From: Methylococcaceae bacterium
GTDB lineage: Bacteria > Pseudomonadota > Gammaproteobacteria > Methylococcales > Methylococcaceae
Assembly: GCA_902812445.1 (NCBI GenBank)
Contig: CADDZF010000004.1
Location: 1 to 53,399 of the forward strand
Direction: 5' to 3'
DNA length: 53,399 nt
Below the pieces are notes generated by a model. The model was not told the DNA's origin. It made no database searches and saw only the letters and a list, made by a program, of their open reading frames with translations. Positions 1 through 53,399 of this stretch are shown piece by piece. Both the position numbers and the translations under genes were made by a program. Position 1 is the stretch's first letter. Each line of letters starts with the position of its first letter.

Positions 1-759
1 CCCCATCACCCTGATCACGACCATGATCATATCCACTGCCACGCCCATTTTCCCTCGTTGCACCTTCATCCAACTGGAACGAGCGAAACGCGCATCGTCC
101 AGCTCGAACAAGACATCCTGAGTAAAAACAAGCGCTACGCCGAGCAAAACCGGCAGTATTTTCAAGGACGCGGCATTTTGACCTTGAACCTGGTTTCAAG
201 TCCCGGCGCAGGCAAGACTTCCTTGCTAGTGGCAACCATCCGTGCCTTGAAGGATCAAACCTCCATCACCGTCATCGAGGGCGACCAACAGACCAGTCTC
301 GATGCCGAGCGCATCCGCGCGAGCGGCGTTGCAGCCGTGCAGATCAACACCGGCAAGGCTTGCCATCTGGATGCCGCCATGGTGGCGCGGGCATTGGAGC
401 AGCTCAGGCCTGCATCCAACGGGTTGTTGATGATCGAAAACGTCGGCAATCTCGTCTGCCCCGCGTCGTTCGACTTGGGAGAAGCGCACAAGGTCGTCGT
501 CCTTTCGGTAACGGAAGGTGAAGACAAACCACTCAAATATCCCGACATGTTCCTGGCCGCCGACCTGATGCTGATCAATAAAATTGATCTGTTGCCTTAT
601 GTGGATTTCGACCTGACCCGATGCATTGGCTATGCTCGCCAAGTCAACCCTAAAATCGATGTCATCAAAATTTCTGTTACCCGAGGCGATGGGCTTGGTG
701 AGTGGACCGCCTGGATCAGGCGCCATCTGGTTTTGCCGGCTGTTTCAAACCTCGGCTGA
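1..759 (+). CDS. hypB: Hydrogenase nickel incorporation protein HypB (5' end outside window)
   Basis: HypB is the GTPase that, with HypA, delivers nickel to the large subunit of NiFe hydrogenases in the cytoplasm. The reading frame is open from base 1, and its first codons give a stretch rich in His and Asp, which fits the N-terminal metal-binding tail of HypB; the true start therefore lies upstream. A Walker A motif ([11 protein letters not shown]) follows about 45 residues after the His-rich tail. Further on are [13 protein letters not shown], with the metal-binding region [10 protein letters not shown], and the guanine-specificity motif NKIDLL. The C-terminus looks complete. No hypC, hypD, hypE or hypF follows; the next 1.4 kb is mobile-element debris, so any downstream hyp genes were displaced or lie elsewhere. 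Confidence 0.95.
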
Positions 760-924
760 CGGCTAGGGGACTGCAAAAAGACCGCAAGGGCCCATTCAGC
801 AAGCCCTCTGCCAAAAGGGAGGGCGCTGATCAATCAGGAATTGCCGCAGGCCTCCCCGGATTGATCATCCCGGTTGATGGCTGACAGATTTTGGATCTGT
901 TATTCCAGTTCTAATTCTGCAATG

Positions 925-1407
925 CGTGCATCCAGGCCGAGACAGAGGCCGAACTCGATGCGCTACGGGCTTTTTGGCTGAGGCGATCTGCTGTCGGTCA
1001 TCTTTGGCTTGCGGCCAAGCTGCCGGCGACTTCAAGCCCGGCGCGGGTTCGCTCGACAGTCAGCTCGCGCTCCATTTCCGCGAGGCTGCCATAACCTGGG
1101 AGAAGATCCGGCCGGACGGAGTGTCGATGACGTCGGTGAGGCTCTCGAACTGGAAATCCTGCTTGTGCAGTTCGCTGACCAGATCAGCCCGTTGCTTGAC
1201 GCTGCGGCCCAACCCATCCGGTTTCCTGATGATGACGGTGCCACCCTCGCGCAGCATTTCCAGCGCCTGGGTCAAACCGGGTCGGGCGGCTCGGGCGCTC
1301 CTCACCTGATCCTCAAAGACCTTCTGGCACCCGGCCTAGGTCAGGGCTTTCCGCTACAACTCAGGGCTCTGATCCTGCGTCGAGACGCCTGCATAGCCGA
1401 TCAGCAT
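925..1407 (-). pseudogene. Degenerate serine recombinase (Tn3-type resolvase/invertase)
   Basis: The minus strand encodes pieces of a small serine recombinase in several frames. It starts at 1407 with MLIGYAGVSTQDQSPEL and then hits a stop; the family normally has YARVST here, so a conserved Arg is also lost. A second frame (1060-1305) carries the classical core: ALEMLREGGTVIIRKPDGLGRS, then the LVSELHKQDFQFESLTDVIDT stretch and SGRIFSQVM. A frameshift near 1090 leads to SLAEMERELTVERTRAGLE, followed by a remnant of the DNA-binding domain (GRKPKMTDS). At least one nonsense mutation and one or more frameshifts make it inactive. It is probably left over from a Tn3-like or IS607-like element. 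Confidence 0.8.
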
Positions 1408-1479
1408 GGCTTGTTCCTCGCCTCGTCGATGTGCTCCTGAACGACCTGCAGGACCTCCCCATGGCTGTACCGCTTCGTG

Positions 1480-1727
1480 TTGGGACGGTATTTTCTCCAT
1501 CATGAGCCCGGTCTGGTCAATCCGGTGCTGGGGATTTTTCTGCACGAAGTGGAAAAGGCGCTGCTGTCCTCTAGTTCGGACGCCCCGGCCAGCGCACCGC
1601 TAAGGTGCGGTGACGTTCGTCCAGCGGTTCGGCTCGGCGCTCAATGTCCATCTGCATTTCCATTGCTGTCTCAGCGATGGGGTGTTCAGTGCGGCCGACG
1701 ATGGCGTGTGGCTTCACCCGGCAGTCC
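1480..1727 (+). pseudogene. IS91-family transposase fragment, N-terminal/central part
   Basis: Two plus-strand frames give recognisable pieces of an IS91-type (HUH, Y2) transposase. Bases 1480-1560 encode RYFLHHEPGLVNPVLGIFLHEVEKALL. After a frameshift, 1607-1727 encode VTFVQRFGSALNVHLHFHCC followed by LSDGVFSAADDGVWLHPAVL. The HLHFH segment corresponds to the HUH metal-binding motif of the family. The fragment stops abruptly where an IS3-type fragment on the other strand begins. A C-terminal part of the same type of transposase lies at 5571-5820, on the same strand, beyond the polysaccharide cassette. Confidence 0.75.
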
Positions 1728-1827
1728 TGACCGATACCGCCATGACTAGCTTGACCGCCTGCTCGCGAAATTCTTTGGTATACCGACCTTTGGCTCGCTC
1801 GTGCAGTGCACACCTGTGTTCCGTCAT
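1714..1827 (-). pseudogene. IS3-family OrfA N-terminal fragment
   Basis: A 37-codon minus-strand frame starts with ATG at 1827 and contains KGRYTKEFREQAVKLV, the typical opening of the helix-turn-helix OrfA protein of IS3-group elements. It ends in a stop soon after, so only the first third of OrfA is left and no OrfB is visible. It lies between the IS91-type fragment and the IS701/IS4-like fragment, which suggests nested insertions followed by deletion. It is too short to be active. Confidence 0.6.
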
Positions 1828-1862
1828 TCTGAAACTTTGGCGTCCATTTTTTCCAGCCTAGC

Positions 1863-2102
1863 CTATTGGCTCCATGGTCGGCGGACGCACTCGATGCATT
1901 GGCAATGGCTCTTGTCCAGCAGGGTGTCATCGAAAGTCAGGGAGCCCTCGGTGACCGGCACAATTTGCGCTTGGATATTGTCCCAAACCAAGCGCGGGGT
2001 GATCCGCTCGCCGCGCAAATAGCGGTTGATGGCGTCATGGCTGGAGACATCGCTATGGTCGGCGACGCTCGTCAACGTGGAATTGATCTGGCTGGCCAAC
2101 AA
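1863..2102 (-). pseudogene. IS701/IS4-like transposase N-terminal fragment
   Basis: This minus-strand frame of about 79 residues reads like the N-terminus of IS701/ISNCY-type DDE transposases. Visible features are SHDAINRYLRGERITPRLVW and the FDDTLLDKSH stretch, which holds the first catalytic Asp region, followed by IECVRRPWS. Full-length relatives have several hundred residues, so nearly all of the catalytic domain is missing. The only possible start is a TTG just after an in-frame stop. It sits directly upstream of the glycosyltransferase at 2234 and is read in the opposite direction. Confidence 0.65.
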
Positions 2103-2233
2103 CTACTTGCAGTAGGCGAGGCCGGTTATAATCTCTTACATGCCAATGACTTTACCGGCCCCCTCACGTTGCGGGGGACCTCAAGGCCGCTTTTGGATAA
2201 GTCCTGTTCTTCATATTGCATGAGAAATGTCTA

Positions 2234-3403
2234 ATGGATAAGCCGTCAGGCAAGTCAAAACCCAGAGTATTGATTTTTAAATCAAGCCTGCTTCCGCTAT
2301 CGGAAACCTTTATCAGGGAACAATGTATAAATTTGTCTGAGTGGGAACCCATCCTGGTGGGAAGGGAGCTAGTGGAAAATGGATTGGATTTAACGGGTTT
2401 AGAGATCCGTTTGCTTGATAATAATCGCTCCTGGTTCTCTAGAAAGATGAGACGGATTCGGTTATTGATGCAATGGTCATCAAAAACTGACGTCGAGTTA
2501 TCAAAAAAAGAAAATGCACAATTGATTCATGCCCATTTTGGCATAGAAGGCATGCATGCTTGGCCATTGGCAAAGGCATTAAACCTTCCCATGCTCGTGA
2601 CTTTGCATGGAATGGATATTAATATTTACAGACAATGGTGGGAGAGTGGAAATGGAGGGTACTGCATGAAGAGATATCCATCACGTTTATTAAGCCTTGC
2701 CAAGGAAAGAAATGTCCATTTCATTGCTGTTTCGGAAGCAATTAAGAATCGTGCGGTCGAATACGGTATTCCACCTGACAAAATTGACGTCAGTTATATT
2801 GGTGTCGATACTCAAACGTTTTTTCCCGGGCCCAAGCCACTAGCGAAACGCAGAGAGGTTCTATACGTGGGCCGCTTGGTTGAGAAAAAAGGCTGTCGGT
2901 ACCTCCTTGAAGCATTTCTGGGTATCCAGGATCAATTCCCGGAGTATGACTTAGTAATTATCGGATCTGGACCGCTCGATAATGAGTTGAAAGAATATGC
3001 TGACAATAATGGTGTACGTGCCAGCTTTCTCGGTGCGCAAACAAGCGAACAAGTGCGTGAAAGACTGGGCGAGGCCCGCGTATTCTGTCTGCCGAGCATT
3101 ACATCGGTAAATGGGGATGCCGAGGGGCTAGGGATTGTAATCCTTGAGGCGCAGGCATCAGGTGTTCCGGTTATTACCTCTGCACTTGGTGGCTCGACAG
3201 AGGGAATTGTAAATGGAGTAACTGGGTGTGCCCACAAAGAGAAAGATGTCGGTGCCATACAAGAGGCGCTAGCAAGGTTGCTTATCGATGACAACCTCGC
3301 TAAAAAATTTGGACAAGCTGCCCGGCGACACGTCTTAGATAAGATGGACATTCGTAAGTGCACACATAAATTAGAAGGGATTTATTTTAAAAATGCATGC
3401 TGA
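2234..3403 (+). CDS. Glycosyltransferase family 4 (WcaL/AmsK-like)
   Basis: This is a retaining GT-B glycosyltransferase, probably adding a sugar to a lipid-linked surface polysaccharide on the cytoplasmic side. The N-terminal domain shows KSSLLPLSETFIREQ and IHAHFG, followed by LHGMDIN. The C-terminal domain has VLYVGRLVEKKG and IIGSGPL, then the nucleotide-sugar E-x7-E signature in EGLGIVILEAQASG. Length (about 389 residues) is normal. I chose ATG 2234 rather than the in-frame TTG at 2216 because it is the better codon and the family starts close to it. The stop overlaps the next gene by 11 bases, so the two are co-transcribed. The DNA is clearly richer in A and T than the hypB or ppk regions, which suggests acquisition by transfer. 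Confidence 0.9.
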   Translation: MDKPSGKSKPRVLIFKSSLLPLSETFIREQCINLSEWEPILVGRELVENGLDLTGLEIRLLDNNRSWFSRKMRRIRLLMQWSSKTDVELSKKENAQLIHAHFGIEGMHAWPLAKALNLPMLVTLHGMDINIYRQWWESGNGGYCMKRYPSRLLSLAKERNVHFIAVSEAIKNRAVEYGIPPDKIDVSYIGVDTQTFFPGPKPLAKRREVLYVGRLVEKKGCRYLLEAFLGIQDQFPEYDLVIIGSGPLDNELKEYADNNGVRASFLGAQTSEQVRERLGEARVFCLPSITSVNGDAEGLGIVILEAQASGVPVITSALGGSTEGIVNGVTGCAHKEKDVGAIQEALARLLIDDNLAKKFGQAARRHVLDKMDIRKCTHKLEGIYFKNAC

Positions 3404-4070
3404 AGACAGGTTTGCACATAACTGGCTAATTAAAAAGGTTGTGAATGATCGCGTTAAAAAGAATCTATCTTTTTTGAGAGGACGTGTATACGATCTCGGA
3501 TGCGGAGTCCGCCCTTACGAGCAGGATATAATGAAACAAGCTATGGAATACTTCGGGGTCGATTGGTCAAATTGTATTCATGGCCAAAACTGCGATATCG
3601 TCGCGGACCTTAATAATAAATTGCCAATAGATTCTGGAGTTGCCGATACAATCGTCTCGTTTGAGGTTCTTGAGCACTTAAGCGAACCACAAACAATGTT
3701 GAACGAGGCAAACAGGATATTGAAAAGACAAGGTTATATTCTTTTATCAGTTCCTTTTCAGTGGTGGGTTCATGAGGCTCCTTGGGATTATTATCGATAT
3801 ACCCGCCACGGCCTTGATCACATGTTAAAAAAAGCCGGGTTTATCGATATTCACATCGAGGAAACGACTGGTTTCTGGGAGATGTGGTTTCTTAAACTCA
3901 ACTACCAATCATTGCGCCTTATCAGGGGACCTAAACTTATCAGATGGTTTGTCAGAGGTATTCTCATCCCGTTCTGGTGGATGAATCAAAAGATTAGTCC
4001 GTGGCTTTCAAAATATTGGAAAGCAGAAAATGAGACCGCTGGGTATTTCGTGGTTGCAAAGAAACCGTGA
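3393..4070 (+). CDS. Class I SAM-dependent methyltransferase (Methyltransf_11 type)
   Basis: The 225-residue protein has a Rossmann methyltransferase fold: motif I is VYDLGCGVRP, an acidic residue at the end of strand 2 lies near GVDWS, and motif IV is VSFEVLEHLSEP. These are features of small-molecule or glycan methyltransferases. Its position between a GT4 and a flippase suggests that it methylates a sugar or the terminal residue of the glycan made by this cassette. It overlaps the upstream gene by 11 bases and the downstream gene by 4 (GTGA). It is AT-rich like its two neighbours. The substrate cannot be told from sequence. Confidence 0.85.
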   Translation: MHAEDRFAHNWLIKKVVNDRVKKNLSFLRGRVYDLGCGVRPYEQDIMKQAMEYFGVDWSNCIHGQNCDIVADLNNKLPIDSGVADTIVSFEVLEHLSEPQTMLNEANRILKRQGYILLSVPFQWWVHEAPWDYYRYTRHGLDHMLKKAGFIDIHIEETTGFWEMWFLKLNYQSLRLIRGPKLIRWFVRGILIPFWWMNQKISPWLSKYWKAENETAGYFVVAKKP

Positions 4071-5545
4071 CGCTCAAAACTAAATCCTTTTCTGCCGTGC
4101 GCTGGACGACAACTGCAGCGATAGTGCGTGCAGCCTTGCAAATTGCTCAGGTGACTGTACTTGCTCGTTTACTGTCGCCCGAAGATTACGGCCTGATGGC
4201 GATGGTGGGTGTAGTGCTAAGTTTTACGGCTCTATTCGCTGACCTTGGCCTTAACAGTGCTTTTGTGCAGCGCCGGGATGTAACTTTGGAACAACGCTCG
4301 AGCCTTTTTTGGCTGAATGTTGTTTTGAGCGTCGGATTGTCCGTCTTAGTCATCGCAGCCAGCCCTCTGTTAGCGTGGTTCTTTGGCGATAAACGTCTGA
4401 GCCCATTGATGATGCTAAGCGCGTCCACTTTCGTAATCGGAGCGCTGGGTTTGCAAGTGCGTTTGGCCGCTGAGAAAGAACTGGATTTTCGCCCGATTAT
4501 GTTGTTGGAAATTGCAGCGGCAGTTTTAGGTTTTGTTTCGTCGCTATCAGCAGCCGTTTCGGGATGGGGTGTGTATTCGCTGGTGCTTGGGGGAATCATT
4601 ACAGCATTTTCCGGTACTGCATTTGCCTGGATGTTTGTCGCCCGTGGCTGGCGGCCGATGTGGCGCTTGCGTATGAAGGATGTGCGGCCTTATTTGAGAT
4701 TTGGTGGCACGATGGTAGCTAACAACATAGTTAACCAGATTAACATGACAGTAGACCTGCTTTTGGGTGGTCGCTTGCTGGGTGCCTCGCAACTTGGACT
4801 TTATAGCGTACCACGCAATCTCGTTTTGCAGCTTCAGTTCATGGTCAATCCAATTATCACTCGAGTCGGCTTCCCACTCATCGCGCAGGTACAGAATGAT
4901 GTGGTGCGTGTCGGGTCTATCTACCTCAAGACAATGAACATGACAGCTTCTACCAACGCACCGCTTTATGTGGGCATCGCTGTCTTTGCGCCAGAAATTG
5001 TAACGATCATGCTTGGGGATGGATGGCAAGCTTCAGCGCCTTTGTTGCGTGTCTTGGCCGCTTGGGGTTTCTTCCGATCAACGATGAACCCAGTTGGCAG
5101 CCTATTACTCGGTATGGGGCGCGCCGATTTATCGTTGAAGTGGAATTTGGCGTTGCTATTAATCCTTCCTCCAGTAATGTGGTTCGGTTCCCAATATGGA
5201 GCAGCGGGCTTGACCTGGGCTCTCCTGGGTTTGTATATATCTTTGTTCGTGCCTGGATGGTTTTTTCTGATTCGGCCACTTTGCAGGGTAAGTCTATTTA
5301 ATTTCTCTGTTGCCACATTGCGGCCACTGGTGTTGGCGCTGCTGAGCTTGTTGCCAGCCTATTTGACTGCTTCACAATTCGATGGGGCTACTATTCGTTT
5401 AATAATAGGCGGGGTCATCTCCGTACCCTTCTATTTGACGCTTTGCTACGAAGCAAATCATGAATGGCTCGGGGCGATGATGGAATTAATGGTGGAGCGC
5501 AGGTCAGTTACAAATGCTGCTAAAAATTCGATTGGTAGTAAATAG
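4067..5545 (+). CDS. MOP-family polysaccharide flippase (Wzx/WzxC-like)
   Basis: This polytopic inner-membrane protein of 492 residues is related to the colanic-acid exporter type of the MOP superfamily. It would flip an undecaprenyl-linked oligosaccharide to the periplasm. The opening AVRWTTTAAIVRAALQIAQV followed by VLARLLSPEDYGLMAMV is typical of the family, and I count roughly a dozen or more hydrophobic segments, including a C-terminal set. The start is GTG 4067, which overlaps the methyltransferase stop by 4 bases and implies translational coupling. It ends the three-gene cassette. No polymerase is present next to it. Confidence 0.9.
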   Translation: MTLKTKSFSAVRWTTTAAIVRAALQIAQVTVLARLLSPEDYGLMAMVGVVLSFTALFADLGLNSAFVQRRDVTLEQRSSLFWLNVVLSVGLSVLVIAASPLLAWFFGDKRLSPLMMLSASTFVIGALGLQVRLAAEKELDFRPIMLLEIAAAVLGFVSSLSAAVSGWGVYSLVLGGIITAFSGTAFAWMFVARGWRPMWRLRMKDVRPYLRFGGTMVANNIVNQINMTVDLLLGGRLLGASQLGLYSVPRNLVLQLQFMVNPIITRVGFPLIAQVQNDVVRVGSIYLKTMNMTASTNAPLYVGIAVFAPEIVTIMLGDGWQASAPLLRVLAAWGFFRSTMNPVGSLLLGMGRADLSLKWNLALLLILPPVMWFGSQYGAAGLTWALLGLYISLFVPGWFFLIRPLCRVSLFNFSVATLRPLVLALLSLLPAYLTASQFDGATIRLIIGGVISVPFYLTLCYEANHEWLGAMMELMVERRSVTNAAKNSIGSK

Positions 5546-5570
5546 CACATGTCTGATCCTGAGATAAGAG

Positions 5571-5820
5571 TTAGTGCGCTACTGCGCCCGGCCGATCTTC
5601 TCTGGCGAGCGGCTAGCCTGGATCGAACCGGAGCAGCGCTTGATCTACCGCCTGCCGGCAACCCAGGCCCGACGGGCAAACCGCACTGGACCTGACGCCC
5701 CTGGAATCTTTGGATCACCTGGCCGTCCTGGTGCCGCCACCCCGGAAGGATCGCCACCGCTACCATGGCGTAGGGCCTCCAATGCTCCCCCGCGCGCCGC
5801 GGTGACCGCCTATGCCGGAT
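5571..5820 (+). pseudogene. IS91-family transposase fragment, C-terminal part
   Basis: The plus strand encodes VRYCARPIFSGERLAWIEPE and QRLIYRLP, then after a frameshift GQTALDLTPLESLDHLAVLV and PPPRKDRHRYHGV, and after a second shift a short APRAAVTAYA-like end. These are the conserved C-terminal blocks of IS91-type transposases. In intact relatives they follow the HLHFH block by roughly 100 residues. Here the matching N-terminal half lies 3.8 kb upstream (1480-1727) in the same orientation, with the GT4-methyltransferase-flippase cassette between. No intact element end is visible. Confidence 0.75.
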
Positions 5821-5870
5821 TGCCTAGGGAGCTCTGCCGAGCCGCGCTGTAAGCGGCTAGGATAACCGGA

Positions 5871-8033
5871 CTATATCGGCTTTTTCAGCTCATCGAGCAG
5901 TATCGACTGGGCTTGCCGGTCTGAGACGAGGCGGCGGTACACACCGTCGCTTTGCAGTAACCAGGCCTGGCCATCGTTTTGCAGATAGACTTCCAGATCG
6001 TTGCGGACGCGCTCCGAAAGCTTTTTGTTCTCGATGGGGAAACAGATTTCGACCCGGCGAAACATATTGCGGTCCATCAAATCAGCACTCGAGCCGTAAA
6101 CTTCCGGCTCGCCGCCGTTCTCAAACACGTAAACGCGGCTGTGCTCGAGAAAGCGTCCGATGATGGAGCGCACTTCGATGGTTTCGGAAATGCCCGCAAT
6201 GCCGGGGCGCAGGCAGCAGATGCCGCGCACGATCATCTTGATCTCCACTCCGGCCATGGATGCGCGGTACAACGCCTGAATCAATTGCGGTTCGACCACG
6301 GAGTTGACCTTGATAATGATTCGAGCCGGGCGGCCGCTTTTGGCGTGTAGCGTTTCTCGCTCGATTTTCGAGAGCAGCGCCTTGTGCAAGGTAAAGGGCG
6401 ATTGCAACAATTTATGCAGCTTGCTCATTTTGCCAAGGCTGGTCAGTTGCACGAATACCCGGCGGACGTCCTCGCCCAGATCCCTGTCCGCCGTCAACAG
6501 GCAATAATCGGTGTAAAGCTTTGCCGTGCGCGGATGATAATTACCCGTTCCGAGGTGTAGGTAATAGCACAGCTGTTTCCCTTCCCGGCGCAAGATCAAC
6601 AGCATTTTGGCGTGGGTCTTATAACCGACGATGCCGTAAACCACCTGGACGCCTGCCATCTGCAGACGGGTCGCCAGCGAAATGTTGGCCTTTTCGTCAA
6701 AGCGCGCCCTGAGCTCGATGACGACGGTGACTTCCTTTCCCGCCTGCGCGGCCTTGACCAGCGCGTCCACGATGAGCGAGTTGGGGCCGGTGCGATACAA
6801 GGTCTGCTTGATCGCCATGACCAACGGATCCTGCGCCGCCTGACGAATCAGCTCGATGACCGGCACGAACGATTCGAACGGATGGTGCAACAGGAAATCT
6901 TGGTTCCGAATCGCCTCGAACAGGTCCTTGTTGCCGGTCAAAGGGCTCGGGCATCCGGGAATGAACGGCGGGTATTTGAGATCGGGCCGGTCGATGAGGT
7001 CGTAAACCTGGCGCATCCGGCTCAGATTAACCGGCCCCTCCACCTGATAGAGTCGATCCCGCGTCAAGCCAAATCTACCCAAGAGAAAATCGACGATGCT
7101 TTCCGGACAGTTACCGGCCACTTCCAGACGCACTTCATCGCCGTAATTGCGGCTGGTCAGCTCGCCTTCGACTGCCTGCAGCAAATCCTCGATCTCCTCC
7201 TCGTCCAGATACATGTCGCTATTGCGTGTGACGCGAAACTGATAGCAGCCGCGCACTTTCATGCCATGGAATAACTCATCGACGTAGGCGTGAATCACCG
7301 AAGAGAGAAAGACAAAATCGTGCGGCCCGCTATCTGTAACACCTTGTGGCAGTTGAATGATCCGTGGCAGAGCGCGCGGCGCCTGGACGATGGCGAGACG
7401 GATATCGCGCCCGAATGCATCCTTGCCGGAAAGCGAGGCGATAAAATTCAGACTCTTGTTGAGAATGCGCGGGAACGGGTGTGCCGGGTCCAGCCCCATC
7501 GGACTCAAGATCGGCAACAATTCCTCTTCAAAATACTGGTGTAACCACGCCTGCTGCGAGGGATTCCAGTGAGCTCGGCGGATGAAGCGGATACTCTGGC
7601 GTTCCAGTAGCGGCAATAGGATTGCGTTCAACACGCGGTACTGTTCGGCAACCAGGCTATGCGCGCGCGCGCTGATAGCGGACAGCAGTTCCTGCGGCGC
7701 CATGCGATCCGGCTCGGTCTGAATGGTTCCGAGCTCCATGCGCTGAATCAAGCCGGCAACGCGCACCTCAAAGAACTCATCCAGATTCGAGCAGGAGATA
7801 CTGAGGAAAATCAGCCGCTCCAACAAAGGCGTTGCTTCGTCCTTGGCCTGCTCCAGCACACGCGAATTGAATTCCAGAAGGCTCAGCTCGCGATTGATGT
7901 AAAGCTCCGGCCGGGCGAGATTGGCGGCAGCAGCCGGTGCTTCTTCGGGAGCGCCCATTGCTGCGGAGTCTTGCCAACGTTGAGCCGGTTCGGGGTGTTC
8001 TGATCTCATGGGAACCGTTTTCTTTTCCGTCAT
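5871..8033 (-). CDS. ppk1: Polyphosphate kinase 1
   Basis: PPK1 reversibly polymerises the ATP gamma-phosphate into inorganic polyphosphate, often at the inner membrane face. Its 720 residues match the family. The N-terminal domain begins at YINRELSLLEFNSRVLEQA. The phospholipase-D-like catalytic half shows RARFDEKANISLA, the phospho-accepting His in GYKTHAKMLL, and the second motif VYGSSADLMDRNMFRRVEI. The start is ATG 8033; the first 40 or so residues are a low-complexity extension. It follows the EamA transporter gene by about 67 bases on the same strand. The degraded IS91-type fragment lies just beyond its stop. Confidence 0.97.
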   Translation of the reverse strand: MTEKKTVPMRSEHPEPAQRWQDSAAMGAPEEAPAAAANLARPELYINRELSLLEFNSRVLEQAKDEATPLLERLIFLSISCSNLDEFFEVRVAGLIQRMELGTIQTEPDRMAPQELLSAISARAHSLVAEQYRVLNAILLPLLERQSIRFIRRAHWNPSQQAWLHQYFEEELLPILSPMGLDPAHPFPRILNKSLNFIASLSGKDAFGRDIRLAIVQAPRALPRIIQLPQGVTDSGPHDFVFLSSVIHAYVDELFHGMKVRGCYQFRVTRNSDMYLDEEEIEDLLQAVEGELTSRNYGDEVRLEVAGNCPESIVDFLLGRFGLTRDRLYQVEGPVNLSRMRQVYDLIDRPDLKYPPFIPGCPSPLTGNKDLFEAIRNQDFLLHHPFESFVPVIELIRQAAQDPLVMAIKQTLYRTGPNSLIVDALVKAAQAGKEVTVVIELRARFDEKANISLATRLQMAGVQVVYGIVGYKTHAKMLLILRREGKQLCYYLHLGTGNYHPRTAKLYTDYCLLTADRDLGEDVRRVFVQLTSLGKMSKLHKLLQSPFTLHKALLSKIERETLHAKSGRPARIIIKVNSVVEPQLIQALYRASMAGVEIKMIVRGICCLRPGIAGISETIEVRSIIGRFLEHSRVYVFENGGEPEVYGSSADLMDRNMFRRVEICFPIENKKLSERVRNDLEVYLQNDGQAWLLQSDGVYRRLVSDRQAQSILLDELKKPI

Positions 8034-8100
8034 CTGTCTCGCTCAGGCTCGATAGAGCGTCGGTTTTGAGTTTAACACGTTGCAGGGGGTCGAAGCCGCT

Positions 8101-9042
8101 TCACCGCCTTACGCTCACCAGACAAACTCCCGCCAAGACGAGCGCGGTACCCAGCAGTTGCGCAAGTGACAACGATTCGTCCAGGAAGAAATAGCCCAGT
8201 ATGAGGGTGGCGACCGGACCGGCCGTGCTAAGCAAAGCCGTCCTGCTCGGACCCACCCGGCGGAGACCTTCGGCTAGCAGCAGTGCGGGCAGAACGGTCG
8301 AGACCAGCGCCATAGCCAAGGTCAAATAAATCACTTCGGAGGGCTGGATGAGAAGTTCCAGCGGCCGGGTCCATGTGAACTGGGCAAACACCGCGAGGCA
8401 GGATATGGTCATCGCAACCGCCGTAAAGCGCACCGAGCCGACGCGTTTGATCATTCGCCCGCTACCCAGGAGGTAGCAAGCATAGGAAAGTGCACTACCC
8501 AGAACTAATAGCGCTCCCAGCATCAGGTTGTCCTGACTGCTGCTAATACCGTGCAAAAACATCAAGCCGATACCCAAATAACTGAGCATGAGCGCAAGCC
8601 ATTCCGAAGGGTTTATGGCCTGGCGCAGTAGCGCTGCAGACAGAAGCACCACCAGTGTCGGATAGAGAAATAAAATAAGTCGTTCGAGTCCTGCCGTGAT
8701 ATACCACAAGCCCATGAAGTCCAGCAAACTGGCCAAATAGTAACCCATTAATCCGAGCACGATAATGGCGCCGAGTTCATGCAAGCCAAGCTGCGCTTGC
8801 GCGTAACCCGGGCGTTTCGACCATCCGCACATAAGCAGGAAAAATGGCAGTGAAAACAGCATGCGCAGAGTCAACACCGTTATGGCGTCAACACCATGGC
8901 GGTAGGCGAGTTTGACGAAGACCGCCTTGGCTGAAAAACCGATCGCTGCAGTGCATACGCAACTTGCGCCTATCCAGAGGCCGGATGAGCGTTCGATGGT
9001 ATCGGCCGAAGACGCTGGAAGGTTTGGCACGGGTTCGCTCAT
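8101..9042 (-). CDS. EamA/DMT-family transporter
   Basis: The 313-residue inner-membrane protein has about ten hydrophobic segments arranged as two EamA repeats; the first opens with IGFSAKAVFVKLAYRHGVDA and the second ends with ILGYFFLDESLSLAQLLGTA. Members of the drug/metabolite transporter superfamily export amino acids, metabolites or toxic compounds; the substrate cannot be inferred here. The start ATG at 9042 gives a short cytoplasmic N-terminus. It lies between the peptidase gene and ppk1, all on the minus strand, but with spacings that do not require one operon. Confidence 0.88.
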   Translation of the reverse strand: MSEPVPNLPASSADTIERSSGLWIGASCVCTAAIGFSAKAVFVKLAYRHGVDAITVLTLRMLFSLPFFLLMCGWSKRPGYAQAQLGLHELGAIIVLGLMGYYLASLLDFMGLWYITAGLERLILFLYPTLVVLLSAALLRQAINPSEWLALMLSYLGIGLMFLHGISSSQDNLMLGALLVLGSALSYACYLLGSGRMIKRVGSVRFTAVAMTISCLAVFAQFTWTRPLELLIQPSEVIYLTLAMALVSTVLPALLLAEGLRRVGPSRTALLSTAGPVATLILGYFFLDESLSLAQLLGTALVLAGVCLVSVRR

Positions 9043-9126
9043 GAGCAGTGCATGCTCAAACGAACGATCGATTTATGATTAGCAGCCCCTTAAACAGTAG
9101 AAATCCGATTTCATACGGGGCTCCTT

Positions 9127-10842
9127 TTATTCAAACACTTCCCTAACCGGCACCACGAAAAAATCCTGATACTTCATCAACAGCATCGTGTACTGCGAGC
9201 GCCTGAACAGGCTGCTGCTCGAGCGCGGATCAAAAACATCGGGAATAAGACGCGCTAAAGGTTGCTGCATATCAATGAGTAGGTCACGAGGCGCCAGTCG
9301 AATCGGCGCTTCGGCCTCAATCAACCGAGCCTTGAGATCAACACCCACTATACGCCTCTTAATATGAGGTCCGGGCGCAATGACCAATTTCTTGACTGTC
9401 TGAATTACTGCCCTGCCGTATTTAGGAGCCTTTAGTACCTGATAGCGGATGCCATGCCGATCCAGCAGCGAAGCGATGAACGCGTGCTCGGCCGTCACTG
9501 CATAGAATCGGGGCAGTTTGATTGGCAAAGAATAGGTTAATCGCGTGCGATTGACAAAGCGGACGGGCTGCAGCCGCTGTGTTTTCTGGTTATACAGTGG
9601 AAGCAGCACGGTCGGATTTTTAGTGTCCGGCAGATAGGCCGACTGCAAGTAAACGGTCTGCCTAGGGCCGTATTGCCAGGCGCGTTTGGCGGCATTAGTG
9701 AGGACGCTGATCTTGGCGCGCCTTTTGATCAATTGCTGTAGGTACGTAGTAAGGCTCAAATACTGCTTTGCGGTACGCTGTTCGATGTTGCGATAGCTCG
9801 GATGTCGGCCTGGCGGATCGAGCCGGTTTTCGATCAAGGTCGCGAATACCCCCTGGTAGGCTGCATAATTGCGCAGGTTGCCGAGGGTGAAGCCACCGTG
9901 AGTTATCGCTTGATGGGCACTGGTAATCTCGCCGACGTAGTGACTCGCAGGCAGCCCCTTCCGGCTTATTGCAGCTATCAGACCGGGCAGAAATTCAGCC
10001 GTGGAGAATGCCTTGAGCTGCCTGTTGACATTCGCCTGGTTCGCCACTTCGATCTGGGTTTCGAAATTGGTCAGATAGCCTTCGGCGCCCAGCGAACTTT
10101 TTTTCCACAGCGCAGATTCATGCAAATCCAACAGCGCATGGGGGGAAGACTCGCGCACGAGCTTAGCCAGACTTTGTGATTCCGGTTGGGATAACAGCAG
10201 GTAGTCGGTGCTGAGATTAACACCATTGGCGTTCGTGCGTATCCGTTTTTCCCAGCCATCCGGGTTGGAATCGGGGACGATGATCAAATTCAGGTATTTC
10301 AAATGACTCGCCAGACGGCCCTGCAGAACCTCATGCGCATAGACGAGAAGTGCACAGGCGCCGGATGCTTCGGGCGGGTGCTGCGAGCCGACCAGGATGG
10401 CAGTCAGCTTGCCGGCCGAGCTCCGGCCTGTCTCGATAAACTCTTTATCGGTGGAAGCGCGTACCGCCAGCATCGGCCTGTCGCCGACAGTGCGGCCGAA
10501 CTCGAAGACTTTCGCCACTGACGAATACTGCGCCAGTTGCCTGAGATAGTCATCGATCTCGGCCGCCGAAGGCAGGCTTTGATATTGGCGGCGTTGCAGC
10601 GGCGTATCAGCATCGGGCAGGCTTGGAATGGCGTGCGTAGGAACCGCGAAGAGACATCCGAGCAAACAGCTTATTAACCGGGCCCTGAAATAGGCCGGGT
10701 TAACCCCGGGGCAGGGAGCCGAAAGCGCGGCGCCAAGCCGCGTGAGCCAAGGCCGGGCGTGTACCGGCCTTGGCGATGGCCGGAAATGCCAGGAGGGGAT
10801 TTTCGGGCCGGAATAATAGTAAAAACCGTGTCGTTGCATCAA
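9127..10842 (-). CDS. M14-family zinc carboxypeptidase, probably exported
   Basis: The zinc ligands of M14 metallocarboxypeptidases are visible: His and Glu in VGSQHPPEASG and the later His in LLDLHES. The substrate-binding block is IIVPDSNPDGWEKRIRTNAN followed by GVNLSTDY. Such enzymes trim C-terminal residues from peptides or cell-wall peptides. The N-terminus from ATG 10842 is unusual: about 50 residues rich in Pro and Arg precede a hydrophobic stretch (LISCLLGCLFAVPTHA) that looks like a signal peptide with an AxA-like cleavage site. Either the start is further in, at a codon I cannot identify, or the leader is long. A C-terminal region of about 200 residues has no motif I recognise. Confidence 0.82.
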   Translation of the reverse strand: MMQRHGFYYYSGPKIPSWHFRPSPRPVHARPWLTRLGAALSAPCPGVNPAYFRARLISCLLGCLFAVPTHAIPSLPDADTPLQRRQYQSLPSAAEIDDYLRQLAQYSSVAKVFEFGRTVGDRPMLAVRASTDKEFIETGRSSAGKLTAILVGSQHPPEASGACALLVYAHEVLQGRLASHLKYLNLIIVPDSNPDGWEKRIRTNANGVNLSTDYLLLSQPESQSLAKLVRESSPHALLDLHESALWKKSSLGAEGYLTNFETQIEVANQANVNRQLKAFSTAEFLPGLIAAISRKGLPASHYVGEITSAHQAITHGGFTLGNLRNYAAYQGVFATLIENRLDPPGRHPSYRNIEQRTAKQYLSLTTYLQQLIKRRAKISVLTNAAKRAWQYGPRQTVYLQSAYLPDTKNPTVLLPLYNQKTQRLQPVRFVNRTRLTYSLPIKLPRFYAVTAEHAFIASLLDRHGIRYQVLKAPKYGRAVIQTVKKLVIAPGPHIKRRIVGVDLKARLIEAEAPIRLAPRDLLIDMQQPLARLIPDVFDPRSSSSLFRRSQYTMLLMKYQDFFVVPVREVFE

Positions 10843-11411
10843 GTAAGGGAGTCGCTGGCGCTGAGCTTTGCACTGGCTGAACGATACCTGCTAGATACCT
10901 GCTAGGCGGAATACCGTGATCCAGCGCCGGCATGCTCGGCACCCGAGCAAAAACGGCCGTGGAAACGACAGGCTTGCTGCCGCCTGAAAGCTTCTTGGCA
11001 CCTTATCGCTGCTCGATGTAGAGAGGCCCTCGTCAGAGCGAACACGCTACGAACGGCATTTCATAGCAAAGTCGTTGCGCTCGCTATCGCACCCCGGCTC
11101 CTTGTATCTCGAAAAGGGTATACGCGTAAAGTAGCGGAGCTGTTAAGCCACGCCAGCTCTCCAACGATCTCGCGGCGAGGCAGGCGGAAAAGTTATCGGA
11201 TACTAGAGGCGGGAGAGAATCAAAAGTCAGATAAAACCAAAAAGCGGCGCAGGTATTTCGATGTTAACGTTTATCGTGCGAAGAGACAGTTAGAGTATCC
11301 GAATTTCGATTGCCGAATAACCGGTAGAAGAGCGCGAGATAAATGAATCTTCATAGTTGCAAGGCGCATCGTCCAAACAATCTTTGGAGCAACGTCAATA
11401 CGCAATAACCA
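10843..11411. other. Intergenic stretch without a supported gene
   Basis: These 569 bases separate the M14 peptidase from the GH1-like gene. I see a short direct repeat of GATACCTGCTA near 10882-10906 and no convincing promoter, RNA or transposase motif. A basic open frame on the plus strand between about 11100 and 11346 (with AELLSHASSPTISRRGRR) lacks a start with a ribosome-binding site and resembles no family I know. Confidence 0.4.
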
Positions 11412-12617
11412 TTAATAATGCAAGCCATAGCGCTCTTCTGCAAGAACATCTTCCCATTGCCTGATGAGCTTTTTGTAAGCTGCACCGACCGGTGTCATTT
11501 TGCGATCAAGATCGAATAAGCCTAGTTCGTTCACGCGGCCTGCCTCTTCGCATAAGGCGGAATCCCAGTCCACTTGGTGCAACAAACTGTACCAGGTAAA
11601 ACCGAAAATCGGAATGCCGTCCTGTTTAAGTCGATGCACATTCGCCCACTCCTTATAAAACCAGCCAACTGAGTCGGGCATTCTCATATTGGTTTCTGTA
11701 TGCATAATCGGCAATTTATAACGGCTATAATATTGATGCGTAATAACGTAGTATCCAAAAACTTCTCCTGACGGTTCAGTGCTTCCATCGGGATGTACGA
11801 GATGCTCATTGGTAACATAGTAATCGTTACCCATAATGCAACGTGCTATAACCTGGTGCTCTTCAAACCAATGGTATTCTTTGTGCGTCATGCCGTTATC
11901 CAAAAGGTACTCATACATTCTTACGTTCAAGGGATAACCGTAAACGAGATCGAGCGATAAGAACCTTTTTTCATTGTAAAAATTGGCGATATGTTGCGCC
12001 TCTGGCTTTACCGGATGGAAATATTCCGACGATTCGCTTTGAATGAAAACCGCTTGGGGTTGCACGTCAAGAATCGCATGCATGGCTAAAACATTCGCTT
12101 GGCAGAGATGTTTAATAGCTGTTACAAAAGCTTTATCGGTCGTAAGCCTTTCGTTCCACCAACCATACTGGGCCGAGAACGTCGCGGCGATGAATATCTC
12201 ATTAACGGGGGTATAGTATTTAAGATAAGGGAAGCGTTCTGCAAAAGCTTTTGCGTACTCGGCAAAATGACGAGGAAAATCGGGGTTTTGAAAATTACCA
12301 ATCCAGTCAGGCACTCCGAAGTGACAAAGATCAACAATGGGCGTGATACCCGACTGCTTCAGCGCATTGAACGTCTGATCGGTGAACGTCCAATCGTATT
12401 TACCCGGAGCCAGATGGGTTTTGTAATAAGGCGGTCCATATCTTAAATAAGAAATATTTAGTTCTTTGACCAGTTCAAGATCCGTTTGCCAATTCTCATA
12501 ATGTTTCGTTTTTTCCATTTCATCAACGCGCTTTATCGCGCCGTCAGGCAATACGATTGTCGGATAACTGTTTTCAATTCCCGTCGCAAACATGAACCTG
12601 TGCGTGAACATGCCCAT
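11412..12617 (-). CDS. GH1-like (clan GH-A) glycoside hydrolase
   Basis: The 401-residue protein reads as a TIM-barrel beta-glycosidase related to family 1. The acid/base Glu is in KYYTPVNEIF (about residue 140, like the T-x-N-E-P of GH1), and a candidate nucleophile is the Glu in PIMHTETNMR (about residue 311). There is no signal peptide, so it should act in the cytoplasm. Families of this type are often annotated only as family-1-like; the substrate is unknown. It starts with ATG GGC ATG 8 bases after the stop of the SDR gene, so the two form a unit. Both genes are AT-richer than the flanking genes, which suggests joint acquisition. Confidence 0.8.
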   Translation of the reverse strand: MGMFTHRFMFATGIENSYPTIVLPDGAIKRVDEMEKTKHYENWQTDLELVKELNISYLRYGPPYYKTHLAPGKYDWTFTDQTFNALKQSGITPIVDLCHFGVPDWIGNFQNPDFPRHFAEYAKAFAERFPYLKYYTPVNEIFIAATFSAQYGWWNERLTTDKAFVTAIKHLCQANVLAMHAILDVQPQAVFIQSESSEYFHPVKPEAQHIANFYNEKRFLSLDLVYGYPLNVRMYEYLLDNGMTHKEYHWFEEHQVIARCIMGNDYYVTNEHLVHPDGSTEPSGEVFGYYVITHQYYSRYKLPIMHTETNMRMPDSVGWFYKEWANVHRLKQDGIPIFGFTWYSLLHQVDWDSALCEEAGRVNELGLFDLDRKMTPVGAAYKKLIRQWEDVLAEERYGLHY

Positions 12618-12625
12618 ACTTTTCG

Positions 12626-13354
12626 TTATAAGATATCGAGCCTTCCACCATCAACCACAAGTGTGGTTCCATTTATATAGCTGGCTTCATCCGATGCAAG
12701 AAAGCAAATAGCCGCAGCCACTTCTTCAGGTTTACCGACATCGCCTTTTATCTTTTCTTTGCCATCTTTAACGTTGGGATTATTCCACAGCATTGGCGTA
12801 TCCACTGCCCCGGGAGCGACACAATTTATTCTTACCTGGCTATGCGAATATTCAAGACTTACGCCTCGCGCAAAAGCTTCCATGGCTCCTTTACTACTAG
12901 CATAAGGGATTACGTTCGCGGTGCTTTCGTGGGCATGAACCGAACTGATATTCACGATAGCGCCCTTCTTCATATGCGGTATGCAATATTTTGCAAAAAG
13001 AAACACCGAACGAAGATTTACCGCCATGACGTGGTCCCATTCTGCAGCAGTAAGATCGATGATCTTTTTAAACGTCATCATTGCCGCGTTATTCACAAGA
13101 ACGTCCACTTTTCCCCAATGATGCAAAGCAAGATCCACAGAAGCTTTTATTTCCTCCTCTTTTCCTACATCGGCTTGACTAAATAATCCGATGCCATTTG
13201 CTTTTACAATCTCATCGACGGTTTTTTGCCCTTTTTCAGGATCACGATCAATTACTATAACGAGACCGCCTTCTGATGCCATCTGCATTGCAGTAGTCTT
13301 ACCAATACCCGACGCCGCGCCCGTAACCAGGCAAACTTTTTTATCGAAGCGCAT
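12626..13354 (-). CDS. SDR-family NAD(P)-dependent oxidoreductase
   Basis: A classical short-chain dehydrogenase of 242 residues. The cofactor motif is VTGAASGIG near the N-terminus; NNAA follows at about residue 90; the catalytic Ser is in NISSVHAHE and the Tyr/Lys pair in YASSKGA. The C-terminal FLASDEASYINGTTLVVDGG is typical of glucose 1-dehydrogenase-like and 3-oxoacyl-ACP-reductase-like members. The partnership with a cytoplasmic GH1-like hydrolase immediately downstream suggests oxidation of a sugar or a sugar-derived alcohol. That substrate is an inference, not seen in the sequence. Confidence 0.9.
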   Translation of the reverse strand: MRFDKKVCLVTGAASGIGKTTAMQMASEGGLVIVIDRDPEKGQKTVDEIVKANGIGLFSQADVGKEEEIKASVDLALHHWGKVDVLVNNAAMMTFKKIIDLTAAEWDHVMAVNLRSVFLFAKYCIPHMKKGAIVNISSVHAHESTANVIPYASSKGAMEAFARGVSLEYSHSQVRINCVAPGAVDTPMLWNNPNVKDGKEKIKGDVGKPEEVAAAICFLASDEASYINGTTLVVDGGRLDIL

Positions 13355-13567
13355 ATATATGTTCTTAACGTTATTCCTGTCGGGCCCTTGCCTTCACAAT
13401 CAAGCTTCTACGATCCGTTTTTCTTCAATCTTTATTGGTAATAAGGAATATTACCGCGCGGACAACTCAGCTAGCTGATAGTGTGCTTGAAAACGCCTTC
13501 GATGATGAAGCGCAAGGCGGAAAATCTGGAACTCGACGCATTACTCGATCAATAATAAAAGCAAATT

Positions 13568-14929
13568 TCATCCATTGATCAAGTAGTGAGTCAGTATGCT
13601 GGCAGCATAGCCGGCAATTACCGCCGGTGTCCATCTCAGATGACTGAAAAAGGTGTACATGCCACGTGATGTTCCCATCAAGGCGACACCTGCCGCCGAG
13701 CCGACCGAAAGCAAGGAGCCTCCCACGCCCGCCGTGAGCGTCACCAACATCCACTGATAGACATCCATGTCGGGATTCATCTGCAGCACGGCAAACATAA
13801 CTGGAATGTTGTCGATAATCGCCGACAGCAGGCCAATCAGGACATTGGCGCTGGTAGCGCCGAGGCCGTCGTACATGGCGTGGGATGCGAGCTGCAGATA
13901 GCCGATGTAGCCTAATCCGCCCACCGCGAACACGACGCCGAAGAAGAATAATAGAGTATCCCACTCGGCATCGCGTACGTTCTGAAAAATATCGAACTTA
14001 TCGTCGCCGATGTTGAAGACGATCTTCAAGCGATAACCGTAGAACATAAGGATTGATAAGCCTACCATCATTCCCAGAAACGGCGGCAGGTGCAAAAATT
14101 GCTTGAAACTGACGGCTGTGACAATGGTCAATGCAAACAACGCGCAGATTACCCAAGCGCCTGATTTCAGCTCCACGCTTTCGTTCTCTGCACTCATGTC
14201 GGGTGCATCTTTGGGGATAGCAAAATGCATGATCCCTGCCGGCACGAGGAAATTAACGACCGAGGGAACGAACAACATGAAAAAATCAAAAAACTCCGCT
14301 TTTCCATCTTGCCAGACCATTAGCGTCGTAATGTCTCCAAACGGGCTGAAAGCGCCACCAGCATTGGCCGCGATAACTAGGTTGATGAACCCTAAGCTGA
14401 CGAATCGCGGACTGTTTGCCCCCACTGCCATCACCACTGCGCCGACCAGCAGGGCTGAAGTCAAATTATCCGCGACCGATGACAGGAAAAAAGTGATGGT
14501 GCCGGTAATCCAGAATAGTTTTCGATAACCAAATCGCCTGCTCACCAACCAGGCGCGCAAAGATTCGAACACATTTCGCTCCGCCATGGCATTGATATAG
14601 GTCATCGCCACCAGCAGAAACAGCATCAACTCGGCATATTCTTTCAAATCGTGCTCGAACGCTTCGCGAACCTGCTCTGCCGGGACATTGCTCGTGCTGG
14701 CCAGATAAGCAACGTGTGCCCAGATAATGCCCGCTGCCAATATGACCGGCTTGGACTTTCTAAGATGGGTAAACTCCTCCGTCATGACGAACGCGTAGGC
14801 GATGATGAAAATGAGCACGCAATAGATGCCTCGCTGCGTGCCGGTGAGTCCTAGCACATCAGATTCGGCAGCGAGAGCTATTTCGGGCAACACCGCAAGT
14901 AGCGAAAAAGTGGACAATGCGCGCAACAA
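13568..14929 (-). CDS. nhaD: NhaD-type sodium:proton antiporter
   Basis: The 453-residue protein is a polytopic inner-membrane antiporter of the NhaD branch of the ion-transporter superfamily, which expels Na+ (or Li+) for protons. It has an N-terminal hydrophobic leader ending in ALAAES, then about a dozen membrane segments. Visible conserved stretches include SSVADNLTSALLVGAVVMAV and ANAGGAFSPFGDITTLMVW, and near the end SAIIDNIPVMFAVLQM, where polar residues inside membrane helices are expected to bind the ion. The start is the first of two TTG codons at 14929; an AGAGGGG ribosome-binding site lies about 8 bases upstream, which decides the call. Two palindromic repeats lie about 30-70 bases before the start. 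Confidence 0.92.
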   Translation of the reverse strand: MLRALSTFSLLAVLPEIALAAESDVLGLTGTQRGIYCVLIFIIAYAFVMTEEFTHLRKSKPVILAAGIIWAHVAYLASTSNVPAEQVREAFEHDLKEYAELMLFLLVAMTYINAMAERNVFESLRAWLVSRRFGYRKLFWITGTITFFLSSVADNLTSALLVGAVVMAVGANSPRFVSLGFINLVIAANAGGAFSPFGDITTLMVWQDGKAEFFDFFMLFVPSVVNFLVPAGIMHFAIPKDAPDMSAENESVELKSGAWVICALFALTIVTAVSFKQFLHLPPFLGMMVGLSILMFYGYRLKIVFNIGDDKFDIFQNVRDAEWDTLLFFFGVVFAVGGLGYIGYLQLASHAMYDGLGATSANVLIGLLSAIIDNIPVMFAVLQMNPDMDVYQWMLVTLTAGVGGSLLSVGSAAGVALMGTSRGMYTFFSHLRWTPAVIAGYAASILTHYLING

Positions 14930-14959
14930 AGTTAAGCCCCTCTTGTTATTTTGATCAAA

Positions 14960-14998
14960 ACACGTGGCGTGTCTTTTTGGTTAAAACGCACGGCGTGC
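14960..14998 (-). promoter_or_regulatory. Pair of palindromic repeats upstream of nhaD
   Basis: On the plus strand ACACGTGGCGTGT (14960-14972) and GCACGGCGTGC (14988-14998) are two near-perfect palindromes with arms ACACG/CGTGT and GCACG/CGTGC. Each is preceded by AAAA. Their centres are about 27 bases apart. They lie 31-69 bases upstream of the nhaD start. They could be operator half-pairs for a regulator or small hairpins in the leader; I do not recognise the motif. Confidence 0.4.
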
Positions 14999-14999
14999 A

Positions 15000-15730
15000 G
15001 TAGCTCTTCAGGCTAGCCTACATCTGTTCAGAAGCAGCCCGGTTATTATAGTTAAGATCGGCTGAATAGCAGAAGAACTAAAACGCAGCCAGATCAGCCT
15101 CGATTTGCTTCTATCTGGTGCGTAAATCACCCTTCACCGCACAGGAAAGCTTAAGCCGAACGGGGCTTTCCAATACGCGTCGGCACGGAAATATGGCTTC
15201 GGACGATGGACATGAAGAATCGCGTCGTAGCCGAACGGGGCATCCTCGTAGGTGTGGGGAGGGAATGATCCGGACAGCGTCTTCTCGAGGAAGGTCGTCG
15301 GTGTCATCAATCGCTGCCGAGAGGAGCCAATGCGTACCGAGCGACGGGATAACGGTTGATGCGGCACCAGGTGATGGAAGAGGATCGGGTCACTTGACAC
15401 CCAACTGGCTGACGCGGGGGTCGGCACAAACGAAAGAGGGAAGTCACCATTTAGCCAGAAAAGGCGGCCGAGTATCCTCGCGGACCATTCCAATCAAGTG
15501 CGCCGTGTCCTGTCGGCGCAAGGAAATCGTTTTCACTGCCGGCGGTGTCCCAGGCAATGAGACACACGCCGCAGCGATCATGCGGAGCGGATGCGCCGCC
15601 AGCCGGAGCATCGGCTGATTGTCCATGCGACAACAGCGGCCGGCATGCTTGTCCATCGGTTTGGGTTACTTGCCAAGGGAAAATATTCAGTGCATCGCCC
15701 CCAACGGTGCCGAGCGTTCCCTTGAATCCT
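15000..15730. other. Intergenic region between nhaD and ctpA, no supported gene
   Basis: About 730 bases lie between the nhaD leader and the end of ctpA. Both strands have open frames of 60-166 codons, but none has a ribosome-binding site, a convincing start or any family motif, and codon use looks random. The region may hold the remains of a gene or repeat element. I see no tRNA, no transposase block and no strong terminator. Confidence 0.35.
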
Positions 15731-17041
15731 TTACCGTTTAACCTGCCTCTGAATATTAATTCCCTTTAACAGGTTGAGTGCTTCGTTCAATGGAAAGTCC
15801 TGCAGCGCTAAGGCCTGTTCGGCGCTTTCCTCACCCCGGATGTCGTTCTTTTTCGGCGGCGTCGCTTGATTGCTCAAGTGATTGGTAAGATCGGCCTCCT
15901 TGATGGGAGTAAAGTCCCCTTGGGCCATTGCTTCAAGCTTGACCTTGGATATCGGGATGTCCGGTGTGATCCCCTCTGCCTGGATGGATCGACCCGAAGG
16001 CGTGTAGTAACGCGCCGTGGTCAGTTTGACGGCACCGCCGTTGCTGGTGGGTAGGATGGTTTGTACCGAGCCTTTTCCAAAGGTTTTTTCGCCCATAATG
16101 ATGGCCCGCTTCTGATCCTGCAATGCGCCGGCCACGATTTCAGAAGCGGAGGCCGAGCCTGCATTGATCAAGACGACAATCGGCGCTCCTTTCAGCATGT
16201 CGTTGGGGGTTGCGTTGAATTTCATTTTGGCGTCTTCGATACGACCGTCGGTATAGACGATCAGGCCACCATCCAGAAATACATCACTGACAGAAACCGC
16301 TGCGTTTAGCACACCGCCCGGATTATTGCGTAAATCGAGCACCAATCCTTTTAGATCGCCTTTCTTTTTTAACTCGCCGAGCGCGTCCATAACGTTGTCA
16401 CCCGTCTTCGATTGAAAGCTGGTAATTCTGATATAGCCATAACCATCTTCCAGCAACCGGCTTTTTACGCTTTTGATCTTGATGACATCGCGGATTAACT
16501 TGATCTTAATCGGCTGCTCGATGCCTTCCCGAACAACAGTGAGTACAATTTCGCTGCCGGGTTCGCCGCGCATCAATTTCACCGCGTCGCCCAGAGCCAT
16601 ACCTTTTACCGGTTTATCGTCCAAGCGGATAATCAAGTCGCCCGCCTTGATACCGGACCGCTGGGCAGGCGTATCGTCGATCGGGGAAATAACCTTGATA
16701 AATCCGTTCTCCATACCGACTTCAATCCCCAAACCACCGAATTGGCCCGTCGTGCCGACCTTTAGCTCGTTATACTGTTCTTCGTCCAAATAAGCGGAAT
16801 GAGGATCGAGCCCCGACAGCATACCGCGAATTGCATCTTCCAAAAGCTTAATATCCGGGACAGGTTCCACGTAGTCCTGCTTGATGCGCCCGAAAACTTC
16901 CGAAAACGTTCTCAGCCCTTCAAAAGGAATCGAATTGACGGCTTCCGCATCTCGCTCAGCAAACACGTTGGTCGCCGTACTGACAAAAAAGCCTAATACC
17001 GCTCCAAGAACGAGTATGAGAAGGTGTTTGCGATTTAACAT
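15731..17041 (-). CDS. ctpA: S41-family carboxyl-terminal processing protease (CtpA)
   Basis: A periplasmic or membrane-anchored serine protease of 436 residues that cleaves proteins near their C-termini, typically cell-wall hydrolases or lipoproteins in related bacteria. Residues 5-28 form a signal/anchor (LLILVLGAVLGFFVSTATNV). A PDZ domain follows (GGLGIEVGMENG, about 95-175). The S41 catalytic core holds the nucleophile Ser in INAGSASASEIV and the general-base Lys in EKTFGKGSVQT. In many gammaproteobacteria this gene follows gpmI and an envC-like gene; here it follows only the decayed gpmI remnant. Confidence 0.94.
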   Translation of the reverse strand: MLNRKHLLILVLGAVLGFFVSTATNVFAERDAEAVNSIPFEGLRTFSEVFGRIKQDYVEPVPDIKLLEDAIRGMLSGLDPHSAYLDEEQYNELKVGTTGQFGGLGIEVGMENGFIKVISPIDDTPAQRSGIKAGDLIIRLDDKPVKGMALGDAVKLMRGEPGSEIVLTVVREGIEQPIKIKLIRDVIKIKSVKSRLLEDGYGYIRITSFQSKTGDNVMDALGELKKKGDLKGLVLDLRNNPGGVLNAAVSVSDVFLDGGLIVYTDGRIEDAKMKFNATPNDMLKGAPIVVLINAGSASASEIVAGALQDQKRAIIMGEKTFGKGSVQTILPTSNGGAVKLTTARYYTPSGRSIQAEGITPDIPISKVKLEAMAQGDFTPIKEADLTNHLSNQATPPKKNDIRGEESAEQALALQDFPLNEALNLLKGINIQRQVKR

Positions 17042-17238
17042 AAAGTCCCGTACCTATGATAACAATTCGTATTGACACCGCCAGGCGAGTGAGTCTCTGT
17101 CCATGGACGTGAACTTCACTAGCCGGGTCTTTGCTGGTCTTTTGTGATGACTACGCCGCAAAACCGGCGCCTACTAATGATCGCTATGTGAAAACAGCAT
17201 TCAAAGTAAGGGGAAATCTCGCCAACGTCGTCAAGGCC

Positions 17239-17797
17239 TTAGAAATCGACCAAGAGCGTACTATTGTACACGATACGCGAAATCCGATCTTCAAGTGTCA
17301 GCAACAACGACGCCAGCAACGATCGGCCGGTCATTTCTGCAGGTTTGCTGAGGCCCGTGCTGTTCAACAACATAGGCGCTATAGCTGCCAAACTACCGGC
17401 GTCGGCAAGGCGCTCGGCGTGTCTTCGATAGACTAGAGGAACGGAATTCACCGTATGCGCGGGTTGGCTTCGCCGGTTACAGGATCGACCATTTGCTCCA
17501 CGTCGCCTTGCTCAGCACTAAGCAGCGCCTCACCGCCGACCGTCTTCAGGGCATCCACGATCCTTCCCGGCATTGATCGATAACTTCTACCGCCTTGATG
17601 GCCGCCTGAAGGTTGTCCGTATGATCCACCCTATCACAATTAGCGTCATTACCAATGATCGCAGCGAATCCTCCGCTTGTCATCGCGCCGACTAATTGAT
17701 CTGTCACTTGCCGTGTGCTCATCGCCGGCTCGAGATCATACGTTTTTACTCTGATCGATTCTTTCACGCTCTTAGCATGTGGCCATAACGATGTCAA
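17239..17797 (-). pseudogene. gpmI: Decayed 2,3-BPG-independent phosphoglycerate mutase (gpmI), C-terminal part
   Basis: Three minus-strand frames in order give the C-terminal third of GpmI. Frame one (17546-17797) has RVKTYDLEPAMSTRQVTDQL and then [20 protein letters not shown], matching the family NYANPDMVGHTG block. Frame two (about 17448-17578) has [20 protein letters not shown], where the family has ADHGN. Frame three (17239-17451) has VPLVYRRHAERLADAGSL and SKPAEMTGRSLL, matching the family end. The metal-binding Asp-His of ADHGN is replaced by Glu-Gln and the His-rich AHTxHTT block is lost at a frameshift. The N-terminal two thirds are absent. It is therefore a dead gene, sitting where gpmI is expected between ctpA and the rhodanese gene. 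Confidence 0.85.
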
Positions 17798-18285
17798 ACC
17801 GGAGTTTGAGTAAGCGCAATGGCGTTGTTCTGTTTTGTATCGCTACAACCGAAACCGCCCAAAATAGGGAGTCCTATGGGTTTAGAAGAATTCGACTTCA
17901 AAGTATAATTTCCTTATTCATGTGGCCTCAGGCAAAAAGCTACCTGGACTGCAGTGACCGGGCAAAGACTTATCCGGATATTTTAAAGGCTTTTGATCCT
18001 CGCGGATCAGTTCGGCTGATCGCTTCACTGTTGCAATGGAATTTACTGTATACCGCCCGAATCGTCGCTAGACTACTTAAGCCGCTGAATTCGTTCGAAT
18101 ATCACCATGCCGCATCGGAGCGCTAAAGTAATGGCTCAACATTCCGGGCGTCGATATTGGGCTCATCGCAAAGTTATGAGCTCGTTTGAAATCATCAGGC
18201 GGTTTTCTGCCATGAACCCGCTCGGACAATTGCAAAACCAGAATTGCCTTTCCACTTCTCATCGGCTTATTTTTAAGGTCTCTGA
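17798..18285. other. Intergenic region between gpmI remnant and rhodanese gene
   Basis: An intact gpmI would place its N-terminal two thirds and its promoter here on the minus strand, but I find none of the expected motifs (for example the DGWG opening). Plus-strand open frames of 63-115 codons have no recognisable domain. The stretch probably holds eroded sequence and the promoter of the rhodanese gene, which I cannot place exactly. Confidence 0.4.
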
Positions 18286-18720
18286 ATGGATCGCTTAATA
18301 GAATTTGTTACTCATCACTGGATAATGGTGACCGCTTTAGTGATCGTCACCGTACTGCTGGTACAAGAACTGGTTGAAAGCCTACTCAGCAAATCGAAAT
18401 CGGTTTCGCCTACGGGCGCCGTGGCACTTATGAATAACGACAACACGCTGGTGATCGATGTGCGCGAGCCCAACGAATATGCCAAAGAGCATATTGAAAA
18501 TGCACGTCACATACCGCTCAGCAAACTCGACGAGCATATCTTTGAACTTGAAGCTTTCAAACAAGCACCGCTAATCATCACCTGTCAATCCGGCACCCAC
18601 TCGCCTATTGCTAGCAAAAAATTGACCAAGCAAGGTTTTGAACAGGTCTACGTGATGAAAGGCGGCATGCTGGCCTGGATGGATGCCAAACTTCCCGTCA
18701 GCAGAAAACCCAGAAAATAA
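18286..18720 (+). CDS. Membrane-anchored rhodanese-like protein (YibN type)
   Basis: A single rhodanese domain of 144 residues behind one N-terminal transmembrane helix (about residues 10-28, WIMVTALVIVTVLLVQELVE). The domain shows VIDVREPNEYAKEHI and the active-site loop ITCQSGTHSPIASKKL with a Cys that could carry persulfide sulfur. Its place before secB and gpsA matches yibN of enterobacteria, where a glutaredoxin gene (grxC) normally comes between; that gene is missing here. The cytoplasmic domain may transfer sulfur or sense redox state. Confidence 0.9.
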   Translation: MDRLIEFVTHHWIMVTALVIVTVLLVQELVESLLSKSKSVSPTGAVALMNNDNTLVIDVREPNEYAKEHIENARHIPLSKLDEHIFELEAFKQAPLIITCQSGTHSPIASKKLTKQGFEQVYVMKGGMLAWMDAKLPVSRKPRK

Positions 18721-18780
18721 ATCCGCTCTGCACCGTTTCAGGCCTTTGCCTTCGTAGCCCTTCCATGCTTAAGGACCATT

Positions 18781-19257
18781 ATGTCAGAACAGAACACCCC
18801 ACCGGAAAAACAATTTGTAATGCAAAAGCTGTATGTCAAGGACGTCTCGTTCGAGACACCTAACTCACCGACGATTTTTTCGGCTAAATGGGAGCCCAAA
18901 ATAGAATTTAATCTGGCTAGTAATGCGCAAGCCTTGCTACAGGAAGATCTGTACGAAATCAGCGTGACCGTAACAGTCACCGTGAAGCTGGAGAATAGTA
19001 CCGCTTACCTGGTGGAGGTTTGCCAAGCGGGCATTTTCATGATCAAGGGATTTACCGACCAGGAGATGGGGCCGATGATCGGCAGCTACTGCCCGGGTGT
19101 GCTTTTCCCGTATGCGCGTGAAGCGGTTTCGGATCTGGTCATTAAGGGTGGTTTCCCGCCGATGTTATTGGCCCCTGTCAACTTTGACGCGCTCTATGCC
19201 CAGCACGTGCAGAAGCTGCAAGAGGAACACCCACCGGGCGCCAAGGCCCTCAATTAA
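18781..19257 (+). CDS. secB: Protein-export chaperone SecB
   Basis: SecB is the cytoplasmic tetrameric chaperone that keeps preproteins unfolded and hands them to SecA. The 158 residues cover the family with QKLYVKDVSFETPNSPTIF near the start, the beta-sheet core (YEISVTVTVTVKLE) and GSYCPGVLFPYAREAVSDLV followed by PPMLLAPVNFDALY at the end. The start is ATG 18781. It is followed 25 bases later by gpsA on the same strand, the usual proteobacterial order. Confidence 0.97.
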   Translation: MSEQNTPPEKQFVMQKLYVKDVSFETPNSPTIFSAKWEPKIEFNLASNAQALLQEDLYEISVTVTVTVKLENSTAYLVEVCQAGIFMIKGFTDQEMGPMIGSYCPGVLFPYAREAVSDLVIKGGFPPMLLAPVNFDALYAQHVQKLQEEHPPGAKALN

Positions 19258-19282
19258 GTCGTTCAGCGGACTCCCACAATAG

Positions 19283-20314
19283 GTGGCTCACTCTATCAGC
19301 GTGCTGGGTGCCGGGTCTTGGGGCACAGCGCTTGCCATCCTCATCGCTCGCAATGGCCATCAGGTGGCGCTGTGGGGACATAGCGCTGAACACCAAGCAC
19401 GCCTGGAAACCACCCGGTGTAACGAGCGCTATCTGCCTGGTGTAGCGTTTCCGGACAACCTGATGATCACGTCGGACATCGCTCATGCCGCGAGGCATGC
19501 CAAGATCGTGTTGATCGTTGTTCCCAGCCATGCGTTTCGCGAAACCCTCACGACTCTCGCACCGCATCTTGGGGCGGAGACTAAAATCGCTTGGGGAACG
19601 AAGGGCCTCGATAATAGAAGCGGGCAATTCTTCCACCATGTCGTCGCGGAAATGCTTTCCGGAGGCTTTGCCACGGCCGCGCTTTCAGGGCCGACCTTCG
19701 CCGTCGAAGTGGCTGCCTGCTTGCCTACGGCAATCACCATTGCCTCTGACCAGCCGGAATTTGCAGAAGGACTGGCAACACTACTCCACAACGGTCATTT
19801 CCGCGCTTATACCTGTGCCGACATGGTGGGCGTGCAACTGGCAGGGGCCGTCAAGAACGTCCTCGCCATCGCTGCAGGTATCGCTGACGGGTTTGACCTG
19901 GGCGCGAACGCGAGAGCTGCATTGATTACGCGCGGCCTGACTGAAATGATGCGGCTGGGCGTGGTGTTGGGCGGAAACGTTGAAACCTTTATGGGACTCG
20001 CCGGAGTGGGGGATCTGATTCTGAGTTGTACGGGAGATCAATCCCGAAACCGTCGGCTGGGTCTTGCCCTAGGCCGGGGCCAACCCCTCAAACAAGCCGT
20101 CATAGAGATTGCGCAGGAAATAGAAGGCCTTGCGACTGCCAAAATCGTTTATCAATTGTCGGTGGCCCACGGGGTTGATATGCCGATTAGCGAACAAGTT
20201 TACCAAATACTCTATGAGGGCCTTCCGCCATCGCAGGCTGTCGACAATCTCTTGCTCAGGGAGCAGAAACCTGAATCGGCGATACTTCCACGGTGCCAAA
20301 GCCGGCATCCATGA
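19283..20314 (+). CDS. gpsA: Glycerol-3-phosphate dehydrogenase [NAD(P)+]
   Basis: GpsA reduces dihydroxyacetone phosphate to sn-glycerol 3-phosphate for phospholipid synthesis. The cofactor motif ISVLGAGSWGTALA opens the protein. The central LSGPTFAVEVA block and the catalytic Lys region GAVKNVLAIAAGIADG are present, and the C-terminal domain has MGLAGVGDLILSCT with SRNRRLG. The start is a GTG at 19283, the only start that keeps the Rossmann motif close to the N-terminus. The length of 343 is normal. It converges with trmL, with only 18 bases between their stops. Confidence 0.97.
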   Translation: MAHSISVLGAGSWGTALAILIARNGHQVALWGHSAEHQARLETTRCNERYLPGVAFPDNLMITSDIAHAARHAKIVLIVVPSHAFRETLTTLAPHLGAETKIAWGTKGLDNRSGQFFHHVVAEMLSGGFATAALSGPTFAVEVAACLPTAITIASDQPEFAEGLATLLHNGHFRAYTCADMVGVQLAGAVKNVLAIAAGIADGFDLGANARAALITRGLTEMMRLGVVLGGNVETFMGLAGVGDLILSCTGDQSRNRRLGLALGRGQPLKQAVIEIAQEIEGLATAKIVYQLSVAHGVDMPISEQVYQILYEGLPPSQAVDNLLLREQKPESAILPRCQSRHP

Positions 20315-20332
20315 TTTCGTCAGGCAAAGGGG

Positions 20333-20815
20333 TTAGCGCTCTTTTCTTTCCGCGCCGGAAAATCCCAGCTGGCGCCAAGCCTCATATAACACGAGCGCGG
20401 CCGCATTCGACAAATTAAGACTTCGACTACCTACCACCATCGGTACGTACAAACGATGGTCTTCGGGCATATCGTCTAAAAGCTCGGACGGTAAGCCGCG
20501 TGATTCTGGACCTAACAACAGACTATCCCCGCACCGGTAGCGGGCGTCCGCGTAACAGCGTCTGCCCCGGGTAGTCAATGCAAGCACGCGTCCTGGTCGC
20601 ACTGTTTCCATGAACGCAAGCAGGCTCGTATGTTCTCTGACGGTCGCCCACTCTCGATAATCAAGCCCGGCGCGGCGCAGCTTGTTATCCTCAAGATCAA
20701 ATCCGAGCGGGTGAATTAAGTGCAGAAAAGTACCCGTATTGGCGCATAGACGAATGATATTACCCGTGTTGGGCGGTATTTCCGGCTCGTATAGAACCAC
20801 ATGAAACAGGCTCAT
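20333..20815 (-). CDS. trmL: tRNA (cytidine(34)-2'-O)-methyltransferase TrmL
   Basis: A small SPOUT methyltransferase (160 residues) that methylates the wobble ribose of leucine tRNAs. It opens with FHVVLYEPEIPPNTGNIIRL, and the trefoil-knot motifs are LLLGPESRGLP and PMVVGSRSLNLSNAAALVLY. Members of about this size lack extra RNA-binding domains. In enterobacteria trmL also lies close to secB-gpsA, which supports the assignment over other SPOUT proteins. Confidence 0.95.
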   Translation of the reverse strand: MSLFHVVLYEPEIPPNTGNIIRLCANTGTFLHLIHPLGFDLEDNKLRRAGLDYREWATVREHTSLLAFMETVRPGRVLALTTRGRRCYADARYRCGDSLLLGPESRGLPSELLDDMPEDHRLYVPMVVGSRSLNLSNAAALVLYEAWRQLGFSGAERKER

Positions 20816-20887
20816 GGCGTCTTTACGCCCGAACTGGCCTCGAACTCCGGGGAGTCAGTCAGGCTAGCGTGCCGCTCGGTTAATCAT

Positions 20888-23389
20888 CTACGGACAGGGC
20901 GGCACGGGGGTCAACTTCCAAATATCGTTGTTATATTCCTGGATGGTACGGTCCGTGGAAAATTTACCACTCGCGGCACAATTGAGGATGCTCATGCGCG
21001 TCCAGCGCTCCGGGTCCTGATAGGTTTTAGCCGCCATTTGCTGTGCTTCCACATAGCTGTGGAAATCTGCCGCCGTCATCCAAGGATCGTAGGGGCTTTT
21101 GATCGAATCGATGACGGGAGCGAAAATACCTGGCTCGAACTGATTGAAGTAACCGTTTTCCAGCAAATGCATTACACGGCTCAAGTCCTCATCCTGATTG
21201 ATGAGGGCGACCGGGTCATAATGCCCCTTGCTTGCTTCGACCTGCTCTGCAGTGAGTCCAAACAAGAAAAAGTTCTCCGCCCCGACTTCTTGGCGAATTT
21301 CGATGTTCGCGCCGTCCAAGGTTCCGATAGTCAGCGCGCCATTCATCATTAACTTCATGTTGCCGGTACCCGAGGCCTCCTTACCGGCGGTAGAAATTTG
21401 CTCGGATAAATCGGTCCCGGGGCAAATGATTTCCATGGCGGAAACGCGATAGTTCGGAAGAAAAGCTACTGTCAGTAAACCGCTCGCACTCGGATCTCGG
21501 CTGATTACATCAGCAACATTATTGATCAGCTTAATAATGCGCTTCGCCATGGCGTAGCCAGGCGCCGCCTTGCCGCCGATGAGCACGCAGCGCGGGGTCC
21601 AATCTGCCGTGTCGCCATTTTTGATACGGTCATACAAATGAATGACGTGCAAAATATTTAATAGCTGGCGCTTGTATTCATGAATACGCTTGACCTGCAC
21701 ATCCACCATCGCGAGAGGATCGATGTCGATACCGAGCTCGTTCCGTTTATAGTTGAGTAACCGTTCCTTATTCTTTTTCTTTATCGTACGCCAGCACTCG
21801 CGAAAGCCGGGATCATCGGCATAAGGAGCCAAACGGCTGAGCTGGCTCAAGTCAGTAATCCAGCGATCACCGATCGTCTCGGTAATCAACTTGCTCAAAC
21901 CAGGATTACACCAAGCGAGCCAGCGACGCGGCGTAATGCCGTTGGTCTTGTTATTGAACTTGGTAGGCCACAGTTCGTAAAAGTCGCGGAACATGCCTTG
22001 CATCAGCAAATTAGAATGCAACTCGGCCACTCCATTTATCGAAAAACTGCCTACGATAGCCAGATAAGCCATCCGTACGTACTGTTCCGGCCCTTCTTCG
22101 ATCAAAGACATACGGGTCAATCGGTCCGTGTCTCCCGGCCACTGCTTGGCTACTTCAGATAGGAAACGCGCGTTGATCTCAAAAATAATTTCCAATAGCC
22201 GGGGCAACAGGCGCCTGAACAGGCGAACAGGCCACTTTTCAAGAGCTTCTGGCAACAAGGTATGATTCGTATAAGCCATCGTCTGCCGCGTGATCTTCCA
22301 GGCTGCATCCCAACTTAGGCGATGTTCGTCCATTAGCAGGCGCATCAGCTCGGCCACCGCGATACTTGGATGGGTATCATTGAGCTGAAAGCAGTTCTTC
22401 TTGGCAAATTCCCGAAAATTTTTCCCATGCAGCGAGATCCATTGACGCATCACGTCTTGCAGGCTTGCCGAGGCTAAAAAGTACTGTTGTTTGAGCCGTA
22501 ACTCTTTACCATTTTCACTGGCGTCGTTGGGATACAGCACCATCGAAATATGCTCAGCGTTGTTTTTGGCGGCAACCGCTTCGGCATAATCGCCGGCGTT
22601 AAAATCGTTTAGATCGAAATCGTCCGTGGCGGCTGACTTCCACAGGCGCAGCGTATTCACTGTGCCATTTCTGTAGCCGGGCACTGGGATGTCATAAGGC
22701 ACCGCAAGAACGTCCTGCGTGTCGACCCAACGCATGACCTTGGAGCCATCGCGTTCGTGATGCAAATAGGTCTGTCCGCCAAAACGCACCCGCACGGTGA
22801 GCTCCGGTCGTTCAAGCTCCCATACGTAACCGTCTCTAAGCCAATGATCCGGTTCCTCCACTTGTTGGCCATTTTCCATATGCTGGCGAAACATGCCGTA
22901 TTCATAGCGCATCCCGTAGCCGACGACAGGAAGTTGCAGGGTAGCGCAGCTATCGATGAAGCAGGCGGCCAACCTACCCAAGCCTCCATTGCCGAGACCG
23001 GCATCGGTTTCACTCTCTATCAACTCTTCCAATTTCAGGCCCAGGCTGTGTAGGGCCTCGGTAACAGGATGCGTAAGGTTCAAATTGAGTATGGCGTTGC
23101 CGAGTGCGCGCCCCATCAAAAACTCCATCGAAATATAATAGGCGCGCCTGCAGTCCTTCTCCACATGAGCGTAGTGCGTGTTCCTCCAACGCTCCATCAG
23201 GCGATCCCGCACAGCCAGTGCCAGCGCGGTATAAGAATAACCAATGGATTTGCAGAATTTGTCACGACCCAGTGTATAGATAAAATGGCGCCGAATATCA
23301 TTGGCGATATCGTGAGCCTGCATACCAAGCATCGGCAGATCGGTTAGGCCTGACTCACGCTCGTGCTTACTTACAGTTCTGAATTGCAT
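20888..23389 (-). CDS. glgP: Glycogen/alpha-glucan phosphorylase
   Basis: GlgP releases glucose 1-phosphate from the non-reducing ends of glycogen or maltodextrins, using pyridoxal phosphate. The 833-residue length is normal. The PLP-binding block EASGTGNMKLMMNGALTIGT followed by LDGANIEI is intact near residue 670. The N-terminal GLGNGGLGRLAACF and the active-site region with QLNDTHPSIAVAELMR are also present. It is separated from trmL by about 70 bases and is probably its own unit; no other glycogen gene is in the window. Confidence 0.97.
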   Translation of the reverse strand: MQFRTVSKHERESGLTDLPMLGMQAHDIANDIRRHFIYTLGRDKFCKSIGYSYTALALAVRDRLMERWRNTHYAHVEKDCRRAYYISMEFLMGRALGNAILNLNLTHPVTEALHSLGLKLEELIESETDAGLGNGGLGRLAACFIDSCATLQLPVVGYGMRYEYGMFRQHMENGQQVEEPDHWLRDGYVWELERPELTVRVRFGGQTYLHHERDGSKVMRWVDTQDVLAVPYDIPVPGYRNGTVNTLRLWKSAATDDFDLNDFNAGDYAEAVAAKNNAEHISMVLYPNDASENGKELRLKQQYFLASASLQDVMRQWISLHGKNFREFAKKNCFQLNDTHPSIAVAELMRLLMDEHRLSWDAAWKITRQTMAYTNHTLLPEALEKWPVRLFRRLLPRLLEIIFEINARFLSEVAKQWPGDTDRLTRMSLIEEGPEQYVRMAYLAIVGSFSINGVAELHSNLLMQGMFRDFYELWPTKFNNKTNGITPRRWLAWCNPGLSKLITETIGDRWITDLSQLSRLAPYADDPGFRECWRTIKKKNKERLLNYKRNELGIDIDPLAMVDVQVKRIHEYKRQLLNILHVIHLYDRIKNGDTADWTPRCVLIGGKAAPGYAMAKRIIKLINNVADVISRDPSASGLLTVAFLPNYRVSAMEIICPGTDLSEQISTAGKEASGTGNMKLMMNGALTIGTLDGANIEIRQEVGAENFFLFGLTAEQVEASKGHYDPVALINQDEDLSRVMHLLENGYFNQFEPGIFAPVIDSIKSPYDPWMTAADFHSYVEAQQMAAKTYQDPERWTRMSILNCAASGKFSTDRTIQEYNNDIWKLTPVPPCP

Positions 23390-23835
23390 GACGGCTTTTT
23401 ATTCTATGTGCATCAAAAGAAGGTTCACCACACCCCTGTGACGACAGAGGCGCAAGGCGAATAGGTGAAAGGCGCTGATTGTCCTTTGCGTTGAAGTTTA
23501 GCAAATGCCGGCGGCTTGTTTAAATGCAGAATGAGCGGCAAGCTGATGAATAAAACCTAAAGCGGCCTTTCATGCCTTGAAAGGCAGCTCATGGCAATAT
23601 GGTGATGGGCTGTCTCTCCGACAAGCGGAATATCCAGATTACGGCTGAGTTCGTATCGGCCGGGCACCCGAGGTCTCTGGCATAGGCGCTGTGCTGCGAA
23701 GGACTCAAGTGGCTAGGTGATCGCTAACGGCCTTGCTCCGCGCTCTCTTCCCTCGGCGATGCGCAATCGATCGCTTGAACGAATTGCCGAGCCCGCCAAC
23801 CATATCGAGCAATGCTGGCGCAGAAAAAAGAATTA
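23390..23835. other. Intergenic region between glgP start and ntrC end
   Basis: These 446 bases hold the presumed glgP promoter and the end of the glnA-ntrBC transcript. There is an 8-bp inverted repeat with a 5-base loop at 23565-23585 (arms GCCTTTCA/TGAAAGGC), but only a weak T-rich run follows it on the minus strand, so a terminator role is possible and unproven. No coding signal is visible. Confidence 0.4.
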
Positions 23836-25242
23836 TTATATCTCAAGATTGAGCTCTTGTATTTTGCGTGTCAGGGTATTGCGGCCATAGCCGAGGAGTT
23901 TGGCTGCTTCCTGTCTCCTGCCACGTGTAAACTGCAGAGCTGCAATGATGACCGAACTCTCGAGCAGGTCCATGGCTTCTTTGGCTATATTCCGGTCCCC
24001 CCGCTTGAGCCGGCTTTCTACCCATTGGCGAAACAAACCCTGCCAATTGTCAACAAAAGCCGGCGTCTCGGTTTTCACCTGTAGTAATTCGGGAGGTAAA
24101 TCGTCGAGATGAACTTCCTGTCCCGAGGCCATAACCGTAATCCAGCGACAGATATTCTCCAGTTGGCGCACATTACCTGGCCAGTCGAGCTTGCAAAGAT
24201 ATTCTTCGACGTCGAGCAGTAATGTCTTCGGTTCAACATTCAGCTCGGCGCTCGCCTCTTTGAGAAAATGCTGCAGTAATAAAGGGATATCCTGACGGCG
24301 CTCGCGCAGAGGCGGAATATGCACGCGGATCACATTCAGTCGATGGAACAAGTCCTCGCGAAACCTTCCCTCGGCCACCAGTGATTCCAGATTTTGATGG
24401 GTCGCCGCGATAATCCGAACATCTACCCTAATCGGTGCATGGGAGCCTACCGGATAAAACTCGCCATCTGCAAGCACCCGCAACAGCCGAGTCTGCAGTT
24501 CGGCCGGCATATCGCCGATTTCATCCAAAAACAGGGTGCCGCCGTCGGCCTGTTCGAACCGCCCTGCCCTTCTATTCTGGGCGCCGGTAAAGGCGCCGCG
24601 CTCGTGTCCAAACAGCTCGGATTCGAGCAGATCGCGCGGGATGGCTGCCATGTTCAACGCTATAAACGGCATTCCCATGCGCGGACTATGCTTGTGCAGG
24701 GCGCGTGCAACCAGTTCCTTACCGGTACCTGATTCGCCGTTGATCAGAACAGTGATATGCGAACGGGCCAACCTCGCAATTGCGCGAAAAACCTCCTGCA
24801 TGGCGGGTGCCTCGCCGATAATCTCGGGTGTGCTGTCTGCCGTATCCAAAACCGTTTCTTGTTTTTGTCTGTGGCTGTGGCTGCAGGCGCGCCTAACCAG
24901 ATTGACCGCTTCGTCGAGGTCAAAAGGCTTGGGCAAATACTCAAATGCTCCCCCGTGAAAGGCCGACACCGCGCTCTCCAGATCGGAATGCGCCGTCATT
25001 ATGATAACGGGCATACTGGGATAGTTGTCCTGTAAGCGCTTCAGCAATTCCAGACCGTCGATGCCCGGCATGCGAATATCGGTTAATATGGCATCCGGTT
25101 TGCTTCTTTCCAGCGCTTCCAAAAGGCCGTTGGCATTGGAAAAACACTTGGCAATAATGGAAGCCTTTTGCAATGCTTTTTCCAATACCCAACGAATCGA
25201 TCTGTCGTCGTCGACTACCCAAACCTGGGTCGAGCTCTTCAC
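23836..25242 (-). CDS. glnG: Nitrogen regulation response regulator NtrC
   Basis: NtrC activates sigma-54 promoters when nitrogen is short. The receiver domain has the acidic pocket VWVVDDDRS and the phospho-acceptor Asp in AILTDIRMPGIDG. The AAA+ domain shows Walker A GESGTGKE, the sigma-54 contact loop GAFTGA in FGHERGAFTGAQ, and Walker B GGTLFLDEIGDMP. A Fis-type helix-turn-helix ends the protein (KLLGYGRNTLTRKIQEL). At 468 residues it is full length. It lies 5 bases after ntrB, so they are co-translated or coupled. Confidence 0.97.
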   Translation of the reverse strand: MKSSTQVWVVDDDRSIRWVLEKALQKASIIAKCFSNANGLLEALERSKPDAILTDIRMPGIDGLELLKRLQDNYPSMPVIIMTAHSDLESAVSAFHGGAFEYLPKPFDLDEAVNLVRRACSHSHRQKQETVLDTADSTPEIIGEAPAMQEVFRAIARLARSHITVLINGESGTGKELVARALHKHSPRMGMPFIALNMAAIPRDLLESELFGHERGAFTGAQNRRAGRFEQADGGTLFLDEIGDMPAELQTRLLRVLADGEFYPVGSHAPIRVDVRIIAATHQNLESLVAEGRFREDLFHRLNVIRVHIPPLRERRQDIPLLLQHFLKEASAELNVEPKTLLLDVEEYLCKLDWPGNVRQLENICRWITVMASGQEVHLDDLPPELLQVKTETPAFVDNWQGLFRQWVESRLKRGDRNIAKEAMDLLESSVIIAALQFTRGRRQEAAKLLGYGRNTLTRKIQELNLEI

Positions 25243-25247
25243 GTTCT

Positions 25248-26309
25248 TTACTCCAAGGGCAAAAAAATGGAAAAAACGGTATTTCCGGGCGAACTAGAAC
25301 ATTCGACCAGACCACCATGCTGATTGATCAAAGACTGTGCGATTGACAGGCCAAGGCCCGTGCCTTCCGCGCGGCCCGTCACCATTGGATAGAATATTTG
25401 TCCCATGATATCCGGCGCAATCCCCGGCCCGTCGTCGATGACATCGATTTTCACCGCGAGTTTATTGCGCTGGTGGCCAATCGTCACCTGTCGCTGGATA
25501 CGCGTACAAATCGTAATCTTGCCTTGCTCACCAACCGCTTGAGCGGCATTGCGGACGATGTTCAATATGGCCTGTATGAGCTGATCACTATCACCATAAA
25601 GCGAGGGTATGCTAGGGTCATAATCGCGAACGATGCTCACTCCGGCACGCGCCTCGACCTGCACCAGCTGTCTCACCCGCTCCAGCACACGGTGGATATT
25701 GAGCAAGTTTTTTTGGGGTGGCTTGTTCGGTCCCAGCATACGATCCACCAGGGATTGCAGGCGATCGGATTCTTCAATAATGATTTTGGTATATTCCCGT
25801 TGTTCGTCGTCGGCGAGTTCACGGTCGAGTAGCTGAGCCGCCCCGCGTAATCCACCGAGCGGATTCTTGATTTCGTGCGCCAGTCCACGCAGTAGCATGC
25901 GCGCGGCATTTTGCTGCGAGAGCAGCTGCTCCTCCATGGAGATGCGTAAGTGCCGGTCGACCTGCTGTAACTGCACAAGGACCGCGGGCGGCGCTTTGTC
26001 TTCGGTCAAAGGAGTGACCGCCAAATTTACCGTAATGGGATGTAACGTGAGTGCGAAGACGACATTCCGCTTGGTGAAGGAAACTCCGCTTTCCAGTACG
26101 CGGTTCAGATCGCGCTCGATCATCGGATCGTTCGCGAGAAAAAGACTACGAGCCCTTAATCCGAGTACCTGACGGGCGCTCACCGCGAAGAGCATTTCAC
26201 CCGTCATGTTGATATAAATCAGACAAAGCGATTTATCGAACAACAAGACGGCATCGCTGAGATTGTCGAGAATCCGTTGATAAAACGAGGGGAGGTGCAC
26301 TGAACTCAT
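25248..26309 (-). CDS. glnL: Nitrogen regulation sensor kinase NtrB
   Basis: NtrB is the soluble PII-controlled histidine kinase/phosphatase of NtrC. A PAS domain fills about residues 8-120 (SDAVLLFDKSLCLIYIN). The H-box is LAHEIKNPLGGLRGAAQLL with the phospho-accepting His. The ATP-binding boxes include IVRNAAQAV, IDDGPGIAP and GTGLGLSIAQ. I chose ATG 26309 because family members start just before the PAS domain; the open frame extends 48 codons upstream to 26453 into sequence with no homology. The gene follows glnA after a terminator, so it may be expressed partly by read-through and partly from its own promoter. Confidence 0.95.
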   Translation of the reverse strand: MSSVHLPSFYQRILDNLSDAVLLFDKSLCLIYINMTGEMLFAVSARQVLGLRARSLFLANDPMIERDLNRVLESGVSFTKRNVVFALTLHPITVNLAVTPLTEDKAPPAVLVQLQQVDRHLRISMEEQLLSQQNAARMLLRGLAHEIKNPLGGLRGAAQLLDRELADDEQREYTKIIIEESDRLQSLVDRMLGPNKPPQKNLLNIHRVLERVRQLVQVEARAGVSIVRDYDPSIPSLYGDSDQLIQAILNIVRNAAQAVGEQGKITICTRIQRQVTIGHQRNKLAVKIDVIDDGPGIAPDIMGQIFYPMVTGRAEGTGLGLSIAQSLINQHGGLVECSSSPGNTVFSIFLPLE

Positions 26310-26485
26310 AGGCGACTGACAGCAATATACAGGCCACAATGATATGCGATTTTTTTGGCCGAAGCGCTCTGAATTGGAAAGATGAAAGCGAAATGTCGCT
26401 TGCCGCCAGGGATGGCGGATGGCGCAGAAAAGCCAGTTGAAAGCGGGCGCCAACGAGCGGATGAAAAGCTAAAATCGATCAAGCC

Positions 26486-26510
26486 AAAAAAACGCCCCAA
26501 TAAGGGGCGT
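26486..26510 (-). terminator. Rho-independent terminator after glnA
   Basis: On the minus strand ACGCCCC-TTATT-GGGGCGT forms a 7-bp GC-rich stem with a 5-base loop and is followed directly by a run of seven T. It lies 24 bases past the glnA stop. In this position it would limit read-through from the strongly expressed glnA into ntrBC. Confidence 0.88.
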
Positions 26511-26533
26511 GAGAGGTAGAAGGAACATAGTAT

Positions 26534-27943
26534 TCACAAGCTGTAGTACATGTCGAACTCGACCGGGTGGGTACTCATTCTTAGTCGGGTAACGTCACTC
26601 ATTTTAAGGGCAATATAACTGTCGATGACGTCATTCGAGAAAACGCCTCCGGCGATCAGAAATTCACGGTCTTTATCGAGCGTATCCATCGCCTGGTCGA
26701 ATGCATAACAGACTTGAGGAATATCCTTTTCCTCCTCCGGCGGCAGATCGTAAAGGTCTTTGTCCATCGCATCGCCGGGATGGGCTTTTGTCTGGATACC
26801 ATCCAGGCCTGCCATCATCATGGCGGCAAAAGCCAGGTAAGGGTTTGCCGTGGAATCGGGAAACCGCACCTCGATACGGCGCCCTTTCGGATTTGTAACG
26901 TAAGGAATACGTATCGATGCGGAACGGTTGCGCGCCGAGTAGGCCAGCATGACCGGCGCTTCGAAACCCGGCACCAGTCGCTTATAGCTGTTGGTAGATG
27001 CGTTGCAAAAAGCGTTCAATGCGCGCGCATGCTTGATAATGCCCCCAATATAGTACAGCGCCGTTTCGGAAAGACCACCGTACAGGTCGCCGGTAAACAG
27101 GTTTACGCCATTTTTGACCAGGGATTGATGGACATGCATGCCACTTCCATTGTCGCCTACGAGGGGTTTTGGCATGAAGGTAGCCGTCTTACCATATGCA
27201 TTCGCGACATTGGTAACGACATACTTGAGAGTCAGCACCTCGTCTGCTTTTTTTACCAAGGTATTGAACCTGACGCCAATTTCACACTGGCCCGCAGTTG
27301 CGACCTCGTGGTGATGAACTTCGACGGTAAGCCCCATTTCTTCCAATGTAGTACACATGGACGAGCGCAAATCTTGTAATGAATCCACTGGCGGGACGGG
27401 AAAATACCCTCCCTTGATCGTGGGACGATGGCCAATATTGCCATCCTCATATACTTTTTCAGAGTTCCAGCTCGATTCTTCCGAATCAATTTTATAGAAA
27501 GCGCCTTGAATACCCGCCGACCAACGGACATCGTCGAACACGAAAAATTCGTTCTCCGGTCCAAACATCGCCGCATCGGCGATACCGGTAGACTTCAAGT
27601 AGGCTTCCGCACGCTTGGCGATCGAGCGAGGATCCCGTTCGTACCCCTGCATGGTGCTAGGCTCGATAATGTCGCAACGCAACACCAAAGTGGGATCGTC
27701 ATAAAAGGGGTCCATTACGGCGGTTTCAGCATCCGGCATCAAGATCATGTCTGATTCGTTAATACCCTTCCAACCCGAAATCGACGAGCCGTCAAACATT
27801 TTGCCGTCTTCAAATAAATCAGCGTCGACCGTATGCGCCGGAGCGGTGAGATGCTGCTCTTTGCCCCGTGTGTCCGTAAAACGGAAATCAATAAACTTTA
27901 CTTCCTTCTCTTTAATCAATTGAAGTACACCTTCTGGTGTCAT
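26534..27943 (-). CDS. glnA: Glutamine synthetase, type I
   Basis: GlnA makes glutamine from glutamate, ammonia and ATP as a dodecamer. The 469-residue protein has [10 protein letters not shown] near residue 50, the ammonia/ATP block with [10 protein letters not shown] and the C-terminal [15 protein letters not shown]. The adenylylation Tyr sits in DLYDLPPEE, so activity should be controlled by GlnE. Upstream, a GGAGG ribosome-binding site lies about 6 bases before ATG 27943, and a sigma-54 promoter with possible NtrC sites precedes it. It heads the glnA-ntrB-ntrC cluster. Confidence 0.98.
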
Positions 27944-27989
27944 GCTTGCCTCCGTTATGTTTACTTAGGTTTTTTCTGCGAAATATTGC

Positions 27990-28005
27990 AGCATGATTTA
28001 TACCA
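27990..28005 (-). promoter_or_regulatory. Candidate sigma-54 promoter of glnA
   Basis: The minus strand reads TGGTATAAATCATGCT. GG and GC are separated by exactly the ten bases required of the -24/-12 elements, and TGG and TGC agree with the consensus TGGCAC-N5-TTGCA. Transcription would begin near 27979, leaving a leader of about 36 bases with the ribosome-binding site. Regulation of glnA by sigma-54 and NtrC is established in many proteobacteria. Confidence 0.6.
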
Positions 28006-28066
28006 AAACAATAAAATAATGTTTACCTCCGGATAATATTGTTTATGCGATCGACATAAAGACAGG

Positions 28067-28082
28067 TGCACCATAATGGGAC
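28067..28082. promoter_or_regulatory. Possible NtrC-binding site 1
   Basis: TGCACCATAATGGGAC on the plus strand has a perfect TGCACCA half-site and an imperfect second half, compared with the NtrC consensus TGCACCA-N3-TGGTGCA. It lies about 75 bases upstream of the candidate -12 element, a normal distance for an enhancer. Confidence 0.5.
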
Positions 28083-28087
28083 CGGCT

Positions 28088-28104
28088 TGCTGTACATTAG
28101 TGCA
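28088..28104. promoter_or_regulatory. Possible NtrC-binding site 2
   Basis: TGCTGTACATTAGTGCA has TGC and GTGCA ends at the spacing of an NtrC site, but with two or more mismatches in each half. It starts 21 bases from site 1, about two helical turns, as in paired NtrC enhancers. Confidence 0.35.
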
Positions 28105-28430
28105 GTCGCCCTACAGCGTACAGAGCAATCAACCTGTTCATCCGATGAAACATCGTGGTAAAGCAGAGCTTAAGGACGGAAAGGCTCGCGACGTGGCGCT
28201 AATCGCGATAACGATTCAGAGCATGCCAAGCATCGATTTTGGGCAAGCCACAAACCGGTTCGATAAACCTTGTAAGACAAATCCAGCCAAAAAAAGTAGA
28301 ATGGACACCGAACTAAACCTAACGCCGGAGTGGGTTGATTCAGCTTCACTCCAGGAAATTATAAAACGCTCGAACTTCAATAGCTAAGACCGTCACTCAG
28401 CTCACACTTAAGCAGAATCGACCCTAGCAC
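28105..28430. other. Intergenic stretch before the GT2 gene
   Basis: About 325 bases separate the glnA regulatory region from the first plus-strand glycan gene. A plus-strand open frame (28076-28387) runs through it and over the NtrC-like sites; its product resembles nothing I know and has no ribosome-binding site. I see no RNA gene or terminator. Confidence 0.35.
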
Positions 28431-29372
28431 ATGCCGCTCGTATCAGTCATTATCGTCAACTTTAATGCGGAAAAGTACTTGACTGAGTGCGTTCAATCGG
28501 TGTTGTCCTCCACGATCCCGGTCGAGGTCATTGTTTCCGATAATGGCTCTACCGACAATAGCCTTGTGGAATTGCGCAAGGCGTTTCCCTATGAGAGACG
28601 CTTATCGATTATTGAAAACGGAGCAAACTTGGGTTTTGCCAAGGCCAATAACCTTGCATTTCAAAAATCCCAGGGACATTACGTCTTATTTTTAAATCCA
28701 GATTGTATTATTCAAGAAGATACGCTCTCGCAATTACTACGAGTCGTTACCCTCAAGCCAAGGGTCGGCATGGCCGGTTGCCTCATTCTCAATCCCGATG
28801 GCAGCGAACAGGCCGGGTGCAGGCGAAGCATTCCGACGCCGTGGCGTTCATTCGTACGCCTGACGCTGTTATACAAGCTGGCTAAATGGAATCGCCGATT
28901 CCGTTCTTACGATCATACCGAACTCCCTCTACCGGGACATCCCGTTAACGTCGAAGCTATTTCAGGCGCTTTCATGCTGGTACGCCGGGAGGCGATTAAC
29001 CAGGCCGGCCTGCTGGATGAGGGTTATTTCATGCATTGTGAGGATCTGGACTGGTGCATGCGTTTTAGGCAATCGGGTTGGTCCATTCTGTTTGTTCCCG
29101 ATGTTGAGATCACTCACATCGGCGGGGTCTGCAGTATATCCAGGCCTATTCTCGTCGAGTATTACAAGCACAAAGGCATGGTGCGCTTTTACAACAAATT
29201 CTTTCGGCACAGATATCCTCGGGGACTTATGCCTCTGGTCATACTGGCGGTCTGGACACGGTTCACAGCCAAAGCCGCACTATCACTATTCTTCCAGCCG
29301 CAGCCAAACAAGACCGTTTCCGAGCCTCAGCAACTGGCTATGTCCTCGATTAGACCCGACCATGACGCTTAA
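28431..29372 (+). CDS. Glycosyltransferase family 2 (rhamnosyltransferase-like)
   Basis: A 313-residue inverting GT-A transferase of the type seen in O-antigen and rhamnan synthesis. The nucleotide-sugar binding start is VSVIIVNFNAEKYLTECVQS, followed by VSDNGSTDNS and the metal-binding region VLFLNPDCI. The acceptor and catalytic region has GAFMLVRREAINQAG, then YFMHCEDLDWCMRFRQSGW with the expected acidic residues. The C-terminus has hydrophobic stretches that may attach it to the membrane. It overlaps the downstream epimerase gene by 11 bases. The donor is unknown; dTDP- or GDP-rhamnose would suit, given gmd/rmd in the window. Confidence 0.92.
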   Translation: MPLVSVIIVNFNAEKYLTECVQSVLSSTIPVEVIVSDNGSTDNSLVELRKAFPYERRLSIIENGANLGFAKANNLAFQKSQGHYVLFLNPDCIIQEDTLSQLLRVVTLKPRVGMAGCLILNPDGSEQAGCRRSIPTPWRSFVRLTLLYKLAKWNRRFRSYDHTELPLPGHPVNVEAISGAFMLVRREAINQAGLLDEGYFMHCEDLDWCMRFRQSGWSILFVPDVEITHIGGVCSISRPILVEYYKHKGMVRFYNKFFRHRYPRGLMPLVILAVWTRFTAKAALSLFFQPQPNKTVSEPQQLAMSSIRPDHDA

Positions 29373-30264
29373 GCGCAAAGTGATCGTTACGGGCGCCACG
29401 AGCTTGATCGGTGATTACCTATTACCCCTGCTCCTTGATGCCGGTTTCGAGCCCCATGGCATAAGCCGCAGTAAACTACGCCAGCAGGATCACGGCAGAA
29501 TCTGCTGGCACGTCGCCGATATCACGAAACAGCCCGAGGTTGCTATTTTTAATGCCGATGCGCTGATCCATCTGGCGCCACTTCGAACGCTGCCGTCCTT
29601 GCTTCCTCATCTTGCCGGAAAGGGGATCAAACGCGTCATCGCTTTCGGATCAACCAGCCTGTTTACCAAACAGAACTCCGGCAATCACGACGAGCGCGCT
29701 ATGATCCGAAAGCTCCAGAGCGCAGAAGAAGAACTCGAAGCACACTGCGCAAGCGCGGGAATCCAGTGGACCGTATTCAGGCCTACGCTCATTTACAGCT
29801 TTGGCAGAGACAAAAACGTGACGACCATCGCCCGCTTCGTCAGGCACTTTAGATTCTTTCCCTTGGTCGGCAAGGGCGTAGGTCTGCGCCAGCCCGTTCA
29901 CGCTGAAGATCTCGCTGTCGCCTGCATCGCGGCGCTCGACAATCCAGCGACCTTTAGCAAGGCCTACAATTTAAGCGGCGGTGAAACACTCACTTATCGG
30001 CAGATGGTCACCCGGATTTTCGATGAGATGGGGAAAAAACCCGTTATATTGACTATTCCGCTGATAATCCTGCGGGGTCTGCTCTACTTGCTGTCCAGCT
30101 TGCCCTCATTCCGCCATTTCAATCCCGAGATGGCCAACCGCATCAACCAGGACATGCATTTCGACCACTCCAAAGCCACTCGGGACTTTGGCTTCACACC
30201 ACGATCATTTGCCCCCGAAATCAAGATGATTGAGCGCACTTTAAGCCGCGCTATAACCGAGTGA
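29362..30264 (+). CDS. NAD-dependent epimerase/dehydratase (extended SDR)
   Basis: A Rossmann-fold sugar-nucleotide or lipid-linked sugar oxidoreductase of about 300 residues. The cofactor motif is VTGATSLIGDYLL. The usual YxxxK is not obvious: the stretch around AMIRKLQSAEEELEAHC replaces the Tyr with another residue, as in several atypical extended SDRs. The later FRPTLIY and QPVHAEDLAVACIAALDN blocks are normal. ATG 29362 overlaps the GT2 stop and gives the right distance to the Rossmann motif; the open frame continues much further upstream within the GT2 gene, which I reject. It resembles the minus-strand epimerase at 38097-39044 in general form. Confidence 0.85.
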   Translation: MTLKRKVIVTGATSLIGDYLLPLLLDAGFEPHGISRSKLRQQDHGRICWHVADITKQPEVAIFNADALIHLAPLRTLPSLLPHLAGKGIKRVIAFGSTSLFTKQNSGNHDERAMIRKLQSAEEELEAHCASAGIQWTVFRPTLIYSFGRDKNVTTIARFVRHFRFFPLVGKGVGLRQPVHAEDLAVACIAALDNPATFSKAYNLSGGETLTYRQMVTRIFDEMGKKPVILTIPLIILRGLLYLLSSLPSFRHFNPEMANRINQDMHFDHSKATRDFGFTPRSFAPEIKMIERTLSRAITE

Positions 30265-30298
30265 GACCCCTGGTTGCATTCGGCTCCGGACTATCGCC

Positions 30299-31039
30299 TC
30301 AGCCGCGTCGAATAACCGCGTTCTCCATGAACGCTTCATATAAGGAATTGGCAGCCTTGAGCTTTGTTCGGACTGCGGGGCGATCGTTGAGTTCTATCCG
30401 GTACTTTTCACGCTGACTGTTCCGGATTGCCGAAGGCCGGGCTACCCGCATTTCCTGCACCGAGCCGTCCTGGTTTTTCCAATTGCGCTCGATCGCTGCG
30501 GTCATCCTCTCCTGCGAATGCTCGGGCACGGTCAAGGAAAGTGCATAACGCCGATTGAAGTGCTCGATAACCAGACTGAAATCGGAAGTCGTCGATTCAA
30601 ATGGCGCTATAAACAGGCGTTTCGCGTAAGGCCGCATGATGCGGTGGAAATCTATATAAAAATCGAGGCTGTCGGCTAAGTCTTGATCTGCGTACTGAGC
30701 CCAGGAAATACAGGCGCCGGCAGGCTCTCGTAAGACAAACATGCCCGGCTTACCGCTTTTGACCATCGGGATGATGTGGGCGGGAAAGTGGATATGGTAA
30801 AGCAGGCGCTGATGAGTAAGACAGAGTTCCAGCATCCTCGCCGTATAGGTATTACTCGAGCGAGGAAAACCACCTACCCAAAGGTCATAGTCGGCGGTTG
30901 CGTGCTGGAGAAAAGGTCTGCCCAGAACGGCGGCAATCAGCTTGTACAAAAACGGGTTTCCCCAAAAAATATCCCGTGCAGTCCGCCGCAAGATTCTTGG
31001 CAACATTAGTTTTGGGCGGGATCCAACGTGTACCTTCAT
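30299..31039 (-). CDS. Sulfotransferase-like P-loop protein
   Basis: The 246-residue protein has a loop VGGFPRSSNTYTARML that resembles the 5'-phosphosulfate-binding loop of PAPS-dependent sulfotransferases (PRSGTTW in others) and MFVLREPAGACISWAQY, which fits the 3'-phosphate-binding motif. No full domain signature can be seen, and the fold could belong to another P-loop family. It is the last gene of the long minus-strand glycan region and follows the GT4 gene by 10 bases, so it is probably co-expressed. If it is a sulfotransferase, the glycan would be sulfated. Confidence 0.6.
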   Translation of the reverse strand: MKVHVGSRPKLMLPRILRRTARDIFWGNPFLYKLIAAVLGRPFLQHATADYDLWVGGFPRSSNTYTARMLELCLTHQRLLYHIHFPAHIIPMVKSGKPGMFVLREPAGACISWAQYADQDLADSLDFYIDFHRIMRPYAKRLFIAPFESTTSDFSLVIEHFNRRYALSLTVPEHSQERMTAAIERNWKNQDGSVQEMRVARPSAIRNSQREKYRIELNDRPAVRTKLKAANSLYEAFMENAVIRRG

Positions 31040-31049
31040 ATCTGTCGCC

Positions 31050-32408
31050 TTATATCAGATGCAACCGTTCCAATCTCGCCTTATACCGGGCGCCCGCGAC
31101 TTCAGAGCTATGATGGGTCTTGATGAAGTTCATCGCCCGCGCACCGAGTGATGCCGCGTAAGCTCGATCGTTGACCAGTCTTTGCATATACCAGGCCGCC
31201 TGTTCTATATCCGCCTCGGCCCAGAATTGACCCTGCCCAAAGGGGTACTCATTCTCTTGCAGCGGAACTAAAGTGCAGTCGATAACACAAGCCGTCAGCT
31301 CGTTCGTAAAATCAAGATTACCCGAATAGCCCGTCGCGATGACGGGCTTGCCGAAATACATGGCTTCGGCCAAGCCCCGGCCAAACCCCTCGCTGCGATG
31401 AAGTGAAACGAAACAGTCGCACGCTTGTATCAGACCCGCTATCTCGGCGCCGTCAAAGACTTTTTCGATGAGAATGATGCGTGGATCTTGCAGCCCGCCA
31501 TCCGCTTTGAAGCTTGCAAACTCATCAGGACGCAAGTCCATGCCGTTCATCTTGATGACGAGTCGCACATCCGCAGCCCGACTCTCTCCAAACGCGGCTA
31601 AAAAAGCCCGGACAACGGCAAACGGATTTTTTCGGCTCAGGTACGAGGTAAAATCGAAAAAAAACAGAAACAGGAATTCATGTTCGGGTAGACCGAAATA
31701 GTCTCTCGAGTAACCCGTATTGGCCACCGGTTCGACAACGAACGGCATGCGAACGACAGGACAGCTCGCCTTTTCCGATAGCGCCTGCTGAATGAAACGG
31801 GTGGGCGCCCAGATTTCATGCACCAAATTGAAAGAAGTCGTCCACTGGTCCGGAAAAGCGCTCAATTCCCAAGACCAATAGCCAATGTTGTACCTTCCTT
31901 CGAAAAACGATCGGCCGAGCTGATAATAGGCCGGATACATCTCGTCGGCATTGAGGAAAAAAATATTGGCTCGATAAATCGGACTCTGCGCGATTTTATC
32001 CATGAAGCGGAAGTTTTTATGGAGTATCGCCCTATGGCTTCCATAGTCGAACGTATTGCAGATATTAAAAGGAATGTCTGCCTTGGCAAATGCCGCCGCC
32101 GAGGTGCGAATATCCTCCGCCTTGCCCAATACACCGTACGGATGGCCGACCAGAACCGCGCCTGGCAGAAGTTTTGGAGAAATCGCCGGCCGCGTGATTT
32201 CGGCCACGGAACGGGCGGCTGGCTGGCGCAAGGGGGTTGCAGCGATCGATGAACTCTTCAACAAGCGCTGCAAGCGCCATTGCAAAGCGGAAATGCCTTC
32301 CTTCCGGAGGATCCGAAGTATCCGGTTGCAAAGGACAAGCGGGCCCCCATGCCGGTTACTGGTTTCCTGGATAATTCGGATGAGCTTTTTCGAACGACTG
32401 ATCATCAT
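31050..32408 (-). CDS. Glycosyltransferase family 4
   Basis: A 452-residue GT-B transferase. The first 50 residues carry a helical motif (VLCNRILRILRKEGISALQW) that recurs in the GT2/WbsX fusion at 48815. The GT4 domain follows with LVGHPYGVLGKAEDIRTSAA and the C-terminal donor half: FFFDFTSYLSRKNPFAVVRA and the E-x7-E motif in RSEGFGRGLAEAMYFGKPVI. Such proteins are found in rhamnan and heteropolysaccharide clusters. It lies between the TPR-containing membrane protein and the sulfotransferase-like gene. Confidence 0.88.
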   Translation of the reverse strand: MMISRSKKLIRIIQETSNRHGGPLVLCNRILRILRKEGISALQWRLQRLLKSSSIAATPLRQPAARSVAEITRPAISPKLLPGAVLVGHPYGVLGKAEDIRTSAAAFAKADIPFNICNTFDYGSHRAILHKNFRFMDKIAQSPIYRANIFFLNADEMYPAYYQLGRSFFEGRYNIGYWSWELSAFPDQWTTSFNLVHEIWAPTRFIQQALSEKASCPVVRMPFVVEPVANTGYSRDYFGLPEHEFLFLFFFDFTSYLSRKNPFAVVRAFLAAFGESRAADVRLVIKMNGMDLRPDEFASFKADGGLQDPRIILIEKVFDGAEIAGLIQACDCFVSLHRSEGFGRGLAEAMYFGKPVIATGYSGNLDFTNELTACVIDCTLVPLQENEYPFGQGQFWAEADIEQAAWYMQRLVNDRAYAASLGARAMNFIKTHHSSEVAGARYKARLERLHLI

Positions 32409-32501
32409 CTGTTTATCGTTCTGGTCCAGAAAACAGCATTGGTGCTCAACATATTACGCTGCGGGGTCAAATACGGCTAACGCTCGCATCGATCGACCCG
32501 T

Positions 32502-34886
32502 TCATCGAGAGGATGGAATTTCGTGCAACGGACGTCCCCGCCGTATCAAATCGGCAAATTCTCTGGCTCGATCCGGCTGCTGGCTCTCAAGCCGACGATG
32601 CGCAGGAGCGATTTTAGCGTCGTAGTCAGCGGCTTCCCGACTTGCCCCGGTACAATAGGCAATTAGGCTATCCTCGCTATTCAAGCGCAAAGCCTCGCGG
32701 CAAACATCGAGTGCGCGCTGGTAGCGTCCGAGCGCAAAGTAGGTCAATCCCAGGCGCGCACTGAGCTTCCCGTTCCCCGGATCGAGCTTGATCGCATGCT
32801 CATAAGCCCGGGCCGCTTTAGCGAGAAAATTCGTTTGCCGATAGCCATCACCGATCTGGGTCCACAAACGGCTCTGACCCTGCAGGGGAAGGTGAACGGC
32901 TTGGGAGCTGGCCGGAAATGTCAGTTCAGAAAAACTGATCGGGATGATGCGACCATAGAACAACCGCGCAGGCGTGTTCCATTCTATTCTCATCGAAACG
33001 ACTGGATCGTCTTGGCTTTCCATCGGCTGGCCCAATGCCAGCGCGGCAAAATCAAATCTATCGCGGACAACCGGCGACAGCAAAAAACCCTTGCCGGTGA
33101 TACCCGGTATCAGCCGGAATTTTTCCTCTCGGTTATGCGCATACGTCACGACAAGCTTGATTTCCGGCAGTTTATACAGGGTATTGACCCATCGCCCGAG
33201 GAGATTTTTCTCCAAACCGATTTGCGCCCAGACCAAAGGAATGCCGCGGGGCAGAGAAAACGCCTCGCCGAAGCGAACTTCGATCCGATACAGCGGCTTT
33301 ATCGCGTACTCCCGCTGGACGCTGCGCTTTTTCAGCTCCAGGAACTGCGGGAGTAGATCGTTTAAATCGTACCGGGTGAGGAGTTCGGGCCAGCTCGCGC
33401 CATCATCCTGGGAAGGAAAACGGCCATCGATGGTCTTGAGATCGAACAGCAGCGTATTCGCGGACTGACCGCTTCGCAAAAACTGCAGATTTTTCTCTAT
33501 CAGATAAGGGGTATAGACCGAATAGCTCTGAAAGATGGGACGCGGCTTCAACGCCATACCCCGTGCCAGGACCGCTGCTTGATCCCACGGATAGACGTCA
33601 ATGGTACCTTCGATTTTCGGTAGCTGGCTGGCTTCATTTATCGACTGTTTTTGGCGATCGGCTAAACTCTTCAGCCGATCGATGTGTCTGCCGGTCAGCC
33701 AACTGCGAAAACTCGCCACGTTGTCTCGTATTTGCAGCGCCTGCTCCTTCACGATTGCCGCCGGGCCTTTGTGAGCGCTCAATGAGATCGAGGAATAGAC
33801 CAGCAGAATTTCAATGGCCATCACTCCGCCAGTAAGTACCTTGATCGGCCTCAACACACCTTTTTGCCGCCACACTTCAACCCCATGCAGACTGCTCACC
33901 GCCAATAATCCGCCGAACGCACAAGGAATATGATCCGAGCGGGTCAAACCGGCCTTGAAAAACATGAACAAGGTCACTGCGCTGGAACAGAGCACAATCG
34001 AGGGAATTGGACGATAAGTTCCTTTCCCATACCGGACCGACATGAACAGAACGAGTGACACGAGCGTCAGGAATAGAAACGCTGCAACGGCCACCGCCTC
34101 ACGCCACCCGCGCTGGTACTGCATGGCTTCACTGTACCCGCTCAGTAGGTTCATCGAGCCTTGTAAGAAGGCGTCGAAATCCGCCGTCCGCTGACCACTG
34201 AGTACAAATAACGCCCATACGGCGCCGACATACGCTACCGAAAAAACCGGCATTCGGTTGCCGTAACGAAAAAACCGCTGCAGGTCTACGAGCGGCACCA
34301 CGGCAAGGCACAGCACCGCGAAGCTGAACTTGACCAAGCTTATCAGTGCGCAAATCACGATCAAGCCGTGGGTCAACCAACGGATTAATTGGCTATCGCC
34401 GCGCTCAATCAGAGCGACCGCCAGCAAAGGCACGCACAGCCAGACCGAATCCATGGACGTTACAAATCGGGAATCCATATAGATATACGACCAAAACCCG
34501 AGATAGATCGCCGCCAAAAATAGCAGCCGCGGCAGCAACGGCAATGGGCGCAGGATTTCCGCTAGTGCCAATGCGATCACTAACGCGACCGTCAGGCGTA
34601 CCCATAAAAGCGCGGAATAATAATTTTCATCGAATAAATTAAGCCCAAATACACTGAGCGGTCCTTGGGTAAATATGATTTCTTTGCCGGCTCTGAGGCG
34701 ATGATCAAATGCGTAGGCCATCGTTTGCTGCCAGGACGGATCCAGTCCGGCCTTTGCCATGGTCGGATAAAACGGGACAAAGAATGCAACAAAAAAGCAG
34801 AAGGCGATGGCGGCAAAGGCGGAATCGAGAACTTGCTCTCGTTCGAGCTTGGCGAACTTCAGCGCAGAGAACCAACCGGCAAGCAT
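32502..34886 (-). CDS. Polytopic membrane protein with C-terminal TPRs (GT-C-like)
   Basis: A 794-residue protein. The first 400 residues hold about ten hydrophobic helices, including a luminal-looking loop with AGLDPSWQQTMAYAFDHRLR and KEIIFTQGPLSVFGLN, an arrangement seen in GT-C membrane glycosyltransferases and their relatives. A soluble periplasmic region of about 280 residues follows. The last 100 residues contain two to three TPR-type repeats (AYEHAIKLDPGNGKLSARLG and RALDVCREALRLNSEDSLIA). I do not recognise the family and cannot show catalytic residues. ATG 34886 is chosen; it lies in the run that follows the GT39-like gene. Confidence 0.75.
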   Translation of the reverse strand: MLAGWFSALKFAKLEREQVLDSAFAAIAFCFFVAFFVPFYPTMAKAGLDPSWQQTMAYAFDHRLRAGKEIIFTQGPLSVFGLNLFDENYYSALLWVRLTVALVIALALAEILRPLPLLPRLLFLAAIYLGFWSYIYMDSRFVTSMDSVWLCVPLLAVALIERGDSQLIRWLTHGLIVICALISLVKFSFAVLCLAVVPLVDLQRFFRYGNRMPVFSVAYVGAVWALFVLSGQRTADFDAFLQGSMNLLSGYSEAMQYQRGWREAVAVAAFLFLTLVSLVLFMSVRYGKGTYRPIPSIVLCSSAVTLFMFFKAGLTRSDHIPCAFGGLLAVSSLHGVEVWRQKGVLRPIKVLTGGVMAIEILLVYSSISLSAHKGPAAIVKEQALQIRDNVASFRSWLTGRHIDRLKSLADRQKQSINEASQLPKIEGTIDVYPWDQAAVLARGMALKPRPIFQSYSVYTPYLIEKNLQFLRSGQSANTLLFDLKTIDGRFPSQDDGASWPELLTRYDLNDLLPQFLELKKRSVQREYAIKPLYRIEVRFGEAFSLPRGIPLVWAQIGLEKNLLGRWVNTLYKLPEIKLVVTYAHNREEKFRLIPGITGKGFLLSPVVRDRFDFAALALGQPMESQDDPVVSMRIEWNTPARLFYGRIIPISFSELTFPASSQAVHLPLQGQSRLWTQIGDGYRQTNFLAKAARAYEHAIKLDPGNGKLSARLGLTYFALGRYQRALDVCREALRLNSEDSLIAYCTGASREAADYDAKIAPAHRRLESQQPDRAREFADLIRRGRPLHEIPSSR

Positions 34887-35011
34887 TTTTCATTTACTCG
34901 GTAACAAAGAGAACCCTCAAAGCCCCATGATGAGATCGCTTACGCTGCCACAAGGCCGGGCCTCACGACTTTTGAGGCAACCGATGATCAGCAGACGGGG
35001 CAAGCGATCTT

Positions 35012-36595
35012 TTAACTTTTCGCTTGGTCAAGGGCAAGGAAATGAATCACGAGACAGCCATTTTGCACAGATGCAATCGCCCGCCCCTGGAGACTCGCTT
35101 CCTGAACCATGTGATCGAGTGCAGAGCGCCTTGCGGTATCCCAGGGCTTGTCCTTTCCCTCGCAATCGATCACTGCCGAGAGCGGGACCGGGGCGACCCA
35201 TAAAGCCGGCGCCTGGATCACGGACCGGAACAGATCTTCAGGCGTCCAAGTCGCCACATTGAGGCTCTTGCGCTTGGCATAAAAAGCCAGCTCTGGCGAG
35301 GACTCGAACCCGAAGACAACGATTGCGGTGTCGGGTGGAGTAGTCGATCTGACGTAATTCGCGACGTTGATGGTGCGATACCAATCCGGCGGAGTCACCA
35401 CCAACGGATGAAATTGCTTGAAATAATGCGTGAGCTGCGTACCGGCCAGGATCAGCAACAGCGCCAAAGAGAGCCAGCGTGGCCCATTGCGCCACAAATC
35501 ACCCAAGAGCAAGGCCAGTAAAGCGATGAGGAAGAGGCTGTTTCCGACCTGGTAATAGTTATGAACAATGTGGAGGTTCGTGAAAACGAGGAACGGCAAT
35601 AGAAAAAGCAGCCCTGCCACTGCGGCCGCTATCCATCTTCGCCGGGATACTGCAAACGCCGCCACGACCACGCTCGCGGCGACGGCGGATGAGCCCGCGA
35701 TATCCGGAATGGCGCGGCCCAGAATGGCGCCCCGCCAAAGATCCGAGCTCCATCGTTGAGCCCATGTCCCGAAATTCCATCCCTTCAGCGCGTCAGAAGT
35801 CAGCAACGCGCCCCACGGATTCAGTACCTTGAGGCTATCTGCAAAATCAGTCCATGCCTTCAGCGCGATAAACGCAATGACGAGAGTCAGCATGGCGGGC
35901 AGATGACGGCGCACAAGAACGGACGGCCGGCGCCATGCGCCCTCGCGCTTCGCATGCCAGGCGATGAGGCACCCTGCGGCGAGAGCGAAGCCGAGGAAGG
36001 TGGTGATCTTGACAGCGGCCGCAAGCGCCGCCGTGACGGCAGACAGGACGAGTAACCCTGCGTTGCCGGTCAAAAGATAGCGTTGCAGAAAGGCCACGTA
36101 AAGCAAGGACAGAAAAACCGCCATGGATTCGATCATGACGGTCCGGCCCCAGAACAAGTGCAGCGGAGCTAAGAGAAACAGTATGCCAAAAATAAGGTAT
36201 TCGTCTCGATTGAGGCCGAGATCTCGATAAAGAAGATGTGCCGGCCACAAGCAGCCGACGAGCAGCAGGAATGACAGAAGACGCCCGTTTGCCTCGATCG
36301 ACAGCGGGCCGAACTGGTGCAGCGCAGCAACGATCCACTGATAGAGCGGAAATTCGAACGGAATAGCCCAAGGAAAACCCAATGCCGGGGTTTCATAGGC
36401 GAGCCAGGCGCCGCCGTGGACCAGCCAGTACACCGTCAGAGCGGTTTGCGTCTGGCGAAATGAATGCAAATCCAGAAGCGGCTGCTGCAAGCCTAAGAAT
36501 AAGACCGATATGGCGAGGCCTAACGCCGCAAGAAACAGAAACCCAAGCAGTCGACCATCGATTTTCGCGTACCGATCAATAGTCTCAGGCGACAT
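35012..36595 (-). CDS. ArnT/PMT-like membrane glycosyltransferase (GT39 type)
   Basis: A polytopic protein of about 527 residues with a GT-C topology. The first periplasmic loop holds LLDLHSFRQTQTA, where an Asp precedes an HSFRQ motif as in family-39 related glycosyltransferases that use polyprenyl-phosphate sugars. More than ten hydrophobic segments follow and a small soluble tail. I start at ATG 36595, which has a GGAG upstream, rather than the TTG at 36628. The donor could be the polyprenyl-phosphate pentose made by the 40605-44093 module or another lipid-linked sugar. Confidence 0.8.
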   Translation of the reverse strand: MSPETIDRYAKIDGRLLGFLFLAALGLAISVLFLGLQQPLLDLHSFRQTQTALTVYWLVHGGAWLAYETPALGFPWAIPFEFPLYQWIVAALHQFGPLSIEANGRLLSFLLLVGCLWPAHLLYRDLGLNRDEYLIFGILFLLAPLHLFWGRTVMIESMAVFLSLLYVAFLQRYLLTGNAGLLVLSAVTAALAAAVKITTFLGFALAAGCLIAWHAKREGAWRRPSVLVRRHLPAMLTLVIAFIALKAWTDFADSLKVLNPWGALLTSDALKGWNFGTWAQRWSSDLWRGAILGRAIPDIAGSSAVAASVVVAAFAVSRRRWIAAAVAGLLFLLPFLVFTNLHIVHNYYQVGNSLFLIALLALLLGDLWRNGPRWLSLALLLILAGTQLTHYFKQFHPLVVTPPDWYRTINVANYVRSTTPPDTAIVVFGFESSPELAFYAKRKSLNVATWTPEDLFRSVIQAPALWVAPVPLSAVIDCEGKDKPWDTARRSALDHMVQEASLQGRAIASVQNGCLVIHFLALDQAKS

Positions 36596-36783
36596 GTTGC
36601 CCGTTATCTCCAACCGCAGCAGCGGCAAACTAACCGATTCTGTGCGCGAAAACGGCGCGGTGATACTCGGCAGAGCGATCTTCGGAAGGCCGGCACAAAA
36701 AATCGAGCAAGGTTCGCACTACCGCCGCTCTACACCGAACAGCGAAAGAACGTCTTTGCAGCGTTTTCAGAGCCTGCGGCCGT

Positions 36784-38082
36784 TCACGTATTGACCGAAG
36801 CGATTTCTGCCAGTTTTTTTCCGACCTTTATACTTTCCGAGATCGATCGATCTTCCGGGTAGTAATAGGAAGTGTCGGCCATGAAAAATCCTTCAAGACT
36901 GGTTCGTATCGCCGGAAGCTTGGCGAAAAAATCAGGCGTGCAGACAGTCTGTGCAAACTCATAACGGGTAACCCGACTGGATAAGATGCAGTCGTCGGTC
37001 AAACTCGGACTGATGCGTTTGATACAGCTTATGACCTCGTCGATAAACTCGTGACTTTCGGCGCGATACCTCGGATGCGTTTTCGGCATGTAGTAGGGCA
37101 CATAGAGGACGTTGTGCTGGAGCGGGTTGAGATTGGTATATTCGATGATGCCCGGAATCGGCATGCTGGCATCGTTGACATTCATCCAGAAGTAATCCGT
37201 GAGAGGCCGTTTGAGCTTGAGCAAAACGCACACAACGCCGATATTCTCGATCGCCTTGATTTTCGCCAGTTCATCGGGATGGAGATCCGGCGCAAACCTC
37301 GGCACATATTTCAATGGAACGGTCGATATCACCTTATCGCAGGCATAGCGTTGGCCGTTGGCCACGATTCCGCATACGCGTCCGTTTTCGGTCACTAATT
37401 GCTGTGCCGGCGTCTTTACCATGATCTGTCCGCCCATCGCCTGCATGCGCGAACACAGCGCTTCCACGAAGATCTCAGAACCGCCCTCGAGATAACCAAA
37501 CCGCTCGCTAAACATGCTCCTGCGCGACTTGGCGACGCGTGCGATGCGAGTTCCGATCCAGGCCGCCGAAAGGCATTCGGCGTATTCGTGAAATTTCAGC
37601 CGGAACAACGGCTCCCATAGCACGTTATAGGCGCGTCGCCCGATCCAGCGCTTGATCCAGCTCGTGGCCTCTTCGCGATCGAGAGCGGTCCAGTCCTCGA
37701 TCCGCTTGGCATGAAGCACGTGCAGCGCGTAACGCACCTTGGACAGGAAATCTAGATGAGGAAATTTGAGCAGACAATCGGGTCTACCCCACTCGTAGAG
37801 TCGACCCTGATAATAAAATCCCATCCGGGTTTCCCGCCACCGCAGCTTATCCGTCAGCTCGAGCTCTTCCAGAGCCTCGAACAGCGGGTAATCGGTAGAA
37901 CAGATAAAATGATAAAAGCGTTCGATCTTAAGCCCGTCGAAGTCGAACGAAGCCGACATTCCGCCGATACGATCATCGGCTTCCAGGACCAATACCTCAT
38001 GATCTCGCTTCATCAGTTCGTAGCCACAGGCAAGACCCATCGGCCCTGCTCCGATCACTACTGCCTTTTCCTTTGCGGCCAT
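36784..38082 (-). CDS. FAD-dependent amine-oxidase-like oxidoreductase
   Basis: A 432-residue flavoprotein. The dinucleotide-binding motif is VVIGAGPMGLACGYELMKRD, followed by EADDRIGGMSASF, the second FAD contact. The rest looks like protoporphyrinogen/phytoene/UDP-galactopyranose-mutase relatives, with ESIKVGKKLAEIA at the end. I start at ATG 38082, 14 bases after the stop of the epimerase; the open frame extends to 38550 but that extension is the antisense of another gene. Its role is unknown. Its place beside an epimerase and methyltransferase suggests it modifies a sugar or lipid-linked sugar. Confidence 0.85.
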   Translation of the reverse strand: MAAKEKAVVIGAGPMGLACGYELMKRDHEVLVLEADDRIGGMSASFDFDGLKIERFYHFICSTDYPLFEALEELELTDKLRWRETRMGFYYQGRLYEWGRPDCLLKFPHLDFLSKVRYALHVLHAKRIEDWTALDREEATSWIKRWIGRRAYNVLWEPLFRLKFHEYAECLSAAWIGTRIARVAKSRRSMFSERFGYLEGGSEIFVEALCSRMQAMGGQIMVKTPAQQLVTENGRVCGIVANGQRYACDKVISTVPLKYVPRFAPDLHPDELAKIKAIENIGVVCVLLKLKRPLTDYFWMNVNDASMPIPGIIEYTNLNPLQHNVLYVPYYMPKTHPRYRAESHEFIDEVISCIKRISPSLTDDCILSSRVTRYEFAQTVCTPDFFAKLPAIRTSLEGFFMADTSYYYPEDRSISESIKVGKKLAEIASVNT

Positions 38083-38096
38083 CCGTCTGCTTTCTG

Positions 38097-39044
38097 TTAG
38101 TTGGTCCTTTGGAGGGTAATGCCGCTGTACTCGGGATGACAAAACGTTTCTCTCGCGGCATCCTCGAAATGAGTGGGCTCGATCCCGAACGTCGCCACCA
38201 TGTCGACTCCAGTGAATCGGTCTCCGGCGGTCAGCGACTTTAACTGATCTGCGGTAAACGGCGGCCGCGCACTGAACACGGCGTAGATTTTGAGCAAGGT
38301 GTAAAACAACCCATACGGAATACGAACGATCCGGGTTTTGAGCTTTTTGACTCTTTTTATAATGCGGATCATGTCGATGTAGTCGATGTGATCGGGCCCC
38401 ACCAAATCGAAAATTTGGTTTTCGGGCTGCCTCTCCATACACGCCACAATGATTCGGCAAAAATCTCGGTTGTATAGCGGCTGCCTCATATACCGGCCGT
38501 TGCCTGGGATGGGGAAAACCGGCGTTTTTTCCATAAACCGCGCCAGCCAACCCAAGTGTTTCGGATCGAACCAGCCGAACATCAGCGTCGGGCGCAAGAT
38601 ACAGTGTCTAAGCCCGCTCTCGATGACTAATTTTTCTTGGGCTTTCTTGGTGTGGGTGTAGTCATCATCGGCGACCGAATTGACTACTGACGAGCTAATG
38701 TGAACCAGATAGGGGACGCGATGGCGTTTCATCGCTTGCAGAACGCGCCGGGTCGCCTCGATATTGTTTCTGACGAATAGATCAGACGATTTTCCAGTTA
38801 TTTGGGCGTGCAACTGGATCACGACCGCTGCATCAGCAAAGGTTTCTTCCCAGCCGCCTGCCTCGGCCAGATCCGCCCGCACGCTGTGGACCGAGGGGTG
38901 CAAGTCTTTGAGCACTGCGAGGTTATAGTCATGCTTGTCGATGGCGACGAGGTGATTGAACCCCTGCTCTTGCAGCAGCGTGACGAGGTTTTGCCCCACC
39001 AGTCCCGCCGCGCCGGTAATGACGATTTTGTCATTCGGTTGCAT
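38097..39044 (-). CDS. NAD-dependent epimerase/dehydratase (extended SDR)
   Basis: An extended SDR of about 315 residues with IVITGAAGLVGQNLVTLL at the N-terminus, IHISSSVVN-like strand (YLVHISSSVVNSVADDDY) and the catalytic-looking Tyr with a following Lys in DDYTHTKKAQEKLV. The C-terminal half is not of the classical GalE type. ATG 39044 (MQPNDK) has a strong GGAGCGGGAGAA ribosome-binding site a few bases before it, so I prefer it to ATG 39065. It is followed by the FAD oxidoreductase with a 14-base gap. Confidence 0.87.
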   Translation of the reverse strand: MQPNDKIVITGAAGLVGQNLVTLLQEQGFNHLVAIDKHDYNLAVLKDLHPSVHSVRADLAEAGGWEETFADAAVVIQLHAQITGKSSDLFVRNNIEATRRVLQAMKRHRVPYLVHISSSVVNSVADDDYTHTKKAQEKLVIESGLRHCILRPTLMFGWFDPKHLGWLARFMEKTPVFPIPGNGRYMRQPLYNRDFCRIIVACMERQPENQIFDLVGPDHIDYIDMIRIIKRVKKLKTRIVRIPYGLFYTLLKIYAVFSARPPFTADQLKSLTAGDRFTGVDMVATFGIEPTHFEDAARETFCHPEYSGITLQRTN

Positions 39045-39152
39045 TTCTCCCGCTCCGTTGGTCATGGCACGTTATTGTAGTGATCCGCGTAGCGAGCGCC
39101 GGGCGAACCTTTTGCGCGAAAAAACCAAGCCTTTGATTTAGGCGTGCAGGGT

Positions 39153-39827
39153 TTAGCGCGTCGCCGGCAATGTCGGTTTCCGGCTGATGATAAGGAACTG
39201 TTTCCCCAGTATCCACCACGCAGGCTTGAGCTTCAGGTAGGCCGCAATGAGAACGGGATGCTGGGGCAATAGCGATCGCGTCGTATAGGGCAAAAATTTC
39301 GGGACGATCTTGGATACTTCATAGCCCGCCTGCACCAGGCCTTCTTCCATCGAAAGGTGCGACAGCGGCAAGTAGTGATCATAAAAGTCCCAGTAACGGT
39401 CCGCCAGGTATCGGATATTCGGTCCCATCACGATAAACGTGCCGCCCGGTCTCAGTATGCGTTTGACTTCGCCGAGAACCCGATCACACGCGTGTTTGGA
39501 TTCCAGGTGTTCGAGAAAATTGGATGTGAAGACGACATCGATGCTGCAGTCATCGAGAGCCGAAATATCATCCGCGGGACATTGATAAAAGCGCACGTCT
39601 TCGGATAAAAACAGCTTCGCATCCGGATTGAGATCAACGGCGTGCTTTTCGCCCGCACGGATATTGTTGATGAATTCGCCATACCCGCACGCGAGGTCGA
39701 GGACGGAGGCATTCGGAGGAATGGCGCGCTGGAAATAATTCTGACACAGCACGTTCCATATGCGCATTTTTTTCGGTAGTTCCGCCTCGGAGAAGCGAAA
39801 CTTATACAGCGCTGAAAGGTTTGGCAT
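39153..39827 (-). CDS. Class I SAM-dependent methyltransferase
   Basis: A 224-residue methyltransferase with motif I VLDLACGYGEFINNI, the acidic residue in HAVDLNPDA, and motif IV VVFTSNFLEHLESK, features of the Methyltransf_11/23 type. It is likely to methylate a sugar, a lipid carrier or a glycan end. It belongs to the run methyltransferase, epimerase, FAD oxidoreductase on the minus strand. The substrate is not visible in the sequence. Confidence 0.88.
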   Translation of the reverse strand: MPNLSALYKFRFSEAELPKKMRIWNVLCQNYFQRAIPPNASVLDLACGYGEFINNIRAGEKHAVDLNPDAKLFLSEDVRFYQCPADDISALDDCSIDVVFTSNFLEHLESKHACDRVLGEVKRILRPGGTFIVMGPNIRYLADRYWDFYDHYLPLSHLSMEEGLVQAGYEVSKIVPKFLPYTTRSLLPQHPVLIAAYLKLKPAWWILGKQFLIISRKPTLPATR

Positions 39828-40009
39828 TCTATGGCTCTCGCTCTAACCGCAAGGTCTTGACTCACACACCTGCCCGTTACCGCCTCGTAGCCGGATCACG
39901 GGAACGAAAATCGGCACATCGGCTCGCACTATAAGCGCTAGAAAGCTCTTCAACCGCCGAAGCACGCGAGTAGCTGGCGGATACTGCGGCTCGGCAGATC
40001 CGTCCGTCA

Positions 40010-40474
40010 TCATCGCTTGAACGACCAGTATTTGTGGCCGAAATAGCTGGTCAAAACAGGAATACCGACGCCAAAGAAATGGGCGACTTCTTCTGCATAC
40101 TGGGCCACTCCAGCGGCGGGCAACAGCCAGCGAGCAAGGAGAAGGCTGATCGCGACGGTCTGAATCAGGGCAAACAGATTAACCAGCACATAGTACAGCA
40201 CCTGCATCCTTACCGGATTGCTGCCGCCGCCGAAAACAAACGCCCGCATGAGGATAAATCCGGTCATCAAGCCGACGAAAAAGGCGCAAACGATGGCCGG
40301 CACATACTCCATGAATTGACTGAAGCCGATACGCGAGAAGAAATTCGCCGCCGCCGCAATTCCACCGGCCGCGACGAATTTCATGAATTGGAGCGAGAGA
40401 AGGCCGCTCCGCGGCCTGGGCGTCGACTTGCGCGGCCGCACCTGTGCCGATGAGCGTCTCGAGGCGCTAGTCAT
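40010..40474 (-). CDS. GtrA-family membrane protein
   Basis: A small integral membrane protein with four hydrophobic segments, starting at LQFMKFVAAGGIAAAANFFS and ending at SYFGHKYWSFKR, typical of GtrA. GtrA proteins are thought to flip or assist the flipping of polyprenyl-phosphate sugars. I start at ATG 40474, which leaves a basic N-terminal segment of about 30 residues; the frame is open to ATG 40588, which would add 38 residues without homology. The gene follows the DprE2-like reductase, so it is a good candidate for translocating the lipid-linked sugar made by the three upstream genes. Confidence 0.85.
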   Translation of the reverse strand: MTSASRRSSAQVRPRKSTPRPRSGLLSLQFMKFVAAGGIAAAANFFSRIGFSQFMEYVPAIVCAFFVGLMTGFILMRAFVFGGGSNPVRMQVLYYVLVNLFALIQTVAISLLLARWLLPAAGVAQYAEEVAHFFGVGIPVLTSYFGHKYWSFKR

Positions 40475-40604
40475 GTTCGTCCATGGCGATCTTTTCATCC
40501 CACTGCATCTGTCAACGGCTTCACCGCCGCAATAGCCATCCTGTCGGTTCCTCGCATCGCTCGAATCGCGCCTCTCGTCGTATTTCATCTGTCAAGAGAT
40601 AGGC

Positions 40605-41342
40605 CTAAAGCTTCATTTTTTTGAACAGCCTTTCCGGAATCGAGTTGATCACCGCCATGATAAAACGCCAGAACCAAGGCAGATAAACCACGTCTTTTTT
40701 ACGCTGAATGGCGCTGTAGATACCGCCAGCGACCTTCTCCGGCTTGGCCCAAAGCAGGCCTTTTTGGAAACCGGCGGTCATCGGCGTATCGACAAAACCG
40801 GGTTTGATGGTCAGCACCTGAATATTGGCTCGACTCAAGCGATTGCGCAGGCCCTGCAGAAAAACGTTGACCGCCGCTTTTGCCGTGCCGTACACATAGT
40901 TGCTCTGGCGTCCGCGATCACCGGCTACGGACGACAGCACGGCGATCGTCCCCGAACCCTGCCGCTCGAAATGATCGGCCAGATAGGTCAGCAGCGAAAG
41001 GATGCTCAGGCAATTGGTTTGCAGTTCCTTCAGCGTTTCGTCGAAGGATTGCTCGCAGGCTTTCTGATCCGGCAGGGTGCCATGCGCGATCAGCGCAACG
41101 TCCAGCCCCCCGAGCGTCACGATCGCCGTTTCGATCATCGCGCGGTGGCGAGAAAAATCATTGGCGTCCATTGCCTCGGTTTCAACTTGCGGGGCGCCCC
41201 GCACGCGTAAGTCATTGGCGATGGCGCCCAGCCGGTCTTGGTTTCGAGCGACGAGATAAAGCGCGTCCCCATTACCGGCAAAAAGCCGGGCGGTCGCCTC
41301 GGCAATGGCCGAAGTAGCGCCTACGATGAGCACTTTCCGCAT
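40605..41342 (-). CDS. DprE2-like SDR, lipid-linked sugar reductase
   Basis: A 245-residue SDR with the cofactor motif VLIVGATSAIAEATARLFAG, the Ser in VLSSVAGDRGRQSN and the Tyr/Lys in YVYGTAKAAVNVFL. It matches the DprE2 type, which reduces the 2-keto group of decaprenylphospho-2-keto-erythro-pentofuranose to give the arabinofuranose donor in mycobacteria. It sits 6 bases after the DprE1-like gene, and the pairing supports the call more than the sequence alone. A general SDR role on another lipid sugar is possible. Confidence 0.85.
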   Translation of the reverse strand: MRKVLIVGATSAIAEATARLFAGNGDALYLVARNQDRLGAIANDLRVRGAPQVETEAMDANDFSRHRAMIETAIVTLGGLDVALIAHGTLPDQKACEQSFDETLKELQTNCLSILSLLTYLADHFERQGSGTIAVLSSVAGDRGRQSNYVYGTAKAAVNVFLQGLRNRLSRANIQVLTIKPGFVDTPMTAGFQKGLLWAKPEKVAGGIYSAIQRKKDVVYLPWFWRFIMAVINSIPERLFKKMKL

Positions 41343-41348
41343 AGTTGA

Positions 41349-42656
41349 TCACTCCATTACGCGTCGCCAGAAACTCGAGGAGAACCTGGGATCGATATGG
41401 CGCCGGAATTCGCTCCAGCGCGGGAAATAGCGGCGAAAGCTGTCACCGGACATACGCGCATCCTTCGCCGGATACACCCGCCCGCCGGCTGCCAGGACCA
41501 CTTCATCAAGCCGGTTCAACAGTTCAAACGTGGGCGCGCCGCGGTTGGGGAAATCGAGCGCCAGGGTCGCGCCAGGCAAGGGAAAGGAAAGCAGCCCCGG
41601 CGAAGTCGCCGCGCCGAACAGTTTGAGCACGGTCAGAAAAGAGCCCGTCCTCGATCGCGCAATCCTTTCCAGGATCTCCCGCATTGCCCCGCGCGCATGG
41701 CGCGTGGGTACGGCACACTGGTACTGCAGGAATCCTTTGCTACCGTACATTCTGTTCCAGCCGAGAATACTGTCGAGCGGATAGAAAAAGGGCTGATAGT
41801 AGAAATTGGCGTGCAAGGACCGCTGGCGCTGTTTGTGATAGTAAAGTCGGTTGAATGCCTGTAACGTCAAGCCATTCACCAGTGAAAAAGGCAGCTGCAG
41901 CGGAAAACTCAATTTTCGGCGCGCTATCTTTGGCTGAGCGCAACAGAAAGGTCCTGCGTGATTGCCCCGCAGGTAAATGCCGCGGCCGAGCGCCCGTCCG
42001 CGAGACAGGCAGTCGATCCAGGCGACGGTGTATTCATAGGCCCGATCCGAGGTTTCGGAAAGTTCGAAAAACTGATCGAGCGTATCGAAACGAATGGTCT
42101 CCGCGGCGATGAACGGGCTCGCAATACGCTTGAGCTTCAACTCTGCCGCGACGATCACACCGGTCAACCCCAGCCCGCCGATCGTCGCGCCGAACAACGC
42201 CTGGTTTTCCGCGGGAGAGCAAACTAGCCGCGCGCCATCCGAGCGCAGGAGCTCGAATCGGCTCACGTGACAGCCGAAAGTGCCGGCTCGATGATGGTTT
42301 TTACCGTGCACGTCATTGGCGATCGCACCGCCCACCGTGACGTACTGAGTGCCCGGCGTCACGGGCACGAACCAGCCTTGGGGGACGATGAAACGCAGAA
42401 TATCAGCCAGCAGCACGCCCGCTTCACAGCGCAGGATGCCGGTAGCCGGATCGAAAGCGATCAAGCGATCGAGCCCCCGGGCAACCAGCAGCACGCCGTT
42501 TTCGTTGAGACAACTGTCACCGTAGCTGCGTCCATTGCCGAACGGCAGCACGGAAAGGCCGTCGCCGGGCACCGGCAGCTCGGCGTCTCGCCAGCGCAGC
42601 AAGCGGGCTTGCTGTGCCAGCTTGGGATAGCCACCCCAGGATTGATACGCCGTCAT
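41349..42656 (-). CDS. DprE1-like FAD-dependent oxidoreductase
   Basis: A 435-residue oxidase of the VAO/D-arabinono-lactone family. The FAD-binding region shows VLPFGNGRSYGDSCLNENGV near residue 40 and PVTPGTQYVTVGGAIANDVH followed by GKNHHRAGTFG near residue 110, a combination seen in DprE1. DprE1 oxidises the 2' hydroxyl of decaprenylphospho-ribose as the first step of epimerisation to arabinose. The gene lies between the UbiA-HAD prenyltransferase (3-base gap) and DprE2-like gene, so the three would act in sequence. Confidence 0.88.
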   Translation of the reverse strand: MTAYQSWGGYPKLAQQARLLRWRDAELPVPGDGLSVLPFGNGRSYGDSCLNENGVLLVARGLDRLIAFDPATGILRCEAGVLLADILRFIVPQGWFVPVTPGTQYVTVGGAIANDVHGKNHHRAGTFGCHVSRFELLRSDGARLVCSPAENQALFGATIGGLGLTGVIVAAELKLKRIASPFIAAETIRFDTLDQFFELSETSDRAYEYTVAWIDCLSRGRALGRGIYLRGNHAGPFCCAQPKIARRKLSFPLQLPFSLVNGLTLQAFNRLYYHKQRQRSLHANFYYQPFFYPLDSILGWNRMYGSKGFLQYQCAVPTRHARGAMREILERIARSRTGSFLTVLKLFGAATSPGLLSFPLPGATLALDFPNRGAPTFELLNRLDEVVLAAGGRVYPAKDARMSGDSFRRYFPRWSEFRRHIDPRFSSSFWRRVME

Positions 42657-42659
42657 TGT

Positions 42660-44093
42660 TCAGACGGCCAGCCAGACGACGACTCCACTCAGCGCGCCGA
42701 TCAACAAGCTCGTGCGGTCGCGGAACGTAAAAACGATAGGATCATCGTGCATAGCGCCGCGGTGAGTGATCAACCACATCCGGCTGATCCAGTAGAGCAG
42801 CAAGGGGCAGAGCAACCAGATGATTCTCGGATGGCTATAAAGATCGATCACGCCCGGACTGTTGATGTACAGCGCCAGCACCAATACCGCGAGATAGCCG
42901 CTGGTAGCGCCGAGCGACTGCAACACGAAGAGGTCTCCCACTTCATAACGGCGACCGGCGGGACCTTCTTGACCCTCGCTCTGCACCGTCATCAATTCGG
43001 AATAGCGTTTGATCAAAGCCAGGCTGAGAAAAATAAACATCGAAAAAGCGAGCAGCCAGAACGTGAGCGGATTTTCGATCGCTGCCGCCCCCGCGATGAT
43101 GCGCAGCGTGTAAAGTCCCGCCAGAACCAGAACGTCGAGCATGACGACATGCTTTAACCACAGGGAATAAGCGAGCGTCACGCCGAAATAGCAGGCGAGC
43201 GTCAGCACAAAGAACAACGGCAACTGGATCGCCACCAGGCCGGCGGCCAGCAGTAATAACGGGATGAGAAAAACGCCGTGGAGCACGGGAACGGCTCCCG
43301 AAGCAAACGGCCGCTCGCATTTCCGGGGGTGGTGGCGGTCCGCCGAGAGATCGAGCAGATCATTCACCAGATAAACGCTGGAAGCCGTCAGGCCAAAAGC
43401 CAAAAAAGCCAGCAGCGTATCGATCACCAGCGCCGTATTACCCAACTGGTGGCCCATCACGAGAGGCACGAAAATGAGACAGTTCTTGACCCATTGATAC
43501 AGCCGCAGCGCACGGATATAGGCCCACAGCGAAGGCCGCTGCTTGTCCAGGACGTGCGCGATGTTGCCCAGTCGCCGCCGCGCCTTCCGCTCCAGATGGC
43601 CGCCCGGATTCACCAGAATCGCCTGGCGCGCGTGGGGCCAGATTTTGAGATCGACCGCGGCATTGCCGGCATAATCGAAGCCTTTTTCACCGAAGCGGTG
43701 GACCAATCGTTCGAGCTTGTTCCTGCCCGAGAGGTTCGTGTGCAATTCGGTCGCCAGGATTTCCTCGAAGATGCCCAATTGCTCGGCTATCTGGTCTGCA
43801 TACTTGCGCGGCGCCGCGGTCGCCAGAATCAGCCGTCTGCCGTCGCCGTGCTGGGCTTTGAGAAAGGCGAGGAATTCGGGATGATAAGGCAGCACGGCGA
43901 TATCCAGCTCAACCCGCTCGGCAACCCTGTGCTTGAGATGGGCCCTGCCGCGCAGCAGCCAGAACGGCAGCCAAAAAAGCAGCAAGGGATTACGTTTCAA
44001 AAGACCCAAGACCGCTTCCATGAGCAGATCCGTTCTGATCAGGCTGCCATCGAGATCGACGGCGAGTGGCGATGAGGTGTCCTGTTTCTGCAT
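42660..44093 (-). CDS. HAD-UbiA fusion: polyprenyl-phosphate phosphoribosyltransferase-like
   Basis: Residues 1-190 form a HAD-type phosphatase domain, with motif I AVDLDGSLIRTDLL, then LILATAAPRKY and a later YAGNAAVDLKIW acidic motif. Residues 195-477 form a UbiA-type membrane prenyltransferase: NDLLDLSADRHHPRK is the Asp-rich metal motif and YSLWLKHVVMLDVLVLAGLY the second. This resembles mycobacterial Rv3806c (decaprenyl-phosphate 5-phosphoribosyltransferase). The fused phosphatase could then remove the 5-phosphate, a step that uses a separate enzyme in mycobacteria. With DprE1/DprE2 next door the predicted product is polyprenyl-phosphate-arabinofuranose or -ribofuranose. Confidence 0.87.
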   Translation of the reverse strand: MQKQDTSSPLAVDLDGSLIRTDLLMEAVLGLLKRNPLLLFWLPFWLLRGRAHLKHRVAERVELDIAVLPYHPEFLAFLKAQHGDGRRLILATAAPRKYADQIAEQLGIFEEILATELHTNLSGRNKLERLVHRFGEKGFDYAGNAAVDLKIWPHARQAILVNPGGHLERKARRRLGNIAHVLDKQRPSLWAYIRALRLYQWVKNCLIFVPLVMGHQLGNTALVIDTLLAFLAFGLTASSVYLVNDLLDLSADRHHPRKCERPFASGAVPVLHGVFLIPLLLLAAGLVAIQLPLFFVLTLACYFGVTLAYSLWLKHVVMLDVLVLAGLYTLRIIAGAAAIENPLTFWLLAFSMFIFLSLALIKRYSELMTVQSEGQEGPAGRRYEVGDLFVLQSLGATSGYLAVLVLALYINSPGVIDLYSHPRIIWLLCPLLLYWISRMWLITHRGAMHDDPIVFTFRDRTSLLIGALSGVVVWLAV

Positions 44094-44206
44094 GCTTTAA
44101 AGGTTGATTAAAATGAGAAAATGCGCCCGAGACCCAAGCCGTCGAATCGTCTTTCGCCTGTTCGGTCTTCCGAGAGAGGCCATCATGCCGCCTCAAGGCT
44201 TGGCAA

Positions 44207-46363
44207 TCAAGGCGCGTTCGAACCTTGGCTGGCGTCCGCTGGCGTGAGTCTGAGTGATCTGAGCCCCAACCCCAATCGTCGCGGATCGCTCGACAGGCCG
44301 AGCTCGGCCGGAGATACCGGATTTCTGATGTTAAACCGAACCCGCAGCAGATCGTTGTTCGCCAGCGCCGCGGTTTGGGGGATCGTCAAGCGCATCGTCC
44401 CGAAAGGCGCTGCTTGGGTAAAGTAAAGAGTGCCTATCGAGCCGTCATTGACCGAGACTTCGACTTCCTGTGTCGGACGGCGGGCGGTGATATATCCATC
44501 CGCGCTCAATTCGAGCGTTAAATCGGATGTGACCGGCTTATCCAGCTTGATGACGAGCGCCGCACTGGAACTTTCGGACCAGATACCCCAGGGCTCTGGA
44601 ACAGACCAACCGTACGCTATATAGTCCTGACCCTTCCCCGTGGTGTTGAATTGAATCAAGGTTCCGATTTCATATCCCGGCGATGTCCCATCGGTGCTCG
44701 GATCAGCGTTCAGCGCGGTACTTTTGATGCAGTCCGAACAGTCTGCCCAGTCCGGCGCCAGTACACGGAACCCGTCCACGATGCCTGCCCGATCGCCCTT
44801 CCTCAACGCGACCTGCGCAACGTTCCATAACCCTCGGTGATAGAAGACGTATAACGCATCGCGGTCCAGTTCCCCCGAAACCAAAGAATCGCTCAGTCGC
44901 TCACTCACCTCACGCCGCCGGGTTTCATTGAGCCGCGCAAGATAGGCGACATTGATCGTCATCCCATGCGATGCGGCATAATAACCCAAGGGAAAATAAT
45001 TCTCCGCTATGTTGCTGGGAAGGACGTAGATGATCTTCCGGTACTTGTTCGCCGCCGCGCTCCAGAATGGGGAACGCAGCGGCGATTGCCAGGGCGGTGC
45101 TTCAGCATGCCTCTTGTAAAAAAAAGAAAAGACTGCGGAGCTATCGATGATCTGGAGCGGCAAAAGCCCGGCCAGCAGAATGATGGCGGGGCGCCGGTCG
45201 AATCGGGTCAGAATCACATAGAGCACCGAAAGCAGAAGCAGATAATAGACCGGCCAGAAAAACCGGCCGGAAGCTCGGAAGGCATTGGCCAAAGGCTGAA
45301 AAAATGCCGGCAAGGGATAGGAGAGCAGCCGCTTTTCGCCCAGCCCTACGTGATTGGAGAAGGCAAAGGCGGTAAGCAGCAGAGAGACGATCACTAGAGG
45401 CAGTAGAGCCCGCCAGCGGACACCGTGCAGCGGGGTGCGAATCAGTTCCGCAGCAGCGATGACCGCCAAAAGCAACACGCCGAGACCTAAGAAATTGAAC
45501 CCCTCATAGTCGCCAAGTCCCTCCGGCTGATTCTTCAAAAAATGGGACCACGAGGGTCCAACATGATTTGCCGGATCGATCAGCGACAGCAGATTCATGC
45601 GATAAAAACCGAAAGTCTCACTTGCGATGCTGGCGCCGGGCATGAAGAAACCGCCCAGCCACATCACCGCCACGATCCCTGCCGTACAGGACAGGAATGC
45701 GACGGCCGCCTGGGTGCGCGTCATCTCTTGCAGTAGCAGACGCTTGGTCAGATCGGCCAGCCAGATCGGCAGCACCATGGCAAGCAAATAGACGTGCACC
45801 AAGGGTGCGATGGCGAGCAACAGCAGCCAGCGGCGGTGACTGCTTTTAGCGGACAGGTAGAGCAGCAAAGCGGCCAATACGAGCCATTGGCCCATCATCG
45901 TGTAATGACCTTGCAAGCGCCAGAGAAACGGCGGGGCCAGTACAAAAAACCCAGTTCCGAGCGTTTTCAATCCATTATCGCGGGTCCATCTGGCGAGCAG
46001 TTGCCAGGCAAGCAGCGCTTGCAGGATGAAGCACAAGAGTACCCAGATGCCGCTGTACTGGAACGGAGTCGGAAGTAGAGCGCTGAACGGCTTGAACAGG
46101 AAGGCGAACAGCGGAAGGGAATCCGAGTACACGATGGAACTGCTGATTTCGGCGCCGTAGCCAGGATTCGCTCCGAGCGGCCACTGGAAAAAAGGCGTAT
46201 TGCGGAAAAAATGCCAGCCAAGAAAATGGGTGGCGGGATCGCCTCGCGTTAGCCAATCCACATACGTGGGAGACAATATTTTGCCGCCCGTGATCAAAAA
46301 AAAGGCAATAGAGCCGAGCCCTATCGGTATCGTTACCTGCGAGTCAACGGATAAACGCCGCAT
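44207..46363 (-). CDS. Large polytopic membrane protein, GT-C-like, with C-terminal beta-domain
   Basis: A 718-residue protein. About ten hydrophobic segments fill residues 10-420. The first large loop has TRGDPATHFLGWHFFRN, with an acidic-plus-His pattern as in GT-C enzymes, and then QWPLGANPGYGAEISSS. A soluble region follows, and the end is a beta-rich domain marked by GWSVPEPWGIWSESSSA. It looks like the DUF6311-type group of putative membrane glycosyltransferases, but I give this name from memory. A strong AGAGGAGAG ribosome-binding site precedes ATG 46363. It lies directly upstream of the UbiA-DprE1-DprE2 genes. Confidence 0.78.
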   Translation of the reverse strand: MRRLSVDSQVTIPIGLGSIAFFLITGGKILSPTYVDWLTRGDPATHFLGWHFFRNTPFFQWPLGANPGYGAEISSSIVYSDSLPLFAFLFKPFSALLPTPFQYSGIWVLLCFILQALLAWQLLARWTRDNGLKTLGTGFFVLAPPFLWRLQGHYTMMGQWLVLAALLLYLSAKSSHRRWLLLLAIAPLVHVYLLAMVLPIWLADLTKRLLLQEMTRTQAAVAFLSCTAGIVAVMWLGGFFMPGASIASETFGFYRMNLLSLIDPANHVGPSWSHFLKNQPEGLGDYEGFNFLGLGVLLLAVIAAAELIRTPLHGVRWRALLPLVIVSLLLTAFAFSNHVGLGEKRLLSYPLPAFFQPLANAFRASGRFFWPVYYLLLLSVLYVILTRFDRRPAIILLAGLLPLQIIDSSAVFSFFYKRHAEAPPWQSPLRSPFWSAAANKYRKIIYVLPSNIAENYFPLGYYAASHGMTINVAYLARLNETRRREVSERLSDSLVSGELDRDALYVFYHRGLWNVAQVALRKGDRAGIVDGFRVLAPDWADCSDCIKSTALNADPSTDGTSPGYEIGTLIQFNTTGKGQDYIAYGWSVPEPWGIWSESSSAALVIKLDKPVTSDLTLELSADGYITARRPTQEVEVSVNDGSIGTLYFTQAAPFGTMRLTIPQTAALANNDLLRVRFNIRNPVSPAELGLSSDPRRLGLGLRSLRLTPADASQGSNAP

Positions 46364-46527
46364 AAATCTCTCCTCTGCAATTGAGTGGTGATGTCCAGTA
46401 GGAAGGCCTGTGGAATAAACCCGGACTCGGAACCAAAAGCGCGCTTACTTTTTATCCATTTAACGTAAAAAAAATCATGCGCTCACGCCAAGGTTTTTCT
46501 CATAGTCCTGACTGATCGGATCGAACG

Positions 46528-47652
46528 TCAAGGTAAGAACGGCCAGAGCGCAGGATTCGCCGGTACCGAAAACCAGCCTAGCCATCTATTTAAAATGAAT
46601 GCGATATCAAAAGGAAACGCGGACCACTTCGGTGTTCCTCCCGACATCCATTCCCACGGGATAATGAACCATGCCAGTAAAGTCCAGGCAACAAAATTGT
46701 CGTCCAGCGAAGCTAATAGATCTCTATTGCCTAGCCAAAACGCGAATATCAATGGGAAAGTGACAATCGCTACAACTCGGGTTTGATCCGCTGATACGAG
46801 CAACAGCAGCATGAGTCCAAACAAGACCAGTAAGAAAGGGATCCCCGCTTGCCGTCTTTCGAAGTATTTAACAACCACAAACCATCCCAAACCCAGGACG
46901 GACCAGAGAACATAATGAGGATGAAGGAGAGTATTACGCAACAGATCTGGCAAACGGCCCATAACCCAATGCCATCGCCCTGTATTGACATAAATTCCCC
47001 AGTGATAAAATAAAGTTGCGAGAACGCCCTTTCCCACTATCACACCCGCAAGCAAGAAAGCGCACCAACGCCAGAAAAGATCGACGGGCGTATTGTTTTT
47101 CTTGGCAATCAAGACCGCAGCAAACAAGCCTCCGGTAGAAAAAAACGCTTGCTCAAAATGCTGCATTCCCAGTAGGACTCCGATGAATAACGCCCAAACC
47201 CGATTCGCTGGAAAGACAAATGCGGATAGCATTAGAAAGAGCGTTATTGAGTCCATGCCTACCCAGAAATATGCAGTCGCGGATACCGGGAGAACCGCAA
47301 ACACGATTAGTGAGATGCGAGCTTCTCTATCCGGTAATCTGGAAATGCTTAGCCAGCAGAAAAGGGCGGTAAATGCCACTGAGAAGGCCAAATTAAAGAC
47401 GAAAAACTGCCAGAAGTTTTTTGCTCCAATTAACCAAGCGACAAAAGGTTGCAGCCAATTCCAATATAGATAGTGAGCGTCGGGATCCGGAAACGGATTA
47501 ACAAATGGGTTTTGAGCGATCAACAGTGACGCGCCTAGATTGGGGATATACCAAATGCCCGTCTTCAACAATGAAACGGAGAATAAAATGGCTATCAATT
47601 TTCTGACAGGGCAATAAAAAATGAAATTTTGGAGTCGGTCAATGGCAACCAT
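46528..47652 (-). CDS. Polytopic membrane protein, unknown (GT-C-like)
   Basis: A 374-residue protein with about nine or ten hydrophobic helices. The first extracytoplasmic loop contains NPFVNPFPDPDAHYLYWNWL, with acidic residues in the place where GT-C transferases bind their metal or donor. No other motif is recognised. The gene is noticeably richer in A and T than those on each side, so it may have been inserted later into the cluster. It is probably a glycosyltransferase or glycan-modifying enzyme; that is inference from location and topology only. Confidence 0.7.
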   Translation of the reverse strand: MVAIDRLQNFIFYCPVRKLIAILFSVSLLKTGIWYIPNLGASLLIAQNPFVNPFPDPDAHYLYWNWLQPFVAWLIGAKNFWQFFVFNLAFSVAFTALFCWLSISRLPDREARISLIVFAVLPVSATAYFWVGMDSITLFLMLSAFVFPANRVWALFIGVLLGMQHFEQAFFSTGGLFAAVLIAKKNNTPVDLFWRWCAFLLAGVIVGKGVLATLFYHWGIYVNTGRWHWVMGRLPDLLRNTLLHPHYVLWSVLGLGWFVVVKYFERRQAGIPFLLVLFGLMLLLLVSADQTRVVAIVTFPLIFAFWLGNRDLLASLDDNFVAWTLLAWFIIPWEWMSGGTPKWSAFPFDIAFILNRWLGWFSVPANPALWPFLP

Positions 47653-47783
47653 GAAAATGCATTCTGTATGTCTAAACAGTCTGGCGGGTGCTCAGGGTCG
47701 AGCAATCGAACCGGAATGATTCGCCGGGTATCGCGTGGCAACTGGCTAAGCAGTACCGGCAGAAAACAACGCGCGGAGCAAGA

Positions 47784-48818
47784 TCATTGGAAAACCGGCC
47801 GCCCAGCATGGGCGTATAGACGGTTGCCGAACCGCTTGAAGCCGTATCTGGGGAGCGGCGGCGTATCGCGCCCGCGCTGAAAAAATACCTCTTTCTCATA
47901 GACCTGGATTTGCTCCGGGGCGTTATGGAAAACGATGCTTCTTCGGGTGAGGGCGGGATTGCGCGCCGGCGATCCGCCGTGAGGAAGCTGTGCGTGCCAG
48001 ATCGCGACATCGCCCTTGCGCAAAAGCGCGGTCTTGATTGGGCCCACTTCCGCTGCCATGCGCACCACTTCGCCGTGATAGACCCGTAGTGCCTGCTTGA
48101 GTAGTCCGTTGGACGGCCGATCCGAATGCTCTCGCAAGACCTGCTGATAGATCGGCCGGGGGTCGCAGACGAAGCGGTGTCCGCCCGGCACGTACATCAG
48201 CGGTCCGGAATCTTCATGGATGTCTTCCAGGGCGATCCAGACGCCGAAGAAATAATTGCGCGGAAAGGTGTGGAAAAAAGGGGAATCTCGGTGCAGCGAC
48301 TGTTCCGTGCCATATTCGAAGCACAAGGAAGTGTAGAGAGCGGCCCGGTAGCCAAATAAGAAATCGAGCAACGCCATGATGGTCTTATCGCAGCCGATTC
48401 GCATCGCCGGTACGGACGCCAGATGGAAGTTGACGAATCGCTTATGCCGCCCCAAGGCATCGACATTCTTTTCGGCGTAGCGCTGATTTTTGTCGAGATA
48501 AGCAACATAGTCTTCGACCGTGGCGTCACACCGCGCCGGATCGATCGCGCCTTTCAGCACCGTGAAACCGTCCCGAATCATCTCGCGCGCGGTCTCCAGA
48601 TAAATCGGCGGCAGGTTGCGCGCGCGCCGGCGGGCTTCCTCCTCGGCATCCGGCCGATCGAGCCAAAGGCTGTCGATGGATTCGTTCCGGACTAACGATT
48701 GGGCCCCCTTCAGCAGCCTCAGCAAGGCGATGGAAAGCCATGAGAACCCCATGTTTCCCGCCTGGGTGATCATCGCGGCAGGCCGTCTCAAGTCACGATT
48801 CGGGCGCGCGCCGCTCAT
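47784..48818 (-). CDS. PhyH-family Fe(II)/2-oxoglutarate dioxygenase
   Basis: A 344-residue non-haem iron dioxygenase. The iron ligands are His and Asp in SLHRDSPFFH and the distal His in AIWHAQLPHGG, which gives the HxD...H facial triad. A conserved LMYVPGGHRF lies in between. ATG 48818 overlaps the TGA of the GT2/WbsX gene by 4 bases, so the two proteins are translationally coupled. Such enzymes hydroxylate lipids, amino acids or sugars. A role in decorating the glycan is implied by the coupling but its substrate is unknown. Confidence 0.88.
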   Translation of the reverse strand: MSGARPNRDLRRPAAMITQAGNMGFSWLSIALLRLLKGAQSLVRNESIDSLWLDRPDAEEEARRRARNLPPIYLETAREMIRDGFTVLKGAIDPARCDATVEDYVAYLDKNQRYAEKNVDALGRHKRFVNFHLASVPAMRIGCDKTIMALLDFLFGYRAALYTSLCFEYGTEQSLHRDSPFFHTFPRNYFFGVWIALEDIHEDSGPLMYVPGGHRFVCDPRPIYQQVLREHSDRPSNGLLKQALRVYHGEVVRMAAEVGPIKTALLRKGDVAIWHAQLPHGGSPARNPALTRRSIVFHNAPEQIQVYEKEVFFQRGRDTPPLPRYGFKRFGNRLYAHAGRPVFQ

Positions 48819-51247
48819 GGATAAGCTCCCGTGCGACGGGCCGCCGCGACAAGCGCATCACGGGTGGCTTCCAGATAGGCGTGCCCATATTTGCGATCCG
48901 GCTCCAGGTGATTTCCCTCGCCCCATTCGTTCCAGGCGTTGACGAAGATCAGGCGCTCCTCGCCGCGGTTGAATTTATAGGTCTTGTCCAGCATCTCGCT
49001 CAGCCAGTATTGATAGTGCTCCGGCGTCGCATTGATGAAGATGTGCCCGGCGTCTTGCCGCCGCGCCGTATTGTCCCAAGCCGTCATGACCGACCTGAAC
49101 ATCGGGTACGGCGGGATCTTTTTGTTGATGAAATTCTTCGCGGTCGCCACGTAGTCGTAGATCAGGCCATGAAAATCGGCATTGATCAGCGGCGCTGGCG
49201 CATCGGCGATGACACCCATGCCGTGCGGCGGGAATTCGATCGCGGCATCGAAGCCGTAGTGCTTTGGATCTTCACCCTCGGCCAGCGTGTTGAAGCTCTG
49301 CATGGATGCCAGATAAATATCGCCGACGCCGGCCTTGCGGCACTGCTCGCGCCAGCGTAGCGCGGTCTCCGCGGGATTTGGCAGCATGTTCAGGCGGTAC
49401 ACGATGAGCAAGGGTTTACCGTTCACCCTGATGTAGCGCTCATCCCGAAAAGCCGGAATGAGGTGGTCGATGAAATTAAGGTCATCGGCCTTGGAATGCC
49501 TCTGCGCGATCAGAATCTTGGATTCCTGGCCATCCCACCGGCGCGTCCAGTTTTCATTCGCCCAGCATACGCAAAAAGGAAGATCGGGTTGTCCGGTCTG
49601 CAGCACTTCATCGAGCGGCCGGTTCAGCAGCCTCTTTCCGCCGAACCAGTAGTAGTAATAACAAAACCCGTAGACGCCGTGCTGGCGCGCCAGCTCAGCC
49701 TGCTCGTGGCGGACTTCGGGCAGTCGCAGGTCGTAGAAGCCGAGGTCCGCCGGAATGTGAGGCTGATAATGGCCTTCGAAGTTGGGCCTGGCTTTCGCCA
49801 CGTTGGCCCACTCGGTGAACCCCTTGCCCCACCAAAGATCGTTTTCGGGAATGGGGTGATACTGCGGGAGATAAAACGCGATCAGACGAAGCTTGTTGTC
49901 TCTCGCGAGATCGTCTTTCCAGCGCTCGACGAATTTTGCCTGATTGATCTTCGCCAGTTGCAGCCGCTGGTCGATATCCGTGTCATTCGTCGTGACGCTC
50001 ATGTGATGAACGATGACCGCGTGCGGCTGGTAGAGGACTTTTTTACCGGCTTTTCTGACCCGAAAAGCCAAGTCCGAATCCTCGTAGTAAGCCGGCATGA
50101 AGCACTCGTCGAAGCCGCCCACCTCGGTGAACAGGGCTTTCTCGATCAGGAGACAGGCGCCGGAGCAATAATCGACTTCACGCAGATTGTTGTACTCGTG
50201 CTTGTTGGGATCGTCCCGCCTGCCGATGTGCTCCGCCGCGCCGTTCGCATCGATCAGACACCCGGCCTCCTGCAAGCGCCCGTTCGGGAAAATCAGCTTG
50301 GCTCCCACCAACCCGGCGTCCGCGACCGTTTCGAACGTCTTGATCAGTTCGTCCAGCCAGCCCTCGAGCACCTGGGTGTCATTGTTGAGAAACACAACAT
50401 ACTCGCCTCTCGCCAGCGCGGCGCCGTGGTTACAGGAACGAATGAAACCGAGGTTCTGATCATGTCTGACGTAGCGGATATTGGCGATCTTGGGCAATAC
50501 GGCCGGCGTCTCATCGCTCGAACCGTCATCAATAACGATGAGTTCGAAGCGATGACGGGGAATATATTTAGCGATAGAGGCCAGGCAGCAAACGGTATAG
50601 TGAAGCTGGCCGAATACCGGGATGACGATGGAAACCAGCGGCCTCTCGGGGTTCTCGAAGTGCAGGCCGGCGAGCAGCTCAGCGATTCCGCCGGCGCCGA
50701 TCTCCACCAACGGCGGCGCGGTCAACTGATCGGGCGTCGGCACCGAGAGTTCGCCAGCAGCATTCATGATGGCGGACGATTCGTGCATGAACCGCCCGAT
50801 CCGCCTTCTCATGCCTTGAACCCCTTCCCGTTCCAGCACGATGCGGACGTTTCTCAGCAAAGCCATCCAACCGCCTGAAACGGCTGCGAGATTTCTCACC
50901 CGCCGCATGATACGGGTCGGAATCCGCTGCCCCTTTGCGCCTGTCGCTAAAATCGATGAGGGCTCTGACTCGGCGGCTTTTGTCGTCGAGGCCGCGGACA
51001 CCTGACCTGACCGCAACGAGGCGATGGATTGCTGCGGCCGATCCGATTCCTGCCGGCGGGAGCGTTCGGGTTCGGTCGAGCCGCCCTGAATCGCTTCGTA
51101 TTCAGCCAGCCGATCGCGCTTTTGGGCCAGTTCTGCTTCCGCTTGCGTGAGTGCGCCGGTCAGCTCCTGCAGCCTTTTTTCCAGAACCGTGATGGAATCT
51201 CTTAAAGCCTCTATTTCGTGGATATGCAACTGATCTTTATTCTGCAA
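48815..51247 (-). CDS. GT2 glycosyltransferase fused to WbsX/GH99-like domain
   Basis: A protein of about 810 residues. An N-terminal coiled coil (ALRDSITVLEKRLQELTGAL) is followed by a linker and a helical motif (NVRIVLEREGVQGMRRRIGR). A GT2 domain spans about 205-430: VSIVIPVFGQLHYTV, VIDDGSSDET and VFLNNDTQVLEGW with the metal-binding Asp. The C-terminal 360 residues are WbsX/GH99-like: FYLPQYHPIPENDLWWGKGF, then ANENWTRRWDG and a final NAWNEWGEGNHLEPD. I start at TTG 51247, with AGAGGT six bases before it, rather than TTG 51274. It probably adds and then links or trims two successive sugars of an O-antigen-like chain. Confidence 0.9.
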   Translation of the reverse strand: MQNKDQLHIHEIEALRDSITVLEKRLQELTGALTQAEAELAQKRDRLAEYEAIQGGSTEPERSRRQESDRPQQSIASLRSGQVSAASTTKAAESEPSSILATGAKGQRIPTRIMRRVRNLAAVSGGWMALLRNVRIVLEREGVQGMRRRIGRFMHESSAIMNAAGELSVPTPDQLTAPPLVEIGAGGIAELLAGLHFENPERPLVSIVIPVFGQLHYTVCCLASIAKYIPRHRFELIVIDDGSSDETPAVLPKIANIRYVRHDQNLGFIRSCNHGAALARGEYVVFLNNDTQVLEGWLDELIKTFETVADAGLVGAKLIFPNGRLQEAGCLIDANGAAEHIGRRDDPNKHEYNNLREVDYCSGACLLIEKALFTEVGGFDECFMPAYYEDSDLAFRVRKAGKKVLYQPHAVIVHHMSVTTNDTDIDQRLQLAKINQAKFVERWKDDLARDNKLRLIAFYLPQYHPIPENDLWWGKGFTEWANVAKARPNFEGHYQPHIPADLGFYDLRLPEVRHEQAELARQHGVYGFCYYYYWFGGKRLLNRPLDEVLQTGQPDLPFCVCWANENWTRRWDGQESKILIAQRHSKADDLNFIDHLIPAFRDERYIRVNGKPLLIVYRLNMLPNPAETALRWREQCRKAGVGDIYLASMQSFNTLAEGEDPKHYGFDAAIEFPPHGMGVIADAPAPLINADFHGLIYDYVATAKNFINKKIPPYPMFRSVMTAWDNTARRQDAGHIFINATPEHYQYWLSEMLDKTYKFNRGEERLIFVNAWNEWGEGNHLEPDRKYGHAYLEATRDALVAAARRTGAYP

Positions 51248-51289
51248 CGCACAACCTCTTTCCCGATGGCCCAACTGCGCTACCCCAGT

Positions 51290-52189
51290 CTATTGGGAAG
51301 CGGCAGCGAACATCCATTTTAGCGTTTCTGCCAAAGGCAGAGAAGGTACAAAACCAATGAGTGACTGCAATTTCGCGGGATTACCGATGAGCCGTTTAAT
51401 CTCGTTTTGGCGCACGAAATCTGGATTGACGACGACCTCGATACGATAGCCCGCGAGCTGCTGCATGAGGTCGATGACATCGCCCAGTGCGGTGCCGTGT
51501 CCCGAACAAAAGTTGACGATTTCCCCATCACTCTCGGTCTCCAGCAGCTTCGCATAAGCCTCGGCGATATCGCGCACATCGGAAAAATCGCGCACCACGT
51601 CGAGATTGCCGAGTTCGATCCGGGTCTTGCCCGCCCTGAAATGGGCGACGATTTTCGGAATCAGGAAATGTTCCTCCTGCCCCGGCCCGGTGTAGTTGAA
51701 GGGGCGCGTCAGCAGGATCGGCAACTGATCGTACCAGGTTCGCACCATGTGCTCCATGGCGAGCTTGCTGTTGCCGTAATGATTGACCGGAAGGGGACAG
51801 ACCGTCTCGTCCACGAGATTTACCGGCGGATTGCCGTAGACGTTCGCGCTGCTCGCGATCACCACTTTCTTCGGCGCGATTCCCGCTGCTGCCAGTCCCT
51901 GCAGGAGATTAAGGGTTCCAAAAAGATTTACCTGGTACATCGCTTCAGGGTCGGCATGCGCCACAAAGGAGATAGCCGCGAGATGCACCAGGTAATCCGG
52001 ACGGACTTCCGCCACGACCTTAACGACTTTCCCGGCATCGGTGATATCGCATGACACCTCATCCGGGCCGGAAGCCAAGCCATTCACCAGGCCGATGACG
52101 TGATAGCCCCGTTGGCGCAGCAATCCACAAAGATACGAGCCGGTAAAACCCCGGCTTCCCGTGACCAGTACTTTCCGTGGACGCGCCAT
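51290..52189 (-). CDS. rmd: GDP-4-keto-6-deoxy-D-mannose reductase (RMD-like)
   Basis: A 299-residue extended SDR. The cofactor motif is VLVTGSRGFTGSYLCGLL, with the catalytic Tyr/Lys in NHYGNSKLAME and the RPFNYTGPGQ block of RMD enzymes. It follows gmd directly (1-base gap), so GDP-mannose would be converted to GDP-4-keto-6-deoxymannose and then to GDP-D-rhamnose. Reduction to GDP-6-deoxy-talose is a possible alternative, since the two reductases are similar. This sugar nucleotide is the likely donor for the GT2, GT4 and fusion proteins in the cluster. Confidence 0.85.
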   Translation of the reverse strand: MARPRKVLVTGSRGFTGSYLCGLLRQRGYHVIGLVNGLASGPDEVSCDITDAGKVVKVVAEVRPDYLVHLAAISFVAHADPEAMYQVNLFGTLNLLQGLAAAGIAPKKVVIASSANVYGNPPVNLVDETVCPLPVNHYGNSKLAMEHMVRTWYDQLPILLTRPFNYTGPGQEEHFLIPKIVAHFRAGKTRIELGNLDVVRDFSDVRDIAEAYAKLLETESDGEIVNFCSGHGTALGDVIDLMQQLAGYRIEVVVNPDFVRQNEIKRLIGNPAKLQSLIGFVPSLPLAETLKWMFAAASQ

Positions 52190-52190
52190 A

Positions 52191-53228
52191 TCAGAACGAA
52201 AACCCTTGCCGATTGCGCCGAAGATCTGCCTCCACCATGAGCTGGCACAGCCGTTCCAGGCTGGTTTCGGCTTTCCAGCCCAGTTCGCGCCGTGCCTTGG
52301 CCGGGCTGCCGATCAACAGCTCGACCTCGGCAGGCCGGTACAGCTGGGGGTTTACCCGAACGAGGGTCTTGCCTGTCGCGACATCGATGCCGACTTCGTT
52401 TTCGGCCCGGCCTTCCCAGGCGATGCGAATATCCACCGCCCGGCAGGCCAGGGTGACGAAGTCACGGACCGTTTCCGTCCGCTGGGTTGCCAGCACGTAG
52501 GTGTCGGGCCGATCGGCCTGGAGCATCAGATACATGCCGGCGACATATTCTTTCGCATAACCCCAGTCGCGCTTGGCGTCCAGATTGCCCAGCTCGAGCA
52601 CATCGAGAAGACCGAGCTTGATCTTGGCGATGCCGTCCGTAATCTTGCGCGTGACGAACTCGCGGCCCCTCAAGGGCGATTCATGATTGAACAGAATTCC
52701 GCTACAACCGAAGATGCCGTAAGACTCGCGGTAATTGACGGTCGTCCAGTGGGCGAACAGCTTGGCGACGCCGTACGGACTGCGCGGATAGAACGGCGTC
52801 TCCTCGGTCTGCGGGACCGTCTGCACCTTGCCGAACATCTCGGAAGTCGAGGCCTGATAGAACTTGATTTCCGGATTCACGGTGCGGATCGCTTCCAGCA
52901 CATTGAGGGCTCCGAGCCCGGTGATCTGCGCGGTTGTCGACGGCTGATCGAACGACACGCCGACAAAGCTCTGGGCCGCGAGGTTATAGACTTCATCCGG
53001 CCGCGTCTGCTGTAACAGGCGAATACTCGTACCCAAATCGGTAAGATCGTAGTCGACCCGCGTCAGATTCGGATGATCGGCGATGCCCAGTTCTTCGATC
53101 CGCCAAAAGTTCAGCGAGCTGGTACGCCGGCACGTGCCGAACACCTGATAACCGCGCGCCAGCAGAAATTCCGCGAGATAAGCTGCGTCCTGACCGGTAA
53201 TGCCGGTAATAACCGCTCTCTTGTTCAT
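52191..53228 (-). CDS. gmd: GDP-mannose 4,6-dehydratase
   Basis: A 345-residue extended SDR that removes water from GDP-mannose to form GDP-4-keto-6-deoxy-D-mannose. The start [20 protein letters not shown] is the GMD cofactor motif; the active site is in [10 protein letters not shown] and the Tyr/Lys in [28 protein letters not shown] is the family signature for GMD. It ends in the same operon as rmd with only one base between stop and start. No upstream gene of GDP-mannose synthesis is in the window. Confidence 0.97.
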
Positions 53229-53315
53229 ATACCTCCAACGTTGATTTTGCTGTTCCAGACAATGGCATCGGCATCAATCTGCTTGCCGCCCGGTGTGGAA
53301 AGGAACGGGACTGCC

Positions 53316-53399
53316 TCAGCCTTGCCGCGCCGGCAAGGTTTTATACCACTTATTGGCGAGAATCACGTCAAGCAATTGCGCGGTGCTCTGTTCCCAGGT
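53316..53399 (-). CDS. C-terminal tail of a glycosyltransferase-like gene (5' part outside window)
   Basis: The last 84 bases on the minus strand give an open 27-residue frame ending in TGA. It contains TWEQSTAQLLDVILANKWYK, which resembles the last helix of GT4 glycosyltransferases (a W-E-x-x-A/T start of the C-terminal helix). The gene runs in the same direction as gmd and would precede it with an 87-base gap, so it is likely part of the same cluster. Identity is tentative because so little is seen. Confidence 0.5.
   Translation of the reverse strand, partial: TWEQSTAQLLDVILANKWYKTLPARQG

Follow-up and report, generated by a model that had tools for sequence, protein, structure and literature searches.

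Gene layout of the locus

The window analysed here is a 53,399-nucleotide stretch of DNA from a Methylococcaceae bacterium, in which a run of minus-strand genes from 53228 down to 30299 includes many surface-glycan genes. The run holds two GDP-mannose-dehydratase-family genes, a WbsX/GT2 glycosyltransferase, a PhyH protein, several large membrane proteins and a group-1 glycosyltransferase. The two GDP-mannose 4,6-dehydratase-family genes (51290–53228, minus strand; 299 and 345 residues; PF16363, 177 and 444 bits) probably supply a GDP-6-deoxyhexose for surface polysaccharide, a sugar assignment that we infer.

Within this run, four consecutive minus-strand genes at 40010–44093 encode a HAD-UbiA fusion, a DprE1-like oxidase, a DprE2-like reductase and a GtrA protein. 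All four are intact and tightly packed, and the open reading frames lie where an earlier note on this DNA had placed them. With the coordinates as called, the intergenic gaps are 3 bp (HAD-UbiA/DprE1), 6 bp (DprE1/DprE2) and 16 bp (DprE2/GtrA); the description of three genes within 6 bases of one another thus holds for the first three. The start of GtrA is uncertain and probably later than 40588, because the Pfam match covers the reading frame only from residue 70 onward and relatives of the protein have about 130–140 residues. The true DprE2/GtrA gap is therefore probably about 100 bp or more. Downstream of GtrA lies a SAM methyltransferase (39153–39827, minus strand; PF08241), whose relatives adjoin GtrA or sit nearby in loci L084, L139 and L140, making it an occasional member of the unit described below. 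A search of the assembly that contains the window yielded no AMO-family gene; pMMO/AMO genes are present in relatives.

Predicted enzymes of lipid-linked pentofuranose synthesis

The HAD-UbiA fusion (42660–44093, minus strand; 477 residues) combines a HAD domain (PF12710) with a UbiA domain (PF01040) and is encoded once in the window's own genome. Comparison with NCBIfam gave 663 bits for PRK08238 (cut-off 351), 151 bits for decaprenyl-phosphate phosphoribosyltransferase (below the equivalog cut-off of 207) and only 30.5 bits for the UbiA 4-hydroxybenzoate octaprenyltransferase. The sole significant relative in the PDB is Rv3806c. These scores and the Pfam domains bear out the view that the protein is an Rv3806c-like UbiA enzyme with a fused HAD phosphatase, and we predict from sequence that it is a polyprenyl-phosphate 5-phosphoribosyltransferase whose N-terminal part acts as a phosphoribose phosphatase. 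Across 14 aligned relatives, the HAD residues D13-x-D15, T92, K126 and D148, which include the catalytic DxD, are invariant, as are N244, D248, D252, R363 and E366 of the UbiA domain. The UbiA motif N244-D245-xx-D248-xxx-D252, together with R363 and E366, corresponds at a constant offset of three (here three positions earlier) to N247, D248, D251, D255, R366 and E369 of Citrobacter ORF15; of these, N247, D251, D255, R366 and E369 had been mutated in PMC11127046. The fusion is not obligatory, since in L141–L143 the UbiA match leaves the HAD domain uncovered.

The DprE1-like FAD oxidase (41349–42656, minus strand; 435 residues; FAD_binding_4) finds DprE1 as its best PDB match (E 3.6e-77), the next family being xylitol oxidase (8e-11). 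In Mycobacterium tuberculosis numbering, it keeps Y60, H132, K134, W230, Q334, Q336, K367 and K418, with C387 replaced by Ala. The DprE2-like short-chain reductase (40605–41342, minus strand; 245 residues; adh_short) is closest in the PDB to M. tuberculosis DprE2 (21gq_C, E 5.3e-32), followed by another SDR at 2.4e-19. The best PDB matches and the retained DprE1 residues support the proposed pairing of an oxidase and a reductase of the epimerisation type, as judged from sequence. In NCBIfam, UbiA, DprE1 and DprE2 all fall short of the curated equivalog thresholds set for the decaprenyl families, with 381 bits against 500 for DprE1 and 195 bits against 250 for DprE2. A possible second DprE2 at 12626–13354, suggested by clustering, proved to be a generic SDR beside a glycosidase-like gene.

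A larger conserved gene unit

Scanning the HAD-UbiA alignment against genome contigs yielded at least 425 relatives, and gene neighbourhoods were counted in the best 80. These 80 span Gamma-, Beta- and Alphaproteobacteria, Myxococcota, Chlorobi and others. DprE1 and DprE2 lie near HAD-UbiA in 57 of the best 80 loci, and in almost every case the gene order is HAD-UbiA, DprE1, DprE2; this three-gene core is thus common, and its recurrence excludes a chance arrangement in the window.

GtrA (40010–40588 as called, minus strand), which carries a GtrA/DPMS transmembrane domain (PF04138, GtrA_DPMS_TM, 47 bits, residues 70–190), follows a different pattern. Among the 57 core loci, a GtrA relative is present in all 20 that also carry an epimerase-like SDR and a flavoenzyme, versus one of the 37 that lack this pair (Fisher p about 2e-14, in counts whose loci are phylogenetically non-independent). 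Both partners are encoded on the minus strand downstream of GtrA in the window, the SDR at 38097–39065 and the flavoenzyme at 36784–38085. The linkage of the three genes occurs in Gammaproteobacteria, Betaproteobacteria and Chlorobi, and it indicates a unit of six genes plus a variable GT-C enzyme; the sugar that the unit finally yields may be a pentofuranose with additional modification. The interval 40010–44093 of the earlier note cuts through this larger unit, and the product need not be plain polyprenyl-phospho-D-arabinofuranose.

The SDR shows the same association in broader samples. In a Methylococcales sample of 151 genomes, it was found in six (E <= 1e-30), each time near HAD-UbiA and DprE1/DprE2; one of the six genomes has a second SDR copy on another contig. 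In a class sample of 369 genomes, it occurs in 13, of which 12 also carry UbiA, versus 54 of 369 overall (hypergeometric p 3.6e-10, with the same non-independence), and the two genes are adjacent in nine genomes. Gene order within the unit varies: it is UbiA-SDR-flavoenzyme-GtrA-DprE1-DprE2 in L130 and L131 and UbiA-DprE1-DprE2-SDR-flavoenzyme-GtrA in L141–L143, with all six genes together throughout L139–L143. Small gaps had suggested UbiA-SDR pairs without DprE1/DprE2 in genomes G215 and G209; all six genes are in fact present in both, in a different order. Genome G182 is an exception in which the SDR stands alone.

The SDR has 322 residues, with an invariant glycine-rich GxxGxxG motif and an invariant YxxxK (Y136, K140). 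The flavoenzyme, an FAD oxidoreductase of about 430 residues, matches NCBIfam PRK07233 with 516 bits; its mechanically called reading frame (to 38550) is over-extended, the match beginning at residue 162 of the long frame. In a structural model (pLDDT 79), its fold is nearest to protoporphyrinogen oxidase and phytoene desaturase, and a UDP-galactopyranose-mutase-like fold is absent among the 50 listed structural matches.

Candidate flippase and GT-C glycosyltransferases

The transmembrane domain of GtrA is consistent with its suggested role as a flippase, and on sequence grounds the protein stands as a candidate for that role. In 36 of the 57 core loci, no relative of this GtrA was found, so that other flippases would be needed there. 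One possible alternative flippase is an LPG_synthase_TM-like membrane protein, present in 22 of the 37 loci without the SDR-flavoenzyme pair and in four of the 20 with it. Given that GtrA tracks the SDR and flavoenzyme, not DprE1/DprE2, its cargo may differ from simple polyprenyl-phospho-arabinofuranose.

Three large membrane proteins, all encoded on the minus strand, are GT-C candidates. In the first (35012–36628; 538 residues), the first membrane helix is followed by an acidic residue and then by the invariant motif FRQxQTA; relatives of this protein adjoin the unit in L045, L051, L058, L084 and L114. Its model (pLDDT 74) matches OST/PglB, DPY19, AftD, AftA and EmbA/B with TM scores of about 0.4–0.5, values that place the GT-C likeness at the level of the fold. 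The second (32502–34886), with a C-terminal TPR region detected by Pfam, has relatives that adjoin the unit in L036, L081, L114, L119, L122, L137 and L139. Sequence profiles of two GT-C candidates gave no match in the PDB. The third (44207–46363), a DUF6311 protein with a C-terminal DUF7024 domain, lies directly upstream of HAD-UbiA. DUF7024-like C-terminal domains occur on unit-adjoining proteins in L042, L073 and L124, with weak Pfam support in L124 alone; whole-protein relatives of the DUF6311 protein do not track the unit, and it was rejected as a conserved partner.

These findings agree with the proposed surface-glycan setting containing several putative GT-C enzymes, the model of 35012–36628 suggesting this class by its fold. 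As to which of them might use the donor, the unit is flanked by at least three candidates, and no single enzyme can be read out from sequence. The acceptor-side enzyme seems to vary between clusters.

Putative pathway and alternative products

The data enable us to propose a model in which, very likely, this Methylococcales locus is a unit of Gram-negative type for polyprenyl-phosphate pentofuranose synthesis, set in an O-antigen-like cluster. Initially, the UbiA domain would take 5-phosphoribose from PRPP and attach it to polyprenyl phosphate (very probably the undecaprenyl form), and the fused HAD domain would take off the 5-phosphate. The DprE1-like oxidase and DprE2-like reductase would then invert C2, yielding polyprenyl-phospho-D-arabinofuranose. 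Homology with conserved catalytic residues underlies these three predicted steps. Afterwards, GtrA may carry the lipid-sugar to the periplasm, as its family and gene linkage suggest. Finally, a neighbouring GT-C enzyme would put the pentofuranose on the surface glycan; this last step and the role of the SDR and flavoenzyme are the more conjectural parts of the model. The likeliest role of the latter two is to modify the same lipid-linked sugar ahead of flipping. A further modification of the lipid-linked pentose is the most economical idea by analogy with the single SDR ORF13 of Citrobacter O2, which turns ribofuranose into xylofuranose, and with Xanthomonas loci that hold several candidate epimerases, both as described in PMC11127046.

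This idea leads to a refinement of the model, in which a sugar other than D-arabinofuranose is the final donor. The SDR and flavoenzyme would act after or instead of DprE1/DprE2, for example by C3 inversion (giving xylo- or lyxofuranose) or by another oxidation, and GtrA would export the product. We regard it as a serious contender that falls somewhat short of an even chance. The joint gain and loss of SDR, flavoenzyme and GtrA argues for it, as do the location of the SDR beside pentofuranose genes in all six Methylococcales genomes, the different type of putative flippase in loci with and without the pair, and the precedent of ORF13 setting ribofuranose versus xylofuranose. Against it, the likeness of the SDR to ORF13, compared by motifs alone, consists of the shared glycine-rich and YxxxK motifs, the Citrobacter route has no role for a flavin enzyme, and the fold of the flavoenzyme does not indicate a sugar. 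A more specific version appears rather doubtful: the six genes (HAD-UbiA, DprE1, DprE2, SDR, PRK07233 flavoenzyme and GtrA) plus a variable GT-C enzyme would make a lipid-linked pentofuranose beyond D-arabinofuranose, such as lyxofuranose formed by two inversions or an oxidised product, with GtrA specific for the product. Lyxofuranose occurs in no solved carbohydrate structure, according to PMC11127046.

Alternatively, the SDR, flavoenzyme and GtrA might form a separate route, leading to a different lipid-linked sugar or to a modified lipid, that tends to neighbour arabinofuranose genes. Genome G433 (L132), where the trio occurs without the other unit genes nearby, would fit such a route, as would the absence of SDR and flavoenzyme from 37 of the 57 core loci. 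We nevertheless consider it improbable, given that the six genes stay together despite the shuffled order in L130 and L131, and also in L139–L143; moreover, an unsystematic look noticed no second polyprenyl-phosphate-sugar synthase recurring with the trio.

It is highly improbable that the product is polyprenyl-phospho-ribofuranose only, with DprE1/DprE2 inactive or used elsewhere. Such an end point might suit the 23 of the best 80 HAD-UbiA loci that have no DprE1 and DprE2 close by, but the window's own DprE1 and DprE2 genes are intact and lie only a few bases from HAD-UbiA and from each other, and the DprE1 protein retains its active-site residues. A last alternative, with UbiA as a prenyltransferase for quinones or aromatic compounds in an unrelated four-gene redox operon, is compatible with membership of the UbiA superfamily; the earlier note had said that a best alignment with homogentisate or 4-hydroxybenzoate enzymes would overturn its assignment. 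This alternative is a negligible prospect in view of the score gap (663 versus 30.5 bits), Rv3806c as the only PDB relative, the conserved DprE1/DprE2 neighbours and the fused HAD phosphatase.

Relation to known pentofuranose systems

The preferred reading, a polyprenyl-phosphate pentofuranose unit, has several counterparts. Closest are the three-component pentofuranose systems of Citrobacter youngae O1/O2 (ORF12–15), which resemble the present locus in the HAD-UbiA fusion, the epimerase gene beside it (O2), a GT-C enzyme and the O-polysaccharide setting. ORF15 is itself such a fusion, and biochemical work in PMC11127046 showed that it makes polyprenyl-phospho-ribofuranose from PRPP, so that the chemistry of the first two steps is established for that enzyme. 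The Citrobacter systems rely on a MATE flippase and a GT136 enzyme and have at most one SDR, whereas the window has GtrA, DprE1 and DprE2, an additional SDR with a flavoenzyme, and putative GT-C enzymes. The three components of such systems, PPPRS, flippase and GT-C, thus have candidates in one locus here, with the GT-C assigned by a fold-level match only.

The mycobacterial decaprenylphosphoryl-arabinose pathway (Rv3806c, Rv3807c, DprE1, DprE2 and Rv3789) shares with the locus a transferase, an oxidase and a reductase that are homologous and keep their active sites, and likewise includes a small membrane protein that may be the flippase. It differs in its separate phosphatase Rv3807c and in Cys387 of DprE1; here these correspond to a HAD domain and Ala, and the lipid is expected to be undecaprenyl.

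The suggestion that pseudomonad pilin provides a precedent outside actinobacteria agrees with published D-arabinofuranose routes. The pilin genes of Pseudomonas paraeruginosa PA7/Pa5196 (PSPA7_6245–6251) and their P. syringae relatives likewise constitute a Gram-negative route; PMC11127046 describes a P. syringae B728a protein as also bearing a phosphatase domain and places the phosphatase of P. aeruginosa on a separate protein. The acceptor in Pseudomonas is pilin via TfpW, whereas the present cluster looks like one for O-polysaccharide. In Azorhizobium and Rhizobium, Nod-factor arabinosylation by noeC(N)HOP uses orthologues of three enzymes of the mycobacterial pathway, providing a D-arabinofuranose donor in a proteobacterium; there the acceptor is the Nod factor and the transferase NoeP.

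As a candidate pathway, the earlier proposal appears largely right but not new: PMC11127046 reports the biochemistry of such a fusion from Citrobacter and ties DprE1/DprE2 homologues to arabinofuranose-containing glycan loci, and the Azorhizobium noeCHOP genes are a further precedent. The locus therefore mainly widens the known range to a Methylococcales surface-glycan cluster. The part that the main text of PMC11127046 and of the D-arabinofuranose literature leaves unexplained is the linkage of SDR, flavoenzyme and GtrA. From the strict association of GtrA with this SDR and flavin oxidoreductase, we predict that the lipid-linked pentose undergoes an additional step, and the three genes provide a signature for locating glycans with unusual pentofuranoses.

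The last protein of the glycan run, 246 residues long (30299–31039), has no Pfam match. Across phyla, the genes of GtrA and of the HAD-UbiA, DprE1-like and DprE2-like proteins are strictly linked with a pair encoding an SDR and a PRK07233 flavoenzyme (36784–39065). The mechanical open reading frame of the flavoenzyme (36784–38550) has too long an N-terminus, which runs into the SDR gene; the conserved protein starts at about 38085. In the DprE1-like oxidase (41349–42656), Ala366 occupies the position of Cys387 of Mtb DprE1, the attachment site of benzothiazinone.

At three loci of other genomes, all of them full six-gene units, the UbiA match is without coverage of the HAD domain, the predicted phosphoribose phosphatase (L141:5589–6530, L142:4458–5312 and L143:5371–6228). 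The phosphatase at these loci would therefore come from another source.

No AMO/pMMO family gene was found in the genome of the window itself, a 260-contig assembly; relatives within the family carry two copies. This could reflect a collapsed repeat in the assembly or a true absence.

In a Methylococcales genome (G080, loci L111 and L112), about 134 kb lie between HAD-UbiA and DprE1/DprE2, representing a split pathway. HAD-UbiA loci devoid of DprE1/DprE2 (L044, L061, L078, L083, L094 and L095) encode a small SMR/EmrE-like protein in their place, a candidate for another flippase.
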